DNA from: Deltaproteobacteria bacterium | Lineage (GTDB): Bacteria > Desulfobacterota > GWC2-55-46 | Assembly (NCBI GenBank): GCA_016182655.1 | Contig: JACPGB010000031.1 | Span: 1-64,000, forward strand | Reading direction: 5' to 3' | Length of the DNA: 64,000 nucleotides | In this document: positions 1 to 64,000 of the stretch, one piece after another | Layout of the letters: each line of letters begins with the position of its first letter | Numbering within the stretch: position 1 is the stretch's first letter | Notes under the pieces: generated by a model | Seen by the model: only the letters and a program-made list of their open reading frames with translations | The model's database searches: none | Told to the model about the DNA's origin: nothing | Made by a program: the position numbers and the translations under genes

Positions 1-1
1 C

Positions 2-2206
2 CTAAAAAGGACGCCTGCCTTTACCGGCATGGTCACGGTGCTTATCCCGGCGTTCAACGAAGAGAAGACGATAAGGGCTACTATCGCTTCCGTCCTCGCC
101 TCCCTTTATCCGTCCTTCGAGGTCATCGTCGTAAACGACGGTTCGACTGACGCCACGGAAGATGCGATAGCCGATTTTATCCGCGAGAAAAAGGTCCGCT
201 ACATAAAAAAACCGAACGGCGGCAAGGCAAGCGCGCTGAACGCAGGCATTGAGGCCGCCGAAGGCGAGGTCGTCATATTCACGGACGCGGATTCCATCTT
301 CCTGCCCGATACGATCGCAAAGACGGCACGCTGGTTTGCGGATAATACGATAGACGCCGTCTGCGGCAACGACGCGCCCCTGCACCCGTCTACCGCGATA
401 CAGAAGTTCCTGACCATCACGACTCACATCGGCACGGGGTTCGTAAGGCGGGCCTTGTCCGTCTTGAGGTGCCTGCCCATCATCACCGGGAACCTCGGGG
501 CCATAAGGACGGGCGTTTTGCGCGATATCGGCGGCTTCAAGGAGATATGGGGCGAGGACCTCGAGATAACCTTCAGGCTATACAGGCACGGCAAGAGGAT
601 AATCTTCGACCCGGACCCGAAGGTCATAGCAGAGTGCCCGGCGACCATCGGCGGCCTCTGGAAGCAGAGGATAAGGTGGATGAGGAGCTACATAAAGATA
701 GCTCTCCTCCATAAGGGGCTTTTCTTCAACCCGCGATACATGCCGTTCTCCCTTTATCTCCCCATAAACTTCCTCAATATGGCGATAGTGCCGCTCATCC
801 AGCTCGTCATGCTCTTCCTCATCCCGTGGGCGTACATCGGAGGCCACCTGTATTTCATCGACACGATGGAGATATTGAGTTTTCTGGGCGTGACATTCTT
901 CTTCGGCATAGCGGTCTATTCCATAGCCCTCGACAGGGCCTTCCTCGATTACAGATATATCTTTTACGGGCTTCTAATACTCCCCCTTTCGTACTTCTAC
1001 AACCTTGTGGCCGCGTACTCGTGGGTAAGGGAGCTCGAGGGCGCGCCTGAAAAGTGGGAGAAGATAGAGAGGAGGCGCGTCTTCGCGCTTACGCGCCCGA
1101 AGTGGGAATACGCGGTAGCGGCCGTGTTCCTCATCGTATCGTCCTCGGCTGTCACCTATTACACGATGAACTATCTTAAGGCCCCGTCCATCTACAACGC
1201 CCGCTTCGACCTCGGCTTATCCACGCACTTCGACGCATGGGGCGACTGGCGGAAAGCCATGACGAACGTCCTTAACAGGCCCGACGTCGGCGGAGGCAGG
1301 CTGATAGGCGTAAGCGCCGGAAGGCCCGAGTGGGCGTACTTCAAATGGAGGGGGCACGAGGAGAGCTGGTCCAACCACCAGAAGGGGGCGAAGGAGGACC
1401 TCGTCGAGAGGGCCGCTACGACCTTCAAGAAATCCGGCTTCAAGGTCGCCGCGTTTATCGACATCTACGGCCCGGCCTACATACAAAAACACCCCGGGGC
1501 CGCCGCAGTCGGGTTCGACGGAAAGGTCAACACCGAACAGCTCGGCTTCATCGAGCTTGTGGATGGCGAGTGGGGCCGCCTCGTCCTCGACATGGTCGAA
1601 TACCTCGCGAAGAACTACCCGGTCGATGTGATAGACCTGACCGAGATGCCGTACTACAGCTACTCTTATAATATGGAAGACTTGAAGTCCTACAAGGCAT
1701 TCACGGGTAGCATCGATTGGCCGAGGACTCCCGACGGGCTCATCGACAGGGATGACCCGTCCATATGGGAGTGGCGCTCGACCCTCATGGAGGAGTTTGT
1801 AAGGAAGGCCGCCGAAAGGGCCCACAGGCACAAAAAGGAGCTCTATGTCGATGTGCCTGTGAGCTGGAAGAATTTTGCCAACAACGGCAGGGAATCCGGG
1901 CTCGACTACAGGCGGGTCCTTAAGCACGCCGACAATATAGTGGTCTGGAACTACTTCTTCCTCGAGGGACTGCCGTCTTCAACCGCGCTGGAGCTTTCCA
2001 GGTACATGTCGGCCAACTTCGCGCCTGACGACTACTTCATCTCGTTAGGCCTCTGGGGCAAGGCCTCGTCGATGGACCCGAAGACCTTTTCCGAGGGGCT
2101 TAAATATACGATGGACGGCGGCTCGAAGAGGATATGGGTCACGCCGGATTCCATGGTAACGGACGACCACTGGAGGGAGCTGGTGAAGCAATTGAAAGGA
2201 AATTAA
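2..2206 (+). CDS. GT2 glycosyltransferase fused to glycosidase-like domain (5' partial)
   Basis: The reading frame is open to the window edge; the first ATG in view is at 29 and falls right at the first beta strand of the GT2 fold, so the real start is probably upstream. Residues counted from that ATG: GT-A fold with VTVLIPAFNEE, the DAD metal/sugar motif near 90, GEDLE near 175, and QRIRW near 215, which marks processive beta-glycan synthases of the PgaC/IcaA or hyaluronan-synthase kind. Hydrophobic segments follow at about 245-275, 280-305, 315-335 and 360-380. The last 330 residues look like an exported TIM-barrel glycosidase-like domain, recalling PgaB C-terminal domains; that assignment is inference. 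A synthase joined to a trailing hydrolase suggests an exported polysaccharide that is made and trimmed by one polypeptide. Confidence 0.8.
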   Translation, partial: LKRTPAFTGMVTVLIPAFNEEKTIRATIASVLASLYPSFEVIVVNDGSTDATEDAIADFIREKKVRYIKKPNGGKASALNAGIEAAEGEVVIFTDADSIFLPDTIAKTARWFADNTIDAVCGNDAPLHPSTAIQKFLTITTHIGTGFVRRALSVLRCLPIITGNLGAIRTGVLRDIGGFKEIWGEDLEITFRLYRHGKRIIFDPDPKVIAECPATIGGLWKQRIRWMRSYIKIALLHKGLFFNPRYMPFSLYLPINFLNMAIVPLIQLVMLFLIPWAYIGGHLYFIDTMEILSFLGVTFFFGIAVYSIALDRAFLDYRYIFYGLLILPLSYFYNLVAAYSWVRELEGAPEKWEKIERRRVFALTRPKWEYAVAAVFLIVSSSAVTYYTMNYLKAPSIYNARFDLGLSTHFDAWGDWRKAMTNVLNRPDVGGGRLIGVSAGRPEWAYFKWRGHEESWSNHQKGAKEDLVERAATTFKKSGFKVAAFIDIYGPAYIQKHPGAAAVGFDGKVNTEQLGFIELVDGEWGRLVLDMVEYLAKNYPVDVIDLTEMPYYSYSYNMEDLKSYKAFTGSIDWPRTPDGLIDRDDPSIWEWRSTLMEEFVRKAAERAHRHKKELYVDVPVSWKNFANNGRESGLDYRRVLKHADNIVVWNYFFLEGLPSSTALELSRYMSANFAPDDYFISLGLWGKASSMDPKTFSEGLKYTMDGGSKRIWVTPDSMVTDDHWRELVKQLKGN

Positions 2207-2320
2207 GCAATGCGCATTTTTTAGCAGACCTTCTTTTTAAGCCCTTCCATTCTCCCTTTCGTGGAAAAAGCCCTCCTCTTCTGCTATGCTGAAATGAATA
2301 AAACCATCCAAGGAGCGCCG

Positions 2321-3357
2321 ATGCCTCAGCGCAAAAAGCTCTTCGTAATCCTCATCATCATCGTTGTCGCAATCGGGGCGGGCGTCTTTTTAAGGACGCG
2401 CTCGGTCCCCCCTGAAAATATAGTCTCGACTACCGGCGTCATGGAGGCTACGGAAGTGGAGCTCTCGCCGAAGATAGCAGGGCGGGTCGCGTGGGTCTGC
2501 TGTAAGGAGGGGGACGCGATAAAGGCCGGGGACATTGCCGTAAGGCTTGATTCGGACGAGATAAAGGCCCGTGTCGAGGAGAAGAGGGCGGCTTTGACAG
2601 GCGCGGAGAGCGGTATAACCGAGGCAAAGGTCGCGCTGGAGAACGCCTTTGCGCAGAAGGAGTCGGCGCGTTTTGATCTTGAGGCGGCCGGGGCAGAGGT
2701 GAAACGCGCCGAGGCGCTGCTCAATGAGGCAAGCGAGAACGTCGAGCGGGCGAGGGGCTTATTCAAGGACGGGTACATGGCGAAGAAGGAGCTGGATGCG
2801 GCAGAGGCGGCCTTCGCCTCGGCAAGCGCAGTGCTTTCTACCGCAAAGGCGCGCTCAAGGAGCTCCCAGGCGGTTTTGAGGAATTCTGAAGTAAACATAA
2901 AGCGGCGCGCGCAAGGATAGATTCCGCCGGATCGAAAAAGGCCCAGGCAGAGGCCGAGCTCAGGGTTTTGCTCGCCGGGCTCGCAGATACGGTGATCACC
3001 TCTCCGATAAACGGGGTCGTAGTATACAAGGCGTTCGAGGCCGGCGAGTTCGTCACCCCCGGCGCTCCGGTCTATACCATAGACGACCTCTCCAACATCT
3101 GGGCGAGGGCGGACATAGAGGAGAGCGGTATACAGAAGGTGAGGCTCGGGGCCCCTGCGAAAGTCTCTCTACCCGGAGGCGCGTCCTACGACGGCAAGGT
3201 CATCGAGATAGGCGAGGTCGGGTCGTTCGCCACGCAAAGGGATGTCACAAGGGGGAGGCCCGACATCAAGACCTTCAGGGTAAAGGTGTCGGTTGCAGGC
3301 CACAACGGCGCGCTAAAGCCCGGCATGACCGCAGAGGTGAGGATATCGACCGAGTAG
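2321..3357 (+). pseudogene. HlyD-family membrane fusion protein, frameshifted
   Basis: Periplasmic adaptor of an ABC exporter (HlyD/YbhG type). The start at 2321 follows AGGAG at 2311-2315 and gives a short cytoplasmic K-rich stretch, one N-terminal membrane segment, a lipoyl half-domain, and a long Ala/Glu/Lys coiled coil. The frame closes at 2918-2920, but the protein plainly continues in another frame (from about 2902): coiled coil, then the second lipoyl half and beta-barrel (SPINGVVVY) to the stop at 3355-3357. The crossover lies at the A-run at 2899-2901; one extra A would restore a continuous adaptor. Either a recent inactivating single-base deletion or a base-calling error. The ATPase gene starts 4 nt after the stop, so the three genes form one export operon. 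Confidence 0.8.
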
Positions 3358-3361
3358 GCCC

Positions 3362-4363
3362 ATGTACGCGATAGAGACCGAAAACCTTGTAAAAAAATAC
3401 GGCGGCCTCACCGCCCTCGACGGGGTCTCGCTCAAGGTCCCTGAAGGCGAATGCTTCGGGCTTTTGGGCCCGAACGGCGCCGGTAAGACGACGCTCATAA
3501 GGATACTCACGACCCTTATAAGGCCGACGAGCGGGAGGGCTTTGGTCGCCGGGTTCGATGTCGCGAAGGAGAAGGCGAGCGTCAGAGGCGCGATAGGTGT
3601 TGTCCCGCAGGCCATGACGAGCGACCTCGATCTTACCGGCCTCGAGCTGATGGATATCTACGCCCGCTTCTACGACATGGGTAAAAAGGAACGGAGGGAC
3701 CGGATAGACGAGCTCCTTACGATGGTGGGCCTTCGCGAGAGGGCAGGGGACCTGGTCGCCACATACTCGGGCGGCATGAGGAGGAGGCTCGAGATAGCGC
3801 GCGGCCTTGTCCACAGGCCGTCCATTCTCATACTCGACGAGCCTACCATAGGCCTCGACCCGCAGTCGAGGCACGTCGTATGGGAGCTCCTCGAGAAGTT
3901 CCGAAAGGCCGACAAGCTCACCATACTCCTTACGACCCATTACATGGAAGAGGCCGAGTCTCTCTCCGACCATGTGGCCATCATCGACTACGGTAGGATA
4001 GTCGCGCTCGACACGGTCGAAGGGCTCAAAAAGCAGATACCGCAGAAGGATACCATAGAGCTTACGGTCTCCAATATAGACATGGGAAAGGCGAAGGAGG
4101 AGGTCTCGGCGCACTCCTCCGTCAGCTCCGTTGCCGTGAACGAGGCAACGCTCATCATATCCGTCGACAACGGCGCTAACGCCATACCCGAGCTCGTAGA
4201 CAGGCTTAAAAGCCTCGGCGCGAAGGTCACGAGGGTGACGCTCAAGGAACAGACGCTTGAGGATGTCTTCATACACTTTACGGGCCGCCCCATAAGGGAG
4301 GAGGAGGCGCGGAAGGTGAGCTTTCTTTTGGGCGCGGGAGTGCCGAGGCAGTGGGGTAAATAA
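3362..4363 (+). CDS. ABC transporter ATP-binding protein (DrrA/YbhF type)
   Basis: ATPase subunit of an ABC-2 exporter for a drug, lipid or polysaccharide; the substrate cannot be told from sequence. Walker A GPNGAGKTT is near residue 40, the signature YSGGMRRRLEIA near 138, Walker B ILILDEPTIGLD near 158, and the H-loop TTHYMEEAE near 190. The last 110 residues are the regulatory extension typical of the DrrA/CcmA branch, ending in an EDVFIHFTGR motif. At 333 residues it is of normal length. It follows the frameshifted adaptor by 4 nt; the partner permease lies 250 bp downstream beyond an inserted repeat, which is an unusual gap for such an operon. Confidence 0.92.
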   Translation: MYAIETENLVKKYGGLTALDGVSLKVPEGECFGLLGPNGAGKTTLIRILTTLIRPTSGRALVAGFDVAKEKASVRGAIGVVPQAMTSDLDLTGLELMDIYARFYDMGKKERRDRIDELLTMVGLRERAGDLVATYSGGMRRRLEIARGLVHRPSILILDEPTIGLDPQSRHVVWELLEKFRKADKLTILLTTHYMEEAESLSDHVAIIDYGRIVALDTVEGLKKQIPQKDTIELTVSNIDMGKAKEEVSAHSSVSSVAVNEATLIISVDNGANAIPELVDRLKSLGAKVTRVTLKEQTLEDVFIHFTGRPIREEEARKVSFLLGAGVPRQWGK

Positions 4364-4372
4364 TTTGATGCG

Positions 4373-4591
4373 CCTCTAAAAATCGTTATTTTTCCTGACT
4401 GCTCGGCGCAGGGCCAAAGCTTGTACGGAGTCTCGGGGCCAAACAATTCTCAAGCCGTTTGATACGGATTTGCCCGTCCGGCCAGGACTGCGTCAGGGCG
4501 GAAATAAAAATGCTCACATATTACTTATATATGCCGCGCTTTTTATTTCCGCCCTTCCTTGACCTCAGAAAAAATTCCTAATTTTTAGAGG
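4373..4591. repeat. Structured intergenic element, copy 1, with terminal inverted repeats
   Basis: This 219-bp block fills the gap between the ATPase and permease genes. Its ends are an exact 11-bp inverted repeat (cctctaaaaat at 4373-4383, complement at 4581-4591), extended imperfectly to about 26 bp. Inside is a core (4400-4495) that aligns without gaps over at least 75 positions to 52488-52562 upstream of flgI, followed by a perfect 16-bp stem (4495-4510 with 4540-4555). No clear target duplication is visible. It resembles a non-autonomous mobile element or a conserved RNA structure. The permease downstream has only a weak ribosome-binding site, so the element may have separated it from its original leader. 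Confidence 0.7.
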
Positions 4592-4613
4592 TAGCCACAA
4601 CCGGTAAGAATAA

Positions 4614-5735
4614 ATGAACCGTTTCAAAGCCATACTTGAGAGGGACCTCCGCAAATTCATAAGGAACCCGCTCGTCGTTGCGATGAGCGTCCTTATGCCG
4701 GTCATCTACCTCGTCATACTGGGGAACTCCTTCCAGGGCGAATTGAAGCGCCTGCCTGTGGCTGTGGTCGACCAGGACAACGGCCCGGGCGCTGAAAAGG
4801 TCATGGAGCGCCTGAACGCGCTGGAGGCCGGCCCCCGGACGATAGAAACAAGAAAAGTCTCGTCCCAGGGCTTCGCGATGGAGGGGCTCAAGGAGGGCGT
4901 CTTCAAGGGGGTAATAGTCATCCCGCCTGGCTTTAGCCGCGACCTTGCGCGGGGGTCCGTAGCCGAGGTCGGTCTTTTCCTCGATAACGCCGAAACGATA
5001 GCCGCCGTAGCCGTGCAGTCGTCCGTCACGAGGGCCGTATCGGACCTCGGCAGGGAGTTCGTGAGCGTAAGGGAGGAAAGGACCGCGCCGCATCTCCGCC
5101 CGATAGAGCTCTACAGGAAGATAGACTACGACCAGACGCTCATCCCAGGCGTCGTCATCATGGCTATATTCCTGGGCGCCATGACGACCGGAGCGTTCAA
5201 TATCGTAATGGACCGCTTTTTAGGGGTCGAGGAGAGCTACTTCCTGACCCCGTTGACCAAGAAGGACATCGTCATGGGGCTTGTCGGCAGCGGCCTCCTC
5301 ATAACGACGATCATAGCCGTCGTCGTCCTCTTTTTGGGCTCTCTCATCTCCGGCATATACCTCTGGAGTTTCATAGGCATCGATACGCTCCTTCTTATAC
5401 TCGCGGTCATCGTCCTCTCGACACTCGGGCTCCAGGGGCTCATGTTCGTCGTAATGGGAAGACTGAACCACCCGAGGATAGTCGGAGTCCTCGGGGGTTT
5501 TCTGAACGTCATATTCTTTTTCCCGAGCGGGGCGATATATCCGGTCGAGTCCTTCCCCGCATGGCTCAAGGCCTTTGCAGTCGTGAACCCCGAGACATAT
5601 TCGGTCCATGCGCTCCGCGCCCTCATGTTCAAGGGGGCGTCGCTCGGGGCGGTCAAGGGGGATATCGTCTTCCTCGCCGTATTCGCGGCAGTATCCGTTG
5701 CCGCAGGCACGGCGGCCTTCAAAAGGGAGCTTTGA
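4614..5735 (+). CDS. ABC-2 type transporter permease
   Basis: Membrane subunit of the exporter whose ATPase is encoded upstream. One N-terminal membrane helix (about residues 22-38) is followed by a large extracytoplasmic region of about 130 residues (LKRLPVAVVDQDNGPG), then five closely spaced helices from about 178 to the C-terminus, including the conserved NPETYSVHALR segment before the last helix. This is the standard ABC-2/YhgE-like layout at 373 residues. The start at 4614 has only a poor Shine-Dalgarno (gaggtag lies 20 nt upstream), probably because of the repeat element just before it. Confidence 0.9.
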   Translation: MNRFKAILERDLRKFIRNPLVVAMSVLMPVIYLVILGNSFQGELKRLPVAVVDQDNGPGAEKVMERLNALEAGPRTIETRKVSSQGFAMEGLKEGVFKGVIVIPPGFSRDLARGSVAEVGLFLDNAETIAAVAVQSSVTRAVSDLGREFVSVREERTAPHLRPIELYRKIDYDQTLIPGVVIMAIFLGAMTTGAFNIVMDRFLGVEESYFLTPLTKKDIVMGLVGSGLLITTIIAVVVLFLGSLISGIYLWSFIGIDTLLLILAVIVLSTLGLQGLMFVVMGRLNHPRIVGVLGGFLNVIFFFPSGAIYPVESFPAWLKAFAVVNPETYSVHALRALMFKGASLGAVKGDIVFLAVFAAVSVAAGTAAFKREL

Positions 5736-5847
5736 GCGTTGAAAACCGGCCCGTGGTGTGATATTACAAAAAACAATAGAGTCACAAGAGAAAACATTAG
5801 CGGCTTTTACCCAACCGCGCCCTAACGGCGCTTTTAAGGAATCCAGT

Positions 5848-7026
5848 ATGAAACCAAAAAAAATAAAGGAAGGCGTTTACTGGGCCGGGGCAGAGGACTG
5901 GGACCGGAGGCTCTTCGACTCCCTCATCCCGCTCCCCGACGGCACGAGCTATAACGCCTACATAGTAAAAGGCAGGGACAAGACCGCGCTCATCGACACC
6001 GTCGACCCCGCGAAGGCAAGGACGCTCCTTACCTTCCTCGATTCCCTTGAAAGGCTCGATTACATCGTGGCCCAGCACGCCGAGCAGGACCACTCGGGCA
6101 CGATACCGGCGGTCCTCAAGAAGTTCCCGTCCGCGATGGTCGTATCGACCCCGAAGGGCAAGGAGTTTTTGGCCGACCTTCTGGAGCTTCCGCCTGAGGC
6201 GATAACGACCGTAGCCGACAACGAGACCCTCGACCTCGGCGGAAAGACGCTCGAATTCCTCCACACCCCCTGGGTCCACTGGCCGGAGACGATGTCGACC
6301 TATCTCAAGGAGGACGCGATACTCTTCACCTGCGACCTCTTCGGCTCTCACCTTGCCTCGTCGAACATATATGTCGAGGACATCGCGAAGGTATGCGAGG
6401 CGTCGAAGAGGTACTACGCGGAAGTCATGATGCCTTTTAGAAGCACCATAAAAAAGCACATGGAGAGGTTCGACAAACTCAGGATAGACATAATCGCCCC
6501 GAGCCACGGCCCGGTCCACAGGGACCCTAAGTGCATCATGGACTACCACAGGGAGTGGGCCTCAGACAAATTGTCGAACACCGTCGTCATCCCATACGCT
6601 ACGATGCACGGCTCTACCGAGGCCCTTGTGGAGAGATTGACTGACTGCCTCGTCGAAAAGGGCGTCTTCGTGGACAGGTTCAATACCGCCGTGACCGACG
6701 CGGGCAAGCTCGCGATGTCTCTTGTGGATGCGCCGACCATCGTCTTCGGCACGCCGACGATTCTCATAGGCGCGCACCCGTTCGTCGCGCAAGCGGCCTT
6801 CATGGTGAACGCGCTCCGGCCAAAGGTGAAGTTCGCCTCGGTCGTCGGCTCCTACGGGTGGGGAGGCAAGGCCGTTGAGCAGATAATATCCGCCTTATCA
6901 GGCATGAAGGCGGAGATCCTCGCGCCGGTGGCTGTCAAGGGCAGGCCCAAGGAGGCGGACTACGAAAACATCGAGAGGCTCGCATCGGATATCGTTTCAA
7001 GGCACAATGGGCTGGGCCTGATTTAA
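5848..7026 (+). CDS. Flavodiiron protein (A-type flavoprotein)
   Basis: Cytoplasmic O2 and/or NO reductase that protects anaerobes from oxidative or nitrosative stress. The ATG at 5848 is preferred over 5758 because AAGGA lies at 5836-5840 and the protein then begins as the family does. The N-terminal metallo-beta-lactamase domain carries the diiron ligands H77-x-E79-x-D81-H82, then PWVHWPETM, CDLFGSH and PSHGPVH. The C-terminal flavodoxin domain (about 250-392) has the FMN loop YATMHGSTE. No rubredoxin or flavin-reductase domain is attached, so it is the minimal class A form of 392 residues. A YjbQ-family gene follows after 9 nt. Confidence 0.93.
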   Translation: MKPKKIKEGVYWAGAEDWDRRLFDSLIPLPDGTSYNAYIVKGRDKTALIDTVDPAKARTLLTFLDSLERLDYIVAQHAEQDHSGTIPAVLKKFPSAMVVSTPKGKEFLADLLELPPEAITTVADNETLDLGGKTLEFLHTPWVHWPETMSTYLKEDAILFTCDLFGSHLASSNIYVEDIAKVCEASKRYYAEVMMPFRSTIKKHMERFDKLRIDIIAPSHGPVHRDPKCIMDYHREWASDKLSNTVVIPYATMHGSTEALVERLTDCLVEKGVFVDRFNTAVTDAGKLAMSLVDAPTIVFGTPTILIGAHPFVAQAAFMVNALRPKVKFASVVGSYGWGGKAVEQIISALSGMKAEILAPVAVKGRPKEADYENIERLASDIVSRHNGLGLI

Positions 7027-7035
7027 AGGAGCGTT

Positions 7036-7455
7036 ATGAAGTCTTTCAGGAAAGAGCTTTTCTTCAACGTGCCTTCAAGGAGGGGCTTTATAAACGTCAC
7101 CCCCGAGGTAGAGAAGTGCCTCGCCGAAAGCGGCATTAAGGAAGGGCTCGCGCTCGTAAACTCGATGCACATCACCTCGTCCGTCTTCATAAACGACGAC
7201 GAGTCCGGCCTCCACCACGACTTCGAAGCCTGGCTCGAGAGGCTCGCCCCGCACGCGCCGACCGCGCAGTACAGGCACAACGACACCGGGGAGGACAACG
7301 CGGACGCTCACCTGAAAAGGCAGGTGATGGGCAGGGAGGTAGTCGTGGCGATAACAGGCGGCAAGCTCGACTTCGGCAGATGGGAACAGATATTCTACGG
7401 AGAGTTCGACGGGAGGAGGAGAAAGAGGGTCCTCGTGAAGATAATAGGGGAGTAA
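7036..7455 (+). CDS. YjbQ/UPF0047 family protein
   Basis: A 139-residue single-domain protein of the YjbQ (UPF0047) family, whose members have been linked to a secondary thiamine-phosphate synthase activity; the physiological role is unsettled. Visible family signatures are the [12 protein letters not shown] stretch, the [12 protein letters not shown] segment, the [18 protein letters not shown] metal-site region and the closing [12 protein letters not shown] good ribosome-binding site (AAAGGAG) precedes ATG 7036, and the gap to the flavodiiron gene is 9 nt, so the two are probably co-transcribed. Confidence 0.9.
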
Positions 7456-7476
7456 GCCCGGACCCTTGTCGTTATA

Positions 7477-7693
7477 ATGCCTGAGAGATTGATAAACCTC
7501 GTTGGACTCGCTGTCTTCGTGTTACGCCCTATGCGGCTTTGCGAACTTCGGCTCTATCGCCATACCCATCGGCGGCAGAGGCTCTATTGCGCCGGAGAGG
7601 AAAAAAGAGGTCGCGCGTTGAGCCTGAAGGCCTTCGTCTATTGGCACGCTAGCGAGTTTCATGACGGACGCGATAGCTGGGACGTTTATATGA
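7477..7693 (+). pseudogene. Remnant of a CNT-family nucleoside transporter (NupC-like)
   Basis: This stretch encodes recognisable pieces of a concentrative nucleoside transporter in different frames. The ATG at 7477 opens [15 protein letters not shown], matching the start of NupC-like proteins. After a junction near 7522 the frame at 7523-7611 reads [18 protein letters not shown] and [12 protein letters not shown], the conserved C-terminal core, followed by in-frame stops. A third shift gives GTLASFMTDAIAGTFI ending in TGA at 7691-7693, the natural C-terminus. About 300 internal residues are missing. The picture is an internal deletion plus later frameshifts; calling it a CNT remnant rests on family knowledge of these motifs. 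Confidence 0.7.
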
Positions 7694-7710
7694 AATGCAG
7701 AGTATAACTT

Positions 7711-9411
7711 ATGGGCTTCAGTAAACCACAAAATACAAAACGATTCTCAGGGACAGCCCTAAGGGCGCTATTTATAGGCGCCTTCCTGGCGGCCATACTT
7801 CTTCCGTTCTCCGACAAGGCATTCCATATGGACGACCCAATGTATATTTGGGCCGCCAAGCACATCTTATCAGACCCGGTAAACTTCTACGGATTCAATG
7901 TCAATTGGTTCGGCATAGAGACGCCCATGCCGTACGCGATGAAGAACCCGCCCCTCGTCAGCTACTACATAGCCTTCGTGGCCTCCATTTTTGGCTTTGG
8001 AGAAAAGGCAATCCACACCGCAATGATAATTCCGGCCGTTGCCGCCGGAACCGGGACATTTGTCCTGGCGAAAAGGCTCTGTTCAATGCCCATCACGGCG
8101 GCCCTCATCTGCATTGTAACTCCGGTCTTCGTGATTTCGTCTTCAACCGTCATGTGCGACACACTTATGCTGGCGCTGTGGATATGGGCGATCATACTCT
8201 GGATGGAGGGCTTGGACAGGGATTCCCATTTCCTTCTGCTTGCCGCCGGTCTCCTGATAGCAATGAGCGCGCTCACAAAATATTTCGGTATAAGCCTGAT
8301 ACCCTTGCTGACGGTCTATTCCGTGTTCAGAAAAAAAACCCCCGTCCTTTGGGTCCCTGCTATGATCCTTCCTGTCTTGGTCCTTGCCGGATACCAGATT
8401 GCGACCGAAACGATGTACGGCAGAGGCCTGCTCTTCGACGCGGCTGATTACGCCGGCAATTTAAGGGGGGAGTCAGGCATGCAGTACCTTAAGAACGGTC
8501 TTAACGGCATCACCTTCCTAGGTGGCTGCGTTATAACGACCGTTCTCTACATTCCGCTCATCTGGTCAAGACGGGTCCTTTTCATTTTCCTTGTCTTGAC
8601 CATCGTTGCGGTGATCTTGCTATGGATTTCAAAAGACGCAGGCACGGTCGTATTTGCCTCAGGAGCAGGGTCGCTGGATAGGCACCTTGCTATCGAAATT
8701 CCGGTTTTTGCCGCTGGAGGCGCCGGGATACTTGCGCTTTCGGTCAGGGACCTTATAAGGCGGAGGGACAGCGGAAGCGTTCTTATTATGCTATGGCTCA
8801 CCGGCACATTTGTTTTCGCCGGTTTTATGAACTGGACTACAAGCGGCAGGGCAATCCTCCCCGCGGCCCCTGTTGCCGGGATTTTGATTGCGCGGGCTAT
8901 GGAGGAAAATCGTGCGCTCGAAGGCGGCCTTCGTAATTATCTCAGATTTTTTCCTTTAGCCGCCGCACTCCTTATAACGCTCATTACGGCGTGGGCTGAT
9001 TACGGCTTCGCTGACTCGGCTCGCGGAGCCGCAGAACAGATATACTCAAGGCATAGCGGCAGGGGAGGTGTCTTCTGGTTCCAAGGCCACTGGGGTTTCC
9101 AATACTACATGGAATCGCTCGGCGCGAAAAGCGTCGACTGGAAGAGGTCCTCAATATCTCGAGGAGAGGTAATTGCCACCCCTCTGACCAATACTAACGT
9201 TCAGAGCCTGCCGGATTCTATCTTCACGCGAATGGAAGAGGTTGAGTCCACACCGTCGTCCAGGTTTTCCACGGTATCCGCCGAAGCAGGCGCGGGTTTT
9301 TATTCAAGCAATTGGGGACCGGTGCCGTATTCAATAGGGCCGGTGTTTAAAGACAGGTATATGGTAGATTCCGCTAAAACGGATCTCGATCTGAAGAGCT
9401 TTCGCGAATAG
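7711..9411 (+). CDS. PMT/GT39-like membrane glycosyltransferase
   Basis: A 566-residue polytopic membrane protein of the dolichyl/undecaprenyl-phosphate-mannose glycosyltransferase superfamily (PMT_2, ArnT-like). The first extracytoplasmic loop carries FHMDDPMYIWAAKHI with the paired acidic residues of the active site, followed by about ten hydrophobic helices and a soluble C-terminal region of about 130 residues outside the membrane. Acceptor and sugar are unknown. The gene starts 18 nt after the nucleoside-transporter remnant and is followed 10 nt later by a second membrane protein with the same N-terminal layout, so the two probably act on one surface glycan or glycoprotein. Confidence 0.82.
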   Translation: MGFSKPQNTKRFSGTALRALFIGAFLAAILLPFSDKAFHMDDPMYIWAAKHILSDPVNFYGFNVNWFGIETPMPYAMKNPPLVSYYIAFVASIFGFGEKAIHTAMIIPAVAAGTGTFVLAKRLCSMPITAALICIVTPVFVISSSTVMCDTLMLALWIWAIILWMEGLDRDSHFLLLAAGLLIAMSALTKYFGISLIPLLTVYSVFRKKTPVLWVPAMILPVLVLAGYQIATETMYGRGLLFDAADYAGNLRGESGMQYLKNGLNGITFLGGCVITTVLYIPLIWSRRVLFIFLVLTIVAVILLWISKDAGTVVFASGAGSLDRHLAIEIPVFAAGGAGILALSVRDLIRRRDSGSVLIMLWLTGTFVFAGFMNWTTSGRAILPAAPVAGILIARAMEENRALEGGLRNYLRFFPLAAALLITLITAWADYGFADSARGAAEQIYSRHSGRGGVFWFQGHWGFQYYMESLGAKSVDWKRSSISRGEVIATPLTNTNVQSLPDSIFTRMEEVESTPSSRFSTVSAEAGAGFYSSNWGPVPYSIGPVFKDRYMVDSAKTDLDLKSFRE

Positions 9412-9420
9412 GGTGGGGGC

Positions 9421-10983
9421 TTGATAAAGAACATTCTCAAAAAGGACGGTTCCACAAACAAGGCCGCGCTGGCATGGATAGGCATAGTTGCCGTAATCAC
9501 CTTTGTTGCCTACATGCCATCCCTGCAGAATGGTTTTGTCAATTGGGACGACCCGCTGTATGTTTACGAGAACCACAACATCCGCGCATTCGACCTCAAA
9601 TGGCTCTTATCCGCAGTAGTCGTAGGAAACTGGCACCCGCTTACCATGCTCTCTTTCGCCGTCGATTATTCGATATGGGGTTTGAACCCGTTCGGCTATC
9701 ACCTTACAAATATCCTTCTCCATGCGATAAACACCTTTCTGGTCGGCGTCCTTGCCCTGAGGCTTCTTTGCTTCAAGGACGTCGCGGCCCCAATGGTTGT
9801 TTTTTCAGCCTTTGTGACAGCCGCGCTTTTCGGTCTCCATCCCCTGCACGTCGAATCGGCAGTCTGGGTGTCGGAGAGGAAGGATGTCTTAAGCGCCCTT
9901 TTCTTTATCATGAGCATATTTTTTTACCTTTCATATGTAAGCCGCCCTTCCTGGCTTTTCTATTCGGCCTCCCTGCTTTCGTTTGTACTCGCCCTTATGA
10001 GCAAGCCGATGGCGATCACCCTGCCGGCCATCCTTTTAATATTGGATTTTTATCCGCTCGAAAGGCTCTCCGGCCTAAACAAAGGGATCAAGCAGGTTAT
10101 GGCGGAAAAGATACCTTTTTTATTGCTGAGCTCGTTGTCCGCGATTATTACGCTTTGGGCACAGGGGCATGCGATAAACTCGTTTGAGTCGCTTCCGTTC
10201 ATGTCCAGGTTCTACACAGCGGCGAGGGCGCTGGTGTTTTACCTGTATAAGATAATCTTCCCTTCTACTCTCGCCCCCTATTATCCCCACCCCCTTGAGA
10301 TAAAACTCCTTGAATTAGAGTATATAGGCGCCATCGTCATCCTCTGCCTGATAACGGTTCTGTGCCTGCTAAAAATCAGAAAAATGAAGTTCCTGACTGC
10401 CGCGTGGCTGTATTATCTGATAACACTGTCGCCGGTAATAGGCATAGTTCAAGTCGGCGCTCAAGCCGCGGCAGACCGCTACATGTATCTCCCCAGCCTG
10501 GGTCTTTTTCTGCTCGCTGGAGCTGGAGCAGCTCAAATCACGCGAAAAATGGATAGAAAGATGGTTTTTGCGGCTGTTTACCCTGCCGTCTGCGCGCTGG
10601 CTGCGGTATTGGTCTTTCTTACCGTAAAACAGGCGGCGATTTGGAAGGACTCCATTACGCTCTGGTCGCACGAAATAGAATATATTGGGAAGGTAAATAA
10701 ATCAAAATCCGTCCCTCTTGTCATAGCGTATTACAACAGGGCAAAAGCCTATGACCAGATCGGAGACACGGGCAGGGCCATAGAAGATTACTCAAGGGCT
10801 ATTTCCATAAACCCGGAATTCGTGAACGCGTATAATAACCGTGGTATCGCATACGGCACAATAGGGGATTTTGAGAACGCTATCATGGATTTTGACACGG
10901 CGCTTTCGCTCAATCCAGGCGATCCTGAAGCCAGCCATAATAGAGAGTTGGCAAGAAGGGCGATGGAGCGGGGAGTCTATTGA
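9421..10983 (+). CDS. TMTC-like membrane protein with C-terminal TPRs
   Basis: A 520-residue protein starting at a TTG (9421) behind a GGTGGGGG ribosome-binding site. The N-terminal 430 residues are polytopic and begin AYMPSLQNGFVNWDDPLYV, the signature of the TMTC/PMT-like family, with HPLHVESAVWVSERKDVLS in the next loop. The last 90 residues form two to three tetratricopeptide repeats (YNRAKAYDQIGDTGRAIEDY, YNNRGIAYGTIGDFENAI). In eukaryotes TMTC proteins are O-mannosyltransferases; bacterial members are uncharacterised. It is tandem with the GT39-like gene. Its stop is 50 bp from the convergent aminopeptidase gene, and no clear terminator is visible between them. Confidence 0.8.
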   Translation: MIKNILKKDGSTNKAALAWIGIVAVITFVAYMPSLQNGFVNWDDPLYVYENHNIRAFDLKWLLSAVVVGNWHPLTMLSFAVDYSIWGLNPFGYHLTNILLHAINTFLVGVLALRLLCFKDVAAPMVVFSAFVTAALFGLHPLHVESAVWVSERKDVLSALFFIMSIFFYLSYVSRPSWLFYSASLLSFVLALMSKPMAITLPAILLILDFYPLERLSGLNKGIKQVMAEKIPFLLLSSLSAIITLWAQGHAINSFESLPFMSRFYTAARALVFYLYKIIFPSTLAPYYPHPLEIKLLELEYIGAIVILCLITVLCLLKIRKMKFLTAAWLYYLITLSPVIGIVQVGAQAAADRYMYLPSLGLFLLAGAGAAQITRKMDRKMVFAAVYPAVCALAAVLVFLTVKQAAIWKDSITLWSHEIEYIGKVNKSKSVPLVIAYYNRAKAYDQIGDTGRAIEDYSRAISINPEFVNAYNNRGIAYGTIGDFENAIMDFDTALSLNPGDPEASHNRELARRAMERGVY

Positions 10984-11032
10984 TATCTGCCGCAAGAAAA
11001 GCGAGTAAATGCCGGGGGTCGTCTGATGTGTC

Positions 11033-12226
11033 CTAAAACCTCGGCTCCCCGTCTATAATCAACTCTATCTTCTGCCCGTCTTTCAATATTTCAAGGTTCG
11101 GGGCGAAGAATATGAAGTCCTGGTGGAATGGCACGCTCACCTTTCCGCCGAAGGACGAATTATCCCCGAGCGCTATGTGGACGGTGCCGAGTATCTTTTC
11201 CGTCTCGAGGATGTTGTCGGGCCTCGACGCCCTGTCGTTCGTGCCGACGCCCAGTTCGGCAATGTTGCCGATAAGCGGGTTCTCCTCTATCCACTTGCTC
11301 AAGCTGGAGGCGAGCTCGACCCTGCCTGAGACCTCGACGACTCGACCGCCCTTGACATACAGGCTCACGGGCTCGGCGAGTTTTTCGGTCGGCGCCCATT
11401 CGAGCACAAGGAGGCCTTCGGCCGTGCCTTCGAGCGGCGCGAGAAAGGCCTCTCCCGCCGGGAGGTTCCCGAACGAGCCGGGCTCGGTGAGGACGCCGGT
11501 ATCGGGTTTTACCTCACGCCCCTTCATCGAGAAAGCAATCGAAGTGCCGTTATGGGAGGTGACATATACCATGTCGGCTCCGTTCATGATGGCGGCGAGC
11601 TTCCTGGTCCTCCTGTCGACCTTCTTCCAGTCGGCGGTCATTGCCCCTGTGATCATGGACTCGTCGAACAATGGCATCGAGGCGTAGCGCGACCTCATGC
11701 ACCTTGTAAGAAAATCCCTGAAGCGGGTGTGCGAGGTCGAATAGTTGGAAAGTGCGACTATGGCCTCGGGTGACCTGCCGAGCGCCTTTATGACCTCTTC
11801 CGCCTCTGCCAGCTCCTCCGGGGACGCTTCCTTGAGGAGCATCCTGTCCATAATGTCTTTTTCGACGAGCTCAGCGACTGCCTTTGGTCCGAAGGCCGCC
11901 TCCCAGACTTCCGCCGGAGGCTCCTTGCCGTGGCCCACGACCGACGGGAACTCGATGTACTCGGTCGGGCAGAGTTTCTTGCCCTCTTCAGCGACGGCCC
12001 GGGCTATTCCCCTCAAGGACTCCCTTTGCCTCCGCTCTTCCTTCGATATTTTCTCGCCCTCGTGCACGAGGTCCGTAAAGACGAGCGCTCTCTCGGTCTT
12101 TTTGACCCCGAGGTTTACCGTAAATATCTTTTTGAAGACCTCTTCGGCGCTGGTCTTTTTTGACGAGCTGGTGACCTTTTCCAGTGCTGTTGCGGCCTTT
12201 GCCACGGCCGGTGACTTCTTCGCCAT
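11033..12226 (-). CDS. M29-type aminopeptidase
   Basis: The only substantial - strand gene in the window, 397 residues. The C-terminal half matches the thermophilic aminopeptidase (M29, AmpS/aminopeptidase T) family: NIAELGVGTNDRA, then GTVHIALGDNSSFGG and FHQDFIF, which supply the Glu, His and Asp ligands of the two-metal centre. The N-terminal 30 residues are Lys/Ala/Ser-rich and look like a low-complexity extension rather than a signal peptide, so the enzyme is probably cytoplasmic. AAGGAG lies upstream of the ATG, and a consensus-like sigma-70 promoter lies at 12269-12296. It is divergent from the NtrC-type regulator. Confidence 0.87.
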   Translation of the reverse strand: MAKKSPAVAKAATALEKVTSSSKKTSAEEVFKKIFTVNLGVKKTERALVFTDLVHEGEKISKEERRQRESLRGIARAVAEEGKKLCPTEYIEFPSVVGHGKEPPAEVWEAAFGPKAVAELVEKDIMDRMLLKEASPEELAEAEEVIKALGRSPEAIVALSNYSTSHTRFRDFLTRCMRSRYASMPLFDESMITGAMTADWKKVDRRTRKLAAIMNGADMVYVTSHNGTSIAFSMKGREVKPDTGVLTEPGSFGNLPAGEAFLAPLEGTAEGLLVLEWAPTEKLAEPVSLYVKGGRVVEVSGRVELASSLSKWIEENPLIGNIAELGVGTNDRASRPDNILETEKILGTVHIALGDNSSFGGKVSVPFHQDFIFFAPNLEILKDGQKIELIIDGEPRF

Positions 12227-12268
12227 CTCTTCCCATTCTCCTTGTGGATGTACTCTATTATGCCTTTC

Positions 12269-12296
12269 AATATATCATCAGGGGGGTGTTTGTCAA
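12269..12296 (-). promoter_or_regulatory. Sigma-70 promoter for the aminopeptidase
   Basis: Read on the - strand: TTGACA (12291-12296), a 16-bp spacer, then TATATT (12269-12274), about 40 bp ahead of the aminopeptidase start. The -35 box is a perfect consensus. The spacing is one below optimal. Confidence 0.65.
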
Positions 12297-12341
12297 ATAA
12301 GCAGAGGGCGTTGCGTTTTTGAAAACCGCATGTTCAAAATA

Positions 12342-12371
12342 TTGACATGCGATCGAGGTATGTTGTATAAT
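12342..12371 (+). promoter_or_regulatory. Sigma-70 promoter for the NtrC-type regulator
   Basis: TTGACA (12342-12347), an 18-bp spacer and TATAAT (12366-12371): both boxes are perfect consensus. The regulator's ATG is 46 nt past the -10 box. A housekeeping promoter here fits a master regulator at the top of a sigma-54 flagellar cascade. Confidence 0.8.
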
Positions 12372-12416
12372 GCGGCTCGCACCTCAAATAGTGCCAATAC
12401 ATCAGGAGAACCCGCC

Positions 12417-13853
12417 ATGGGAGAGAGCACGATCCTTCTGGTCGAGGATGAAGAGTATATACGCGAAAATCTAAGCGAAATACTCGAGATGAACGGCTAC
12501 AAGGTGCATACCTCGGCTACCGGCGAGGCAGGCATAGACGCCGCTAAAAAGATCCCATACGACATAGTCCTTACCGACTTGAAGCTTCCCGGAGTAAGCG
12601 GCATCGACGTCATCAGGTCGGTCAAGTCCCATTCCCCGAACACCCCTTGTATAATCCTTACCGGCTACGCGACCGTCGAGACCGCCGTCGAGGCGATGCG
12701 CGTCGGCGCATTTACCTATCTCAAAAAACCCTTCGGCAAGGACGAGCTCCTCATTACCCTTGAAAAGGCCAATGAGATGAGGTCCTTAAAAGAAGAGAAC
12801 TCGAAGCTCAAAAATGAGATAAAGAAGAACTGTACTACCGCGATACTCGGCACATCCGCCGAGATACAGGAAGTCCGCGATACTATTGATAAAATTGCCG
12901 ACACTGACTCCACCGTCCTTATCCTCGGCGAATCAGGCACCGGAAAAGAGCTCGTCGCCCGCGCCCTCCATTACGGCTCGACGAGGTCTAATAAGCCCTT
13001 TGTCCCCATAAACTGCGGGGCAATACCCGAAGACCTGCTTGAGAGCGAGCTCTTCGGGTACGAAAAGGGCGCGTTTACCGGGGCGATAGCCACGAAGATC
13101 GGCAGGTTCGAGGCCGCGCACGAGGGGACGGTCTTTCTGGACGAGATAGGAGACATGTCCCCGGGGCTACAGGTAAAGATACTCCGCGTACTCCAGGAAA
13201 AGGAGTTCGAGAGGGTAGGGGGGAGGAACTCGATAAAGGTAGACGTCAGGGTCGTGGCCGCCACAAACCAGGACCTTGAAAAGGCCGTCGAGGAGAAGAG
13301 GTTCAGGAAGGACCTTTTCTACAGGCTTAACGTCATCCCCATACACCTTCCGCCGCTCCGGGACAGGAGGGAGGACGTCCCGTTATTGCTCTCCCAGTTC
13401 GTCGACAAGCTCTCAAAGAGGAAAAAGAAGTCTATAAAGGGAATATCCCAGGACGCTATCAGGCTCTTCGAGGCCTATGACTGGCCTGGCAACATCAGGG
13501 AGCTTGAGAACCTCGTTGAAAGGCTCGTGGTCTTGAAGGAATCCGACTCAGTCATCACGCCGAGAGACCTGCCCGACAAGATCAGGCAATCGAAGGCGCT
13601 GGAGACGCTCTCAAGCGCCGTGGAGCTGCCGGAAGAAGGCATAGACTTCAACACCGCGGTCGACAACTTCGAGCGCGATCTCATCATAGGCGCCTTAAGC
13701 AGGGTCAACGGTGTCAAGAAGAAGGCCGCCGAGTACCTGAACCTCAACAGGACGACCCTCATCGAGAAGATGAAGAGAAAGGGGCTACTCGAAACGATGG
13801 AGTCGGCCGAGCCCGGAGAGTCCTCCGAACAGAACGGGCTCGCCGGGTCATAA
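12417..13853 (+). CDS. NtrC-family sigma-54 response regulator
   Basis: Transcription activator of 478 residues; the start at 12417 is set by AGGAG at 12404-12408 and by the receiver domain beginning ILLVEDE. Receiver domain 1-120 with phospho-acceptor D54 and K at the KKPF loop; AAA+ domain about 145-385 with Walker A GESGTGKE, the sigma-54-contacting GAFTGA loop, FLDEIGDM and the arginine-finger region; a Fis-type HTH at the C-terminus (VKKKAAEYLNLNRTTLIEKM). All residues for phosphorylation-controlled sigma-54 activation are present. Position at the head of the flagellar locus, with its own sigma-70 promoter, suggests a FlrA/FleQ- or FlgR-like role; this is inference. Its cognate kinase may be the one encoded at 16126 or may be elsewhere. 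Confidence 0.9.
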   Translation: MGESTILLVEDEEYIRENLSEILEMNGYKVHTSATGEAGIDAAKKIPYDIVLTDLKLPGVSGIDVIRSVKSHSPNTPCIILTGYATVETAVEAMRVGAFTYLKKPFGKDELLITLEKANEMRSLKEENSKLKNEIKKNCTTAILGTSAEIQEVRDTIDKIADTDSTVLILGESGTGKELVARALHYGSTRSNKPFVPINCGAIPEDLLESELFGYEKGAFTGAIATKIGRFEAAHEGTVFLDEIGDMSPGLQVKILRVLQEKEFERVGGRNSIKVDVRVVAATNQDLEKAVEEKRFRKDLFYRLNVIPIHLPPLRDRREDVPLLLSQFVDKLSKRKKKSIKGISQDAIRLFEAYDWPGNIRELENLVERLVVLKESDSVITPRDLPDKIRQSKALETLSSAVELPEEGIDFNTAVDNFERDLIIGALSRVNGVKKKAAEYLNLNRTTLIEKMKRKGLLETMESAEPGESSEQNGLAGS

Positions 13854-13866
13854 TCTTGACATCATG

Positions 13867-13891
13867 GGCCCCGAGGCTTTCTTGCGGGGCC
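13867..13891 (+). terminator. GC-rich stem-loop after the regulator gene
   Basis: A 7-bp GGCCCCG/CGGGGCC stem with an 11-nt loop lies 13 nt past the stop codon. There is no T-run after it, so intrinsic termination is uncertain. Confidence 0.35.
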
Positions 13892-14026
13892 TGTCCCAAT
13901 GGCTATACCCTAAAATCCACCACTCCGAAAGCATATCAGGTTTTAAGTAAAACTCCCCGTTTTATCTGTAAAAATCCATCACCCATATAGCTTGCCTTTC
14001 TGTCCGCCATTGTGTCTCAGGATAAA

Positions 14027-14042
14027 TGGCACGGTTGTTGCT
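14027..14042 (+). promoter_or_regulatory. Sigma-54 promoter for the TPR-kinase-regulator operon
   Basis: TGGCACGGTTGTTGCT matches the -24/-12 consensus at every defined position (GG at 14028-14029, GC at 14040-14041, ten bases between). It lies 37 nt ahead of the ATG at 14079. Confidence 0.8.
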
Positions 14043-14078
14043 ATATATCCAGTCAACTTAAAAGCAAGGCGGATAAGA

Positions 14079-16112
14079 ATGAGGTTTGCTATCATTTCAG
14101 CCCTGATGTTTGTCCTCCTTTTGCCGGGGTACGCCCTCGGCGCGAGGAGCTTTGTCATCGAGGCCGGACAACCCAAGAGCATTTTCAAGATAATCAGGAA
14201 AAAGGACTCGACCGGCTTAAGGCTGCCTTCCGACGAGTCCAGCCCGGTCGCCTTCAACGACGGCTGGAGGTGGGTCTACAGGAAGAAGATCATGTCGATG
14301 CTCAAGGACCGCGAGGATACTCTCGTCGACAGGGTCATGGCAAGGGAACTCGGCATCGACTCCGTATCGAAGGGCGAGATCGTCAAGGAGGCGCTCAACA
14401 GGGTAAACGAACTCAAGCTTAAGGGCGCGGCAGGCAAGGCCGGGCTCCTGAGCTCGATCCTATACTTCTACGACACTGAAGCGGACCCTTCAGCCCTCGA
14501 AGAGACCTTAAGGGACATAAAGGATAAGGACTACACGAGGATAGGCGAGTTCCTCCTCGCGGACCACAACGAGCGGAAGGGCTTCCACCCGGAGGCCTCA
14601 GGCTACTACTCAAAGCTCTCGAAAGGCCCGGCCGATTCCTTCATCACCACTGCCGCCCGTTTCAGAAAGGCCCGTCTTTATTTCTTCGATGGGAAGTTCG
14701 CCGAGGCCAAGACGCTCTTCAAGTCCTTGATGGAAGCAGGGAACAGGGACTCGGCCCTCTGGCTCGCGAACACCTGCCTTGTAAAGGGCGAGTCGGACTA
14801 CTCCATAAAGCTCTATAAGGAGAACCGCGGCCTCATCGATGGCGCGGACCTTATAACGCAGATGAGTGTTGCCGACATGTACGCCCTCAATAAGGAGTAC
14901 GAGAGCGCGAGGGCGGCGTACACGGCTCTTAAAATGAGGTTCCCGAAGGACGAGTTGATAGAGGCCTTTTTCGCGCTCAAAATAGGGGATACGTACCTCC
15001 TCGAGGAGAAGTTCGAGGAGGCCGAGTCCCTCTACATGAAGACAAAGGCCAGGTACAACGGCGAGGCGTGGGCGATGTCGAGCCTCGCCATAGCGGACCT
15101 GTATAACATGAGCGCCGATCAGGAGACCCTTGAAAAGGCGCTCCGCCTCTACGGGATAGTCGCCGGAGGAAGGTACCTGGGCTCAGAGATAACCTACTTC
15201 AGACTCATCTCCACCGGCATAAAGACCGGCAGGTTCGATGAGACGGTCGAACACTTGAAAAAGTTCCCCCAGATGTATCCGACGAGCCCATTAAGGATCG
15301 ACCTCCCCAGGCTCTACGGCGCGCTCGTCTACAGGTGGATAGACACCTTATATAAGGAAGGCGACTATCAGGGTGTCTTGAACAAGCACTATGAGTACGG
15401 CGTCAACGTGCCTTTCGGAAAAAAAGGGGACACTTATCTCAAGGTCGGCAGGTCCGCCTTTGGACTCGGCCTGTACTCAGAGGCCGCCGGCATCCTCGAC
15501 AACGCTATCAAGGTCGGCGGTGAGACGGTCATACAGGAATCGTCCATCTCGCTCGGCAGAGTCTATATCGCGCAGAGCGACCCCGCCTCCGTCGAAAGGC
15601 TTATAAGGGCGTTTCTCACGAAGTACCCGAAGACGAGGTTCAAGGAAGACGCCGACAAGCTCCTATTCGAGGCGGCGTTCCTGAAAGGGGACTACAGCTC
15701 TGTCGCCGCCTCGAAGGCCGTACTCGACACCCCGGCCCTTCTCCTTAAAAAGGCCTCTGCGTTAGGACACACCGGGAGGCACAGGGAGGCTGTCGAGTTT
15801 TATGCAAAGGCGGCGGGATTGTTGAGCGATTCAGGGGACCCGAAACTCCTCCCCGGGGCGTACGCCGGGCTCGCGGACTCTTTATTCAGTCTCGCAAGGT
15901 ATAAGGAGGCGGTGGAGGCGTACAAGTGGGCGCTCGCGCAAGAGGGGTTGAACGACCAGGACAGGTCGTGGGCCCTCTACAGGATGGCCCAGGGGTACGG
16001 AAAGCTCAGGATGGACGGCGAAAAGGAGGCGGTATTAAAGGAGCTCGGCGGTATAAATAACGAGGTAGGCGGCTGGTCGGGACCTGTTTTCAAGGAACCG
16101 GCGAGCCTTTAA
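14079..16112 (+). CDS. Exported TPR-repeat protein at head of flagellar regulator operon
   Basis: A 677-residue protein. ATG 14079 is chosen over 13992 because it lies just downstream of a sigma-54 promoter and gives a clean signal peptide (MRFAIISALMFVLLLPGYALGA, cleaved after residue 22 or so). The rest is almost entirely helical, with many degenerate TPR/Sel1-like units (FAEAKTLFKSLMEAGN, FEEAESLYMKTKARY, YKEAVEAYKWALAQ). A periplasmic scaffold or a lipid-free outer-membrane-associated protein is likely. It is followed by the kinase gene after 13 nt, so it sits in the same operon as the flagellar two-component pair; this suggests a part in flagellar assembly or in sensing it. I do not recognise a named family. 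Confidence 0.78.
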   Translation: MRFAIISALMFVLLLPGYALGARSFVIEAGQPKSIFKIIRKKDSTGLRLPSDESSPVAFNDGWRWVYRKKIMSMLKDREDTLVDRVMARELGIDSVSKGEIVKEALNRVNELKLKGAAGKAGLLSSILYFYDTEADPSALEETLRDIKDKDYTRIGEFLLADHNERKGFHPEASGYYSKLSKGPADSFITTAARFRKARLYFFDGKFAEAKTLFKSLMEAGNRDSALWLANTCLVKGESDYSIKLYKENRGLIDGADLITQMSVADMYALNKEYESARAAYTALKMRFPKDELIEAFFALKIGDTYLLEEKFEEAESLYMKTKARYNGEAWAMSSLAIADLYNMSADQETLEKALRLYGIVAGGRYLGSEITYFRLISTGIKTGRFDETVEHLKKFPQMYPTSPLRIDLPRLYGALVYRWIDTLYKEGDYQGVLNKHYEYGVNVPFGKKGDTYLKVGRSAFGLGLYSEAAGILDNAIKVGGETVIQESSISLGRVYIAQSDPASVERLIRAFLTKYPKTRFKEDADKLLFEAAFLKGDYSSVAASKAVLDTPALLLKKASALGHTGRHREAVEFYAKAAGLLSDSGDPKLLPGAYAGLADSLFSLARYKEAVEAYKWALAQEGLNDQDRSWALYRMAQGYGKLRMDGEKEAVLKELGGINNEVGGWSGPVFKEPASL

Positions 16113-16125
16113 AGGAGGTCTTGGC

Positions 16126-16962
16126 ATGAGGGAACACATCGAGATGGAGCTTCTTAACGACGCCTTCAACATATTCAGGGACGCCTCCTCGAAGCTCGAA
16201 CAGCAGTACGCGTTGCTCGAACGAAAGATAGAGGACCTGAACGAGGAGCTCGCCGAGAAGAACAGGGCGATGGAGAGGAACCGGAGGCTCGCGGCAATGG
16301 GCGAGATGGCGGCCAGGATAGCCCATGAGATAAGGAACCCGCTCGGCTCCATGGCGATCTTCGCGACCCTCCTTGAAAGGGAGCTCTCGGCGGAGCCGGA
16401 CAAGAAAAAGCTCGCCGTGCACATTACAAAGGGGGTCAAGACACTCGACAACCTCCTCTCCAACATGCTCCTTTTCGCCTCGAACCCCGGGGTGAGGCTT
16501 AAACAGATAGATCTGAAGGACGCCATAGAGGACGCGCTTTCAATGACAATAGGCCACGAGAAAAAGGGCGTCAGGATAAAGACCTCCTTCGACGGCTCGA
16601 CCCTTGTCATGGGCGACCTCGCGCAGTTGAGACAGCTCTTCCTGAACCTCTTCCTTAACGCGCTGGACGCGCTCGATGAGGACGGCACGCTCGTCATAAG
16701 GATAAGACCGTCGGAAGACGAGCCCGGCATAACGGAGGTCGAGGTAAAGGACAACGGCAGGGGCATACCGTCGGAAGCCCTCGACAGGATATTCGACCCG
16801 TTCTTCTCGACAAAAGACAGGGGGACCGGGCTCGGGCTCGCGATAGTATCGACGGTCGTCTCGGCGCACGAGGGTTTCATAGACGTAAGCTCCGAGGAAG
16901 GCAGGGGGACGAGGTTCGTCATAAGCCTTCCTGTGGCGGGGCCGGAAAAGGCGATCTGTTAG
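16126..16962 (+). CDS. Soluble sensor histidine kinase (FlrB/FleS-like)
   Basis: A 278-residue kinase without membrane segments. Residues 1-55 form a coiled coil; the HisKA H-box AHEIRNPL places the phospho-acceptor at H67; the HATPase_c domain has an N-box (NALDAL), DNGRGI, FDPFFSTK and GTGLGLAIV. No PAS domain is obvious. The ATG at 16126 has an AAAGGAGG site. Its place between the sigma-54-driven TPR gene and the NtrC-type regulator at 17143 matches the FlrB-FlrC or FleS-FleR arrangement that fires the middle flagellar genes, so it probably senses a flagellar assembly state from inside the cell. Confidence 0.88.
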   Translation: MREHIEMELLNDAFNIFRDASSKLEQQYALLERKIEDLNEELAEKNRAMERNRRLAAMGEMAARIAHEIRNPLGSMAIFATLLERELSAEPDKKKLAVHITKGVKTLDNLLSNMLLFASNPGVRLKQIDLKDAIEDALSMTIGHEKKGVRIKTSFDGSTLVMGDLAQLRQLFLNLFLNALDALDEDGTLVIRIRPSEDEPGITEVEVKDNGRGIPSEALDRIFDPFFSTKDRGTGLGLAIVSTVVSAHEGFIDVSSEEGRGTRFVISLPVAGPEKAIC

Positions 16963-17100
16963 CCCGGCTGAAAGAAGTCCATCTGCATCTGGTCTTCGGC
17001 GCTCGAACTGCGGCGTACATACGACAGTACGCCTCGCTCCTCGATGCCTCGATTCCTCACTCCTCGACGCCTCGCATCTGAAGCTTATTTGAAGCCTGGA
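16963..17100. repeat. Palindromic intergenic repeat, copy A
   Basis: Copy of a dispersed family of about 120 bp. Left arm ggctgaaagaagtccatctgc, central palindrome GGCGTAC/GTACGCC, a run of cctcg-rich units, and right arm gcatctgaagcttatttg that is roughly complementary to the left. It starts at the kinase stop codon and separates that gene from the regulator gene at 17143. Confidence 0.7.
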
Positions 17101-17142
17101 CATGTTTTTGAATTTTTCTCAAGGGTTTAAAAAGGAGAACCG

Positions 17143-18510
17143 ATGGCCAGCATACTCGTAGTCGACGATGAAGCCGGGATGAGGATAGCCATAAAGGAGG
17201 CCCTGTCCAGAAAGGGGTACTCCGTTGAGGTCGCCGAAGACGGCCATGAAGCCATCAGGAAGATAGGTTCGTCCGAGTACGAGATGGTCATCAGCGACAT
17301 GAAGATGCCGGGGCCCGGCGGCATGGAGGTATTGAGGGAAGTAAAAAAGACCTCCCCCCATGTGCCGGTCCTCCTCATAACCGCGTTCGGCACCATACAG
17401 AAGGCCGTGGAGGCGGTCAAGGAAGGCGCGCTCGACTTCATCATAAAGCCCTTTGAGCTTGAAGCGCTCGAAGGGGCGGTCGAGAAGGCCCTGAAGGTGG
17501 CGGGAGAGCTCGGCACGTTCGAATCAAAGGGCAAGTCGATGCTCTCGAACGACCCTTCGATGAGGAAACTCGTCTCCATGGCGCTTGTCGCGGCCTCAAG
17601 CGACGCAACCGTCCTTGTATCCGGCGAGTCGGGCACTGGCAAGGAACTCCTCGCCCGCTTCCTCCACGCCAACTCCACGAGGGCGGATAAACCCTTTGTG
17701 GCGGTAAACTGCGCCTCGATCCCGGAAGGGCTCCTTGAGAGCGAGCTCTTCGGACATGAGAAAGGCGCTTTTACCGGGGCGATACAGCAGAGGCAGGGAA
17801 AGTTCGAGCAGGCGAATACCGGGACCATACTTCTGGACGAGATAAGCGAGATGGACCTTAAGCTCCAGGCGAAGTTGCTCCGCGTCATCCAGGAAAAAGA
17901 GGTCGAGAGGCTCGGGGGCAAGACCACGATACCGCTCGATATACGCATCATCGCGACCACGAACAGGGACATGAAGAAGGAAGTCCGGGAAGGCCGCTTC
18001 AGGGAGGACTTGCTCTACAGGCTGAACATCTTCCCGCTGACCCTGCCGCCGCTCCGTGAGCGCGGCGAGGACAGGCTTTTCCTCGCTGAGCACTTCATGA
18101 ATAAGTTCAACCAGAAGTACTCCAGGCGCGTCGAAGGCATCTCGAAGGAGGCCGCCTCCTATATAGAGAGGCACGAGTGGCGGGGCAACATCAGGGAGCT
18201 TGAGAACACGATGGAGAGGGCGGTGCTCCTTAGCCAGGGCAAGACCCTTCTCAAGGAACATCTCGTAATTGGCGACGACTCCGAAGAAGAGACGGCCATG
18301 ACGGCTACAGAGCGCGAACCGATATCGGAGAGGTTGGTTGACGGCCGCAAAGCCAATAATATGACGCTTTGGGAGATGGAGAAGGGTCTTATATGTAAAA
18401 CCCTTGACGATGTCGAGGGGAACCGGACGCAGGCCGCCAAGCGTCTCGGCATCTCCGTAAGGACCTTGAGGAATAAACTTAAGGAATACGGGCAAAATCT
18501 GCCCGGGTAG
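17143..18510 (+). CDS. NtrC-family flagellar response regulator (FlrC/FleR-like)
   Basis: Sigma-54 activator of 455 residues. Receiver domain with D8-D9 and phospho-acceptor D52; AAA+ domain from about 138 with Walker A GESGTGKE, intact [15 protein letters not shown] and the arginine-finger region; C-terminal Fis-type HTH ([20 protein letters not shown]). Paired with the preceding soluble kinase and placed directly before flgB, which has a sigma-54 promoter, it is the likely activator of the basal-body, rod and glycan operons. Ribosome-binding site AAAGGAG precedes ATG 17143. Confidence 0.9.
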
Positions 18511-18527
18511 GAAGGTATTTCCCGTTT

Positions 18528-18547
18528 CCCGGCCCTTCAGGGCCGGG
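18528..18547 (+). terminator. Strong GC hairpin after the regulator gene
   Basis: A perfect 8-bp stem CCCGGCCC/GGGCCGGG with a TTCA loop, 18 nt past the stop codon. No T-run follows, so it may pause or terminate only partly. It isolates the regulator from the flgB promoter at 18569. Confidence 0.5.
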
Positions 18548-18568
18548 CCCAATCTAAAAAACACCAGA

Positions 18569-18584
18569 TGGTACGGAATTTGCA
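18569..18584 (+). promoter_or_regulatory. flgBp: Sigma-54 promoter of the flgB operon
   Basis: TGGTACGGAATTTGCA has GG (18570-18571) and GC (18582-18583) ten bases apart, close to TGGCACN5TTGCA. It lies about 40 nt upstream of flgB. Confidence 0.75.
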
Positions 18585-18624
18585 CAATCCATACTCCAAC
18601 GATGTATAAGAAGGAGGAAGGACC

Positions 18625-19047
18625 ATGCCAAACGGACTCTTTGATTCCACGATCTCTCTCCTCGGAAACTCCCTCGACCTTCGGGCCGAGAGGCACAAGC
18701 TCCTCTCATCCAACGTAGCAAACCAGGAGACCCCCGGCTACAGGGCGGTCGATATAAAATTCGAGGAAGAGCTCCAGAAGAGGGCCGGGAAAGGCGTTGG
18801 CCAGGGAGATACGGAAGTCCTTACCCGCACAAGCCCCTTGCACTTAAGCCCGGTCTCGGGCATAGGGGGGGAGCCGAGGGTCCTTGACAGGGCGACCGAG
18901 ATCGAAGGATACGACAGGAACTCCGTGGGGATCGAGGGCGAGATGGCGAAACTATCGGAGAACTCGCTCATGTACACGATCTCCTCGAAGATGATAAGGA
19001 GCAAGTTCAATCTCCTCATGACGGCTATTAAAGAAGGGAGCAGGTAA
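18625..19047 (+). CDS. flgB: Flagellar basal-body rod protein FlgB
   Basis: Proximal rod subunit, exported by the flagellar type III apparatus. 140 residues, normal length. The N-terminal flg_bb_rod motif (LSSNVANQETPGYRAVDIKFEEEL) and the C-terminal helix that pairs with it are present; there is no signal peptide, as expected. First gene of the run flgB-flgC-fliE-fliF-fliG-fliH-fliI-fliJ with a sigma-54 promoter just upstream, and a good ribosome-binding site (AAGGAGGAAGG). Confidence 0.95.
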   Translation: MPNGLFDSTISLLGNSLDLRAERHKLLSSNVANQETPGYRAVDIKFEEELQKRAGKGVGQGDTEVLTRTSPLHLSPVSGIGGEPRVLDRATEIEGYDRNSVGIEGEMAKLSENSLMYTISSKMIRSKFNLLMTAIKEGSR

Positions 19048-19050
19048 TCC

Positions 19051-19470
19051 ATGGACCTCTTTTCAGTAAGTTCCTCGGGCATGGAGGCGCAGAGGGTGCG
19101 GATGAGCGTCATCGCCTCGAACCTCGCGAACGTCGAGACCACGCGGACCGCCGAAGGCGGCGCGTACAGGAGGAAGGACATCGTATTTTCCGCCGAGCAG
19201 GACTTCGGCGCCGTCCTGCGCTCGGCGGTAGACTCGGAGTCCCCGGGCGTCAAGGTGGCGGGCATCATAGAGGACCAGAGGCCCTTCAAGTACGCCTACG
19301 AGCCGTCGCACCCGGACGCGGACGCCAAGGGTTACGTCGCGTACCCGAACATAAACGTCGCCGAGGAGATGGTCAACATGATAACTGCGTCGCGGTCTTA
19401 CGAGGCCAACGTCTCGGCCTTCAAGGCGACCCGCGACATGGCGATGAAGGCATTGGAGATAGGCGGATAA
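19051..19470 (+). CDS. flgC: Flagellar basal-body rod protein FlgC
   Basis: Second proximal-rod subunit, 139 residues. N-terminal SGMEAQRVRMSVIASNLANV and the C-terminal NVAEEMVNMITASRSYEANV are the two conserved rod-protein signatures. It begins 3 nt after flgB. Confidence 0.96.
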   Translation: MDLFSVSSSGMEAQRVRMSVIASNLANVETTRTAEGGAYRRKDIVFSAEQDFGAVLRSAVDSESPGVKVAGIIEDQRPFKYAYEPSHPDADAKGYVAYPNINVAEEMVNMITASRSYEANVSAFKATRDMAMKALEIGG

Positions 19471-19483
19471 AAGGAGACTCTTT

Positions 19484-19783
19484 ATGGTCGATTCGATAAA
19501 AGGCCCTCTGGGCGGAATAAAAGGCGCGGGAGTCAACCTCGACGCCGGGGCGCAGGCCGCCGGAGACACCTTCAGCACGGTATTGAAGGACTCCATGGAG
19601 AAGGTCAACAAGCTCCAGACCGAGGCCGACCAGGCGATACAGGGGCTCGCCAGGGGAGACACCGGCAACATCCACGAGACCATGATAGCCATAGAGAAGG
19701 CGAACCTTTCCTTCAACCTCATGGTGCAGGTCAGAAACAAGCTCGTAGCCGCGTACGAGGAAATAATGAGGACCCAGGTATAA
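19484..19783 (+). CDS. fliE: Flagellar hook-basal body adaptor FliE
   Basis: Joins the MS ring to the rod and is the first rod-type substrate exported. 99 residues, entirely helical, with the conserved FSTVLKDSMEKVNKLQTEAD and C-terminal MIAIEKANLSFNLMVQVRNK signatures. It lies between flgC and fliF as in most genomes. Confidence 0.94.
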   Translation: MVDSIKGPLGGIKGAGVNLDAGAQAAGDTFSTVLKDSMEKVNKLQTEADQAIQGLARGDTGNIHETMIAIEKANLSFNLMVQVRNKLVAAYEEIMRTQV

Positions 19784-19786
19784 CAG

Positions 19787-21367
19787 ATGCCTAAGATAAA
19801 TGATCTTATAAACAGCCTCGGGAAGACCAAGGCGCTCATGATAGGCGCCGGGGCCCTTGTGGTAGCGGCACTGGTAGTGTTCCTCCTCTTCAACAAGGGG
19901 CCGGAGTACAACGTCCTTTACTCACAGCTCTCGCCCGAGGACTCGGGCGCGGTCATAGAGAAGCTTAAGGAAATGAAGGTGGCGTACTCCGTCAACGGCA
20001 CTACCATAAGCGTGCCGTCGGACAAGGTATACGAGACGAGGATGGAGCTTGCGGGCGACGGCCTGCCGCAGGGCGGGGGAGTGGGCTACGAGATATTCGA
20101 CAAGACCTCTTTCGGCGTAACGGACTTCGTCCAGAAGGTGAATTACAAGAGGGCGCTCCAGGGCGAGCTCGCAAGGACCATCTCCCAGATAAAGGAGGTC
20201 GAGTCGGCCAGAGTCCACCTCGCATTGCCGGAGAAGGGCGTATTTCTGGACGAGCAGAAAAAGGCCAGGGCTTCCATCATATTGAAGCTCAAGCCGGGGA
20301 AGTCCCTCGCGCAGGGGCAGGTGAGCGCCATAGTCCACCTTGTGGCCAACAGCTTCGATAATTTGAGGCCCGAGGACGTGGCTGTCGTCGACACCACCGG
20401 CAAGATGTGGACAAAGGGCTCGGAGGACGAAGGCGCCATGCACCTTACCGCCTCCGAGCTCGAGTACAAGCGCTCGCTTGAAAGGGACCTCGAGACGAGG
20501 GTCCAGACGATGATAGAGAAGACCGTCGGCGTGAACAAGGTAGTGGCGCGCGTATCCGCCGAGGTCGACACAAAGAGGATAGAGAGGACGGAGGAGACCT
20601 TCAACCCCGACGGCCAGGTCGTCAGAAGCGAGCACAGGAACAAGGAGAGCACCATAGGCGGGGTGGCCGCTTCAGGCGTACCCGGCGTGCTCTCGAACCT
20701 GCCTGAGACGGCAGGGGGCCAGGCGTCCTCGCAGTCCGAGCCCCCGCGCTCCAACAGGTCGGACGAGGTCATAAATTACGAGATAAGCAAGGTCACAAGC
20801 CATGTCGTCGAGCCGGTGGGCTCGATAAAGAGGCTCACCGTCGCGGTCCTCGTGGACGGCAATTACGAAGTCACCAAGGACGCCGAGGGCAAGGAGACGA
20901 GAAAGTACAACGCGAGGACCGATGAGGAGATAGCGAAGTACACGGATATGATAAAGGGCGCGGTAGGGTTTTCCCAGGACAGGGGGGATTCCATTTCCGT
21001 AGTCTCCACCCCGTTCGAGTCCGAGATCCAGGAGACCGAGCTTGAGAAGCCCTCCGTCGCGCAGGTCTACATAATGCCGATGATGCCGCTCATCATAAAG
21101 TACGCCTCGGTCGCCGTCATCGCCGTCTTCCTCATACTCTTCATAATAAGGCCGGTAGTGAAGCGCGCTACCGAGGAGAAGGCCGCGCTCGAAGCCATTC
21201 AGAGATCGCTCCCGCAGGGCCTCGGCAAGGGGCTCGCCGCCGGAGCCGAGCACGCGCTCGAAGCAGGCGGGGATATGGAATCGATGACCAGGCTCAAGGA
21301 CGTCATAAGGAACAACCCCCAGCAGGTGGCCATGGTATTGAAGAGCTGGATAAAGGAGAGACAATAG
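19787..21367 (+). CDS. fliF: Flagellar MS-ring protein FliF
   Basis: Forms the MS ring in the inner membrane. 526 residues: N-terminal membrane helix about 18-40, ring-building domains with YSQLSPEDSGAVIEKLK and RTISQIKEVESARVHLALPE, a Gly/Ser-rich periplasmic hinge near 300-325, a second membrane helix about 432-452, and a C-terminal FliG-binding tail. The ATG follows fliE by 3 nt, so translation is probably coupled. All expected parts are present. Confidence 0.97.
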   Translation: MPKINDLINSLGKTKALMIGAGALVVAALVVFLLFNKGPEYNVLYSQLSPEDSGAVIEKLKEMKVAYSVNGTTISVPSDKVYETRMELAGDGLPQGGGVGYEIFDKTSFGVTDFVQKVNYKRALQGELARTISQIKEVESARVHLALPEKGVFLDEQKKARASIILKLKPGKSLAQGQVSAIVHLVANSFDNLRPEDVAVVDTTGKMWTKGSEDEGAMHLTASELEYKRSLERDLETRVQTMIEKTVGVNKVVARVSAEVDTKRIERTEETFNPDGQVVRSEHRNKESTIGGVAASGVPGVLSNLPETAGGQASSQSEPPRSNRSDEVINYEISKVTSHVVEPVGSIKRLTVAVLVDGNYEVTKDAEGKETRKYNARTDEEIAKYTDMIKGAVGFSQDRGDSISVVSTPFESEIQETELEKPSVAQVYIMPMMPLIIKYASVAVIAVFLILFIIRPVVKRATEEKAALEAIQRSLPQGLGKGLAAGAEHALEAGGDMESMTRLKDVIRNNPQQVAMVLKSWIKERQ

Positions 21368-22387
21368 ATGGCCGCTCCGAAAGACCAGTCAAAGCTCACG
21401 GGCCTCGAAAAGGCGGCGATACTGCTGATGAACATCGGCGAGGAGCTCGCGAGCGAGGTGATGCGGCACATGACCCCGGCCGAGATGAAACTCATCGGAG
21501 GGACGATCGTCAGGAAGGACTCGGTCTCCGTGCATAGCGGCAAGCAGGTCATGAAGGAGTTCAACGACATAATCGATAAGGGCGACGTCGCGGTCGAGGG
21601 GCTCGAGTTCGCCAAAAGCGTGCTCATGAAATCGCTCGGCGCAGAGAAGGCCCAGTTCATCATAGACCAGATAACGAGGGACCTTGGCGGCGGCGGCGGG
21701 ATAGAGTCCTTGAAGTGGATGGACCCGGCGATAATCGCCAACATCATAAAGTCCGAGCACCCGCAGATAGTCGCGTTGATCCTTTCGCACCTCGACCCCG
21801 ACAAGGCGGCGCAAGTCCTCCTCCACATGCCGGAGGAGAGGGTAAGGGGAGAGGTGATGCTCCGTGTCGCCAACCTTAAGAGGATACCCCAGGCCGCGGT
21901 AAAGGACCTCGAGCTCCTCATAAGCGAGCAGATGTTGAACGCGGACTCCGCCCAGGGGAGCTCCATCGAGGGCATTAAGGTCGCGGCCGAGATCATGAAC
22001 CAGATAGAGTCAAAGGCCGAGGGCGACATAATGGACATCATCGAGAAGGCGTCCCCGGACCTTGCCGTGAAGATCCAGCAGAAGATGTTCGTCTTCACGG
22101 ACCTCCTCGGCATCGACCCGAGGGGCATGCAGATGATAATAAAGGAGCTCTCTACCGACATTTTGAGCGTTGCCCTGAAAGGCTCGGACGACGCCATGAA
22201 GGACCAGTTCTTCAAGAACATGAGCGAGCGCGGCGCAGAGATGCTCAAGGAGGACATAGAGACCAAGGGCCCCGTGAAGCTCTCGGACGTGGAAAAATCC
22301 CAGCAGGAGATAATAAAGATAGCGCGCAGACTCGAGCAGGAAGGCAAGCTCGTCCGGGCCGGGAGGGGCGGGGATGTCGTTGTCTAG
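21368..22387 (+). CDS. fliG: Flagellar motor switch protein FliG
   Basis: Rotor protein that contacts FliF, FliM and the MotA stator. 339 residues with N, middle and C domains; the EHPQIVALILSHLD motif for FliM binding is near residue 130 and the charged torque helix lies in the C-terminal domain. It starts directly at the fliF stop, and its 3' end overlaps fliH by 14 nt. Confidence 0.97.
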   Translation: MAAPKDQSKLTGLEKAAILLMNIGEELASEVMRHMTPAEMKLIGGTIVRKDSVSVHSGKQVMKEFNDIIDKGDVAVEGLEFAKSVLMKSLGAEKAQFIIDQITRDLGGGGGIESLKWMDPAIIANIIKSEHPQIVALILSHLDPDKAAQVLLHMPEERVRGEVMLRVANLKRIPQAAVKDLELLISEQMLNADSAQGSSIEGIKVAAEIMNQIESKAEGDIMDIIEKASPDLAVKIQQKMFVFTDLLGIDPRGMQMIIKELSTDILSVALKGSDDAMKDQFFKNMSERGAEMLKEDIETKGPVKLSDVEKSQQEIIKIARRLEQEGKLVRAGRGGDVVV

Positions 22388-23006
22388 GATATACCGCGAG
22401 ACCGGGCATTCCGCCGAGCCCTTCATACTCGAGGACCTTGGGCTTTCGCCCTCGCCGTTCGAGACGGCAGATGTGACGCTTGACGATAAGAACGTCGGCG
22501 GCAATATAGAGGCTATCGAGCGGGAGGCCTACGAGAGGGGTTTCGCCGCAGGAGAGAAGGCCGGTTTCGAGTTCGGAAAGCAGAAGGCCGAGGTCCTGTT
22601 CAACGGCATCGCGGGGCTTCTGGATTCCCTCTCGTCGTTCAAGGAGACGCTCCATAAGCCTTGCGAGGACGAGATGGTCGAGCTCTGCATAGCCATCTCG
22701 AAAAAGGTCCTGCAGAGGGAGCTGGAGCTAAAGAAGGAAGGGATCGTCGATTGCGTCCGGACGGCGCTTAAGTCCGTTGTCGCCGGCGGCGAGATAACGA
22801 TAAAGGTGAACCCCAAGGACCAGGAGATACTCCTCCTGCACAAGGGCGAGCTCGCCAAATACGGGGACGGGGTAAAGGGAGTAAAGATAGAATCCGACGA
22901 GTCGGTCTCAAAGGGCGGGTGCCTTGTCGATACCAACTTCGGCGAGATAGACGCCTCGATCGACTCGGTAATGACTGAGATAGAGGAGAAGCTCAAGGGT
23001 GCGTGA
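22374..23006 (+). CDS. fliH: Flagellar export stator protein FliH
   Basis: Peripheral stalk-like regulator of the FliI ATPase. 210 residues: variable N-terminus, a short Gly-containing helix (AYERGFAAGEKAGFEFGKQ, the GxxxG-type segment), and a C-terminal domain that binds FliI. The overlap with fliG (14 nt) and with fliI (8 nt) implies coupled translation. Family identity rests on both sequence pattern and position. Confidence 0.9.
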   Translation: MSLSRIYRETGHSAEPFILEDLGLSPSPFETADVTLDDKNVGGNIEAIEREAYERGFAAGEKAGFEFGKQKAEVLFNGIAGLLDSLSSFKETLHKPCEDEMVELCIAISKKVLQRELELKKEGIVDCVRTALKSVVAGGEITIKVNPKDQEILLLHKGELAKYGDGVKGVKIESDESVSKGGCLVDTNFGEIDASIDSVMTEIEEKLKGA

Positions 23007-24324
23007 CGCGGGCCGTATTTCTCTTGAGCGCCACATAAGGGCGGTCACTGGAGTGAACCCGATAAGGGTGAACGGCAGGATAACGAGGGTCGTGGGGCTC
23101 GTCATGGAAGGGCTCGGCCCCGGCGCGTCGGTCGGGGAGTTCTGCCACGTCTACCCCAAGGACAACTCCGCGCCTATCCAATGCGAGGTCGTCGGGTTTT
23201 CCGACGACAAGATAATACTTATGCCGCTCGGCGAAGTCAGGGGCATAGGCCCGGGGTCCAGGATAGTCGCCAAGAGGAACAGCGCCGCGGTAGGGGTTGG
23301 AATGAAGCTCCTCGGGCGCACGCTCGACGGGCTCGGGAATCCCATAGACGGGCTCGGCCACGTCGAGACTGAAAAGGAATACCCTCTCTACGCACAACCA
23401 CCGGCGCCGCTTTTAAGGAAAAGGATAGAAAAGCCGCTTAACGTCGGCATCAAGGCCATTAATGGCCTCCTGACCGTAGGAAAAGGCCAGAGGGTAGGCA
23501 TATTCGCGGGAAGCGGCGTCGGAAAATCCGTCCTTTTAGGCATGATGGCGAGGAACACGGAAGCCGACGTCAACGTCATAGGCCTTATCGGCGAGCGAGG
23601 AAGGGAAGTAAAGGAGTTCATAGAAAAAGACCTGGGGACCGAGGGGCTAAAGCGCTCGGTGCTCGTTGTGGCGACCTCTGATCAGCCGCCGCTCATAAGG
23701 ATGAGGGCATCGCTCATGGCGACGGCCATAGCCGAATACTTCAGGGACCAGGGCAAGGACGTCCTCCTCATGATGGACTCCATTTCGAGGTTCGCGATGG
23801 CCCAGAGGGAGGTCGGGCTCGCCGTAGGAGAGCCCCCTGCTACGAAAGGTTATCCGCCGTCGGTCTTTGCCATGCTCCCGAGGTTGCTTGAGAGGGCCGG
23901 GACCTCGATGGGAAAGGGTTCCATTACCGGTTTCTATACGATCCTTGCCGAAGGCGACGACGTAAACGACCCGGTCGCCGACGCCGCGCGCGCGATACTC
24001 GACGGCCACATAGTGCTCACAAGGGAGCTTGCGGCGCAGGGCCACTACCCGGCGATAGACGTACTCACGTCCATCAGCAGGGTCATGATGGATGTCGTCA
24101 CGCCCGAGCACAGGAACTTCGCGCTCAAGGTCAAATCGGCGGTAGCCACATACAAGAAGGCCTACGACCTCATAAGCATAGGCGCGTACAAGGAAGGGAG
24201 CGACCCTAAGGTCGACCATGCCATTAAGGTAATAGACAAGGTCAACGGGTTTCTCCGGCAGGACATAAACGAGCGCGCAGGGTTCGACAACTGCCTGCAG
24301 GCGCTCTTCGGGCTCGGGGTATAG
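22999..24324 (+). CDS. fliI: Flagellum-specific ATPase FliI
   Basis: Hexameric ATPase of flagellar type III export. 441 residues, starting at GTG 22999 inside the end of fliH; no ATG gives a proper N-terminus. Walker A GSGVGKS is near residue 173, Walker B VLLMMDSISRFAMAQRE near 255, and the F-type beta-subunit core ends with the GSDPKVDHAI segment. Normal length and all catalytic motifs present. Confidence 0.97.
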   Translation: MRDAGRISLERHIRAVTGVNPIRVNGRITRVVGLVMEGLGPGASVGEFCHVYPKDNSAPIQCEVVGFSDDKIILMPLGEVRGIGPGSRIVAKRNSAAVGVGMKLLGRTLDGLGNPIDGLGHVETEKEYPLYAQPPAPLLRKRIEKPLNVGIKAINGLLTVGKGQRVGIFAGSGVGKSVLLGMMARNTEADVNVIGLIGERGREVKEFIEKDLGTEGLKRSVLVVATSDQPPLIRMRASLMATAIAEYFRDQGKDVLLMMDSISRFAMAQREVGLAVGEPPATKGYPPSVFAMLPRLLERAGTSMGKGSITGFYTILAEGDDVNDPVADAARAILDGHIVLTRELAAQGHYPAIDVLTSISRVMMDVVTPEHRNFALKVKSAVATYKKAYDLISIGAYKEGSDPKVDHAIKVIDKVNGFLRQDINERAGFDNCLQALFGLGV

Positions 24325-24327
24325 GGG

Positions 24328-24783
24328 ATGAACAAGTTCGTATTCAAGCTCGAGCCGCTCTTCGAGTACAGGGAGAGGCTGAAGGAGCTCTCGCAGAAGG
24401 AGTTCGGCGAGGCTTTGAGGAGGCTCGAAGAGGAGGATACGAAACTCGCGGCGCTGAAGGCAGTCTACAAAAAGTCGTCCTCCGAGATAGACGCTCTGAA
24501 GGAGAGCGGCGCGCCGTTTGAGGAGATAGACCTCTATTATTCCTATGTGGTGGGGCTCAAAAGGCACATAGCCGGGCAGGAGAAGTGCATCATCGAGTGC
24601 AGGCGCGTGCTTGAGGCAAAGAGGGGGGAGCTCCTGGAGGCGTCGAAAAGGAAGAAGGTAATCGAGATAATGAAGGAGAAGTCCTGGCTCTCATACAACG
24701 AGAGGGTGAATAAAGAGGAGCAGAAGGCCTCTGACGACCTCGTCACAAGCAGGTTCAAGAGAGGGGCGGAAGATGAGAAATAA
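24328..24783 (+). CDS. fliJ: Flagellar export chaperone FliJ
   Basis: Coiled-coil protein that links FliI and FlhA. 151 residues, nearly all charged helix in two antiparallel stretches (FKLEPLFEYRERLKELSQKE at the start is the family signature). It follows fliI by 3 nt and its end overlaps the next gene by 11 nt. Confidence 0.88.
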   Translation: MNKFVFKLEPLFEYRERLKELSQKEFGEALRRLEEEDTKLAALKAVYKKSSSEIDALKESGAPFEEIDLYYSYVVGLKRHIAGQEKCIIECRRVLEAKRGELLEASKRKKVIEIMKEKSWLSYNERVNKEEQKASDDLVTSRFKRGAEDEK

Positions 24784-25318
24784 GATAATAGCCGTCATGG
24801 CCGTAAAGGCCGTTATAATATTGACCCTGCTCGTCTTCGGGGTAGACGGGCTGAATGTCGGCGATGTCTTTGCCGAGACCTCGAATGGGACTCACGCGAA
24901 ACCGGCGGCTGCTGACAAGGCCGCGGGCCCGGCCGAAAAGTCCTTGCTCGCGGCGATAAACGCGAGGCAGAGGGAGCTCGACCAGAAGGACGAGGAACTG
25001 AAGACGCGGGAGGAGAGGCTTAAGGTCATAACGGCCGACATCGACGCCAGGATCGCGGAACTCAACAAGGTACACGGGAAGATCGAGGCTTTCGTGAAGA
25101 AAATAGACGAAATAAACGACGTGCGCGTAAAGAAGCTCGTAAAGATATACGAATCGATGAACCCCGAGGAGGCGGCAAGCCGCATGGAGAAGCTCGACGA
25201 GGACATGGCGGTCATGATACTCGCATCCGTAGCCGAGAAGAAGGCGGCCAAGATCCTCGGGTTCGTCAATATTGATAAGTCGGTGCGTCTGAGCAGGTCG
25301 TTGAAAGTAAAGAATTGA
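24773..25318 (+). CDS. MotE-like protein with MgtE_N-type C-terminal domain
   Basis: A 181-residue protein with one N-terminal membrane helix (about 5-25), a long coiled coil (about 60-120) and a small C-terminal domain (LVKIYESMNPEEAASRMEKL) of the MgtE intracellular N-domain fold. Such proteins sit after fliJ in many alpha-, delta- and epsilon-proteobacterial loci; the rhizobial member MotE is a periplasmic chaperone for a motor protein. The exact role here is inferred from position. It overlaps fliJ and is the last gene before a strong terminator. Confidence 0.8.
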   Translation: MRNKIIAVMAVKAVIILTLLVFGVDGLNVGDVFAETSNGTHAKPAAADKAAGPAEKSLLAAINARQRELDQKDEELKTREERLKVITADIDARIAELNKVHGKIEAFVKKIDEINDVRVKKLVKIYESMNPEEAASRMEKLDEDMAVMILASVAEKKAAKILGFVNIDKSVRLSRSLKVKN

Positions 25319-25340
25319 TACCTGGGGGACGGGTTAAACA

Positions 25341-25378
25341 AAAATAGGCGGGGCCGAAAAGCCCCGCCTATTTTTTTT
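25341..25378 (+). terminator. Rho-independent terminator closing the flgB operon
   Basis: A perfect 14-bp stem (aaaataggcggggc, 25341-25354, with its complement at 25361-25374), a 6-nt loop and an eight-T run. It is the clearest intrinsic terminator in the window. The following 220 bp up to the fliL promoter hold no gene on the + strand; a weak antisense coding trace is described in the findings. Confidence 0.93.
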
Positions 25379-25605
25379 AACCCGTTTTTGACCTCCTTAA
25401 GACCCCAGCTGGGAATATCGCCGTCATTTTTTCCATCTCACCGGTAGCGCAGTCATAATAATGACGCCCCTTAAATCCAATCCATTGACTTGAACCCCGT
25501 CCAGCCCTTATCAAGGCAGTACTCCTGTATCTGACAAATAACTTTTCTTAACAATTTCAATGCGTTGGTGAGGCGAGTGGTTCGTGTATGGACAACCCCG
25601 TTCTC

Positions 25606-25621
25606 TGGCATGGGTGTTGCA
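25606..25621 (+). promoter_or_regulatory. Sigma-54 promoter of the fliL operon
   Basis: TGGCATGGGTGTTGCA has GG at 25607-25608 and GC at 25619-25620 with ten bases between; only one base departs from TGGCACN5TTGCA. It lies 70 nt upstream of fliL and should drive fliL through fliA. Confidence 0.78.
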
Positions 25622-25690
25622 TTACATACGTCCAAACCAAAGCAGGTTTGTGTCTTGATTCAAGCCAACCGGTCTTTAAAGGAGGATGAG

Positions 25691-26245
25691 ATGGCTGACG
25701 CTGAAAATAAAAAGGGGAAGGAAGGCGAGGAACACGCCGCCCCGCCCAAGAAGAAATCCAAGCTCCTTCTCATAGGGATCATCGCGGTAGTGGTGCTCGG
25801 GATAGGCGCGGGCGGGTTCTTCTTCATGAAGTCCAAGTCTTCCGCCAAGAAGGCCCACGGCGAGGAGGAGGTCGCGGCAACCGAAGAGGCCGCGCCGGCT
25901 GAGGAGGGGGGGCACGGGGGCGAGGCAAAGGCGGCCGTCGGCAGTGCGACCATTTTCAACCTCGACCCGTTCATAGTGAACCTCCAGGACAACTCCGGGA
26001 CGAGATACCTGAAACTCACGGTCAACCTCGAGCTCGCGTCCAGCGCGGCACAGCCTGAGATAAACGCGCAGACGACGCAGATAAGGGACTCCCTCATCAT
26101 ACTCCTCTCCTCCAAGAGCTACACCGACATAGGGACGGTCGAGGGCAAGTACCAGATGAGGGACGAGATAGTGGCGAGGGTCAACCAGTTCCTAACGAAG
26201 AGCAAGGTGAAGACGGCGTACTTCACCGAGTTCGTAATCCAGTAG
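25691..26245 (+). CDS. fliL: Flagellar basal body-associated protein FliL
   Basis: Inner-membrane protein around the stator that supports torque. ATG 25691 is chosen because AAAGGAGG lies at 25677-25684; longer forms would start ahead of the promoter. 184 residues: Lys-rich cytoplasmic tail, one membrane helix about 26-46, an Ala/Glu/Gly-rich linker, and the stomatin-like periplasmic domain ending FLTKSKVKTAYFTEFVIQ. Confidence 0.93.
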   Translation: MADAENKKGKEGEEHAAPPKKKSKLLLIGIIAVVVLGIGAGGFFFMKSKSSAKKAHGEEEVAATEEAAPAEEGGHGGEAKAAVGSATIFNLDPFIVNLQDNSGTRYLKLTVNLELASSAAQPEINAQTTQIRDSLIILLSSKSYTDIGTVEGKYQMRDEIVARVNQFLTKSKVKTAYFTEFVIQ

Positions 26246-26256
26246 GCGGGATCAAA

Positions 26257-27255
26257 ATGGCCGAGCAGATACTTACACAGGTCGAGGTAGACGCCCTCTT
26301 AAAGGGCCTGTCGAACGGCGACATAAGGACCGAGACAGAGGTTCACGACGAGGAGGCCGACTCTTCCGTAAGGCCCTACGACTTCTCCAGCCAGGAGAGG
26401 ACCGTAAGGGGGAAGATGCCGGCCCTCGACATGATAAACGAGAAGTTCTGCAGGTCCGTACGCGGCCCGATATTCAATATCCTCCGAAAAACTGTCGACG
26501 TTGCGCCTGAAGGCGTCAAGACCATGAAGTACGAGGAGTTCCTCCGTAACCTCCAGGTCCCGTCTTCCCTGAACGTCTTCCAGATGTCGCCGCTCCGGGG
26601 CCAGGGCGTCCTTGTCATAGACCCTAACCTCGTATTTATCATCGTCGACAGCTACTTCGGCGGCGACGGCAGGTTCCACACGAGGATCGAGGGCAGGGAC
26701 TTCACCAACGTCGAGCAGTCGGTCATAAGGAAGGTCGCGGAGGTCATATTCCACGAGATGGGCGAGATATGGAGGCCGGTCCACCATATAGACTTCAAGG
26801 CGGTCAGGTCCGAGATGAACCCGCAGTTCGTGAACATCGTCGGCAACATCGAGCCGGTGGTGGTATCGACCTTCAGGATGGAGATAGAGTCCCAGCAGAA
26901 CCGCTTCTTCTTCTGCATGCCTTTCTCGGCGATAGAGCCGATAAGGGAGAAGCTCTACGGCGGACAGAGGGTAGACGCCGTCGAGGTCGACAAGGGCTGG
27001 TCGCAGAACCTCATGAGGCGGTTCGGGTCGGTCCAGCTTTCCATCTCCGGCGAGATGGGGAGGGCCAAAATAATGGTCTCCGAGCTACTTAACCTCAAGG
27101 CCGGGGACGTCATACAGCTCGACAGGAAAATAAAGGACCCGCTCAAGGTGTACATAGAAGGCGCTCCGAAGCTCTCGGCCAAGCCGGGCGTCATGGATAA
27201 CAACTACGCACTCAAGATAATGGAACCCATCCAGGAAAGGGGACAGGAGATATGA
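26257..27255 (+). CDS. fliM: Flagellar motor switch protein FliM
   Basis: Switch-complex protein that binds phospho-CheY. 332 residues. The N-terminal CheY-binding peptide is present (LTQVEVDALLKGL), followed by the CheC-like middle domain with GGDGRFHTRIEGRDFTNVE and a C-terminal SpoA domain. The presence of CheY and CheZ in the locus fits this intact N-terminus. It overlaps fliN by 4 nt. Confidence 0.96.
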   Translation: MAEQILTQVEVDALLKGLSNGDIRTETEVHDEEADSSVRPYDFSSQERTVRGKMPALDMINEKFCRSVRGPIFNILRKTVDVAPEGVKTMKYEEFLRNLQVPSSLNVFQMSPLRGQGVLVIDPNLVFIIVDSYFGGDGRFHTRIEGRDFTNVEQSVIRKVAEVIFHEMGEIWRPVHHIDFKAVRSEMNPQFVNIVGNIEPVVVSTFRMEIESQQNRFFFCMPFSAIEPIREKLYGGQRVDAVEVDKGWSQNLMRRFGSVQLSISGEMGRAKIMVSELLNLKAGDVIQLDRKIKDPLKVYIEGAPKLSAKPGVMDNNYALKIMEPIQERGQEI

Positions 27256-27668
27256 CGAACGAGCAGGAGACAGGGACCACATTGGACGACCAGTGGGGCG
27301 CGGCTTTTGCCGAAGAGCAGAGCACGGCAAAGCCCAAGGAGGCCCCGAAGAAGGAAGAAGCGAAACCCGCGAGCTTCGCATCGTTGAAGCAGGAGTCGAA
27401 CGGGGCTGTCACTAACCTCGACATGATACTCGACATACCCGTGACGCTCTCGGTGGAAATCGGGAGGACGAGGATGATGGTAAAGGACCTCCTCCAGCTC
27501 GGGCAGGGAGCGGTCGTGGAGCTTGAGAAGCTCGCCGGAGAGCCGATGGAGATACTCGTTAACGGCAGGCTCGTGGCCAGAGGCGAGGCGGTCGTGATAA
27601 ACGAGAAGTTCGGGATAAAGCTGACGGACATAGCAAGCCCCTCCGAAAGGATAAGCAAGCTCAGATGA
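27252..27668 (+). CDS. fliN: Flagellar motor switch protein FliN
   Basis: C-ring protein of 138 residues: an acidic, Lys/Ala-rich N-terminal tail of about 55 residues, then the SpoA domain (LDIPVTLSVEIGRTRM, LGQGAVVELEKLAGEPM). No CheC-type phosphatase domain is attached, so this is the short FliN, not FliY. It overlaps fliM by 4 nt and fliO by 4 nt. Confidence 0.95.
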   Translation: MTNEQETGTTLDDQWGAAFAEEQSTAKPKEAPKKEEAKPASFASLKQESNGAVTNLDMILDIPVTLSVEIGRTRMMVKDLLQLGQGAVVELEKLAGEPMEILVNGRLVARGEAVVINEKFGIKLTDIASPSERISKLR

Positions 27669-28009
27669 CGGGCTCGTACGCATACCTCCTCGTGAAGGCG
27701 GTCCTCACGCTCGTCTTCGTGCTCGGCCTCCTCGGGGTCTCGCTCTACGCCCTCAAGTGGTACATGGCGAAGGGCGGGAAGACGGCCTCCGGGAAGCTCC
27801 CGGCCCCCGTCAAGGTCCTCTTCACGATGGTCCTCGGGCAGAAGAAGAACCTGGCGATAGTGGAGGTGGCGGGCGAGGTGATAGTCCTCGGCATCACACC
27901 CAACGCGATCAGTTTTTTAACAAAGATAGAGAAGAACGAGACGATAGAGGAGCTCAAAAAAGGGAACTCCAGGCGCGGCCTTCTCAGTCTCTTTCAGGGC
28001 GGGTTTTAG
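27665..28009 (+). CDS. fliO: Flagellar biosynthetic protein FliO
   Basis: Small membrane protein that helps assemble the FliP ring. 114 residues, one membrane helix (about 10-30) and a basic cytoplasmic domain with LGQKKNLAIVEVAGEVIVLG, the conserved FliO segment. Position between fliN and fliP supports the call. Confidence 0.88.
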   Translation: MTGSYAYLLVKAVLTLVFVLGLLGVSLYALKWYMAKGGKTASGKLPAPVKVLFTMVLGQKKNLAIVEVAGEVIVLGITPNAISFLTKIEKNETIEELKKGNSRRGLLSLFQGGF

Positions 28010-28010
28010 A

Positions 28011-28775
28011 ATGAGAAAGAACATCAAAACATCATTGATATTGCTGTCTCTGACCGCGGCGCTCGCCGCCCCGTCCGTGGCCTTTGCCGCCGACGCGCTC
28101 TCGCTTCCGAACGTAAGCCTCACCATGGGCGGCGCGAACTCGCCGCAGGGGCTCGCTACCGCCATACAGATAATACTCCTCCTTACGGTCCTGACGCTCG
28201 CCCCGGCGATCCTCCTCCTCATGACGTCGTTTACGAGGATAGTCATCGTGTTTTCAATACTCAGGCAGGCTCTCGGAGTCCAGCAGGCGCCCCCGAACCA
28301 GGTCGTAATAGGGCTCTCGCTCTTTCTTACTTTTTTCATAATGTCCCCGGCCTTCAACACAATAAACCAGAAGGCCCTGAAACCCTACATGGAAGGGACG
28401 ATCAACCAGGAGTCGGCTCTTGATAACGCGCTTGCGCCGCTCCGCGAGTTCATGCTCCGGAACACGAGGGAGAAGGACATAGACCTCTTCATAAAGCTGT
28501 CCAAGTCCCCGGCGCCGCATACAAAGGCCGACATCCCGACACTCGCCCTCATCCCGGCCTTTGTTACGAGCGAACTCAAGACCGCGTTCCAGATAGGCTT
28601 CCTCATCTACCTCCCGTTCCTCGTGATCGACATGGTCGTCGCGAGCGTCCTCATGTCCATGGGCATGATGATGCTCCCGCCCGTGATGATATCGCTTCCG
28701 TTTAAACTCATGCTCTTCGTGCTCGTGGACGGCTGGTACCTGCTCGTGGGGTCGCTTGTCCAGAGCTTCAGTTAG
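28011..28775 (+). CDS. fliP: Flagellar export gate protein FliP
   Basis: Pore-forming subunit of the type III export gate. 254 residues with a cleavable N-terminal signal (to about residue 24, AAPSVAFA), as is typical for FliP, and four membrane helices. Signatures LLTVLTLAPAILLLMTSFTR and FVTSELKTAFQIGFLIYLPF are clear. Confidence 0.97.
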   Translation: MRKNIKTSLILLSLTAALAAPSVAFAADALSLPNVSLTMGGANSPQGLATAIQIILLLTVLTLAPAILLLMTSFTRIVIVFSILRQALGVQQAPPNQVVIGLSLFLTFFIMSPAFNTINQKALKPYMEGTINQESALDNALAPLREFMLRNTREKDIDLFIKLSKSPAPHTKADIPTLALIPAFVTSELKTAFQIGFLIYLPFLVIDMVVASVLMSMGMMMLPPVMISLPFKLMLFVLVDGWYLLVGSLVQSFS

Positions 28776-28788
28776 AAAGGATACTCGG

Positions 28789-29061
28789 ATGACGCCGGAA
28801 TTCGTTACAAGCATAGGCAAGGAAACGATAGAGGTGATCCTCATGGTCTCGGCCCCGGTGCTCATAGCGGGAATGGCCGTCGGGCTCGCGGTCTCGATAT
28901 TCCAGGCCGTGACGCAGATACAGGAGATGACGCTCACGTTCGTGCCGAAGATAATAATCGTCTTCGTCGTGCTTCTGGCGCTCTCCCCCTGGATGATGGA
29001 GATAATGATCAATTTCACGCAGAAGATATTTACCGACATACCGCTCTACGCGAGAGGCTGA
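28789..29061 (+). CDS. fliQ: Flagellar export gate protein FliQ
   Basis: Two-helix export-gate subunit of 90 residues. ATG 28789 is chosen over an upstream in-frame start at 28756 because it gives the family N-terminus (MTPEFVTSIGKETIEVILMV) and avoids overlap with fliP. The FQAVTQIQEMTLTFVPK loop is diagnostic. It overlaps fliR by 1 nt. Confidence 0.96.
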   Translation: MTPEFVTSIGKETIEVILMVSAPVLIAGMAVGLAVSIFQAVTQIQEMTLTFVPKIIIVFVVLLALSPWMMEIMINFTQKIFTDIPLYARG

Positions 29062-29831
29062 TGGAATTCACCCAATACATACTTGCCAACTCATCGACCT
29101 TCCTCTTCGTGCTGACGAGGACGACCGCGATAATATTCACCGCCCCCATATTCGGCGCGTTCAACGTGCCGATGCAGGTAAAACTCGGCATCTCTTTCCT
29201 CATCGCCCTCATACTCGCGCCGCTTACTGCTTTTGTGCCGATGCCGGAGACCATGACCGGGCTCGTCGTAAGCGTTGGAGGAGAGATACTCATAGGGGCG
29301 TTCATCGGGCTTGCGATCAAATTCGTCTTCACCGGCATCGAGTTCGCGGGCCAGATCGCATCGTTTCAGATGGGCATAGGCATGGCGAGCGCCTACGACC
29401 CCATTAACAGCGCGCAGATAACGGTCCTCGGCAAGATGATGTCGATACTCTCTCTCCTCATATTCCTGAGCGTCAACGGACATCTGATGGTGATAATGGC
29501 GCTTAAAAAGTCCTTTGACGCGATACCGCCTTACGGGTTCCATCTGTCCGGCGAGCTCATGGAGAACTTCATAATATTCTCCAGGGAGATATTCATACTC
29601 GCGATAAAGTTCTCCGCGCCGGTCGTCGCGATACTCGTCTTCGTCAACGTAGCCTTGGGCATCATGGCGAGGACGGTCCCCCAGCTCAACATGTTCGCCA
29701 TAGGTTTCGCGATAACAATAACAGTCGGTTTTATAATGCTCGCTCTTTCGCTCCCGGTCTTCGAGACGGCGCTGGTCTCGGTCTACGACAGGATGTGGCA
29801 GGGCGTATTCAACCTCATAAGGGTGATGTAA
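29061..29831 (+). CDS. fliR: Flagellar export gate protein FliR
   Basis: Export-gate subunit that completes the FliP-FliQ-FliR pore. 256 residues with six or so hydrophobic helices; QIASFQMGIGMASAYDPINS and the ARTVPQLNMFAIGF segment are conserved marks. It shares a base with the fliQ stop and is followed by flhB after 1 nt. Confidence 0.96.
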   Translation: MEFTQYILANSSTFLFVLTRTTAIIFTAPIFGAFNVPMQVKLGISFLIALILAPLTAFVPMPETMTGLVVSVGGEILIGAFIGLAIKFVFTGIEFAGQIASFQMGIGMASAYDPINSAQITVLGKMMSILSLLIFLSVNGHLMVIMALKKSFDAIPPYGFHLSGELMENFIIFSREIFILAIKFSAPVVAILVFVNVALGIMARTVPQLNMFAIGFAITITVGFIMLALSLPVFETALVSVYDRMWQGVFNLIRVM

Positions 29832-29832
29832 C

Positions 29833-30906
29833 GTGGCCGAGGACGATTCCCAGGAACGGACAGAACAAGCATCGTCACGCAAGCGCGATCAGGCGCGCGA
29901 CGAGGGGAACTTTGCGACATCGAAAGAGCTCTCGACCTTTTTGATGATAGCGGGCTCGATGGCCGTCCTGTATTTTTCGGCCGCCTGGATGTACACGGGG
30001 CTTGCGGACTTCATGAAGGGGTCGTTCGCGCTCCTCATGAAGAAGGAGCTTACCGTTAAGGAGGTCTCCGGCCTCTTCAACATGGTCTCGTACAAGTTCT
30101 TCGTCATCATACTCCCGGCGCTGGCCATCCCGATCTTCGGGGTGATATCTTACGTGCTCCAGAACGGGTTCGCGTTGACGACCAAGCCCCTTACGCCCGA
30201 TCTTACGAAGCTCGACCCCCTTGCCGGCGCAAAGAAGATACTGTCTACCCAGTCCCTCGTCGAGCTCGCGAAATCGATAGTGAAGATAAGCATCATCGGG
30301 TTCGTGGTATACAAGGCGGTCGCCGGCGAGTGGAGGACGATGCCGTTCCTCATCGAAACCGACGTCCTCTCGGTCCTCTCGTACATCGCTGGCATGACCC
30401 TCAAGATAATGATGAAGACCCTCTGGGTGCTGGCGCTCATAGCCATCGTCGATTACGCCTTCCAGAGGTGGACCTTCGAGAAGGGGCTCATGATGTCGAA
30501 AGAGGAGTTGAAGGAAGAGATGAAGGAGACCGAAGGCGACCCCATAGTCAAGGCGCGCATAAGGTCTATCCAGAGGGAGATGGCGAGGAAGCGCATGATG
30601 GCCGAGGTGCCAAAGGCCGACGTCGTTGTCACGAACCCGACCCACATCGCGGTCGCCCTCAAATACGATAAAGAAAAGTCGAGCGCGCCGATAGTCGTAG
30701 CCAAGGGCGCGGACATGATAGCCGAAAAGATCAAGGAAATAGCGCGCAAAAACGGTGTGCCGGTCGTCGAGAACAAGCCGCTCGCAAGGGCCCTGTTCAA
30801 GACGGTGGAGGTCGGAAAGCAGATACCCGCGGACCTGTACAGGGCCGTAGCCGAGATACTCGCGTACGTATACAAGCTCAAGAACAGGGTGCATAGAAGG
30901 CGTTAA
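29833..30906 (+). CDS. flhB: Flagellar export switch protein FlhB
   Basis: Membrane protein that switches export from rod/hook to filament substrates. Starts at GTG 29833. 357 residues: N-terminal basic tail (ASSRKRDQARDEGNFATSKE), four membrane helices, and a cytoplasmic domain with the autocleavage motif N268-P-T-H. All switch residues are present, although the hook-length gene fliK is not in this window. Confidence 0.97.
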   Translation: MAEDDSQERTEQASSRKRDQARDEGNFATSKELSTFLMIAGSMAVLYFSAAWMYTGLADFMKGSFALLMKKELTVKEVSGLFNMVSYKFFVIILPALAIPIFGVISYVLQNGFALTTKPLTPDLTKLDPLAGAKKILSTQSLVELAKSIVKISIIGFVVYKAVAGEWRTMPFLIETDVLSVLSYIAGMTLKIMMKTLWVLALIAIVDYAFQRWTFEKGLMMSKEELKEEMKETEGDPIVKARIRSIQREMARKRMMAEVPKADVVVTNPTHIAVALKYDKEKSSAPIVVAKGADMIAEKIKEIARKNGVPVVENKPLARALFKTVEVGKQIPADLYRAVAEILAYVYKLKNRVHRRR

Positions 30907-30924
30907 CGAATAAAGGGGTCTCGA

Positions 30925-33000
30925 ATGGCTGGCGTACTCGAATCGATATCAAAGTACAAGAAGGGCACCGAGCTCATAGTGCCGATCGGGATAGTGGGCA
31001 TCCTCTTCGTGATGATACTCCCGGTCCCGTCGCTCGCGCTCGACCTCCTCCTGACCTTCAACATAACGGTCGCGATAATCATCCTCCTTGTCGCCGTCTA
31101 CATCGAGAAGCCGCTCGATTTTTCGACCTTCCCGATCCTGCTCCTCATAACGACCCTCTTCAGGCTGTCTCTGAACGTCGCTTCCACGAGGCTCATCCTC
31201 CTCCACGGGGCCGACGGGCCGTCGGCCGCCGGAGAGGTCATAAAGTCCTTCGGCAACTTCGTCGTCGGCGGCAACTACGCAGTGGGCTTCGTCGTCTTCG
31301 CCATACTTGTCATCATCAACTTCATGGTCATCACCAAGGGCGCCGGGCGCATCGCCGAGGTCGCGGCCAGGTTCACTCTTGACGCCATGCCCGGAAAGCA
31401 GATGGCCATAGACGCCGACCTTAACGCCGGGCTCATCGGCGACGAGGAGGCGAGGAAGAGAAGGAAGACCGTCGCGCTCGAAGCCGACTTCTACGGGGCC
31501 ATGGACGGAGCGTCCAAGTTCGTCCGCGGGGACGCCGTCGCGGGCATACTCATAACGATAATCAACATCATAGGCGGGCTCGTCATAGGGGTCCTCCAGC
31601 AGGGACTGCCCGTAGGGGAGGCCGCCCGCGTATATACGCTCTTGACCGTCGGCGACGGCCTCGTCGCGCAGATACCGGCGCTCATCATCTCTACCGCCGC
31701 GGGCCTCGTCGTATCGAACGTCAATACCGAATCGGGCTTGAGCGATTCTATCGGCAAGCAGTTCATATTCCACCCGAAACCGATATTCATAGCCTCGGGG
31801 ATACTCTTTATCTTCGGGCTCATCCCGGGCCTGCCGCACCTCGCGTTCTTCGTCATGGCCGCGGCTACAGCCGGTGTTGCCTACTTCGTCTCCAAGGGCG
31901 CAACCGAGCGCAAGGAGCTTGAAGCGAAGGAAAAGGAGGCCCCGAAGGCGGCTACGAAGAAAGAGGCGATCGAGGAGATACCGCTCATCGACACCCTGGG
32001 TCTTGAAGTCGGCTACAGGCTCATCCCGCTCGTAGACTCATCCGAAGGCGGGGAACTGCTCGAAAGGATCAAGGCGATAAGGAGGCAGTTCGCCGAGGAG
32101 ATGGGCGTGGGCGTCCAGGCCGTTCACATCAAGGACAACCTGCAGCTCAAACCCTCGGAGTACGTCTTCCTCGTAAAGGGCGTGGAAGTCGCGCGCGGAG
32201 AGCTCTTGATAGGCCACTCGCTCGCCATAGACCCAGGCAACGCCCAGGGCGGCCTCGACGGCGTGCCTACGACCGACCCGGCCTTTGGCCTGCCTTCGCT
32301 CTGGGTCCCGGACTCACAGCAGGAGAAGGCCCAGGTCCTCGGCTATACGGTCGTCAACCACTCGGCCATCATGGCGACCCATATAACCGAGATAATAAAG
32401 GCCCACGCGCACGAGATACTCGGGAGACAAGAGGCGCAGGTGCTCCTCGACAAGGTCTCGAAGTCACACCCCAAGGTCGTGGAAGAGCTCGTGCCGGGGC
32501 TCCTGTCCCTCGGAGCCCTTCAGAAGGTGCTTCAGAACCTCCTTAAAGAGAGGGTCTCGATACGCGACCTCCAGACGATACTGGAAACTCTCGCGGATTA
32601 CGCGCCTATCACCAAGGACACGGACCTTTTGACCGAGTACGTGAGGATGAACCTCGCGCGTCAGATATCGAAGACTCATCAGTCCCACGACCTCGTGATA
32701 CAGGCGATAACGCTCAACCACGACATCGAGGAGACGATAGCGAAGTCCGTGCACGAGACCCCGCAGGGCTCGTTCCTGACGATAGAGCCGTCCACGGCCC
32801 AGAGGATACTCTCGAAGTTGAAGGAGTCTCTCGAGGAGGTCATGGCAAAGGGCCACCAGCCCGTGTTGCTCGCCTCTCACCAGACGAGGCGTTTCGTAAG
32901 GAAGTTGACGGAGCGGGCCTTCCCGGCCATCCCGGTCCTTTCTCATAATGAGATCTCGAACAATGTAAAAGTGCAGACACTAAAGGTCGTGAGGTTGTGA
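30925..33000 (+). CDS. flhA: Flagellar export protein FlhA
   Basis: Largest export-gate protein and probable proton-driven motor of secretion. 691 residues: eight membrane helices within the first 330, the FHIPEP-type loop (GRIAEVAARFTLDAMPGKQM, DADLNAGLI), then a large cytoplasmic chaperone-docking domain. Normal length, no gaps. Confidence 0.97.
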   Translation: MAGVLESISKYKKGTELIVPIGIVGILFVMILPVPSLALDLLLTFNITVAIIILLVAVYIEKPLDFSTFPILLLITTLFRLSLNVASTRLILLHGADGPSAAGEVIKSFGNFVVGGNYAVGFVVFAILVIINFMVITKGAGRIAEVAARFTLDAMPGKQMAIDADLNAGLIGDEEARKRRKTVALEADFYGAMDGASKFVRGDAVAGILITIINIIGGLVIGVLQQGLPVGEAARVYTLLTVGDGLVAQIPALIISTAAGLVVSNVNTESGLSDSIGKQFIFHPKPIFIASGILFIFGLIPGLPHLAFFVMAAATAGVAYFVSKGATERKELEAKEKEAPKAATKKEAIEEIPLIDTLGLEVGYRLIPLVDSSEGGELLERIKAIRRQFAEEMGVGVQAVHIKDNLQLKPSEYVFLVKGVEVARGELLIGHSLAIDPGNAQGGLDGVPTTDPAFGLPSLWVPDSQQEKAQVLGYTVVNHSAIMATHITEIIKAHAHEILGRQEAQVLLDKVSKSHPKVVEELVPGLLSLGALQKVLQNLLKERVSIRDLQTILETLADYAPITKDTDLLTEYVRMNLARQISKTHQSHDLVIQAITLNHDIEETIAKSVHETPQGSFLTIEPSTAQRILSKLKESLEEVMAKGHQPVLLASHQTRRFVRKLTERAFPAIPVLSHNEISNNVKVQTLKVVRL

Positions 33001-33001
33001 C

Positions 33002-34114
33002 ATGCATATAAAGAGGTTCACGGGACCGAGCGTAAAAGACGCGCTTAAGAGGATAAAGGCCGAGTTCGGAGAGGACGCCTTGATCCTCAGCACCAAAAAG
33101 ATCGGCCAGGGACTCCATGAGGTCGTGGCGGCCATAGACCACGACCTTAAGGGCGAGGCAATAATAGCGCTTGATACGCCGGTTTTCGCCGGAGCGCCGG
33201 CAAGAGCGGCCGCGCCCGGGGAGGTCAGGGCCGACCTGAGCGGCAAGGCGCGCGGCCTCGATGCAGTAAAGACGGAGTTACGGGAGCTTAAGGAACTAAA
33301 GGACCTCTGTCTCAGGATGCTCTCGGAGTCCGGCAACCCGGTATCCGGCCTTTACGCGAAGCTCTCAAGCGAGCTCACCGCGAACGGGATAGACAAGAGG
33401 CTCGCCGACAAGATCCTCCTCAATACCTTCAAGGGAATGGGGAAAAAGGAGGCCTCTGACGCCTCTTTCATGAGGTCGCAAATAAGGGGCAGGATCTTCG
33501 ACAGGATATCCGTCGTTGACCCGCTCTCGGGAAAGGGCGTACTTGCCTTCGTAGGCCCTCCGGGTGTAGGCAAGACGACGACCATAGCGAAGCTCGCGGC
33601 GATACACGCGCTCAGGAAAAAGAAAAAGCTCGCGCTCATCTCCTACGACACCTACAGGATAGCCGCGGCCGAACAGCTGAGACTCTACGGCAAGCTCATA
33701 GGAGTCCCGACCGAGGTCGCAAAGGACGCGAGAGAGCTCGCCTCGTGCCTTTCCATGCACAGGGACAAGGACATTGTCCTCATAGACACGGCCGGGCGGA
33801 GCGTGAAAAACAGGGAGCACATGGGCGAGCTCGCCGGGATATCGAGGATCTCCCCGCACATAAGGTTCAACCTCGTCCTCGGGAACGACGCCCGCGACGA
33901 GTCCCTTTACGACTGCGTAAGGGGATACGCCTCCATGCCGGTGGACTCGATCAGCTTTACGAGGATCGATCTCAGCAGTGTCTACGGGCCGATACTCAAC
34001 ACGATGATGCTTGCGCGTAAGCCGGTATCCTATCTCGCGGCCGGACAGAGGGTCCCCGAGGACTTAGAGACCGCTACAAAGGAGAGGCTCGTAAACTTTT
34101 TCATGCAGAATTAA
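33002..34114 (+). CDS. flhF: Flagellar biosynthesis GTPase FlhF
   Basis: SRP-type GTPase that sets flagellar position, usually at a pole. 370 residues: N-terminal basic domain (MHIKRFTGPSVKDALKRIKA), then NG domains with G1 GPPGVGKTT near 184, G3 LIDTAGR and the SFTRIDLSS segment. It begins 1 nt after flhA. Together with FlhG it implies a controlled number of polar flagella. Confidence 0.96.
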   Translation: MHIKRFTGPSVKDALKRIKAEFGEDALILSTKKIGQGLHEVVAAIDHDLKGEAIIALDTPVFAGAPARAAAPGEVRADLSGKARGLDAVKTELRELKELKDLCLRMLSESGNPVSGLYAKLSSELTANGIDKRLADKILLNTFKGMGKKEASDASFMRSQIRGRIFDRISVVDPLSGKGVLAFVGPPGVGKTTTIAKLAAIHALRKKKKLALISYDTYRIAAAEQLRLYGKLIGVPTEVAKDARELASCLSMHRDKDIVLIDTAGRSVKNREHMGELAGISRISPHIRFNLVLGNDARDESLYDCVRGYASMPVDSISFTRIDLSSVYGPILNTMMLARKPVSYLAAGQRVPEDLETATKERLVNFFMQN

Positions 34115-34124
34115 GGAGACAAGA

Positions 34125-34991
34125 ATGGATCAGGCTTTGACACTGAGGGCGATGGCAGAAGAGGGGGCGTTGATGGAAGATGCGGTATCCACGCGGGTAA
34201 TAGCCGTAAGCAGCGGCAAGGGCGGGGTCGGGAAGACCAACTCCGTAGTGAACCTCGCCGTTGCGTTCTCGAATATGGGTAAAAGGGTGCTTCTGCTCGA
34301 CGCGGACCTCGGGCTCGGGAACCTCGACGTGCTCCTCGGGCTCGCGCCCAAGTACAACCTCGGGCATCTTCTGCGCGGGGAGAAGACGATAGAAGAGGTG
34401 ATCGTACGCGGCCCGGCTGGGATAATGATACTCCCGGCGAGTTCCGGAGTGCAGGAGCTTACGAACCTCTCCCCCGAGGAGAGGCTGTCGTTGTCCTGCC
34501 ACCTCGAGAACCTCCAGCACGAGATAGACATAATGATAATCGACACAGGCGCCGGTATCTCGAGCAACGTCCTTTTCTTCAACATGGCGGCGCAGGAGAT
34601 AGTCGTGGTCGTAACGCCGGAGCCGACGTCCATAACGGATGCCTACGCCCTCATGAAGGTCCTTCTTCAGAAGCACGGCGAGAGGAAGTTCAAACTCCTC
34701 GTGAACACTGTAAAGTCCAGGAAAGAGGCGATGGAGGTCTACAAGAAGATAAGCCTCGTAGCCGAGCGGTTCCTGAACATCTCGGTAGATTATCTCGGGT
34801 GCGTCCTCCACGACGAGAACGTCCCCAGATCCGTCGTCCGGCAGAAAGCCGTCATGGAGCTTTACCCGGATTCCAAGGCCTCTTTGTGCTACAAGGAAAT
34901 AGCCGGCGCCATATGCGAGCTTCCGTCAAGGCAGTCGATAAAGGGCGGGCTCCAGTTCTTCTGGAGACAGGTCCTTAGCAGAAATATCTAA
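34125..34991 (+). CDS. flhG: Flagellar number regulator FlhG/FleN (MinD-like ATPase)
   Basis: ParA/MinD-family ATPase that limits flagellar number with FlhF. 288 residues: an N-terminal stretch with QALTLRAMA that resembles the FlhF-activating helix, the deviant Walker A GKGGVGKT near 30, LLDADLGLGNLDVLLG, IIDTGAG, and a C-terminal amphipathic membrane-targeting helix. Sits between flhF and fliA as usual. Confidence 0.95.
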   Translation: MDQALTLRAMAEEGALMEDAVSTRVIAVSSGKGGVGKTNSVVNLAVAFSNMGKRVLLLDADLGLGNLDVLLGLAPKYNLGHLLRGEKTIEEVIVRGPAGIMILPASSGVQELTNLSPEERLSLSCHLENLQHEIDIMIIDTGAGISSNVLFFNMAAQEIVVVVTPEPTSITDAYALMKVLLQKHGERKFKLLVNTVKSRKEAMEVYKKISLVAERFLNISVDYLGCVLHDENVPRSVVRQKAVMELYPDSKASLCYKEIAGAICELPSRQSIKGGLQFFWRQVLSRNI

Positions 34992-35005
34992 TAGAGGATG
35001 GAGAG

Positions 35006-35758
35006 ATGACTACAAAAGCCAAGTCGAACCCGAATCCCGACAGGGACAAGCTCCTCGAAGGCAACATCCATCTGGTGAAGATAATCGCCTACCAGGTGGC
35101 GGTGAACCTGCCCCCTCACATCGACGTCAACGATCTCATAAGCTCGGGCACCATAGGGCTCCTGGAGTCGATAGACAGGTTCGACCCCTCGAAAGGCGTG
35201 CAGTTCAATACCTACGCCTCCATAAGGATAAGGGGCGCGATAATGGACGAGCTCCGGTCCATGGACTGGATGACCCGTTCCATGAGGGACAAGTCAAACC
35301 AGCTCGAGAAGGCCTATGACGAGATAGAGAGGAAGACCGGAAGGCCCGCCGAGGTGGAAGAGGTCGCCAAATTCCTCGAGATAACGACCGACGATCTGCA
35401 CACGATCTTGAGCCAGGTCAGCGCCTTAAGCGTCCTGAACCTCGAGGACATGGGCATCAACCACTACGATGAGGGCATGGATATCCTCGAGTGCATCAAG
35501 GACCCCGACGGCAAGGACCCGATGACGATCGTCAAGTTCAACGAGCTCAAAAGGAGGATAGCCGAGGCGGTAGAGACCCTTCCCGACAAGGAAAAGCTCA
35601 TCATCTCCCTCTATTACTACGACGAACTGACATTGAAGGAGATAGGCAAGGTCCTTGACATCACCGAGTCCCGCGTCTGCCAGCTCCACAGCCAGACTAT
35701 GCACAGGCTCAAGGCCAAGTTGAAGAAATGCTTCGGGGCCGGATCGCTATCGGATTAA
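35006..35758 (+). CDS. fliA: RNA polymerase sigma-28 factor FliA
   Basis: Flagellar late-class sigma factor. 250 residues with region 2 (DVNDLISSGTIGLLESIDRF, GAIMDELRSMDW), region 3 and region 4 (YYYDELTLKEIGKVLDITES). Three sigma-28-like promoters are visible in the window (35795, 44991, 54902), and its anti-sigma factor FlgM is encoded at 54972. It ends the fliL operon. Confidence 0.97.
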   Translation: MTTKAKSNPNPDRDKLLEGNIHLVKIIAYQVAVNLPPHIDVNDLISSGTIGLLESIDRFDPSKGVQFNTYASIRIRGAIMDELRSMDWMTRSMRDKSNQLEKAYDEIERKTGRPAEVEEVAKFLEITTDDLHTILSQVSALSVLNLEDMGINHYDEGMDILECIKDPDGKDPMTIVKFNELKRRIAEAVETLPDKEKLIISLYYYDELTLKEIGKVLDITESRVCQLHSQTMHRLKAKLKKCFGAGSLSD

Positions 35759-35794
35759 CGGATCATTTCATCATAAATGGCGCGAACATAAAAT

Positions 35795-35821
35795 TAAAGG
35801 AATCCGCTACATACCCGATAA
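35795..35821 (+). promoter_or_regulatory. Sigma-28 promoter ahead of the HEAT-repeat gene
   Basis: TAAA (35795-35798), 15 bp, CCCGATAA (35814-35821): one mismatch from the TAAA-N15-GCCGATAA consensus. Transcription would start about 10 nt ahead of the ATG at 35839, leaving a very short leader containing GAGGG. Confidence 0.72.
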
Positions 35822-35838
35822 AATAGGTGAGGGTAAAC

Positions 35839-37779
35839 ATGATCGACCACGCTGATATCCGCCAGATGCTCGGTGACGACGACCCCTATGTCCGCAGAGA
35901 CGCCTGCGAGGCGATAGGTGAAGCGCGCAACTGCGACTTCCTGCAGGACCTCGTAAGGCTTCTTAAGGACGAGCATCCGGGGGTCAGGGAGTCCGCCTTG
36001 AACGCATTGACTTCCATAGGCGGGCACCATGTCGCAGAGGCGATAGCGCCGCTCTTAAGGCTCGAGGACGTGGCTCTGCGCAACATCGGGATAGAGATAT
36101 TGCAGCAGATAGGCCCCGAGGCGATAGATACGCTCGCCGGACTACTCAAGGACAAGGACGACGACGTAGTCAAGTTCGCTATCGACATACTCGCGACCAT
36201 AGGGGAGGCGGAGGCCGCAAGCAGGCTCTCAACGCTCGCGGAGCACAAAAATCCGAATGTAAGGGCGTCCGTAGCCGTATGCCTCGGGAGGCTCAAGGCC
36301 CCGGGCTCGGCGCCGACGCTTTTGAAGATACTCAACGACAGCGAGGAGTGGGTGCGCTTCTCGGCGATAGAGGGGCTCGGGCTCCTTCAGGACAAAAGCT
36401 CGCTCGGCCCGCTCCTGGGCGTCATTGCCGGAGGCTCCGGGCTTTTAAAAGAGGCCGCGATAGAGTCGCTCGGGAGCATTGCCTCTCACGCCGACGCCTC
36501 CGAGGTGCTCTTAAAGCTCGAGGAGTTCGTCAGGTTCGGCGGCGTAATAAGCCCTGGCTCCATCGTAAGGCTCCTTGAAAAGGCGCTCTCTCCAGGCTCT
36601 ACCTTCAGGCCCTCGAAAGAGTTCAAGGAGGCGTACTTCTCGTTCCTCTCAACAGCCATGGAAGACGGCGAGCAGGACTGCAAGCTCGCCGCCATAAAGG
36701 GTTTCGGCCTCCTCAAGACCCCCGGCGGGATCGAGAAGGTCTTGAGGTTCATAAACTCCCAGAAGGAGATATCCGAGGAGACCGAGGCTCTGCTTATAGA
36801 CGCCATCGTCTCGATGACCGGCTCCGGGCCGATACCCGAGGCGCTCAAAACCGAGGTATTGAAGGGCGGGAAGGCCCTAAAGGTGATAGTAGGCGCCTTC
36901 GGCGAATTGAAGTCCGGGGAGGCGGTCCCGATACTCGCCTCCCTCATAGGCAAGGCCGCCAAGCACGAGCTCCGGGAGGTGGTCACGGCGCTCGAATCTA
37001 TCGGCTCGCCGGATTCCGTCGACGTGCTGATGAAGGCGCTTAAGAATACGGACGGACATACGAGGAAGATCTCGGCGCGCGCCCTCGGCACGCTTCTCGG
37101 CGAAGACGCGGTCGGCCCTATTTTCGAGGCCCTTCAAAAAGAGACTTACAGGGACGTACTCGAGGAGATGACCGATACCGTTGCGGCGATCGCATCCGAG
37201 TCCGTAAAAAAAGGGCTTTGCGCCCTGCTATCGAGCCAGAGGGAAGAGCTCCGGGAGATGGGGGCGAGGGGGCTCGGCCTTGTAGGGGACGAGGAGGCGC
37301 TCCGGTTCCTTCAGGAGGCCGCCAGAGACAGGTCCCCCAACGTAAGGAAGATGTCGTACAAGTCCATGGCGAGGCTCGGGATACCCGAGGCCGCGGATTC
37401 AGTAGTAAGGGGCCTCAAGGACGAAAACGACGACGTCAAGCTCTCGGTCCTGAAGGCCCTCGGCGGCTGGACCGGAGAACTCATTAAGTCCGCTCTGCTG
37501 GAGTCGCTCAAGGACAGGAACCTCTGGGTCAGGTACCACGCCGTCGCCCTCCTCGGGGAGATGGAGGACGCCGGGGTCGAAGGCGCGGTCATAGAGGCCT
37601 TAAAGAAGGACGAGGCCCCCGTGAAGGCCGCTGCCGCGAAGGCGCTTGAGACCGTCGGGTCGTCGAAAGCGCTTCCTGAGCTCAAGGTGTTCCTTAACCA
37701 TCCGGATGCCCAGGTGAGGGCGGCCGTTGAAAACGCGATAGAAAGAATCGGGTCGGATGCTCACTTTAGGGATAGATAG
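35839..37779 (+). CDS. HEAT-repeat protein in the chemotaxis operon
   Basis: A 646-residue protein built almost wholly of HEAT/PBS-lyase-type repeats of about 31 residues (DDDPYVRRDACEAIGEA, DEHPGVRESALNALTSIGG, DRNLWVRYHAVALLGEM, HPDAQVRAAVENAIERIG). No signal peptide or membrane segment, so it is cytoplasmic and probably a protein-binding scaffold. ATG 35839 is preferred to GTG 35827 because it fits the GGTGAGGG site. It has its own sigma-28 promoter, follows fliA, and its 3' end overlaps cheR by 23 nt, so it is expressed with the chemotaxis genes. Function unknown. Confidence 0.85.
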   Translation: MIDHADIRQMLGDDDPYVRRDACEAIGEARNCDFLQDLVRLLKDEHPGVRESALNALTSIGGHHVAEAIAPLLRLEDVALRNIGIEILQQIGPEAIDTLAGLLKDKDDDVVKFAIDILATIGEAEAASRLSTLAEHKNPNVRASVAVCLGRLKAPGSAPTLLKILNDSEEWVRFSAIEGLGLLQDKSSLGPLLGVIAGGSGLLKEAAIESLGSIASHADASEVLLKLEEFVRFGGVISPGSIVRLLEKALSPGSTFRPSKEFKEAYFSFLSTAMEDGEQDCKLAAIKGFGLLKTPGGIEKVLRFINSQKEISEETEALLIDAIVSMTGSGPIPEALKTEVLKGGKALKVIVGAFGELKSGEAVPILASLIGKAAKHELREVVTALESIGSPDSVDVLMKALKNTDGHTRKISARALGTLLGEDAVGPIFEALQKETYRDVLEEMTDTVAAIASESVKKGLCALLSSQREELREMGARGLGLVGDEEALRFLQEAARDRSPNVRKMSYKSMARLGIPEAADSVVRGLKDENDDVKLSVLKALGGWTGELIKSALLESLKDRNLWVRYHAVALLGEMEDAGVEGAVIEALKKDEAPVKAAAAKALETVGSSKALPELKVFLNHPDAQVRAAVENAIERIGSDAHFRDR

Positions 37780-38614
37780 CAGACCAAAGCTTTCCAACGA
37801 GACCTTCGGCCTGCTCCGCGACATCATATACGCGAAGTGCGGCATCCAGTTCGGGGACACCAAGAAGTACCTCCTGGAGACGAGGCTCGCGAGGAGGCTC
37901 GAAGAGAAGAACTTGAAGACCTTCGAGGACTATTACTATTACCTCATGTACGACCCCGACAAGGCGAAGGAGCTTACCCACCTCCTGAACTGCATAGTCA
38001 CGAACGAGACGAGCTTTTTCAGGGACCCCGCCCAGCTCGAGGCCTTCAGGCGGGGGGTCGTGCCCAGGGTGGTCGAGGATAAGGCAAAGTCCGGGTCGAA
38101 GACCCTGAAGCTTTGGAGCGCGGCGTCATCGACCGGCGAGGAGCCGTACACGCTGGCGATGATGCTCATGGAGGACTTAAGCTCCAAAGGCTTCGGCGTG
38201 GAGGTGCTCGGGAGCGACATAAGCGACAGGGTGCTGAAATCGGCAGAGGCCGCGGTCTACGAGAGGTATTCGCTAAGAAACACGCCTGAAGCCTTCCTCG
38301 GCAAGTACTTCGTGCCGAGCGGCCCGGAGTCGTACACGGTCGCTAAAAAGGTGCGGGACATCGTCAAGTACAGGAAGGTGAACCTCGTCGACTCCATAGA
38401 GACGAGGATGATAAGGGGCATGGACATAATCTTCTGCAGGAACGTGCTCATATATTTCGACGACGCCTCGAAGAAAAAGGCCGTCACGCACCTTTACGAC
38501 AGCCTCAATAAGGGCGGGTATCTGTTCGTAGGTTTCTCCGAGACGCTCCACAATATCACAAGACTTTTCAGGCCGGTATCCATAGAACGCTCGGTCGTAT
38601 ACCAAAAAGTATAG
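37757..38614 (+). CDS. cheR: Chemotaxis methyltransferase CheR
   Basis: SAM-dependent methyltransferase that modifies receptor glutamates. 285 residues: N-terminal helical domain (TNETSFFRDPAQLEAFR), then the SAM-binding fold with LWSAASSTGEEPYTLAM and the FCRNVLIYFD motif. It overlaps the HEAT-repeat gene by 23 nt. No TPR extension or pentapeptide-dependent features are obvious. Confidence 0.96.
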   Translation: MLTLGIDSRPKLSNETFGLLRDIIYAKCGIQFGDTKKYLLETRLARRLEEKNLKTFEDYYYYLMYDPDKAKELTHLLNCIVTNETSFFRDPAQLEAFRRGVVPRVVEDKAKSGSKTLKLWSAASSTGEEPYTLAMMLMEDLSSKGFGVEVLGSDISDRVLKSAEAAVYERYSLRNTPEAFLGKYFVPSGPESYTVAKKVRDIVKYRKVNLVDSIETRMIRGMDIIFCRNVLIYFDDASKKKAVTHLYDSLNKGGYLFVGFSETLHNITRLFRPVSIERSVVYQKV

Positions 38615-38624
38615 GGGTCTGCCA

Positions 38625-38993
38625 ATGGCTATCGACAAAAAAATTCTGGTCGTGGACGACTGCGAGACTACTCGAAAGCTCCTTTCGTACATAATCCGGG
38701 AGAGGGGGTATAAGATAATCGGCGCCTCCAACGGCATAGAGGCGCTCGAGGTGATGGCCTCGAACCCCGTGGACCTCGTGGTCACGGACCTCAATATGCC
38801 GCAGATGGACGGCTTCGAGCTCTCGAGGAGCCTGCGCGGACAGCCGGAATACCAGGAACTGCCAATAATAATGATTACTACCGAATCCGGCGACCACGAC
38901 AGGAAGATGGGCATGGAGGCGGGCGTGAACACCTACCTCTCCAAGCCGATAACGCCCCAGAGGCTCCTGTACGAGATCGAAAAGCTCATATGA
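38625..38993 (+). CDS. CheY-like single-domain response regulator
   Basis: Stand-alone receiver domain of 122 residues with D11-D12, phospho-acceptor D55, a conserved Thr in IIMITTES and Lys in YLSKPI. It differs from the true CheY encoded next, which matches E. coli CheY far better. It may be a second CheY, a phosphate sink, or a partner of the adjacent CheR or the CheB/CheA system. Confidence 0.88.
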   Translation: MAIDKKILVVDDCETTRKLLSYIIRERGYKIIGASNGIEALEVMASNPVDLVVTDLNMPQMDGFELSRSLRGQPEYQELPIIMITTESGDHDRKMGMEAGVNTYLSKPITPQRLLYEIEKLI

Positions 38994-39034
38994 AGAAGAC
39001 GCAATTTTAAGCTAAGTCCAGGAGGAGGATCCAG

Positions 39035-39430
39035 ATGTACGACCAGAATATGAAGATACTTGTAGTTGATGACTTCTCGACCATGAGGAGGATCATCAAG
39101 AACATCCTCAAGGAAATAGGGTACACGAACGTGGACGAGGCCGACGACGGCTCGACGGCGCTTGAAAAACTCAAATCCGCGAAGTTCGACTTCGTGGTCA
39201 CGGACTGGAATATGCCGAACATGCCGGGGATAGAGCTCCTGAAGGCGATCCGTCAGGACCCCGAATTGAAGGCGATGCCGGTCCTCATGGTCACGGCCGA
39301 GGCGGCCAAGGAGAACGTTGTCACTGCCGTCGCGGCGGGCGTGAACAATTACATAGTGAAGCCGTTTACCGCCGCGGCGCTCAAGGAGAGGATAGACCTC
39401 ATACTTGAAAAGCTCAAGGTCACCCCGTAA
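39035..39430 (+). CDS. cheY: Chemotaxis response regulator CheY
   Basis: Phosphorylated by CheA, then binds FliM to change rotor direction. 131 residues; the acid pocket D12-D13, phospho-acceptor D57, T87 and K109 all fall at E. coli numbering, and the [14 protein letters not shown] stretch is typical of CheY. GGAGGAGG precedes ATG 39035. A second in-frame ATG at 39050 is possible. Confidence 0.95.
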
Positions 39431-39479
39431 TAACAACCTAAAAAACACCCAGGTAGGACGCTGAAAGGAGAATCGCATA

Positions 39480-40106
39480 ATGGAAGCCAGGAACTGGAAC
39501 GATGTGATGTCCAAGATAAAAGATGAGCTCTCCAGCCTCGCCCAGTTCGTAGATAAGACAAGGAGGGGGATAGACACCCTTGAGACCACGGTCAGGGCCG
39601 GGACCGAGCGTTTTCCAGAGGCCTCGAACCAGATAGCCGCCGTTACCGGCGACCTCGAGAACGCCGCGAACAACATCATGTCCATCCTCGAAGGCCTCAT
39701 GACCGAGCAGGACAAGATGCACACCATACTCGACCTCGAAGGCCTCATGACCGAGCAGGACAAGATGCACACCATACTCGAGGGCATTTCCCAGTGGGCC
39801 GGGAGCCTGCCGGGAGAAGCATCGGAGAAGGGGCTCGGTTTCATAAAGGAGCTCGGCGGCATCCACGAAAAGACCAAGACAGAGCTCATGGACATATTCA
39901 CCAACATGTCTTTCCACGACCTCTCGGGGCAGAAGCTCAAGAAAGTCATAAGCTCCCTGGCGGTGGTCGAGTCCAAGCTCCTTGAGATGGCCTTGAGCTT
40001 CGGGTTCGAGGGCGCAAGTAAAGGCAACGGGTCGGTTGAAACGAAACCCGAAAAGCCGATGAACCAGGACGTGGTGGACAGGCTCCTTAAGGAGCTCGGG
40101 GCTTAA
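39480..40106 (+). CDS. cheZ: Protein phosphatase CheZ
   Basis: Dephosphorylates CheY-P. 208 residues: a long helical hairpin, then the DLSGQKLKKVISSLAVVE active-site region (Asp and the conserved Gln) and a C-terminal CheY-binding helix (MNQDVVDRLLKELGA). An exact 48-bp tandem duplication (39686-39781) inserts 16 extra residues into the first long helix, just before the tip of the hairpin. The frame is kept, so the protein may still work. Confidence 0.92.
   Translation: MEARNWNDVMSKIKDELSSLAQFVDKTRRGIDTLETTVRAGTERFPEASNQIAAVTGDLENAANNIMSILEGLMTEQDKMHTILDLEGLMTEQDKMHTILEGISQWAGSLPGEASEKGLGFIKELGGIHEKTKTELMDIFTNMSFHDLSGQKLKKVISSLAVVESKLLEMALSFGFEGASKGNGSVETKPEKPMNQDVVDRLLKELGA
39686..39781 (+). 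repeat. Exact 48-bp tandem duplication within cheZ
   Basis: Two adjacent identical copies (39686-39733 and 39734-39781) encode LEGLMTEQDKMHTILD and LEGLMTEQDKMHTILE. Perfect identity at synonymous sites points to a very recent event or an assembly artefact. Confidence 0.93.
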
Positions 40107-40134
40107 GAGGCAGAGAGAACACACCGGAGGCAGT

Positions 40135-41988
40135 ATGTCTTTTCCGTCTGACGAGATGGACGATATTATAAACGATTTTATCGCCGAGGCGTCCGAGGGG
40201 CTCGAAGCCCTCGACCAGAAGTTCGTCGAGCTCGAGAAGAACCCCGGCGACACCGGGCTCCTGAACGATATATTCAGGTCGATACACACGATAAAGGGCG
40301 CGGCGGGCTTCCTGGGCTTCCAGCAGATGGTAGAGGTCACGCACGTGACCGAGGACGTGCTGAACAAGCTCAGGAAGGGCGAGATGGCCGTCGACGCCGC
40401 CATCATGGACGCGATTCTCGAGTCCGTGGACCTCATAAAGGTCATCCTCAATAACATCAGGGAGAGGAACGGCAGGAGCGAGGACACCTCCGGGGTCATT
40501 TCATCATTGTCGGGGATATTGAGCGGAAACAAGGCGGATGTCCAGGCCGCGCCGGCCGAGAGGCCCGTGCAGACAACGGCGACTGCCGATACCCGTGAGG
40601 CAGAGGCAAAGGTAGCAGAGCCTGTGCCTGAGACAGAGGCAAATATAGCGGAAAGCGCGCCCGCGGCCGAGGCCGCCGAGGCCCCAAAGGCGTCCACTGT
40701 TGCGGAGAAGGTGGTCGAGATCCCAAGGCCGGAGGCGAAAACGCCGGAGGCCAAACAGCAGAAGGAAGAGACCGGGCCCAAGGAGAAGGAAAAGGAGCTG
40801 TCGATAAGGGTCGACATAGACAGGCTGGATATGGTCCTGAACCTCGCCGGAGAGCTGGTCTTGTCCAGAAACAGGCTCATGCGGCTCGGCTCAAAGCTCT
40901 CGGAGACCGCTGTGGAGGAGGATCTCGTCTCCCACGTGGATGAGGCCATAGCCCAGCTCGATCTCGTCACTACCGACCTCCAGCTCGCGGTCATGAAGAT
41001 GAGGATGCAGCCGATAGCCAAGGTCTTCAATAAATTCCCGAGGATGGTAAGGGACCTTGCCAGGCAGAACAACAAGGAAGTGGAGCTCGTCATAAGCGGC
41101 GAGGAGACCGAGCTCGACAAGACGGTAATCGAGGAGCTCGGCGATCCGCTCGTCCATCTCATAAGGAACGCCCTCGACCACGGCATGGAAACGCCCGAGG
41201 AGAGGGTAGCCGCGGGCAAGCCCAGGTGCGGCACCGTCTCTCTTTCCGCCTATCAGGAGGGGAGGAACATCATAGTGTCCGTAGCGGAAGACGGACGCGG
41301 GATGAACCCCGCCCATATAAAGAAGTCCGCGGTCGAGAAGGGGCTACTGACCGAGGACGAGGCCGCCAAGTTATCGAACAAGGACGCGCTGAACCTTATT
41401 TTCATCCCCGGCTTCTCGACGGCAAAGAAGGTGAGCAACATATCCGGGCGCGGCGTCGGAATGGACGTCGTGAAGACCAATATAACCCGGATAAACGGGG
41501 CCATAGACATAGACTCCGAGGTGGGGAAGGGCACGAGGATTACCTTCAGCCTCCCCCTGACGCTCGCCATCATACAGGCTCTGACCGTAAACGCCGGCGG
41601 GGAGGTCTACGGCATACCCCTTTCAACCGTCATAGAGAACATCAGGGTCACCGACAACGACATCAAGACCGTCGACGGCAAGGAAGTCATCCGGATAAGG
41701 GACAGGGTCTATCCCGTCGTCAGGCTCGGGGCGCTCGTCTCGGGCAACGTCTCGTCGTATAAGTCCGAGTGGAAGTACATAGTCCTCATCGGCATAGGAG
41801 AGAAGAGGTTCGGTATACTCGTCGACAGGCTCCACGGCCAGGAGGAGATAGTGATGAAGTCGATGGGCGAGTACTTGAAGGGCACCGAAGGCATAGCCGG
41901 GGCGTGCATCACCGGCGACGGCAACGTTATACTTATACTCGACCTCGCCGGGCTTTTGCAGGCCGCCCAGAGGTCATACGCATTTTAA
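40135..41988 (+). CDS. cheA: Chemotaxis histidine kinase CheA
   Basis: Central kinase of chemotaxis. 617 residues: Hpt domain with phospho-acceptor H51 (SIHTIKGAAGF), an Ala/Glu/Pro-rich linker of about 100 residues (about 125-225) with no recognisable P2 domain, a P3 dimerisation helix pair, a P4 ATPase domain (HLIRNALDHGMETPEER, GRGVGMDVV, GKGTRITFSLPL) and a P5 CheW-like domain at the C-terminus. Absence of a folded CheY-docking P2 is notable but is seen in other phyla. Confidence 0.95.
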   Translation: MSFPSDEMDDIINDFIAEASEGLEALDQKFVELEKNPGDTGLLNDIFRSIHTIKGAAGFLGFQQMVEVTHVTEDVLNKLRKGEMAVDAAIMDAILESVDLIKVILNNIRERNGRSEDTSGVISSLSGILSGNKADVQAAPAERPVQTTATADTREAEAKVAEPVPETEANIAESAPAAEAAEAPKASTVAEKVVEIPRPEAKTPEAKQQKEETGPKEKEKELSIRVDIDRLDMVLNLAGELVLSRNRLMRLGSKLSETAVEEDLVSHVDEAIAQLDLVTTDLQLAVMKMRMQPIAKVFNKFPRMVRDLARQNNKEVELVISGEETELDKTVIEELGDPLVHLIRNALDHGMETPEERVAAGKPRCGTVSLSAYQEGRNIIVSVAEDGRGMNPAHIKKSAVEKGLLTEDEAAKLSNKDALNLIFIPGFSTAKKVSNISGRGVGMDVVKTNITRINGAIDIDSEVGKGTRITFSLPLTLAIIQALTVNAGGEVYGIPLSTVIENIRVTDNDIKTVDGKEVIRIRDRVYPVVRLGALVSGNVSSYKSEWKYIVLIGIGEKRFGILVDRLHGQEEIVMKSMGEYLKGTEGIAGACITGDGNVILILDLAGLLQAAQRSYAF

Positions 41989-42003
41989 GCAAGGGGTAGG
42001 GAC

Positions 42004-43071
42004 ATGACAGGGAAGAAGATAAGGGTGCTCATAGTAGACGATTCGGCCTTCATGCGCCGCGTCATAAAGCAGATGATCGAGACAGACCCGGGGATCGAGG
42101 CCATAGGGACGGCAAGGGACGGCGCCGAGGGCGTTGAGCTTGCGCTATCCCTGAACCCGGACGTCATCACGATGGACATAGAGATGCCGAGGATGACCGG
42201 GTTGGAAGCGACGGAGGCGATAATGGAGAAGTCGCCCACGCCCATAATCATGGTGAGCTCCCTTACCAAAGAGGGGGCGAAGGCGACCTTCGAGGCGCTC
42301 GATAAGGGCGCGGCTGATTACATCTCGAAGAACCTCTCGACCTCGTCCTTCGACATGATAAAGATACAGGAGGAGCTCATCTCCAAGGTAAAGGCGGTCT
42401 CGCTCAAAAAGAACAGGCTCATGGGCCTGACCGGGTTCAAAAAGCCCGAGGCGGCGCGTATTCCGGCGCCGATGCCGTCGAAGAGGAGCTTCGCGACCCA
42501 GAAGATAGCCTTCGTTGCGATAGGGGCGTCGACCGGCGGGCCGAGGGCGATCCAGGAGGTGCTCTCACATCTTCCCTCCGACCTTTCTACACCTTTTCTC
42601 GTCGCCATACACATGCCGAGGGCATTTACCGGCGCGTTCGCCGAGAGGCTGAACGACCTCTGCGGCCTCGAGGTGAAGGAGGCCGAGAACGGCGAGACGA
42701 TAAAGGCCGGGCGCGTGCTCCTGACCCCGGGCGGCTCCCAGACCAGGGTGAAAAGGCGCGGGACCTTCGATTTCAGCGTGGAGATCAACAACGAGCCCTT
42801 CGGTTCGATCTACAAGCCTTCAGTCGACGTATCGATGACGTCGGTCGCAGAATGCTACCCCGGCAGGTCGCTCGGCGTGATCCTTACAGGCATGGGACAC
42901 GACGGGAGAGAGGGCATGAGGCTTATAAAGGAGAAGGGCGGCAAGACCCTTGCCCAGAGCGAGGAGACCTGCACGGTCTACGGCATGCCTAAGGCGGTCG
43001 TCGACGCTGGTCTCGCGGACAAGATAGTGCCTCTCGACCACATAGCCGGCGAGATAGTAAACATGATCTGA
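42004..43071 (+). CDS. cheB: Chemotaxis methylesterase CheB
   Basis: Removes methyl groups from receptors. 355 residues: receiver domain with D12-D13 and phospho-acceptor D58, a linker, then the esterase domain with catalytic Ser in IGASTGGPRAI, His in HMPRAFTGAF and Asp in GMGHDGREGM. Complements CheR encoded upstream; no CheD is seen in the window. It is the last gene of the stretch before a palindromic repeat. Confidence 0.97.
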   Translation: MTGKKIRVLIVDDSAFMRRVIKQMIETDPGIEAIGTARDGAEGVELALSLNPDVITMDIEMPRMTGLEATEAIMEKSPTPIIMVSSLTKEGAKATFEALDKGAADYISKNLSTSSFDMIKIQEELISKVKAVSLKKNRLMGLTGFKKPEAARIPAPMPSKRSFATQKIAFVAIGASTGGPRAIQEVLSHLPSDLSTPFLVAIHMPRAFTGAFAERLNDLCGLEVKEAENGETIKAGRVLLTPGGSQTRVKRRGTFDFSVEINNEPFGSIYKPSVDVSMTSVAECYPGRSLGVILTGMGHDGREGMRLIKEKGGKTLAQSEETCTVYGMPKAVVDAGLADKIVPLDHIAGEIVNMI

Positions 43072-43191
43072 CAGGCCTCGAATAAGTCCAGTTGCTTTGT
43101 CGTCAGCGGCGCTCTTGACTGCAGCGTACAAAAGAGTACGCCTCGCTCCTCTTGTACGCATCCGGAGCTTATTTGAAACCTGAACAATTTT
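43072..43191. repeat. Palindromic intergenic repeat, copy B
   Basis: Starts at the cheB stop codon. Left arm acaggcctcgaataagtcc, central palindrome GCGTAC/GTACGC, right arm gagcttatttgaaacctga, which pairs with the left. Same family as copies A, D and E, with different terminal bases that remain complementary. Confidence 0.75.
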
Positions 43192-43233
43192 TTCAAGCAA
43201 CCCGTTAGGCACTGGAAGCCAGGCCTTCTCTTT

Positions 43234-43992
43234 ATGGACATATTAACAATAATAGGCATAATCCTCGGCTTCGGCGCGGTCATAGGCGGACAGGTCCTCG
43301 AGGGCGGCTCCCTGCACTCGATAATGCAGTTGACGGCCGCGATCATCGTCCTCGGCGGAACGGTCGGGGCGGTCTGCGTCAACTATTCCCTTAATACGTT
43401 CCTCCTGGCGTTGAAGAACGCCAGGCTCGCCTTCTTCAACCATAAGGCCGACCCGAAGGCGCTTATAAGGCTCATCTCGGACCTTGCCGGCGTGGCGAGG
43501 AAGGACGGCTTGCTTTCGCTCGAGTCCCGCCTGAAGAAGATAGACGACCCGTTCCTTAAAAAGGGGCTCCAGCTCGTGGTAGACGGCACGGAGCCGAAGC
43601 TCACGAGGGAGATATTGGAGATAGAGATACAGTACGCCGAGGAGTACCAGCTTTCCTCGGCGAAGGTATTCGAGTCCGCGGGAGGCTATGCGCCGACCAT
43701 AGGCATACTCGGAGCGGTCTTGGGCCTCATTCACGTAATGGAGAACCTCGCCGACCCATCGATGCTCGGCTCCGGCATAGCGGTGGCCTTCGTCGCGACC
43801 GTCTACGGCGTCGGCACCGCGAACCTCCTCTGGCTCCCGCTCGCCGGGAAGATGAAGCACAAGATCCGCGAGGAGGTCATAGTGAAGGAGATGATCATCG
43901 AGGGGCTGATCTCGCTATCCGACGGAGAGAACCCGAGGCGCGTGGAAGAGAAGCTCGCCGGGTTTTTAAGAGACTCTGAGAAGAAGAAATAA
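43234..43992 (+). CDS. motA: Flagellar motor stator protein MotA
   Basis: Proton or sodium channel subunit of the stator. 252 residues, four membrane helices, N-terminus MDILTIIGIILGFGAVIGG typical of the MotA/PomA family. The GYAPTIGILGAVLGLI helix carries the conserved Pro, and the cytoplasmic loop holds the charged residues that face FliG. Followed by motB after 37 nt. Confidence 0.95.
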   Translation: MDILTIIGIILGFGAVIGGQVLEGGSLHSIMQLTAAIIVLGGTVGAVCVNYSLNTFLLALKNARLAFFNHKADPKALIRLISDLAGVARKDGLLSLESRLKKIDDPFLKKGLQLVVDGTEPKLTREILEIEIQYAEEYQLSSAKVFESAGGYAPTIGILGAVLGLIHVMENLADPSMLGSGIAVAFVATVYGVGTANLLWLPLAGKMKHKIREEVIVKEMIIEGLISLSDGENPRRVEEKLAGFLRDSEKKK

Positions 43993-44029
43993 CAATACGA
44001 GAGAGGGCCTTTACGAGAGGGGCACACCC

Positions 44030-44746
44030 GTGGCAAGGAAAAAGAGGCACGAGGAGCACGAGAACCACGAGCGCTGGCTCGTCTCCTACGCCGACTTCAT
44101 AACGCTCCTCTTCGCGTTCTTCACCTCCATGTACGCCATGTCGTCGGTGAACGAGGGCAAGTTCAGGATCTTGAGCGAATCTCTCGCCGTTTCCTTCAAC
44201 CCTTCGCTATACACCTCGACGAAGATGCAGGACGGGCCCAGGTTCGTCCGTGAGCAAAGGCCGTCGATCGCGACCGAGTTCAAGGACGTGAACGCCGGAA
44301 ACTACAAAAAGATACAGACCGCTTTGAGCGACCTCGAGAAGGAAAAGAAGCTCACTTTTATAGTAGACAACCAGAAGATAGTGATAAGGATATCCGAGAC
44401 GAGCCTCTTCGAGCCATCGAGCGACGTGATAGCGGAGGGGGGCTACGAGGTACTCTCCGAGGTTGGCGCCGTGCTCAAGGACATGCCGAGCCAGGTGAGG
44501 ATCGAGGGGCACACCGACAACATCCCTATGAACACGGAGAGGTTCCCGACCAACTGGGACTTATCCAGCGCGCGGGCGCTTAAGGTCCTCAAATACTTCA
44601 TCGACGCCCATTCCTTCGACCCGACAAGGCTTTCCGCCGTAGGCCACGGCGAGTACAGGCCCGTCGACACCAACGATACGCCGACCGGCAGGGCCAAGAA
44701 CAGGAGGGTGGACATAATGATCATGAACGGCGACGTGCCCATATAG
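44030..44746 (+). CDS. motB: Flagellar motor stator protein MotB
   Basis: Stator subunit anchored to peptidoglycan. Starts at GTG 44030; no ATG gives the right N-terminus. 238 residues: basic cytoplasmic tail, one membrane helix with the proton-binding Asp D22 (LVSYADFITLLFAFF), a plug/linker, then an OmpA-like domain (IEGHTDNIPM, SSARALKVLKYF). Full length. Confidence 0.95.
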   Translation: MARKKRHEEHENHERWLVSYADFITLLFAFFTSMYAMSSVNEGKFRILSESLAVSFNPSLYTSTKMQDGPRFVREQRPSIATEFKDVNAGNYKKIQTALSDLEKEKKLTFIVDNQKIVIRISETSLFEPSSDVIAEGGYEVLSEVGAVLKDMPSQVRIEGHTDNIPMNTERFPTNWDLSSARALKVLKYFIDAHSFDPTRLSAVGHGEYRPVDTNDTPTGRAKNRRVDIMIMNGDVPI

Positions 44747-44751
44747 CCGGT

Positions 44752-44878
44752 CGATCCGCCAAGTCCGTCTCCCTTCCGATTTAAAAGCTCGGCCAAATGC
44801 TTGCAAAAAAGCACGACTCGCTCCCCGGTCCCTGCTCCTTGACTCCTCGTCCACGGCTCATTTGTTGACTGAACGGAT
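44752..44878. repeat. Diverged palindromic intergenic repeat, copy C
   Basis: Placed just after the motB stop like the other copies. The layout matches (left arm with agtccgtct, a central small palindrome TGCTT/AAGCA, cctcg-like run, right arm ggctcatttg) and its ends can pair (gatccg with cggatc), but the sequence has drifted. The remaining part of this 334-bp gap holds only a sigma-28-like promoter at 44991. Confidence 0.5.
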
Positions 44879-44990
44879 CCCGGTCTTTAGAGCCTCAGAG
44901 TTCGCTTTGTCCGCCCTTCCAGCCCCGTTCTCCGGCCGCCCTTCCATCCCCCGACTGCATTTTCCGCGTACGTCTTCATAAAATAAAATG

Positions 44991-45017
44991 TCAAGTTTTT
45001 TTTCAAACCGCCGAAGA
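44991..45017 (+). promoter_or_regulatory. Sigma-28-like promoter ahead of cheW
   Basis: TCAAGTTT (44991-44998), 11 bp, GCCGAAGA (45010-45017) resembles TAAAGTTT-N11-GCCGATAA, with the first six bases of the -10 element kept. It lies 64 nt upstream of cheW and would also serve the receptor and HDOD genes. Confidence 0.55.
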
Positions 45018-45080
45018 ACAAATATAACGGTTAAAATCAACCACGTTTTTTATCCCCCGAACTTTTGAGGAGGCGTAACG

Positions 45081-45572
45081 ATGGACATAAAAAAGGATTT
45101 CGATTCCAAGGAGGTGCTCCAGCTCGTGACCTTCAGGCTGGGGAACGAAGAGTTCTCCCTCGACATACTGAGGGTGCAGGAGATCATAAGGCACATGGAG
45201 CTCACCCGGGTGCCGCGCACCCCGGACTTCGTCGAGGGCGTGATCAATTTGCGGGGCAGGGTCATTCCGGTCCTTGACCTCAGGAAGCGCTTCGGCCTCC
45301 CGGCCGACGAGAGGACGAACGAGACGAGGATAATAGTCGTCGACGTCGACAACAGGACCGTGGGCCTTAAGGTGGACGCGGTCTCCGAGGTGCTAAGGCT
45401 TCCGTCGGACACCGTCGAGCCGCCGCCTGCCATCGTCACCGGGGCCGAGTCAGACTACATAAGAGGGGTCGGCAAGCTCGAGGGAAGGCTCATAATACTC
45501 CTCGACGTATCAAAGATACTTACCAGCACGGAGAGGGATGCCCTGGGGCATCAGCTTAACGCGGTCGCCTGA
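45081..45572 (+). CDS. cheW: Chemotaxis coupling protein CheW
   Basis: Couples receptors to CheA. 163 residues with a single CheW domain: [40 protein letters not shown] and [12 protein letters not shown] good ribosome-binding site (GAGGAGG) lies ahead of ATG 45081. It directly precedes a receptor gene, so the pair may form one signalling unit with CheA. Confidence 0.96.
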
Positions 45573-45603
45573 TCCTTATAAAGCTAAAGCCGGAGGTTGT
45601 GTT

Positions 45604-47685
45604 ATGGATCTGCATTCAGTGAAGTCCAGGTTCCTGGGCAGTTATTTGTTTCTTATTATCCTATTTTTTATCCAGCTCCCCATAATATACATGCTGGTCG
45701 GCGGGATGAGCCAGAAGTACTCGCAGGTGGTAGAGGCGAGCGCCCTGAGAAAAAGGGCCGTCGAGCTCAACTACGTCCTTAACCGCCACATCATGAACGG
45801 CGAAGAGGAACTCGAGCAGGTCTTCCAGGACAGGAAGGCCGAATACGGCAAGGCAATCGAGTCGCTCCGGACCGGGACCCCGGAAGTCCCGGCCGTAACG
45901 GGCTCGGCCAAGGACAAGCTGGCGGTGGTCGAGCAGAAGTGGCAGGGGATGCTCGCGGCGCTCGATAAGACGATGGAGAGCGGCGACAGCTTGACCGATG
46001 CGATGAGGGAACTGGAGGTGTCCACGTACCCCATGGTCGACAAGATGAACGGGATCGTCAAGGGGTTTGTGGCGCTCGGCGACCAGTCTTACAGCAAATC
46101 GATAGACTTGGCCGGTCTCCAGAGGATGAGGACCGTGAACATGGCCTACCTGATGGAGCGCTACGCGAGGTCCAACTTCGAGCTCGATCTCGTCTCGGAC
46201 AACCTCAAAAAGACCATGAGCGACTTCGAGACGACGCTTAAGGGCCTCAAAAACGGCTCCGTCGAGCTGGGCCTTAAGCCGGTGCACAACCCGGAGCTCA
46301 TCCGCAAGTTCAGCGAGGCCGAGGAGCTCTGGGCCAAGAGGAAGGAGCTCGTAGCCGCCGGCATGAAGGACAAGGACGTCTTCGCCGCCAACGTGAACGA
46401 GCTTTCCAACAGGCACACGCCGGAGATCGTAGCCGCCGCCGACGACCTTACAAAGGAGATAGCCGCAGGCGCGAGGAGCTCCGCGATGAAGGGGATAGTA
46501 GTCATGGCCGTCGCGGTATTCGTCTCAGCCGGCCTCTCGGTATTTTTCATGTGGTCGACCAACATCCATATCATAAAGCCTATAATGAAGGTCAAGGATA
46601 CGGTCGAGGCCTTCTCGCACGGCGACCTTTCGAAGAGGGCGGAGATAAAGATAAGGTTCCTTGGAAAGGACCTCAAAGACGAGGTGACGAGCCTCGGCGA
46701 CAGCGTCGACGCAATGGCCGTGCAGATGTCCGGGGTCATAGGCAGGATCACGGACTCTTCGAACCTCCTCGCCTCGGCCTCCGAACAGCTCTCCTCTTCT
46801 GCGACCCAGATTGAGGAAGGCGCGAACAGGCAGTCGGGCCAGACGGTCCAGGTGGCTACCTCCATGGAGGAGATGAACGCTACGGTCATAGAGGTCGCCA
46901 AGAACTCGAACCAGGTATCGGAATCGGCAAGGAACGCGCAGTCCATAGCCGTAAAGGGCGGTGACATCGTATCCGAGGCGATTTCCGCCATGCAGGAGGT
47001 GGCCGAATCCACCTCTGTCACGGCCGACACGATAAAGAAGCTCGGCAAGTCCTCCGAGGAGATAGGCTCCATCGTCTCGGTCATCAACGACATCGCGGAC
47101 CAGACGAACCTCCTTGCGCTTAACGCCGCCATAGAGGCGGCGAGAGCCGGCGACCAGGGCAGGGGCTTCGCCGTCGTCGCCGACGAGGTGAGGAAGCTCG
47201 CCGAGAGGACCACCAAGGCGACTAAAGAGATAAGCGGGATGATCAAGACCATACAGACGGAGACAGGCACGGCCGTATCCGCCATGGACGAAGGGACCAG
47301 GAAGGTCGAAAACGGCGTCAGGCTCGCAAACGAAGCCGGAGACGCGCTTAAGAGGATAGTAACGGGAGTCGAAGGCGTGACGGACATGATAAGCCACATC
47401 GCCACTTCCGCCGAGGAGCAGAGCGCGACGACCGACGAGATAACCCAGAACATGGACTCCATAGCCGAGGTCGCCAAGACCAACGTCGCGGCCATAGGCG
47501 AGGTGTCGAGGGCTACGAACGAAATGGCGAGGCTCGCCACCGAGCTCAAGAGCCTTGTCTCGAACTTCAAGGTAGAGCACGCCTCCGAGCGCCGCCCGGC
47601 TGAGACGAGCGGCGCAGGCGGCTTCAGGAAGACTGCGGAAGTCAAGCAGTTCCCCCGCTTCAAAAAAGCGAGCGGCCAGGCCTGA
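45604..47685 (+). CDS. Methyl-accepting chemotaxis protein
   Basis: Transmembrane receptor of 693 residues. ATG 45604 is set by CGGAGG and gives a normal N-terminal helix (about 12-32). A helical periplasmic sensor domain of about 270 residues, probably of the four-helix-bundle class, follows; then a second helix (about 300-320), a HAMP domain, and the kinase-control tip [18 protein letters not shown]. The C-terminus (FKKASGQA) lacks an NWETF-type pentapeptide. The ligand cannot be predicted from sequence. Confidence 0.94.
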
Positions 47686-47709
47686 TAAGGCCAAAACAAG
47701 GAGAGCAGG

Positions 47710-48561
47710 ATGATCACCGCACAAAGGGAAAAAATAACGGAAGTCGCCCTCAAGGCGTCCGAGTTGCCGGTCCTTCCGGTCACGACGCAGAAGGTGCTCT
47801 CGCTCATGGCGGACCCGGACGTCTCCATAGAGAAGATAAAGAGGCTCATTGGGGCCGACCCGGGGCTGACGACAAAGATGCTAATGGTCGCCAACTCCGC
47901 CTTTTACGGCAGTTACAGGAACATACAGAACCTGACGCAGGCGATCCTCCGGCTCGGCTTGAACGCCGTAAGGTCGATAGTCGTCGCCACCTCGATGAAG
48001 AACGTATACAAGAGGTTCGGCCTCACCGAGAAGCTCCTCTGGGAGCAGATAATAGGCTCGGCGCTCGCGGCGAACCTCATCGCAAGGCAGACGCGCCTTT
48101 CAGACCCCGAGGACGCGTTCATTGGCGGGCTCCTCCACGACATCGGCAAGGTCGTGCTCAATAACGAATTCCCCGAGGAGTTCGCGCGCGTCATGGAGCG
48201 CGTATACAACGACTCGGTCCCGTTCCATGTGGCGGAGACCGAGGTCTTTGACTTTTCGCAGAGGAAGCTCGGGGCCGAGGTGGTGAAGAAGTGGGGGTTC
48301 CCCGAGACGCTCGAGAAACTCCTCCTTAACTTCGACGACCAGGAGGAGATAAAAAAAGAGAAGTACCTTTACAACCTCGTCACCATAATAACGCTCGCTG
48401 ACAGGATGTGCCAAAAGTTTGGCATGGGATGGAGAAAACCCGGCGGGAACGGCGTGGATTTCGGCAATCTACCCGAGGCCCTTGGCCTCGATCAGGCCGA
48501 GATGAAGGACCTGACTGAAAAAATACAGGTGACCTTCAGCCAGGGAATCGAGCTTTATTGA
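47710..48561 (+). CDS. HDOD domain protein
   Basis: A 283-residue cytoplasmic protein with an HDOD domain over most of its length: LPVLPVTTQKVLSLMADPDV at the start, DPGLTTKMLMVANSAFYG and GGLLHDIGKVVLNNEFPEEF. HDOD proteins regulate signalling and motility without known catalysis in most cases. It starts 24 nt after the receptor gene, so it is probably in the cheW-MCP operon and may act on chemotaxis or stator control. Confidence 0.9.
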   Translation: MITAQREKITEVALKASELPVLPVTTQKVLSLMADPDVSIEKIKRLIGADPGLTTKMLMVANSAFYGSYRNIQNLTQAILRLGLNAVRSIVVATSMKNVYKRFGLTEKLLWEQIIGSALAANLIARQTRLSDPEDAFIGGLLHDIGKVVLNNEFPEEFARVMERVYNDSVPFHVAETEVFDFSQRKLGAEVVKKWGFPETLEKLLLNFDDQEEIKKEKYLYNLVTIITLADRMCQKFGMGWRKPGGNGVDFGNLPEALGLDQAEMKDLTEKIQVTFSQGIELY

Positions 48562-48618
48562 ATACTTAGCCGGATATTTAGTTTTTTCTATCGAAAAACC
48601 ATTCCGCGTGCCCTTTCC

Positions 48619-48634
48619 AGGCACGCTAATTGCA
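48619..48634 (+). promoter_or_regulatory. Sigma-54-like promoter for the DUF2802-type gene
   Basis: AGGCACGCTAATTGCA keeps GG (48620-48621) and GC (48632-48633) ten bases apart and the TTGCA block; only the first base differs from TGGCAC. It lies 60 nt ahead of ATG 48694. Confidence 0.62.
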
Positions 48635-48693
48635 ATAATCATCTTCATCGCGTTAAGGCAACCTTTTGCGAGTTTTTGAAAGGTGGTCATTCG

Positions 48694-49137
48694 ATGGAGC
48701 TTTGGGTTATCGTACTTTCGGCAGTCGACATCGCCCTTATGGGCGGAATCCTCTACATCATGTCAGGGAAGAAGACCCGGCAGAGGCTCGCCCCTGAATC
48801 AACGACTGTGCCGGCCTTTGATCAGGTAAGGGAGCTACAGAGCGAGCTCTCCGGCATAAAGACGCTCTCAGCTGAGTTGGAGAGGAAAAAGGCCGCCTTT
48901 GAAAGGCACGAAAATACCATCAACGAACGTACCAGGCGGCTCGACGCGATAGTCAAGCAGGCCGAGGACTCGGCAAGGAAGCTCGAAGCCCTCTATGTGA
49001 GCGAGAGGAACGAGGACATGTACTCAAAGGCCGTGCGGATGCTGAAGTCAGGGACCCCGGCCGACGAGATAGTAAGGAGCCTCGGATTGCTGAACGGCGA
49101 AGTAGAGCTCATCTCCTCACTCAATAATTACAGGTAA
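48694..49137 (+). CDS. DUF2802-type membrane-anchored coiled-coil protein
   Basis: A 147-residue protein. ATG 48694 is preferred over the in-frame TTG at 48676 because GAAAGGTGG precedes it. One N-terminal membrane helix (about 3-22), a coiled coil (about 45-100) and a C-terminal helical unit (YSKAVRMLKSGTPADEIVRS) that resembles DUF2802, often found near chemotaxis and flagellar genes. The function is unknown. It has its own sigma-54-like promoter. Confidence 0.78.
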   Translation: MELWVIVLSAVDIALMGGILYIMSGKKTRQRLAPESTTVPAFDQVRELQSELSGIKTLSAELERKKAAFERHENTINERTRRLDAIVKQAEDSARKLEALYVSERNEDMYSKAVRMLKSGTPADEIVRSLGLLNGEVELISSLNNYR

Positions 49138-49225
49138 CTATCCGGGCGCGGCCCGGTTTATAAAGACTCCGTAACACCCCGCCAAATCCCCCCTCTCCCT
49201 CTCGGGAGCAGGGGGGCACCTCATT

Positions 49226-49353
49226 TCAGGGCGCTGAAAAAAGTCCATCTGCTTTGTTGTCTTCGTCTCTCGTCGCTGCGGCGTACAAACAGAGTACGCC
49301 TCGCGCCTCGTTCCTCGACGCCTCGCATCTGGAGCTTTTTCAGCACCCTGACA
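49226..49353. repeat. Palindromic intergenic repeat, copy D
   Basis: The most regular copy: left arm cagggcgctgaaaaaagtcc, central GGCGTAC/GTACGCC, right arm gagctttttcagcaccctg, with the ends complementary. It lies in a 396-bp gap after the DUF2802-type gene; the rest of that gap is AT-rich sequence with no gene and the flgF promoter at 49486. Confidence 0.8.
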
Positions 49354-49485
49354 CATCCCGAGGCATTCAGCAATCTCTGTGTTTTCGGCCAGGCAAAAAG
49401 GTCTCACCCGGAATTTTATTCCCTTTTGAAAAAGCCTCTTTCTGAAAATTTGCAGGAAAATGGCACATAAGCACGCCTCAATCCT

Positions 49486-49501
49486 TGGCACATATGTTGC
49501 A
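49486..49501 (+). promoter_or_regulatory. Sigma-54 promoter of the flgF operon
   Basis: TGGCACATATGTTGCA fits the -24/-12 consensus exactly (GG 49487-49488, GC 49499-49500). The same 16 bases occur at 59428 ahead of the glycan operon. It lies 33 nt before flgF and should drive flgF-flgG-flgA-flgH-flgI and onward. Confidence 0.83.
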
Positions 49502-49533
49502 TTATTACTCTGGCGTATCCAAGGAGGCAACAG

Positions 49534-50241
49534 ATGGACAGGTCGATATTCGTCGCGCTCTCGGGCGCGGTCATCCAGGAAAAGAGGCTCGAGGTGCTGA
49601 CAGACAACCTCGCGAACGTGAACACCGCCGGGTTCAAAAAGCAGAAGCCGCTTTTCGAGGACTCGATGCCCGACGCCTACGGGATCCGTGATTTTGCCTC
49701 CATGGATAAGGTAGTTACGGACATGTCGCAGGGTCCCGCCGAGAAGACCGGGAGACAGCTCGACCTCGCCATAAAGGGGGAGGGGTTCTTCGTAATGAAC
49801 ACCAGGAACGGCCCCCGCTACACGAGGGACGGGTCGTTCACGCTCGCGACTGACGGCACCCTCATCTCCCGCGAAGGTTTCCCGGTCACGGGCGAGAAGG
49901 GCGTCATAAAGTTGACTTCTCCGGAGGTCGCGATTGACGCGGAGGGCAATATCCGCGAAAACGGCGCGATCGTTGACAGGCTAAAGGTCGTATCCTTCAC
50001 GAACCTGATGGATCTGAAGCGCGAGGGGAACTTCTTCATGCCCGTAGATGGGGCGAAAGAGACTGCGGTCTCAAAGGATACGGCGATAGACCAGGGGTAC
50101 GTCGAGACATCCAACGTAAACGCGGTCCGCGCCATGACGACGATGATAGAGGCGATGAGGTCCTTCGAGACTCATACGAAGATGATACAGGCGATAGACG
50201 ACATGACTAAGAAGGCCATAGACGAGGTCGGAAGGGTCTAA
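49534..50241 (+). CDS. flgF: Flagellar basal-body rod protein FlgF
   Basis: Proximal-rod protein of 235 residues. N-terminal SGAVIQEKRLEVLTDNLANV, the internal IKGEGFFVMNTRNGPRYTRD block of the flagellar basal-body family, and the C-terminal QGYVETSNVNAVRAMTTMIE. It is the shorter of the two tandem rod genes, which separates it from flgG. Confidence 0.94.
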   Translation: MDRSIFVALSGAVIQEKRLEVLTDNLANVNTAGFKKQKPLFEDSMPDAYGIRDFASMDKVVTDMSQGPAEKTGRQLDLAIKGEGFFVMNTRNGPRYTRDGSFTLATDGTLISREGFPVTGEKGVIKLTSPEVAIDAEGNIRENGAIVDRLKVVSFTNLMDLKREGNFFMPVDGAKETAVSKDTAIDQGYVETSNVNAVRAMTTMIEAMRSFETHTKMIQAIDDMTKKAIDEVGRV

Positions 50242-50267
50242 CAGGTTTTTTATAAGGAGGAGCAAAG

Positions 50268-51056
50268 ATGATCAGGGCATTGTGGACGGCATCGACGGGC
50301 ATGGAAGCCCAGCAGTTGAACATAGACGTCATCGCCAACAACCTCGCGAACGTCAACACCACGGGCTTCAAGAAGAGCAGGGCCGACTACCAGGACCTCC
50401 TCTATCAGGAGTTGAAATCAGCGGGCGCGTCGTCATCCCCGTCCACGATGGTCCCTACGGGCATACAGATAGGCCAGGGTGTGAGGACCGTTTCCGTCGA
50501 GAAGGTCTTCAACCAGGGCAACTTCAAGGAAACGCAGAACTCGCTCGATCTCGCCATAGAGGGCGACGGCTTTTTCCAGATAGCCAAGCCCGACGGCACG
50601 ACGGCCTACACGAGGAACGGGGAATTGAAGGTCGACAGCGAAGGCCGCCTCGTCACCTCGGACGGCTATCTGCTCGAGCCCCAGATAACGATACCCTCGG
50701 ACACGCTCACCGTCACCATAAGCGCCGACGGCATAGTCTCGGTCACCCAGCCCGGCTCCTCCAACTCGTCCCAGGTGGGCACCATAGAGCTTGCGAGGTT
50801 CATTAACCCCGCCGGACTCCAGTCAATCGGAAAGAACCTCTATCTACCTACTTCAGCGTCAGGCGACGCGATAACATCCACACCCGGCTCGGACGGCTTC
50901 GGCACGCTCGCGCAGGGTTTCCTCGAGATGTCGAATGTGAGCGTCGTCGAAGAGATGGTCGCGATGATCGCGGCGCAGAGGGCATACGAGATAAACTCAA
51001 AGTCCATACAGACGACGGACGAGATGCTCCAGACCGCGAACTCGATGAAGAGGTAA
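50268..51056 (+). CDS. flgG: Flagellar distal rod protein FlgG
   Basis: Distal-rod subunit, 262 residues. [20 protein letters not shown] is the standard FlgG start; the [20 protein letters not shown] and [20 protein letters not shown] blocks follow. Ribosome-binding site AAGGAGG. Immediately upstream of flgA. Confidence 0.97.
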
Positions 51057-51059
51057 CAG

Positions 51060-51728
51060 GTGAAAAAGGCCCTCCTGATAATGCTCCTTGTCCTTGCGCT
51101 CCCGGCGCTGTCATACGGGCTTGACGCGGACTCCGAAATAAGGGCCGCGCTCCTGAAGGTATCCCCCTGGAACGGGGCAAAGGTCGAGGTCGAGGAGATC
51201 GAGGTGCCCGGCATTGACACGGAGAGGTTCGACGCAATCGAAGTAAGGCTCTCAAACCCGAAGGCGATAGGCAAGGTGGCGTTCCTTACCGTTCTTAAGC
51301 GGGACGGCAAAGAGATAAAGACCCTCTGGGGCTCGGCGAGGATACGGGTCTACAGGGACACGCTCGTGGCGCTCCGCGCCCTTAAGATGAAGTCGAAGCT
51401 CTCTGCGGACGACGTGAAGCTCGTATCAGTCGAGGTCAAGGACGCGCCTGACGCGGTCGCCTCGCTTGACGAGCTCGAAGGCATGGTCGTAAGGAGGCCG
51501 GTCCCTGCGGGCTCCGTTATAAAAAGGGATTACCTCAAGCCCGAGTCGATCGTAAAGAAGGGCGAGAGGGTAACGGTCTGGCTGGAAAGCAAGTCGATCA
51601 AGGTGAAGACTGCGGCCATAGCCTCGGAGGACGGCGGCAGGGGCGGCGTGATAGCCGCGCGCGCCGTCTCGGGGAGGGAAATAAGCGGCGTGGTCACTGG
51701 CCCGGGTGAACTGCTTGTCCAATTTTAA
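51060..51728 (+). CDS. flgA: P-ring assembly chaperone FlgA
   Basis: Periplasmic chaperone for FlgI. GTG start 51060, 3 nt after flgG. 222 residues: signal peptide (MKKALLIMLLVLALPALSYG), a variable N-terminal domain and a C-terminal SAF domain (RRPVPAGSVIKRDYLKPES). Normal length and position. Confidence 0.93.
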   Translation: MKKALLIMLLVLALPALSYGLDADSEIRAALLKVSPWNGAKVEVEEIEVPGIDTERFDAIEVRLSNPKAIGKVAFLTVLKRDGKEIKTLWGSARIRVYRDTLVALRALKMKSKLSADDVKLVSVEVKDAPDAVASLDELEGMVVRRPVPAGSVIKRDYLKPESIVKKGERVTVWLESKSIKVKTAAIASEDGGRGGVIAARAVSGREISGVVTGPGELLVQF

Positions 51729-51743
51729 GACGGAGTCTTTTAG

Positions 51744-52442
51744 ATGAAGACAGGATTCAAAATACTCGTTATGCTCGGCGCTGTTTTGTTCTTCGCCGGT
51801 TGCGCGACACCCGAGCCGAAGAAGATAGACATCTCGAACATCCCGGTGCAGGGCAGCTCCGCGCCGACTACACCCGGGTCTCTCTGGCCCGGCGAGACTT
51901 CCAGAAATACGCTCTTTCAGGACCTCCGCGCCCGTAATGTAGGCGACATCATAACGATAGAGATATCAGAAAAGACGAGCGCCATTAAGGAGGCGACCAC
52001 CTCCACATCGAGGTCGTCTTCAAAGGATATTGCGCTTACGAACCTCTTCGGCCTGCCTTCGAACCTCGGCATGAGGAACTTTTTGAACCAGGGCACGCCC
52101 TTCAGCCCCGAGGTCTCTTCCACCTATGACTCGAACTTCGACGGCTCCGGCACCACAAAAAGGACCGGCGAGTTGAGCGCGACGATCACGGCGAGGGTCA
52201 TAAGGGTGCTCCCCAACGGCAACCTTGTGCTTGAAGGCAAGAAGGACACGGTCGTCAATAACGAGCTCCAGTACATAATACTCAGCGGCATCGCGAGGCC
52301 CGAGGACATAACCGAAGCCAATATCGTCTCGTCGAGCCAGTTGTCGGATGCCCGCATAGAATACTCCGGCAAGGGCGTCCTCGCCGACGAACAGGGCCAG
52401 GGCTGGCTCGGGAGGGTACTTGACAATGTCTGGCCGTTCTAA
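51744..52442 (+). CDS. flgH: Flagellar L-ring lipoprotein FlgH
   Basis: Outer-membrane ring subunit. 232 residues with a lipoprotein signal (FFAGC lipobox, Cys near residue 19), SLWPGETSRNTLFQDLRARN and NGNLVLEGKKDTVVNNELQY. Its presence with FlgI confirms an outer membrane. The gap to flgI (247 bp) is unusual and holds a second copy of the structured element seen at 4373. Confidence 0.95.
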   Translation: MKTGFKILVMLGAVLFFAGCATPEPKKIDISNIPVQGSSAPTTPGSLWPGETSRNTLFQDLRARNVGDIITIEISEKTSAIKEATTSTSRSSSKDIALTNLFGLPSNLGMRNFLNQGTPFSPEVSSTYDSNFDGSGTTKRTGELSATITARVIRVLPNGNLVLEGKKDTVVNNELQYIILSGIARPEDITEANIVSSSQLSDARIEYSGKGVLADEQGQGWLGRVLDNVWPF

Positions 52443-52487
52443 AAAGACCTTGAAAAAGTTCCTGAGAGAACCTTTTTATAAAAAGTG

Positions 52488-52653
52488 TGCTGGGCGCACC
52501 GCCAGATTTCAGTCGGAGCACTCTGAGCAATTTAAAGCACGGTCGATTGAAATGGGTTTGCCAGTCCGGCGAGGACTCTCAGACTCTCTCCAAAAATTTT
52601 CAGTTCTTCCAGAAGTTCTCCCCCAAAAAGACAACGGGGGAGAACTTCTGGAA
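52488..52653. repeat. Structured intergenic element, copy 2, in the flgI leader
   Basis: Core 52488-52582 aligns without gaps to 4400-4474 and on to tcag (ttgcc motif exactly 70 nt after tgct in both). It is followed by a perfect 18-bp stem (52607-52624 with 52636-52653) and an 11-nt loop. The stem sequence is unrelated to that of copy 1, but it is equally long and perfect. The flgI ribosome-binding site lies 23 nt further on. Confidence 0.72.
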
Positions 52654-52689
52654 CTAAAACTCTTCGGAGTGGGTGTGGGAGATACTTCT

Positions 52690-53814
52690 TTGTACAAAAG
52701 GGTTTTCATAGATACTTTTTTCCAATGGCCTGTGGCTGCATTCGTTATCGCTTTAATGTTCCTGCTCTTAAGCGGTACCTCTGAAGCCGCGCGCATCAAG
52801 GACATCGCCTTTGTCGAAGGGGTGAGGTCCAACCAGCTCGTCGGCTACGGCCTCGTCGTCGGCCTGAACGGCACCGGGGACAAGTCCAGCAGTGCGACCA
52901 ACCAGTCGATATCGAATATGCTGAACAGGATGGGGATGAAGATAGACCCCAAGAACATAAAGGTCAAGAACACGGCCTCGGTCCTCGTCACCGCCGAGAT
53001 ACCGCCCTTCGTCAAGCCCGGAGCCAGGATAGACATTCTGGTCTCGTCCATAGGCGACGCCTCGAGCCTCCAGGGCGGCACTCTGATATCAACGCCGCTC
53101 CGCGCGCCTGACGGCGCGGTCTACGCCATGGCGCAAGGGGCGATTGCGCTCGCCGGGTTCACCGCAGGCAAGGCGTCGTCGAGCGTCACAAAGAACCACC
53201 AGACAGCGGGAAAGATACCCGGGGGCGCGATACTCGAACGCGAGGTCCCCTTTGCCCTGAACGCCCAGAACGGGCTCGTATTTTCCTTAAGGAACCCTGA
53301 TTTCACGACTGCCGCGCGCATGGTCGACGCGATAAACAAGGGGCTCGGGTATGACGCGGCAACGGCTCTCGACGCGGGCAAGATCAAAGTGGCCGAGCCT
53401 CAGGGGTCCAAAGGCCTCATAGAGCTCATATCCGCGATAGAGCTCCTTGAGATAAAGGCCGACGCGGTCACTAAGGTCGTCGTGAACGAGAGGACCGGGA
53501 CCGTCGTCATGGGCGAGAACGTAAGCATATCGAGTGTCGCCATCTCTCACGGCGACATAAGCATAGAGGTCAAGACCCAGTACCATATTTCCCAGCCCGC
53601 CCCGTTCTCGAAGGGAGAGACGGTCGTCCAGCCGGTCGAGGAGACTACCGTACAGGAGGAGAGGTCGAGGCTTATCGTGCTCCCGGAGAGCGTAACTCTC
53701 GGGGAGGTAGTAAGGGCCCTTAACCTCGTGGGGGTGACCCCGCGGGACCTCGTAGCGATACTCCAGGCCATAAAGGCCGCGGGCGCGTTGCAGGCGGAGC
53801 TCGAGATCATCTAA
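52690..53814 (+). CDS. flgI: Flagellar P-ring protein FlgI
   Basis: Periplasmic ring subunit. The frame is open back into flgH, but the extra upstream residues would be translated from the structured repeat and look non-coding. A TTG at 52690 with GGGAG eight bases upstream gives a proper signal peptide (YKRVFIDTFFQWPVAAF..., cleaved near SEA-A) and 374 residues, the usual size. The mature start ARIKDIAFVEGVRSNQLVG and the VVGLNGTGDKS block are characteristic. The TTG call is inference. Confidence 0.9.
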   Translation: MYKRVFIDTFFQWPVAAFVIALMFLLLSGTSEAARIKDIAFVEGVRSNQLVGYGLVVGLNGTGDKSSSATNQSISNMLNRMGMKIDPKNIKVKNTASVLVTAEIPPFVKPGARIDILVSSIGDASSLQGGTLISTPLRAPDGAVYAMAQGAIALAGFTAGKASSSVTKNHQTAGKIPGGAILEREVPFALNAQNGLVFSLRNPDFTTAARMVDAINKGLGYDAATALDAGKIKVAEPQGSKGLIELISAIELLEIKADAVTKVVVNERTGTVVMGENVSISSVAISHGDISIEVKTQYHISQPAPFSKGETVVQPVEETTVQEERSRLIVLPESVTLGEVVRALNLVGVTPRDLVAILQAIKAAGALQAELEII

Positions 53815-53826
53815 GGAGGTTTTATC

Positions 53827-54039
53827 ATGGGAGCCAAACTCATAGACGAAGAGCTCGCTATCCAGAGGTCGTGCGAGATACCGAAGGAGTGCAAAAGGTA
53901 CATCTCTCACCATGTGCGGAACGGCCTCGTCTCGATAATGGGGCTCGCCCTGAGGCTACAGGACGAGCCTGAGGCGATAAAGGAAATAGAGACCAGGATA
54001 AGGCACATAGCCGGCGACCTCGAGAAGGTCGGGCTCTAA
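53827..54039 (+). CDS. Small protein resembling an isolated histidine-kinase DHp helix pair
   Basis: A 70-residue cytoplasmic protein with a good start (TAAGGAGG ahead of ATG 53827). After about 20 residues it has RYISHHVRNGLVSIMGLALRL, where H28-H-V-R-N-G-L lines up with the H-E-I-R-N-P-L phospho-acceptor box of HisKA domains, and a second helix (EIETRIRHIAGDLEKVGL) with the spacing of DHp helix 2. There is no ATPase domain. It sits between flgI and flgJ, 12 nt after flgI and 8 nt before flgJ, so it is co-expressed with rod and ring genes. Role unknown; a phosphotransfer or dimerisation peptide is a guess. Confidence 0.75.
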   Translation: MGAKLIDEELAIQRSCEIPKECKRYISHHVRNGLVSIMGLALRLQDEPEAIKEIETRIRHIAGDLEKVGL

Positions 54040-54047
54040 GGGCGCAT

Positions 54048-54848
54048 ATGGACGTCTCAAGCGCGATAGCTTCCTCGGTAAAGGCCGACGAGGCGTTAAA
54101 AAAGGACAACAGTGCCGAATTAAAAAAGGCCCTCACCGAGTTCGAGTCCCTTTTTATCGGCTATATGCTCAAAACCATGAAGGAGAGTGTCGCAAAGGGC
54201 GACCTCTTCCACGGCGGGAGCGGCGAGGAGGTCTACAACTCCCTTTTCGATACCGAGCTTGCGCGCCTCATGGCCTCGGGCCACGGCATAGGACTCAAGG
54301 ACATGATGATGAGGGAGATGGGCGGGACCGATGGGCCGGGTGCGACTGAAGAGTTTACCGGAAGGGCGTTTGTTCCGTACACGCCGCCGCACGCGGCCAC
54401 GGAAGTAATCGATGAGCCGGTAGACGAGCCCTTAAAGTCCAAGGCCCCTGAAAACGGCTTGAGGTTCCCGGTCAACGAGGGATTTAAGAGGGTAAGCTCC
54501 AAGTACGGCCTGAGGGAGGACCCCTTCACTGGCCACGAAAAGTTCCACCACGGGGTCGACATAGCGGCAAAAGAGGGCTCTCCTGTATATCCGGCGGCCG
54601 AGGGCAGGGTAATATTCAGCGGCACGAGGGGAGGGTACGGCAACGTCGTGGAGGTCCTCCATGAAAACGGACTGGTGACAAGGTACGGCCACAACGCCAG
54701 GAACCTCGTAAAGGAGGGAGACCGGGTGACTACGAAGGACGCCATAGCCTCCGTAGGGTCGACCGGCAGATCGACCGGGCCCCACCTCCACTTCGAGGTA
54801 TTAAAGGACGGCTCGGCTATCGACCCATCGGGGTTCAGGTTCGGATAG
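54048..54848 (+). CDS. flgJ: FlgJ-like rod protein with C-terminal M23 peptidase domain
   Basis: A 266-residue protein. The N-terminal 100 residues are the rod-binding domain (LTEFESLFIGYMLKTMKE, YNSLFDTELARLMA), as in FlgJ rod caps. The C-terminal 130 residues are an M23/LytM zinc endopeptidase with metal ligands H167/H168 and D171 and the H246-L-H248 motif, followed by FEV. Most proteobacterial FlgJ proteins carry a glucosaminidase instead. No signal peptide: it is probably exported through the flagellar channel, and would open peptidoglycan by cutting peptide cross-links. Confidence 0.88.
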   Translation: MDVSSAIASSVKADEALKKDNSAELKKALTEFESLFIGYMLKTMKESVAKGDLFHGGSGEEVYNSLFDTELARLMASGHGIGLKDMMMREMGGTDGPGATEEFTGRAFVPYTPPHAATEVIDEPVDEPLKSKAPENGLRFPVNEGFKRVSSKYGLREDPFTGHEKFHHGVDIAAKEGSPVYPAAEGRVIFSGTRGGYGNVVEVLHENGLVTRYGHNARNLVKEGDRVTTKDAIASVGSTGRSTGPHLHFEVLKDGSAIDPSGFRFG

Positions 54849-54901
54849 GCATGATTAGTTGTGGTTCAGGGGCAGTGTATTACCATATTTAGTGGTCTTC
54901 C

Positions 54902-54929
54902 TAAAGTTTTTAAGCGCTTCCGCCGATAT
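54902..54929 (+). promoter_or_regulatory. Sigma-28 promoter of the flgM operon
   Basis: TAAAGTTT (54902-54909) and GCCGATAT (54922-54929), 16 bp from TAAA to the -10 element; both boxes are near-consensus and the spacing is one over optimum. It lies 42 nt ahead of flgM and should drive flgM-flgN-flgK-flgL. Confidence 0.75.
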
Positions 54930-54971
54930 TAAAATCAGAGGGCGGGAACGCTCCAAATTCAGGAGGACCAG

Positions 54972-55286
54972 ATGAAAGTAGGCGGGAAAAAAAGCGGGGT
55001 AGGCACTGACAATTACGTCAAAAAGGCAGGGGAGACCGGTGGACAGGTAAAGGGGCCCGAAGGCGGCGCCAAACCCAAGGCAGGAGACAGCGTAGACATC
55101 TCGTCCAGGGCAAAGGACATGAACAAGGCCAAGGGGCTTCTGGAGAACGTGCCGGAAGTCAGGGGCGAGATGGTCGTTAAGCTCAAGACCGACATAGAGA
55201 GCGGGAGCTACGAGGTCGACTCCGAAAAGGTCGCCGAGAAGATGATAGAGCGGGCCATCGTTAACGCCATACCGGTAAAAAAATAG
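54972..55286 (+). CDS. flgM: Anti-sigma-28 factor FlgM
   Basis: Binds FliA until it is exported through the completed hook. 104 residues; Gly/Lys-rich unstructured N-terminus, then GDSVDISSRAKDMNKAKGL and the C-terminal sigma-binding helices (IESGSYEVDSEKVAEKMIER) typical of FlgM. GGAGG precedes the ATG. Transcribed from a sigma-28 promoter, giving feedback on FliA. Confidence 0.92.
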   Translation: MKVGGKKSGVGTDNYVKKAGETGGQVKGPEGGAKPKAGDSVDISSRAKDMNKAKGLLENVPEVRGEMVVKLKTDIESGSYEVDSEKVAEKMIERAIVNAIPVKK

Positions 55287-55287
55287 C

Positions 55288-55788
55288 ATGGACTTAAGCG
55301 CGATAGAAGCACATCTTACGAAGGAAGAGTCCCTTTACAAGGAGCTCGTCTCGGTCCTCCAGGCTGAGACGGAGAACCTCGTTTCAAGGGACTTTCGTGC
55401 CCTCTACGAGACCGTCGGCAGGAAGGAGCATGTCCTTAAACGGATAGAGCTTGCGTCGGTAGAGCGCGGAAGGCTCGTAACCGAGGCGGCCAGGACTCTC
55501 GCGCTCAAACCCGGTCCTGAAAATGAATCCGCCCTCTCCGCCGTCATAGAGCGCTCCGGCCCGTCGAAGGCGGCGCTCGAATCAAAAAGGAATATTATAA
55601 TCTCTCTTATCGAGTCGATCAAGGAACTGAACCATTTGAACGGCCTCGTCGTGAAGGGGTCATTGGATAACATCAACAAGACGCTCGGCTTCCGCGGCAA
55701 CTTCCTCCAGTCGGGCGTATACAGGCAGAGCGGGGCTTTCGACGGCTTCGGCGCGGTCAAGGGCTCGCACCTGAGCGAAGGGGCCTGA
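55288..55788 (+). CDS. flgN: Hook-associated protein chaperone FlgN
   Basis: Export chaperone for FlgK and FlgL. 166 residues, almost wholly helical, beginning MDLSAIEAHLTKEESLYKEL and with LIESIKELNHLNGLVVKGSL, a stretch characteristic of the FlgN family. Sequence identity within the family is low, so position (flgM-flgN-flgK) is an important part of the evidence. Confidence 0.87.
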   Translation: MDLSAIEAHLTKEESLYKELVSVLQAETENLVSRDFRALYETVGRKEHVLKRIELASVERGRLVTEAARTLALKPGPENESALSAVIERSGPSKAALESKRNIIISLIESIKELNHLNGLVVKGSLDNINKTLGFRGNFLQSGVYRQSGAFDGFGAVKGSHLSEGA

Positions 55789-55793
55789 CGAAT

Positions 55794-57428
55794 ATGGCGT
55801 CGCTTTCATCAGTCCTCGACATAGCGAAGACCGCGCTTCTCGCCAACCAGAAGGCGATAAACGTGACCTCTCATAATATAGCCAACGCGAACACCGAGGG
55901 GTACACGAGGCAGAAGGCCGTATTGGAGCCGATGACCGCCGTCCAGTACGGCGGCCTTTATTTCGGCACAGGCGTCACGATAAATTCGGTAGAGCGCGTC
56001 TACGACAGGTTCCAGGGCGTGCAGATACGGACGGCGTCCTCGACCCTGAACAGGTACGAGACCAAGGGCGAGCACCTGAAGGCGCTTGAAGGGCTGGTAA
56101 ACGACATGGGCGGGGCCGGCTTGAGCTCCCGGATAGACGACTTCTTCAATGCATTCCAGGAGGTGATCAACAGCCCCTCGTCGTACCCGGAGCGCTCCTC
56201 GCTCCTTTCCAGCGCATCGGTCCTGACAGACGCATTCAACAAGATCGACGCGACGATCAGGCAGAACGTCGCGTCCATAAACAACGAATTGGAGTCGGTC
56301 GTCAAGGAGGTAAACTCCATAGCCGGGCAGATAGCCGACCTCAACCACCAGATATCGAATATCGAGGTCGGCGGCATGGAGGCGAACGACCTAAGGGACA
56401 ATCGGGACCTCCTGCTCGAGAAGCTCTCCGGCATCGTCGACATCTCCACGATGGAAAGCGATACCGGCCAGGTGGACGTATACATCGGGGGCTTTTTCCT
56501 CGTCACCGGCATAACCACTTCCCCGCTCGAGCTCGACATAAACCCCGAGGCCGCGGTCTACGACATCGTGAGCAGGGGGACGGTCCTTAACGACAGGATC
56601 ACCGGAGGGTCATTGAAGGGGCACCTCGAGGGGGCCGCCGTATACGACGAGACGGAGGGCAAGCTCAATCTCCTTGCCGCGAGCCTCATAAAGGAAGTAA
56701 ATCTCCAGCACTCGCAGGGCTACGGGCTCGACGGCACGACCGGCACGGACTTCTTCTCTCCGCATTCGGTCTACACGCACGCGTCGAGCTCTAACACCGG
56801 CGGGGCCGTCATAGCGAACGGTACGGTCGCAAACCTCTCTGCCGTGACCCTCGACGACTACGAGGTCAGGTTCTCGTCGGCCGCCGCCTACACCGTCGTA
56901 AACAAGGGCACCAACGCCGTCGTCACGCAGGGCGCGTACTCATCCGGCTCGGCTATCACATTCGACGGCTTGAGCTTTACGATATCGGATAACCCGAGCG
57001 GACCGGTGGCCGGGGACAAGTTCGAGGTGAGCGTCAAAAAGAACGCCGCCGAATCAATCGGTGTTGCGATAACCGACCCCAACTCGGTCGCGGCGTCTTC
57101 CACGCTCGCCGGCGTCCCCGGAGACAACCTGAACGCCCAGGCCCTTGCCGACTTGAAGAATGCCGCGACGACGGACGGCGCGACCTTCAACGACTATTAC
57201 AACGGCATCGTAACCGACATAGGGTTCGCGTCCAGCGAGGCATCCGGGAGCTTCGGGGCCCAGACGAAGCTCGTCGAGGAGCTCAAAGCCGCGAGAGAGT
57301 CGGTTTCCGGGGTGTCGATCGAGGAAGAGGCCATAAACCTCATAAAGCTTCAGAGGGCGTACGAGGCCGCGGCCAAGGTGATGACGACCGCCGACAGGAT
57401 GATGGAGACGCTCCTAAACATAAGGTAG
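55794..57428 (+). CDS. flgK: Flagellar hook-associated protein FlgK
   Basis: First hook-filament junction protein. 544 residues: N-terminal ALLANQKAINVTSHNIANAN, helical D0/D1 domains, a variable centre rich in Thr/Ser/Val, and a C-terminal NLIKLQRAYEAAAKVMTT. Normal length for organisms with a modest outer domain. Confidence 0.96.
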   Translation: MASLSSVLDIAKTALLANQKAINVTSHNIANANTEGYTRQKAVLEPMTAVQYGGLYFGTGVTINSVERVYDRFQGVQIRTASSTLNRYETKGEHLKALEGLVNDMGGAGLSSRIDDFFNAFQEVINSPSSYPERSSLLSSASVLTDAFNKIDATIRQNVASINNELESVVKEVNSIAGQIADLNHQISNIEVGGMEANDLRDNRDLLLEKLSGIVDISTMESDTGQVDVYIGGFFLVTGITTSPLELDINPEAAVYDIVSRGTVLNDRITGGSLKGHLEGAAVYDETEGKLNLLAASLIKEVNLQHSQGYGLDGTTGTDFFSPHSVYTHASSSNTGGAVIANGTVANLSAVTLDDYEVRFSSAAAYTVVNKGTNAVVTQGAYSSGSAITFDGLSFTISDNPSGPVAGDKFEVSVKKNAAESIGVAITDPNSVAASSTLAGVPGDNLNAQALADLKNAATTDGATFNDYYNGIVTDIGFASSEASGSFGAQTKLVEELKAARESVSGVSIEEEAINLIKLQRAYEAAAKVMTTADRMMETLLNIR

Positions 57429-57435
57429 GCGCATT

Positions 57436-58317
57436 ATGAGAGTAACGCAGAACATAACCTACAATACCTACATCAACGACATCATGAGGCGGCAAGAGTC
57501 CATCTACAAGCTCGCCACACAGCTCTCGACGGGCAAATCCGTGAACGCCCCCTCCGACGACCCGGTGAAGACCGACAGGATACTGACCTCGAAGTCGATA
57601 GTCTCGGGGTACGAGCAGTACGAGAGGAACATGGACTCCGGGCTCTCTTACCTGAATACCGCCGAGGACACGCTCGCAAGCGTAAAGGACGTCCTCATGA
57701 CCCTGCAGGAGCTGGCGACAAGCGCGGCCACAGGCACTTCCGACGCTTCCACCAGGGCCAACGCCGCGACGACCGTCAGCCAGCTCTACGACCAGCTCGT
57801 CAGCCTCGGCAACACGAATTTCGACGGCAAATACATATTCGCCGGGTACGAGACCGGGACCGCTCCCTTCGACCAGACCGGGAATTACCTCGGGGACACG
57901 AACGCTTACCAGATAAGGATAAACTCGACCGGCTACATGACCGTGGGCGTAAACGGCGGGGAGGTATTCAAGGGAGCGGGAGGCGGCGTAGACATACTCC
58001 AGACGGTAACGGACCTTGTGACTGCCTTGAACGGGAACGATTCCACCGGCATCCAGACCGCCATCGGGAACCTCGACCAGGGTTTTCAGCAGGTCTCGGA
58101 CTCGGTATCGGTCATCGGCGGGAGGATAACGAGGATAACCTCCGCGAAGGACGACCTCGTACACTCCAGGAACGAGGTGGAGATGATGATATCGACCCTC
58201 GAGGAAGCGGACATCGCGAAGGTCATATCCGAGCTCAAGCTCGGCCAGACCGCGCTGGAAGCGGCGATGACGTCGGCGGGCAAGGTCATAAGCGTAAACA
58301 TCTTCGACTACATGTAA
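57436..58317 (+). CDS. flgL: Flagellar hook-associated protein FlgL
   Basis: Second junction protein, 293 residues and flagellin-like at both ends: MRVTQNITYNTYINDIMRRQ, STGKSVNAPSDDPVKTDRIL, and the C-terminal ADIAKVISELKLGQTALEAA. It follows flgK by 7 nt. The C-terminus is that of FlgL rather than of a flagellin (no long hypervariable region). Confidence 0.95.
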   Translation: MRVTQNITYNTYINDIMRRQESIYKLATQLSTGKSVNAPSDDPVKTDRILTSKSIVSGYEQYERNMDSGLSYLNTAEDTLASVKDVLMTLQELATSAATGTSDASTRANAATTVSQLYDQLVSLGNTNFDGKYIFAGYETGTAPFDQTGNYLGDTNAYQIRINSTGYMTVGVNGGEVFKGAGGGVDILQTVTDLVTALNGNDSTGIQTAIGNLDQGFQQVSDSVSVIGGRITRITSAKDDLVHSRNEVEMMISTLEEADIAKVISELKLGQTALEAAMTSAGKVISVNIFDYM

Positions 58318-58379
58318 ACAAATACCGGCGCGAAAAGGGGAGGACTGTCTCACGGATGCGTTGATATGCGTAAAAAAGA

Positions 58380-58401
58380 GGGATAATATGTGGATTATCC
58401 C
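58380..58401 (+). promoter_or_regulatory. Hairpin in the csrA leader, possible CsrA site
   Basis: GGGATAAT-ATGTGG-ATTATCCC: an 8-bp perfect stem with a 6-nt loop, 14 nt ahead of the csrA ribosome-binding site. GGA triplets occur at 58339, 58342, 58354, 58381, 58392 and 58416, including one at the loop/stem edge and one in the ribosome-binding site. Such dense GGA sites are typical of CsrA self-regulation; this is inference. Confidence 0.5.
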
Positions 58402-58425
58402 AAAAACAATGCCAGGGAGGGCGAT

Positions 58426-58653
58426 ATGCTTGTATTGACAAGGAAGTCTGGAGAGGCGATCCGGATAGGCGGCGACATAAAGGTGGTGGTCGTCGAGGTT
58501 AAGGAAAACCATGTAAAGCTCGGGATAGAGGCCCCTGCCGCTCTAAGCGTGCACAGGGAGGAGATATTCATAAAGATACAGGAGGAGAACGTAAGGGCCT
58601 CCTCGCTCCCGGCCGACGTCTCAGACACCCTAAAGAGGTTAAAAAAGAAATGA
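58426..58653 (+). CDS. csrA: Translational regulator CsrA
   Basis: RNA-binding dimer that represses translation, commonly of flagellin. ATG 58426 is set by GGGAGG at 58415-58420, giving the invariant MLVLTRKSGEAIRIGGDIKV start. 75 residues, with the VHREEIFIKIQEEN segment and an extra Lys-rich C-terminal tail. It overlaps fliW by 4 nt, the usual partner-switch pair. Confidence 0.96.
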   Translation: MLVLTRKSGEAIRIGGDIKVVVVEVKENHVKLGIEAPAALSVHREEIFIKIQEENVRASSLPADVSDTLKRLKKK

Positions 58654-59096
58654 ATGTCGCCATGGAATCGCGCCAGGAGATAGTATTCGAGACGCACAGG
58701 TTCGGGACGCTCTCTCTCACGGAGGACAAGGTCATAACCTTCGCGCAGGGGATACCGGGGTTCAAGAAGCTCAAGAGGTTCATCCTCATAGACCACGACT
58801 CGGAAGGGCTCTTCAAGTGGCTCCAGTCAATAGAGGACCCGCTTGTGGCCTTCCTCCTCACCAACCCGAACGTCTACAAGCCAGACTATTCGGTACCCAT
58901 GAGAAAGACCGACATCGAGACGCTTGGCGTCAAGGAGATGACTAACCTCGTCTCCCTCGTAATGGTCTGCTTTGCAAACGGCAAGGTGACGCTGAACCTC
59001 AAGGGCCCGGTCCTCTTCAACTCCGAGAACATGAGCGCGATCCAGTGCATAATAGACCGGGATGATTATCCGTCGCACTTCGCGATAAACATCTAA
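58650..59096 (+). CDS. fliW: Flagellar assembly factor FliW
   Basis: Antagonist of CsrA that binds flagellin and CsrA in turn, coupling flagellin synthesis to export. 148 residues; TFAQGIPGFKKLKRFILIDH and LVVMVCFANGKVTLNLKGP-like stretches mark the family. Translation is coupled to csrA through ATGA. No flagellin gene follows in this window. Confidence 0.94.
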   Translation: MNVAMESRQEIVFETHRFGTLSLTEDKVITFAQGIPGFKKLKRFILIDHDSEGLFKWLQSIEDPLVAFLLTNPNVYKPDYSVPMRKTDIETLGVKEMTNLVSLVMVCFANGKVTLNLKGPVLFNSENMSAIQCIIDRDDYPSHFAINI

Positions 59097-59220
59097 GGCT
59101 GCTCAAAAAGTCCATCTGCTTTGTTGGCCTCAAAGCCCGGAACTCCGGCGTACAAAAAGAGTACGCCTCGCGTCTCGCTCCTCGACGCCTCGCATCTGGA
59201 GCTTTTTGTGCAGCCTTCAT
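59097..59220. repeat. Palindromic intergenic repeat, copy E
   Basis: Begins at the fliW stop. Left arm aggctgctcaaaaagtcc, central GGCGTAC/GTACGCC, right arm gagctttttgtgcagcct. The ends pair well although their outer bases differ from those of copy D. Confidence 0.8.
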
Positions 59221-59246
59221 AGGCTTCAGGTCTTCAGCGCCTTTCG

Positions 59247-59276
59247 GGCCGCCTCCTTTCAGTGGGGCGGCCTTTT
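59247..59276 (+). terminator. Rho-independent terminator after fliW
   Basis: GGCCGCC (59247-59253) pairs with GGCGGCC (59266-59272), with a 12-nt loop, and TTTT follows. It closes the flgM-fliW region. The next 150 bp up to the sigma-54 promoter hold no gene that I can see. Confidence 0.7.
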
Positions 59277-59427
59277 GCGTTTTGAAGCGGGCGGCAAGAA
59301 TTTCTGCCGGTTTCCTGTCACACCTGTAGAAACTTCCTCGTCATATTATTGACGATACCCTCTCTTCAGCCCCTAACGCCTGAGTAAAATTCAAGTAAAA
59401 CGCCGGACTTCCCGATATGTGGATTAG

Positions 59428-61672
<2,245 letters not shown>

Positions 61673-61705
61673 AAAGTCTTTACATCAGGAAAGGAGGTCC
61701 AGGAG

Positions 61706-61900
61706 ATGATGCCGATATATGTCTGCAAAAGGTGCTGTCACGAGTTCGCCGGGTGGGGCGTGCACTACATCTCGAGGAACGGGAACAGGCTCATATGCCC
61801 GGACTGCTCGGGAAACCTCGCTGAAAAGGGAGAGGTAAAGGCCCCGGCAGTGAAGCAGGACGATGCGGCCGAAAAGCATATCAAGGGCGACGCCGCTTGA
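61706..61900 (+). CDS. Small zinc-ribbon protein in the nonulosonate operon
   Basis: A 64-residue protein. Two Cys pairs (YVCKRCCHEF and ICPDCSG) form a likely zinc ribbon, followed by a flexible Ala/Lys-rich tail. AAAGGAGG lies ahead of the two tandem ATGs (61706, 61709). The stop overlaps the TTG start of the next gene by 4 nt. Its role is unknown; it may bind RNA, a partner enzyme, or be a carrier-like accessory. Confidence 0.75.
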   Translation: MMPIYVCKRCCHEFAGWGVHYISRNGNRLICPDCSGNLAEKGEVKAPAVKQDDAAEKHIKGDAA

Positions 61901-62943
61901 GCCTCAAATGCTTGAGGGCCGCGATAATAGGCTGCGGCAGGGTCGCGTGGATGCTCGAGGACGACCCGCTCGATACAAAGCCCTGCACCCACATGGGGGC
62001 GTATATGGCGTTTGACGCGGGTGTTGTCGAAGTGATTGCCGCGTCCGATACGGATAACGAAAGGCTCGAGGCCTTCGGGGAAAGATTCGGCGTAAAGGCC
62101 CTATATAAGGATTATCGGAAAATGCTCGAAGAAGTTTCACCGGACATAGTCAGCATATGCGCCTGGGCTACAGACAGGCACAGGATGGCGCTGGACGCGA
62201 TAGATTCCGGCGTAAAGGGCATCTGGAGCGAAAAGGCCATTGCCACCTCGCTCGATGAGGCCCGGGAGATAGCCGAGGCTTCTGAAGCAAAGGGTGTCGC
62301 GGTGATCGTCTCGCACTTGAGGCGCTGGAGCGGGGAGTACAACAAGGCCAAGGAGATAATAGACGAAGGTGGCATAGGCGCGTTGCAGTCGATAGTATGC
62401 CACTTCGGAGGAAGCCTGTTACATACCGGGACGCACGCCTTCGACATATTATCGTGGTTTCAGGGGCCTGTCGAGTGGGTGATGGGAGAGATTGAAAAAA
62501 AGACCGGCGGGAACGATTGGGAGACCACGGAGGACGCCGGAGGCAGGGCCTTCATAAAATTCAAAAACGGAACATACGCGACGATACACGCCGAGGCAAA
62601 GGCGTACTTCTTCTTCGAGTTCGACGTCATCGGCTCGGCGGGGAGGATCAGGATAGGCAACAACGGGGTCCTCGAATATTACACCCCGCAGGAGAGCCGC
62701 TATTACACCGGGATAAGAGAGCTCGGTCTTGAGCCGTTCCCGGAGTTCGTGCAGGGTAACATCTGGATAGAGGCGCTCGGGAACCTCGTGGGCGCGGTCA
62801 ACGGGGATGAAGCGAGCAGGAATACGCCCCGGGACGGTTATCGCGCCCTTGAGCTCGCGCTTGCCATACACGAATCGTCAAGGTCAGGATACAAGGTATT
62901 CCTTCCGCTCAAGGAGAGCAAAATAAAGGTGAGGAGCAGGTAG
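61897..62943 (+). CDS. Gfo/Idh/MocA-family oxidoreductase
   Basis: NAD(P)-dependent sugar oxidoreductase of 348 residues. TTG 61897 is used because no ATG or GTG lies before the nucleotide-binding loop AAIIGCGRVAWM; it overlaps the previous stop (TTGA). The catalytic-domain SEKAIATSLDEA (EKP-like region, here EKA) and HTGTHAFDILSW are present. Not part of the textbook pseudaminic pathway, so it may make a variant nonulosonate or another sugar of the same glycan. Confidence 0.85.
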   Translation: MSLKCLRAAIIGCGRVAWMLEDDPLDTKPCTHMGAYMAFDAGVVEVIAASDTDNERLEAFGERFGVKALYKDYRKMLEEVSPDIVSICAWATDRHRMALDAIDSGVKGIWSEKAIATSLDEAREIAEASEAKGVAVIVSHLRRWSGEYNKAKEIIDEGGIGALQSIVCHFGGSLLHTGTHAFDILSWFQGPVEWVMGEIEKKTGGNDWETTEDAGGRAFIKFKNGTYATIHAEAKAYFFFEFDVIGSAGRIRIGNNGVLEYYTPQESRYYTGIRELGLEPFPEFVQGNIWIEALGNLVGAVNGDEASRNTPRDGYRALELALAIHESSRSGYKVFLPLKESKIKVRSR

Positions 62944-63987
62944 ATGAGGCCGGTAATAAGCATAGGGAAGAGAAAAATCGGCGCGGGGAACCCCGCCTAC
63001 ATCATAGCCGAGATAGGCTCGAACCACGACGGCGACCTGGAAAAGGCCAAGGAGCTCGTCAGGGCCTCGAAGTACGCAGGGGCCGACGCCGTAAAGATAC
63101 AGTCGTTCACCGCCGAGGGCCTGCTTAACAGGCTCAAGCCCGACGACAACGGCAGATGGATAGAGCATCCGGCGTACCCGGTTATAGAGCGCCTCGCAGT
63201 CCCGGACGACTGGCACTTTTCCTTGATGGAATACTCGAAGTCGATCGGCATCACCCTTCTTTCAGCCCCGTTCGATATTGAGCGGGCCGAGCTACTGGAA
63301 AGGGTAGGTGTAGAGGCCTACAAGATAGCCTCGGGCGAGCTTACGAACGAGCCGCTCCTTAAGGCAGTCGCCTCCTTCGGAAAGACAGTGATACTTTCGA
63401 CCGGCGCGTCTTATCTGGAAGAGGTGAGGAGGGCGGTCGAGGTGATAGAGGCCGAAGACAACTTCGACATCGCGCTCCTCCACTGCGCCTCGCTCTACCC
63501 GCCGTCATACAAGGATGTGAACATCCGCGCGATGGCTACCCTTAAAGAGACTTTCAACTGCCCGGTCGGGTTCTCGGACCACACCCCGGGACACACAATA
63601 CCGGTTGCGGCCATTGCGCTTGGCGGATCTATCATTGAAAAGCACATCACCATGGATAAGAACCTCAAGGGCCCGGACCATCCTTACGCGATGGAGGTCG
63701 AGGAGTTCAAGACGATGGTGCACGAGATAAGGAACCTCGAAGAGGCGCTCGGGAGCGGCATAAAGGAGCCCTCTGAGCGCGAGATGGGCGAGAGGGTAGG
63801 CGCCCGCCGCTCGATATACGCGCGCGTCGATATAGAGAAGGGCGTTGTGATAGACGAGACCATGCTCAAGGTCGTGAGACACGCCTACGGGCTTCCGCCG
63901 TCGGGTCTCGCGGAAATAGTCGGAAAGGTAGCCTCCAAAAATGTGACCAAGGACATGCCCGTAAGGAGTGAGGACATATGCCGCTAA
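62944..63987 (+). CDS. pseI: Nonulosonic acid synthase (PseI/NeuB family)
   Basis: Condenses a 6-carbon amino sugar with phosphoenolpyruvate to a 9-carbon nonulosonate. 347 residues: NeuB domain with IIAEIGSNHDGDLEKAKELV, ADAVKIQSF, SAPFDIERAELLERVGVEAY, YKIASGELTN and CPVGFSDHTPGH, then a C-terminal SAF (antifreeze-like) domain. Family is certain. The specific sugar is inferred from pseB and pseC; legionaminate or sialate cannot be excluded. Confidence 0.9.
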   Translation: MRPVISIGKRKIGAGNPAYIIAEIGSNHDGDLEKAKELVRASKYAGADAVKIQSFTAEGLLNRLKPDDNGRWIEHPAYPVIERLAVPDDWHFSLMEYSKSIGITLLSAPFDIERAELLERVGVEAYKIASGELTNEPLLKAVASFGKTVILSTGASYLEEVRRAVEVIEAEDNFDIALLHCASLYPPSYKDVNIRAMATLKETFNCPVGFSDHTPGHTIPVAAIALGGSIIEKHITMDKNLKGPDHPYAMEVEEFKTMVHEIRNLEEALGSGIKEPSEREMGERVGARRSIYARVDIEKGVVIDETMLKVVRHAYGLPPSGLAEIVGKVASKNVTKDMPVRSEDICR

Positions 63988-64000
63988 AGACCGACATCAC
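63978..64000 (+). CDS. Start of a further gene cut by the window end
   Basis: ATG 63978 (MPLKTDI...) lies within the last codons of the synthase gene and follows GGAGTGAGG. Only seven codons are visible. By context it could be another nonulosonate gene (pseF, pseG, pseH); the sequence itself does not say. Confidence 0.35.

Follow-up and report, generated by a model that had tools for sequence, protein, structure and literature searches.

A REPIN-like dimer with TTTGSCC-type tails inside a MITE from an ABC exporter operon of a Deltaproteobacteria bacterium

In enterobacteria, REPs occur in alternating arrays that are known as BIMEs. BIMEs are mentioned in two papers (PMC3116915, PMC8266576), the first of which describes REPINs, i.e. 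doublets of REPs with a spacer that form hairpins, and mentions tandem arrays and a clover fold. REPs have been divided into super-families with GTAG and CGTC tails, which form tail-to-tail and head-to-head dimers as well as heterodimers and show complementary changes in their stems (PMC3733652). REP dimers are also found inside longer palindromes, and REPs are thought to depend on RAYTs, with the CGTC class, of which repeats occur without a transposase, as an unexplained exception (PMC3733652). TnpA-REP proteins read the tail and the loop of these repeats (PMC8266576), and REPs can serve as targets of insertion sequences (PMC1525189). The block described in this work, located between two genes of an ABC exporter operon, is best explained overall as a MITE (family A) that probably took up a REPIN-like dimer.

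The window, i.e. the whole stretch of 64,000 nucleotides that was analysed, belongs to a draft genome of 2.91 Mb in 60 contigs (G000). In this window the genes for an ABC ATPase (3362-4363) and an ABC-2 permease (4614-5735) enclose a block for which an earlier note had described terminal inverted repeats, an internal perfect 16-bp hairpin and a second, homologous copy upstream of flgI. The gene positions agree with that description, copy 2 being located in the flgH-flgI gap in the 52.5-kb block of the window. The terminal inverted repeat CCTCTAAAAAT/ATTTTTAGAGG is present at 4373-4383/4581-4591, and the perfect hairpin, with arms at 4495-4510 and 4540-4555, is located in the right part of the MITE (4495-4555, no strand assigned). 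Because the inverted repeat continues outwards as GGCTA..TAGCC, with a decayed left copy, the full element is not 219 bp but extends from 4368 to 4596 on the forward strand, which makes it a long-form family A MITE of 229 bp. Its left terminal repeat (4368-4384, forward strand) is a decayed GGCTACCTCTAAAAATT, and the right one (4580-4596) is an exact GGCTACCTCTAAAAATT on the reverse strand.

An nhmmer comparison within the window supported the homology of the two copies (E=3e-5), but their ungapped identity is 43 of 75 positions (57%) or 54 of 90 (60%) and not the two thirds claimed before; for comparison, the second-best ungapped 75-mer of the window reaches 35 on the forward and 37 on the reverse strand. 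Covariance model R1, which was built from 42 core copies including copy 2 itself, places this copy at E=4.5e-13. Common to the two copies is a 90-bp core alone (4399-4488 and 52487-52576, both on the forward strand), and the surroundings of the core are two different repeat families. What the two operons share is not one element, but a REP-like dimer nested in two unrelated hosts, and the block consists of two nested things, a MITE outside and a separate repeat module inside. The window copy is oriented along the coding strand of the ABC operon and lies within it; most likely it has no role there and would be a neutral passenger just behind the ATPase gene.

With the block as query, 41 family A blocks were found in the draft genome at E-values from 4e-111 to 6e-29 (two of these blocks are one element), a similarity far beyond chance which bears out the family that the earlier note had predicted. 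Family A elements occur as forms of about 140 bp without core, about 226 bp with core and, in two cases, about 317 bp; the element of the last size at C40 carries two cores in tandem. The inverted end common to the 48 elements of which both ends were located, in this genome and in related loci, is GGCTACCTCTAAAAATT. Twelve of these 48 elements are flanked by an identical 4-bp repeat, the target-site duplication (TSD), against a mean of 1.57 and a maximum of 6 in 300 shuffled pairings, and no other TSD length stands out. Sister genomes provided empty sites: one was read directly by comparing the orthologous loci L005 (G000) and L107, and at another position L264 (G000) is empty and the MITE of L148, flanked by TTTA at either end, lies within a coding stretch. 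With terminal inverted repeats (TIRs) at both ends of many copies, a target-site duplication and empty sites in relatives, the outer part qualifies as a non-autonomous DNA transposon of the TIR type that duplicates 4 bp of its target. The description as a non-autonomous mobile element, one of two options in the earlier note, is therefore supported for the outer MITE and likely for the inner repeat.

Family A resembles bacterial MITEs with TIRs and short TSDs in its size, its 4-bp TSD, its intergenic location and its polymorphism between congeners, and differs from them by the REP-like dimer in one arm. In the stretches examined, 10 of 11 family A cores are 25-53 bp away from a gene boundary, and since a MITE arm measures about 31 bp, the MITEs are located at gene edges, as in the window. 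The window copy has a decayed left end and no visible TSD. Inspection by eye of 71 end matches in the one draft genome revealed no transposase or partner transposon with family A ends and no pair of ends at transposase distance. Plasmid and phage collections contained no sequence related to family A, which leaves a phage or plasmid vector unsupported. MITE A may be moved in trans by a DDE-type transposase that is not visible in the assembly. The whole MITE folds better than shuffled sequences (z -5.4), as expected for any long palindrome. Two pairs of elements at the same site (L027/L161 and L021/L212) differ by the presence of the core, i.e. by an exchange at the core position, which gene conversion between MITE copies could explain as well as insertion. 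Facing family A ends only 36 bp apart at C51:50616-50651 and C54:46477-46512 of the source genome look like minimal palindromic derivatives.

The inner 90 bp are an inverted heterodimer of two REP-like units of about 20 nt that exists independently of MITE A, both in other hosts and as naked tandem arrays. Searches with R1, a step that the earlier note had proposed for finding further copies, located the core at no fewer than 150 places in the source genome and at 72 or more in each of the congeners G001, G003 and G004, whereas the fourth congener, G002, has 2-3 cores and 25 genomes of other genera of the same family have none. The difference between G002 and the other congeners implies that the core expanded or was lost within one genus. 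Among the matches listed, named records with the motif are mostly Deltaproteobacteria bins GWB2_55_19 and NC_groundwater_1707/1708. An analysis of 836 kb of the source genome covered 90 sites, which contain 149 units, and assigned them to classes according to the flanking motif; 65 of the 90 are in five recurring host repeats and 25 are naked, although this assignment by short motifs is crude and at least the sites L247:7516 and L233:15987 are arguably misfiled. The hosts are the MITE of the window block (A), the family around copy 2 (B), a CCTCCC-type palindrome (C), a GTCATTGCGAGG-type palindrome (D) and a longer composite (E). Tandem arrays of 2-5 units make up 20 of the 25 naked sites. A search for autonomous long copies, with core halves 0.1-4 kb apart, gave nothing convincing in the source genome and the relatives' loci. 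The host B repeat around copy 2 has approximate limits of 52461-52720 (forward strand) and a hairpin of its own with arms at 52609-52624 and 52636-52651; in this family (window 52609-52651; L044-L062) the central hairpin is near-perfect with a different stem sequence in every copy read, a C-run/G-run always stands beside the loop, and the surroundings are conserved.

Read from the tail, a unit consists of TTTG(G/C)CC, a 4-bp stem, the loop G(G/C)CGA and the complementary stem, and in the core two such units are arranged tail to tail around a variable spacer of about 50 nt. In the window, unit a (4399-4418, reverse strand) has the tail TTTGGCC, the stem CTGC/GCAG and the loop GCCGA, and unit b (4469-4488, forward strand) has the tail TTTGCCC, the stem GTCC/GGAC and the loop GGCCA; the 50-nt spacer occupies 4419-4468 (forward strand). 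In copy 2 the units are located at 52487-52506 (a) and 52557-52576 (b). A search by unit design over the 836 kb gave 260 units against 49 in the reversed sequence, a count in which most odd stems are due to chance and host C contributes about 14 false units. The same 836 kb hold 75 tail-to-tail pairs with a spacing of 42-58 and 24 pairs arranged head to head, which overlap by a median of one base. Arrays frequently open with a single right-hand unit, which would fit the 20-nt unit, rather than the 90-bp dimer, being the elementary one. Among 17 long MITE A copies the identity is 93-99% in the dimer hairpins, 88-91% in the MITE arms and 57% in the spacer; the high value for the hairpins as compared to the spacer indicates that the former are constrained and the latter is free.

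Inverted palindromic units with a spacer, present as 75 pairs and at least 150 dimers, constitute a REPIN/BIME architecture, and the core is REPIN-like in its working. It shares with REPINs the two inverted short palindromic units, the spacer, the high copy number, the extragenic location, the tandem clusters and the hairpin or clover fold; unlike REPINs it has a TTTGSCC tail (or a near variant) instead of a GTAG-type one, 4-bp stems of free sequence, and no RAYT flanked by its units (PMC3116915). The similarity to the GTAG and CGTC REPs extends to a conserved unpaired tail, complementary stem changes, tail-to-tail and head-to-head heterodimers and dimers inside longer palindromes, and the CGTC class likewise occurs without a transposase (PMC3733652). 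The core differs from these super-families in its tail, in its 4-bp stem, which is shorter than the 8-9 bp that go with the CGTC tail, in the tail-to-tail pair as the main dimer, and in the rarity of G:T pairs, which are often seen in GTAG families (PMC3733652). As in BIMEs, the arrays alternate the orientation of two unit types, but the units are different and the arrays are located between promoters. Because neither a GTAG tail nor an association with a RAYT was found, we do not file the core as a RAYT-associated REP. Searches of an open-access library for the motif strings, for REPs in Deltaproteobacteria and Elusimicrobia and for REPIN/RAYT systems gave no report of a TTTGSCC family, which seemingly has not been described previously.

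The earlier note had offered a conserved RNA as the other explanation of the block and had named compensatory changes in the hairpin as a check. Such changes are present. In alignment A1, a hand-picked set of 42 of the 56 non-redundant units of the source genome, 58 cells changed on both sides as compared to 27.7 in shuffles (0 of 500 as high), and in A2, also hand-picked (25 of the 56 plus 7 units of the distant family in G037), there were 45 against 15.1 (0 of 500) and slid structures gave 1-6; the structures tested were derived from these same sequences. Less striking were the A1 pairs with a double change (12 vs 10.0 in shuffles, 59 of 500 as high) and the further pair types (28 vs 26.1, 111 of 500 as high). 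In a set of up to 255 distinct units, 220 left stems were readable, of which 201 were perfect and belonged to seven types; of 206 right stems, 197 were perfect, with three types. The left-stem pairs comprise 854 Watson-Crick, 4 G:T, 8 A:C and 14 other combinations, the right-stem pairs 815, 5, 2 and 2, respectively. If selection acted at the RNA level, G:U pairs on the transcribed strand should be favoured. The covariation found here is not of this wobble-tolerant kind: over both stems there are 9 G:T and 10 A:C pairs, and this equal rarity favours DNA, as a folded single strand or a cruciform, over RNA.

A conserved structured RNA, either a small RNA or a cis-regulatory leader with three hairpins kept at the RNA level, would account for the compensatory changes and for the window copy lying inside an operon on the coding strand, and some units indeed fold better than shuffled sequences (z -5.1 for a G037 unit, -2.5 for L054 and -2.6 for L206, within a range of -1.0 to -5.1 for six units). 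The window unit, however, folds no better than its shuffles (z +0.94), and Rfam returned no match above threshold; the sole match with E<1 was to a miRNA model and scored 21.5 bits, with a cut-off of 57. Together with the missing wobble excess, these computations led us to reject the RNA reading, against which there is also the position of the naked sites: they have no orientation preference, and many arrays immediately precede -35 boxes, in divergent promoter regions on either side. We regard an RNA as very improbable.

The location of the naked arrays was examined further. Eight of the 25 lie between divergent genes, as compared to 1 of 63 hosted sites, and outward -35/-10 pairs often start no more than about 12 bp from one or both ends of the array, with promoter scores above those of upstream controls (p 0.0007 on the right, 0.005 on the left). 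Insertions may survive only where promoters stay intact. The tandem arrays L229, L236, L237, L239, L245, L254 and L267 of the source genome abut -35 boxes, in divergent regions on both sides. No regulon became apparent behind the arrays: the first residues of 28 flanking gene products, read by eye, point to unrelated housekeeping-like genes.

In hosts A and C the units occupy a different kind of place, inside small hairpins. A flanking stem of at least 5 bp is present at 8 of 11 host A sites and 13 of 31 host C sites, as compared to 3.2% of intergenic controls, and by inspection the unit replaces the apical loop in host D. Elsewhere the same measure gave 0 of 25 naked sites, 0 of 13 for host E, 0 of 5 for D and 1 of 5 for B. 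A first test of flank complementarity on 103 sites was weak (score of at least 20 in 13 of 103, vs 3.6% for mispaired flanks and 4 of 103 for reversed ones), and flank complementarity was discarded as general evidence for insertion at hairpin tips, being confined to hosts A and C. Copies in the same host, A or C, are not independent of each other, so that tip insertion is represented by a handful of events.

Comparison of orthologous sites bears on whether the core moves at all. Naked arrays were present at 8 of 8 testable sites, with changed unit numbers, and hosted cores at 2 of 8 (Fisher 0.007; 0.035 if one doubtful site is reassigned); presence is over-counted in both groups because the relatives' loci were fetched for holding a core. 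No clean empty site of a naked core was found in the relatives' loci that were compared. These figures would suit a core that never moved by itself, was captured a few times by hosts and then travelled as their passenger, changing otherwise by recombination or slippage between copies. The 65 of 90 sites in recurring hosts fit this as well, and by eye the spacer type appears to follow the host subfamily in the 17 long MITE copies. Apart from the sampling bias towards presence, such a history does not explain the entry of a single dimer into five or more unrelated hosts, nor why single units sit at hairpin tips in Elusimicrobia (see below), and we consider it possible but doubtful.

As regards the enzyme, the matching RAYT gene that the earlier note had envisaged was searched for and not found. 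Y1_Tnp matches number three in G000, three in G004, one in G003 (below cut-off) and none in G001 and G002; genomes without cores have 0-8 Y1 genes. Among the seven Y1 loci of the genus, one has a core within 300 bp (about 230 bp from the Y1 gene and in a different palindrome), and the flanks of the Y1/RAYT-like genes (L321-L324, L328-L330) carry GTAG-type palindromes of their own, GTAGGTTGGGTTAGCGGAGCGTAACCCAAC and GTAGGGTGCGCCGTGCGCACC; no RAYT flanked by the same REP was seen at these seven loci. One HUH-like ORF was detected by a motif scan of the 836 kb of the source genome; the same scan gave no such ORF in the loci of relatives with cores (470 kb) or in those of Elusimicrobia (126 kb). 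The core could not be linked to any enzyme: the distribution of the Y1 genes does not match that of the core well, and the palindromes next to these genes are different ones. The core might still be an ordinary REPIN with a merely altered tail that is moved by the RAYTs (Y1 transposases) of the genus, in line with its REPIN architecture, the one core close to a Y1 gene, the absence of Y1 matches from G002, which is almost devoid of cores, and the counts in the other congeners if it is considered that the G001 genome is 85% complete. We consider this unlikely in view of the six of seven Y1 loci without a nearby core, the GTAG-type flanks, the results of the HUH scan and the Y1 genes of core-free genomes. 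No clear strand bias of the kind expected of lagging-strand insertion emerged: 34 of 80 sites are on the G-rich strand, which is not significant overall; host C alone has 6 of 27 (p 0.006, uncorrected for six host classes).

Returning to the proposal of a MITE that took up a REPIN-like dimer, the REP-like units may be, or may have been, the substrates of a protein with specificity for single-stranded DNA in folded form. This protein would recognise the tail and the loop and leave the stem free to vary, comparable to the HUH/Y1 proteins that act with REPs. The stem types CTGC, CCGC, GTAC, GTGC, GCGC, ACGC, GTCC and GCCC occur on a constant tail and loop and thereby indicate which bases a mobiliser should read. 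Units would enter the hairpin tips of other palindromes, could then spread further as passengers of these host repeats, and might expand into arrays by recombination or slippage between units. A reading of the left hairpin arm as an IS200-type target/guide pair was abandoned because the empty form of host B lacks this arm.

Units of the same design occur outside the genus. G037, from another family of the same order, has tandem units with other sequences, and one of these units yields precisely the three hairpins on folding (z -5.1). Model R2, which was partly built from G037 units, finds 42 copies in G037 at E-values up to 1e-4 and none in 42 of the 48 genomes of the order, i.e. those outside G037 and the genus; under strict filters (E up to 1e-5), matches among 395 genomes of the phylum are limited to G000, G003 and G037. 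Some G037 units (L200, L226) end in CCACGCATGTGG-like palindromes, which may resemble type I-E CRISPR repeats. Four genomes of Elusimicrobia contain 23, 14, 10 and 17 single units, as compared to 1, 0, 1 and 2 with the reversed pattern. Among these units are stem variants (GTAC and GTGC) with an unchanged loop and, in most, the same tail. A perfect flanking stem of at least 5 bp surrounds 16 of 31 Elusimicrobia units, as compared to 3.1% of random windows from the same loci; these 16 cases are not independent events, because many units are near copies of one another. The unit design shared by the two phyla, Desulfobacterota and Elusimicrobia, may reflect transfer or convergence.

A more far-reaching suggestion, which we put forward tentatively, is that these units form a third REP super-family, defined by the tail TTTGSCC, the loop GSCGA and a freely covarying 4-bp stem and present in at least two phyla. 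Such units would be mobilised without a RAYT, by an enzyme acting on single-stranded DNA with a preference for hairpin tips, including those of MITEs that then carry them. With its high copy number, different tail, lack of an adjoining RAYT, strict Watson-Crick covariation and location at the tips of unrelated palindromes, the family is a clean system in which to study the agents that move REPs and the reasons for their accumulation in hairpins. In the Elusimicrobia loci (L333-L362), single TTTGCCC-type units stand at the apex of hairpins, for example between GTCATCCCCGAG and CTCGGGGAT, and one unit is located in the loop of a terminator-like hairpin.

Follow-up and report, generated by a model that had tools for sequence, protein, structure and literature searches.

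To our knowledge, the phosphotransfer (DHp) hairpins of histidine kinases very rarely occur without a fused ATPase domain or ATPase remnant. Spo0B carries a C-terminal degenerate ATPase-like domain. CheZ is a helical-hairpin dimer that drains a receiver domain, and FlgN and FliT are helical chaperones encoded beside their clients. Spo0B forms a dimer of helical hairpins, and ChpT, which does not autophosphorylate, has a C-terminal degenerate ATPase-like domain (PMC3433190). The phosphorylated residue of the histidine kinase HK853 is H260, and removal of the CA domain was reported to leave HK853 a phosphatase (PMC7005713). For CrdS, a HisKA kinase, the acidic residue directly after the histidine (H+1) is needed for kinase and not phosphatase activity, while the T/N at H+4 is needed for phosphatase and not kinase activity; in HisKA proteins, the DHp is sufficient for phosphatase activity (PMC3510030).

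Here we describe a 70-residue mini-protein encoded in a 64,000-nucleotide stretch of a Deltaproteobacteria bacterium contig (JACPGB010000031.1; hereafter the window). A literature search found no paper on such a protein, and searches of NCBIfam, PHROGs, and PADLOC yielded no family for it; as far as could be found, a minimal single-hairpin DHp family has not previously been described. We propose that the mini-protein is a stand-alone DHp-derived hairpin acting on a receiver domain, as a phosphatase or a relay (probability, about 0.45). The likeliest analogy is with Spo0B and ChpT (i.e., dimeric DHp-type phosphotransfer without autophosphorylation), although the mini-protein is much smaller and has no C-terminal ATPase-like domain. 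CheZ offers a functional analogy as a receiver-draining hairpin dimer, but the mini-protein has no match to Pfam CheZ (PF04344), and the CheZ of this genome is encoded separately (Table 1), so that replacement of a missing CheZ was rejected as an explanation.

A small gene within a sigma-54 flagellar operon

The open reading frame is intact and, as originally predicted, its translation contains H28-H-V-R-N-G-L. The tight packing claimed for it is evident from the gaps of 12 nt behind the flgI stop codon and 8 nt before the flgJ start codon, and Pfam identifies the two neighbors as the P-ring and rod-cap proteins. The frame is coding according to the codon-usage model of the window, AGGAGG-like sites also precede the gene in several orthologs, and dN/dS values among orthologs are about 0.06 to 0.16. 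Because it has a ribosome-binding site, a dN/dS of about 0.1, and a position between flgI and flgJ that is the same throughout the class genomes carrying it, we conclude that this is a genuine gene. No RNA structure above chance was detected at its start codon (z, 0.23). The PF02119 match in FlgI spans positions 52792 to 53808, and the listed start of the flgI frame is probably too far upstream.

The assignment to a sigma-54 flagellar operon is also supported, since a perfect -24/-12 site, located 32 nt 5' of flgF, heads a same-strand gene run (flgF-G-A-H-I-mini-protein-J-M-N-K-L). An identical copy of this site (59428 to 59443) precedes sugar-nucleotide genes at 59476, downstream of the flagellar cluster, and a third perfect-consensus site lies at 14027.

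TABLE 1 Coordinates of the mini-protein gene, its predicted elements, and associated flagellar features in the window
Feature	Positions	Strand	Evidence or remark
Histidine kinase, soluble (FlrB-like)	16126-16962	+	Pfam HisKA and HATPase_c; H-box HEIRNPL
NtrC-type sigma-54 activator with receiver domain (FlrC-like)	17143-18510	+	Pfam; candidate partner
CheZ	39480-40106	+	Pfam CheZ, E = 1.3e-13; fills the CheY phosphatase slot
Sigma-54 -24/-12 site, TGGCACATATGTTGCA	49486-49501	+	Pattern search, zero mismatches; heads flgF...flgL run
flgI (P-ring), upstream neighbor	52420-53814	+	PF02119 match
Shine-Dalgarno GGAGG	53815-53819	+	Sequence; directly after flgI stop, 7 nt 5' of mini-protein ATG
DHp-like mini-protein (70 aa)	53827-54039	+	ORF with Shine-Dalgarno; 25 class genomes, always with FlgI; dN/dS about 0.1; AlphaFold2 hairpin
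Predicted helix alpha-1 (residues 20-44)	53884-53958	+	AlphaFold model
H-box-like core codons, H28-H29-V30-R31-N32	53908-53922	+	Alignment A1; exposed face by helical wheel
Predicted helix alpha-2 (residues 48-67), then conserved C-terminal G-[LV]	53968-54027	+	AlphaFold model; alignments
flgJ (Rod-binding and Peptidase_M23), downstream neighbor	54048-54848	+	Pfam

Distribution of the flagellar mini-protein

The gene was found in 25 of the 63 genomes of the class, and all 25 also encode FlgI. The orthologs in 22 other genomes (44 to 91% identity) lie between FlgI and FlgJ wherever the contig reaches that far, and the gene is kept at one site in four families. A scan of 395 genomes spread over the phylum gave flagellar-type matches in the window's class only, and in the genomes searched the family is confined to this class. 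The named relatives come from uncultured 'Deltaproteobacteria' metagenome-assembled genomes, many of them from groundwater. Fourteen flagellated genomes of the class lack the mini-protein, and in these flgI is directly followed by flgJ except in G053, where the gap (L125) holds an unrelated small Cys-rich CxxC reading frame. Therefore, the mini-protein is an accessory rather than a core flagellar part and is dispensable for flagella.

The M23 domain of FlgJ is absent from several genomes that keep the mini-protein and present in genomes that lack it; since the two occur independently, a role as an inhibitor or chaperone of the M23 hydrolase in flagella was rejected. Within the class, this C-terminal peptidase domain has apparently been lost or gained repeatedly (L017, L020, L021, L025, and L027 versus L118 to L127).

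Relationship to the DHp domain of histidine kinases

As a single sequence, the mini-protein matched Pfam HisKA (PF00512) with 15.9 bits (E = 0.014), below the gathering score of 26.9, while the profile of its orthologs found the H-boxes of genuine kinases from other members of the phylum (E, about 1e-4). The kinases of an initial comparison had been picked by the mini-protein's own profile, and the comparison was therefore repeated with HisKA domains from the window's own genome chosen only by PF00512, to avoid similarity-based choice. In this HHalign comparison, the mini-protein profile matched the HisKA profile at 97.3% with a score of 56 (at most 17 in 60 column shuffles), H28 fell on the H-box histidine, and both helices aligned to the kinase DHp without gaps. 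Thus, the DHp-like reading of the original prediction passed the profile check, though the Pfam match itself is subthreshold. The mini-protein shares with HisKA the H-x-x-R-N core and the predicted hairpin, but it stands alone at 70 residues, has a nonacidic residue at H+1, and carries G in place of P at H+5. Its frame ends before flgJ with no HATPase_c, which agrees with the claim that ATPase and sensor domains are missing.

Fourteen positions are invariant in all 23 full-length orthologs (i.e., M1, G2, A11, P19, Y25, S27, H28, R31, N32, L34, I37, I61, D64, and G69; alignment A1). The conservation of H28 and R31-N32 in orthologs between flgI and flgJ, on which the original prediction had been staked, is therefore complete, and N32 occupies the H+4 position throughout. 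The H+1 residue is H in 22 of the 23 sequences and A in the other, and it is acidic in none. Since the residue after H28 is nonacidic, a role as a phosphatase or in a phosphorelay is a better fit than a kinase-like one. Judged from its sequence, the mini-protein is not a kinase, having no ATPase domain and a His in place of the acidic H+1 residue, and its H-box reads as a kinase-dead, phosphatase-capable type.

The AlphaFold model (single chain; pLDDT, 84.8) places helices at residues 8 to 13, 20 to 44, and 48 to 67 (i.e., a short helix followed by an antiparallel helical hairpin). The hairpin that had been anticipated is thus predicted, while its supposed typical DHp length is not; it is somewhat shorter and has no N-terminal input helix. 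With H28 invariant and a helical hairpin predicted, neither outcome named beforehand as refuting the DHp reading was observed. H28, R31, and N32 are likely exposed, as a helical wheel sets them on the side of alpha-1 opposite the hydrophobic face. Structural Z-scores, at about 5, do not exceed those of generic helical hairpins. If ungapped, the VIA-align ranges match H28 to H260 of HK853 (3dge) and to residue 391 of WalK (4u7o). A Foldseek search against the PDB gave no significant match; the best hit (E = 2.4), the histidine kinase VC2136 of Vibrio cholerae, is alone no evidence.

The original prediction included a dimerization partner that competes with the kinase at 16126. Nothing specific links the mini-protein to this kinase: by similarity to the mini-protein, its DHp ranks tenth among the 22 HisKA segments of the genome, and this kinase is also found in flagellated genomes without the mini-protein. 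The same rank leaves derivation of the mini-protein as a truncated copy of this kinase unsupported.

Relatives in lysis cassettes of a phage-like element

Profile searches uncovered a second set of relatives of about 60 residues in the same class as the window. Where context was available, most of their genes lie between an endolysin gene (M15 peptidase or DUF5675) and a gene for a holin with three transmembrane segments (GTA_holin_3TM); no holin was seen at the lysis-type locus of G024. HHalign aligned the flagellar and lysis-type families over their full length, including the N-terminal helix and the C-terminal G-L (98.4%; E = 1e-14; score, 70.5; shuffles, at most 19.8). Searches back with lysis-type alignments A2 and A4 recovered the flagellar proteins at E values of about 1e-4 to 1e-10, and the other matches below 0.001 in the 395 genomes were only small lysis-type proteins. 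The lysis-type model likewise shows a short helix plus a hairpin (pLDDT, 93.3), and the similarity of this family to HisKA is weaker (score, 22.6; shuffled, at most 17). Thus, by profile comparison, the closest relatives of the mini-protein are lysis-cassette proteins of prophage- or gene-transfer-agent-like clusters. Despite full-length homology and a common predicted architecture, they reside mostly in endolysin-holin cassettes rather than flagellar operons, and they fall outside the flagellar members, all of which lie on one side of a branch with 98/96 support. The H-box His is replaced in G043 (L084), the Asn is changed to Gly in G025 and G027 (L080/L081), and both are probably changed in G032 (L189); the Arg and the C-terminal GL stay in these members. 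In both groups the C terminus is nearly always G-L, with G-V (L026) and E-L (L087) as exceptions. This ending, unexpected for a DHp, is possibly a recognition or degradation signal. No relative was confirmed in viral contigs (three scans), phages, or plasmids.

In G024 and its relatives, genes with PHROGs matches to terminase, portal, major head, tail, and lysis functions form a compact cluster around the lysis-type gene. The element adjoins lpxC, at one and the same site in two families, and no integrase was noticed in the G024-type cluster. One of its tail proteins is encoded in 31 of the 63 class genomes, including that of the window, whose own copy of the element (L185, G000:C23) has no mini-protein between endolysin and holin. 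Further cluster loci are L173/L085 (G024), L078 (G010), L080 (G025), L187, and L188. The element resembles a gene transfer agent and may be regarded as a candidate gene transfer agent or domesticated phage of this uncultured class.

Phospho-active or inert hairpin

The reading as a DHp-derived phosphatase or relay draws on the invariance of H28, R31, and N32, with a His at H+1 and an Asn always at H+4. Against it, no receiver partner is evident for the nearest relatives, the prophage lysis-cassette proteins, some of which have lost the His or the Asn. Furthermore, the kinase at 16126 likewise carries N at H+4 and might itself dephosphorylate its regulator. The main rival, which we regard as quite possible, is that the phospho-chemistry of the DHp-derived hairpin has been lost and that the mini-protein now has a binding or structural role, serving as adaptor or chaperone to a protein of the flagellum or of lysis, such as FlgJ (through its rod-binding part) or a holin, with the H/R/N face as its protein-binding site. 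The occurrence of relatives in two wall-breaching settings (flgI-flgJ and endolysin-holin) argues for this rival, as do the substitutions of H or N in lysis-type members and the C-terminal ending (mostly V/L/M-G-L), which almost every flagellar and lysis-type member retains and which would be needless for a pure DHp. However, the DHp catalytic set (H, R, and N) never varies in the flagellar members, and the independence of the FlgJ M23 domain and the mini-protein leaves no tie to the hydrolase. Regarding the chaperones FlgN, FliT, and FliS, Pfam gave no match for the mini-protein, and generic hairpin matches including FliS were obtained only for the lysis-type model.

That the mini-protein is specifically a Spo0B/ChpT-like phosphorelay intermediate, shuttling phosphate between two receivers via H28, seems unlikely. 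H28 and N32 are kept without an acidic H+1 residue or an ATPase domain, and Spo0B (1ixm) was one structural match to the lysis-type model (Z, 4.2), but no donor, whether a hybrid kinase or an orphan receiver, is demonstrably linked to it in the cluster, the degenerate ATPase domain of Spo0B and ChpT is absent, and the His is lost in some lysis-type members. We consider it very improbable that the gene hitchhiked out of a lysis cassette into the flgI-flgJ gap and is devoid of a flagellar role: its kinship with lysis-cassette proteins and the 14 flagellated relatives without it would suit such an origin, while the dN/dS of about 0.1 and a single clade retained at the same position in four families, invariably accompanied by FlgI, speak against it. 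Overall, the original prediction was partly supported.

Possible function and implications

On the phosphatase or relay reading, the mini-protein would be a stand-alone DHp-derived hairpin, presumably a homodimer forming a four-helix bundle, that has kept its receiver-docking face (H28, R31, and N32) and lost the autokinase machinery. The dimer would most likely bind a phosphorylated receiver domain and drain it, either by water-mediated dephosphorylation via N32 or by accepting the phosphate at H28. Because the mini-protein gene lies in the run headed by the sigma-54 site, the simplest circuit would be negative feedback on the NtrC-type flagellar activator (17143), a candidate partner, once the basal-body operon runs.

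Since the mini-protein combines a DHp-like hairpin with closest relatives among prophage lysis genes, our data suggest a small switch of a new type and not one of the known components of the flagellum. If phospho-active, a lone hairpin of 70 residues would be about the smallest phospho-signaling protein of the DHp type, and it offers a ready test of whether a DHp acts alone as a phosphatase in nature. Its location in the sigma-54 operon provides a concrete hypothesis for switching off the flagellar activator. The lysis-cassette relatives prompt one to ask what is common to flagellum assembly and particle release. One rather doubtful answer is that a minimal single-hairpin DHp family, having evolved within one class both in the flagellar basal-body operon and in the lysis cassette of a vertically inherited element resembling a gene transfer agent, in both settings switches a response regulator off or relays phosphate upon operon expression; if true, flagellum assembly and particle release would be tied to one phospho-signaling logic.
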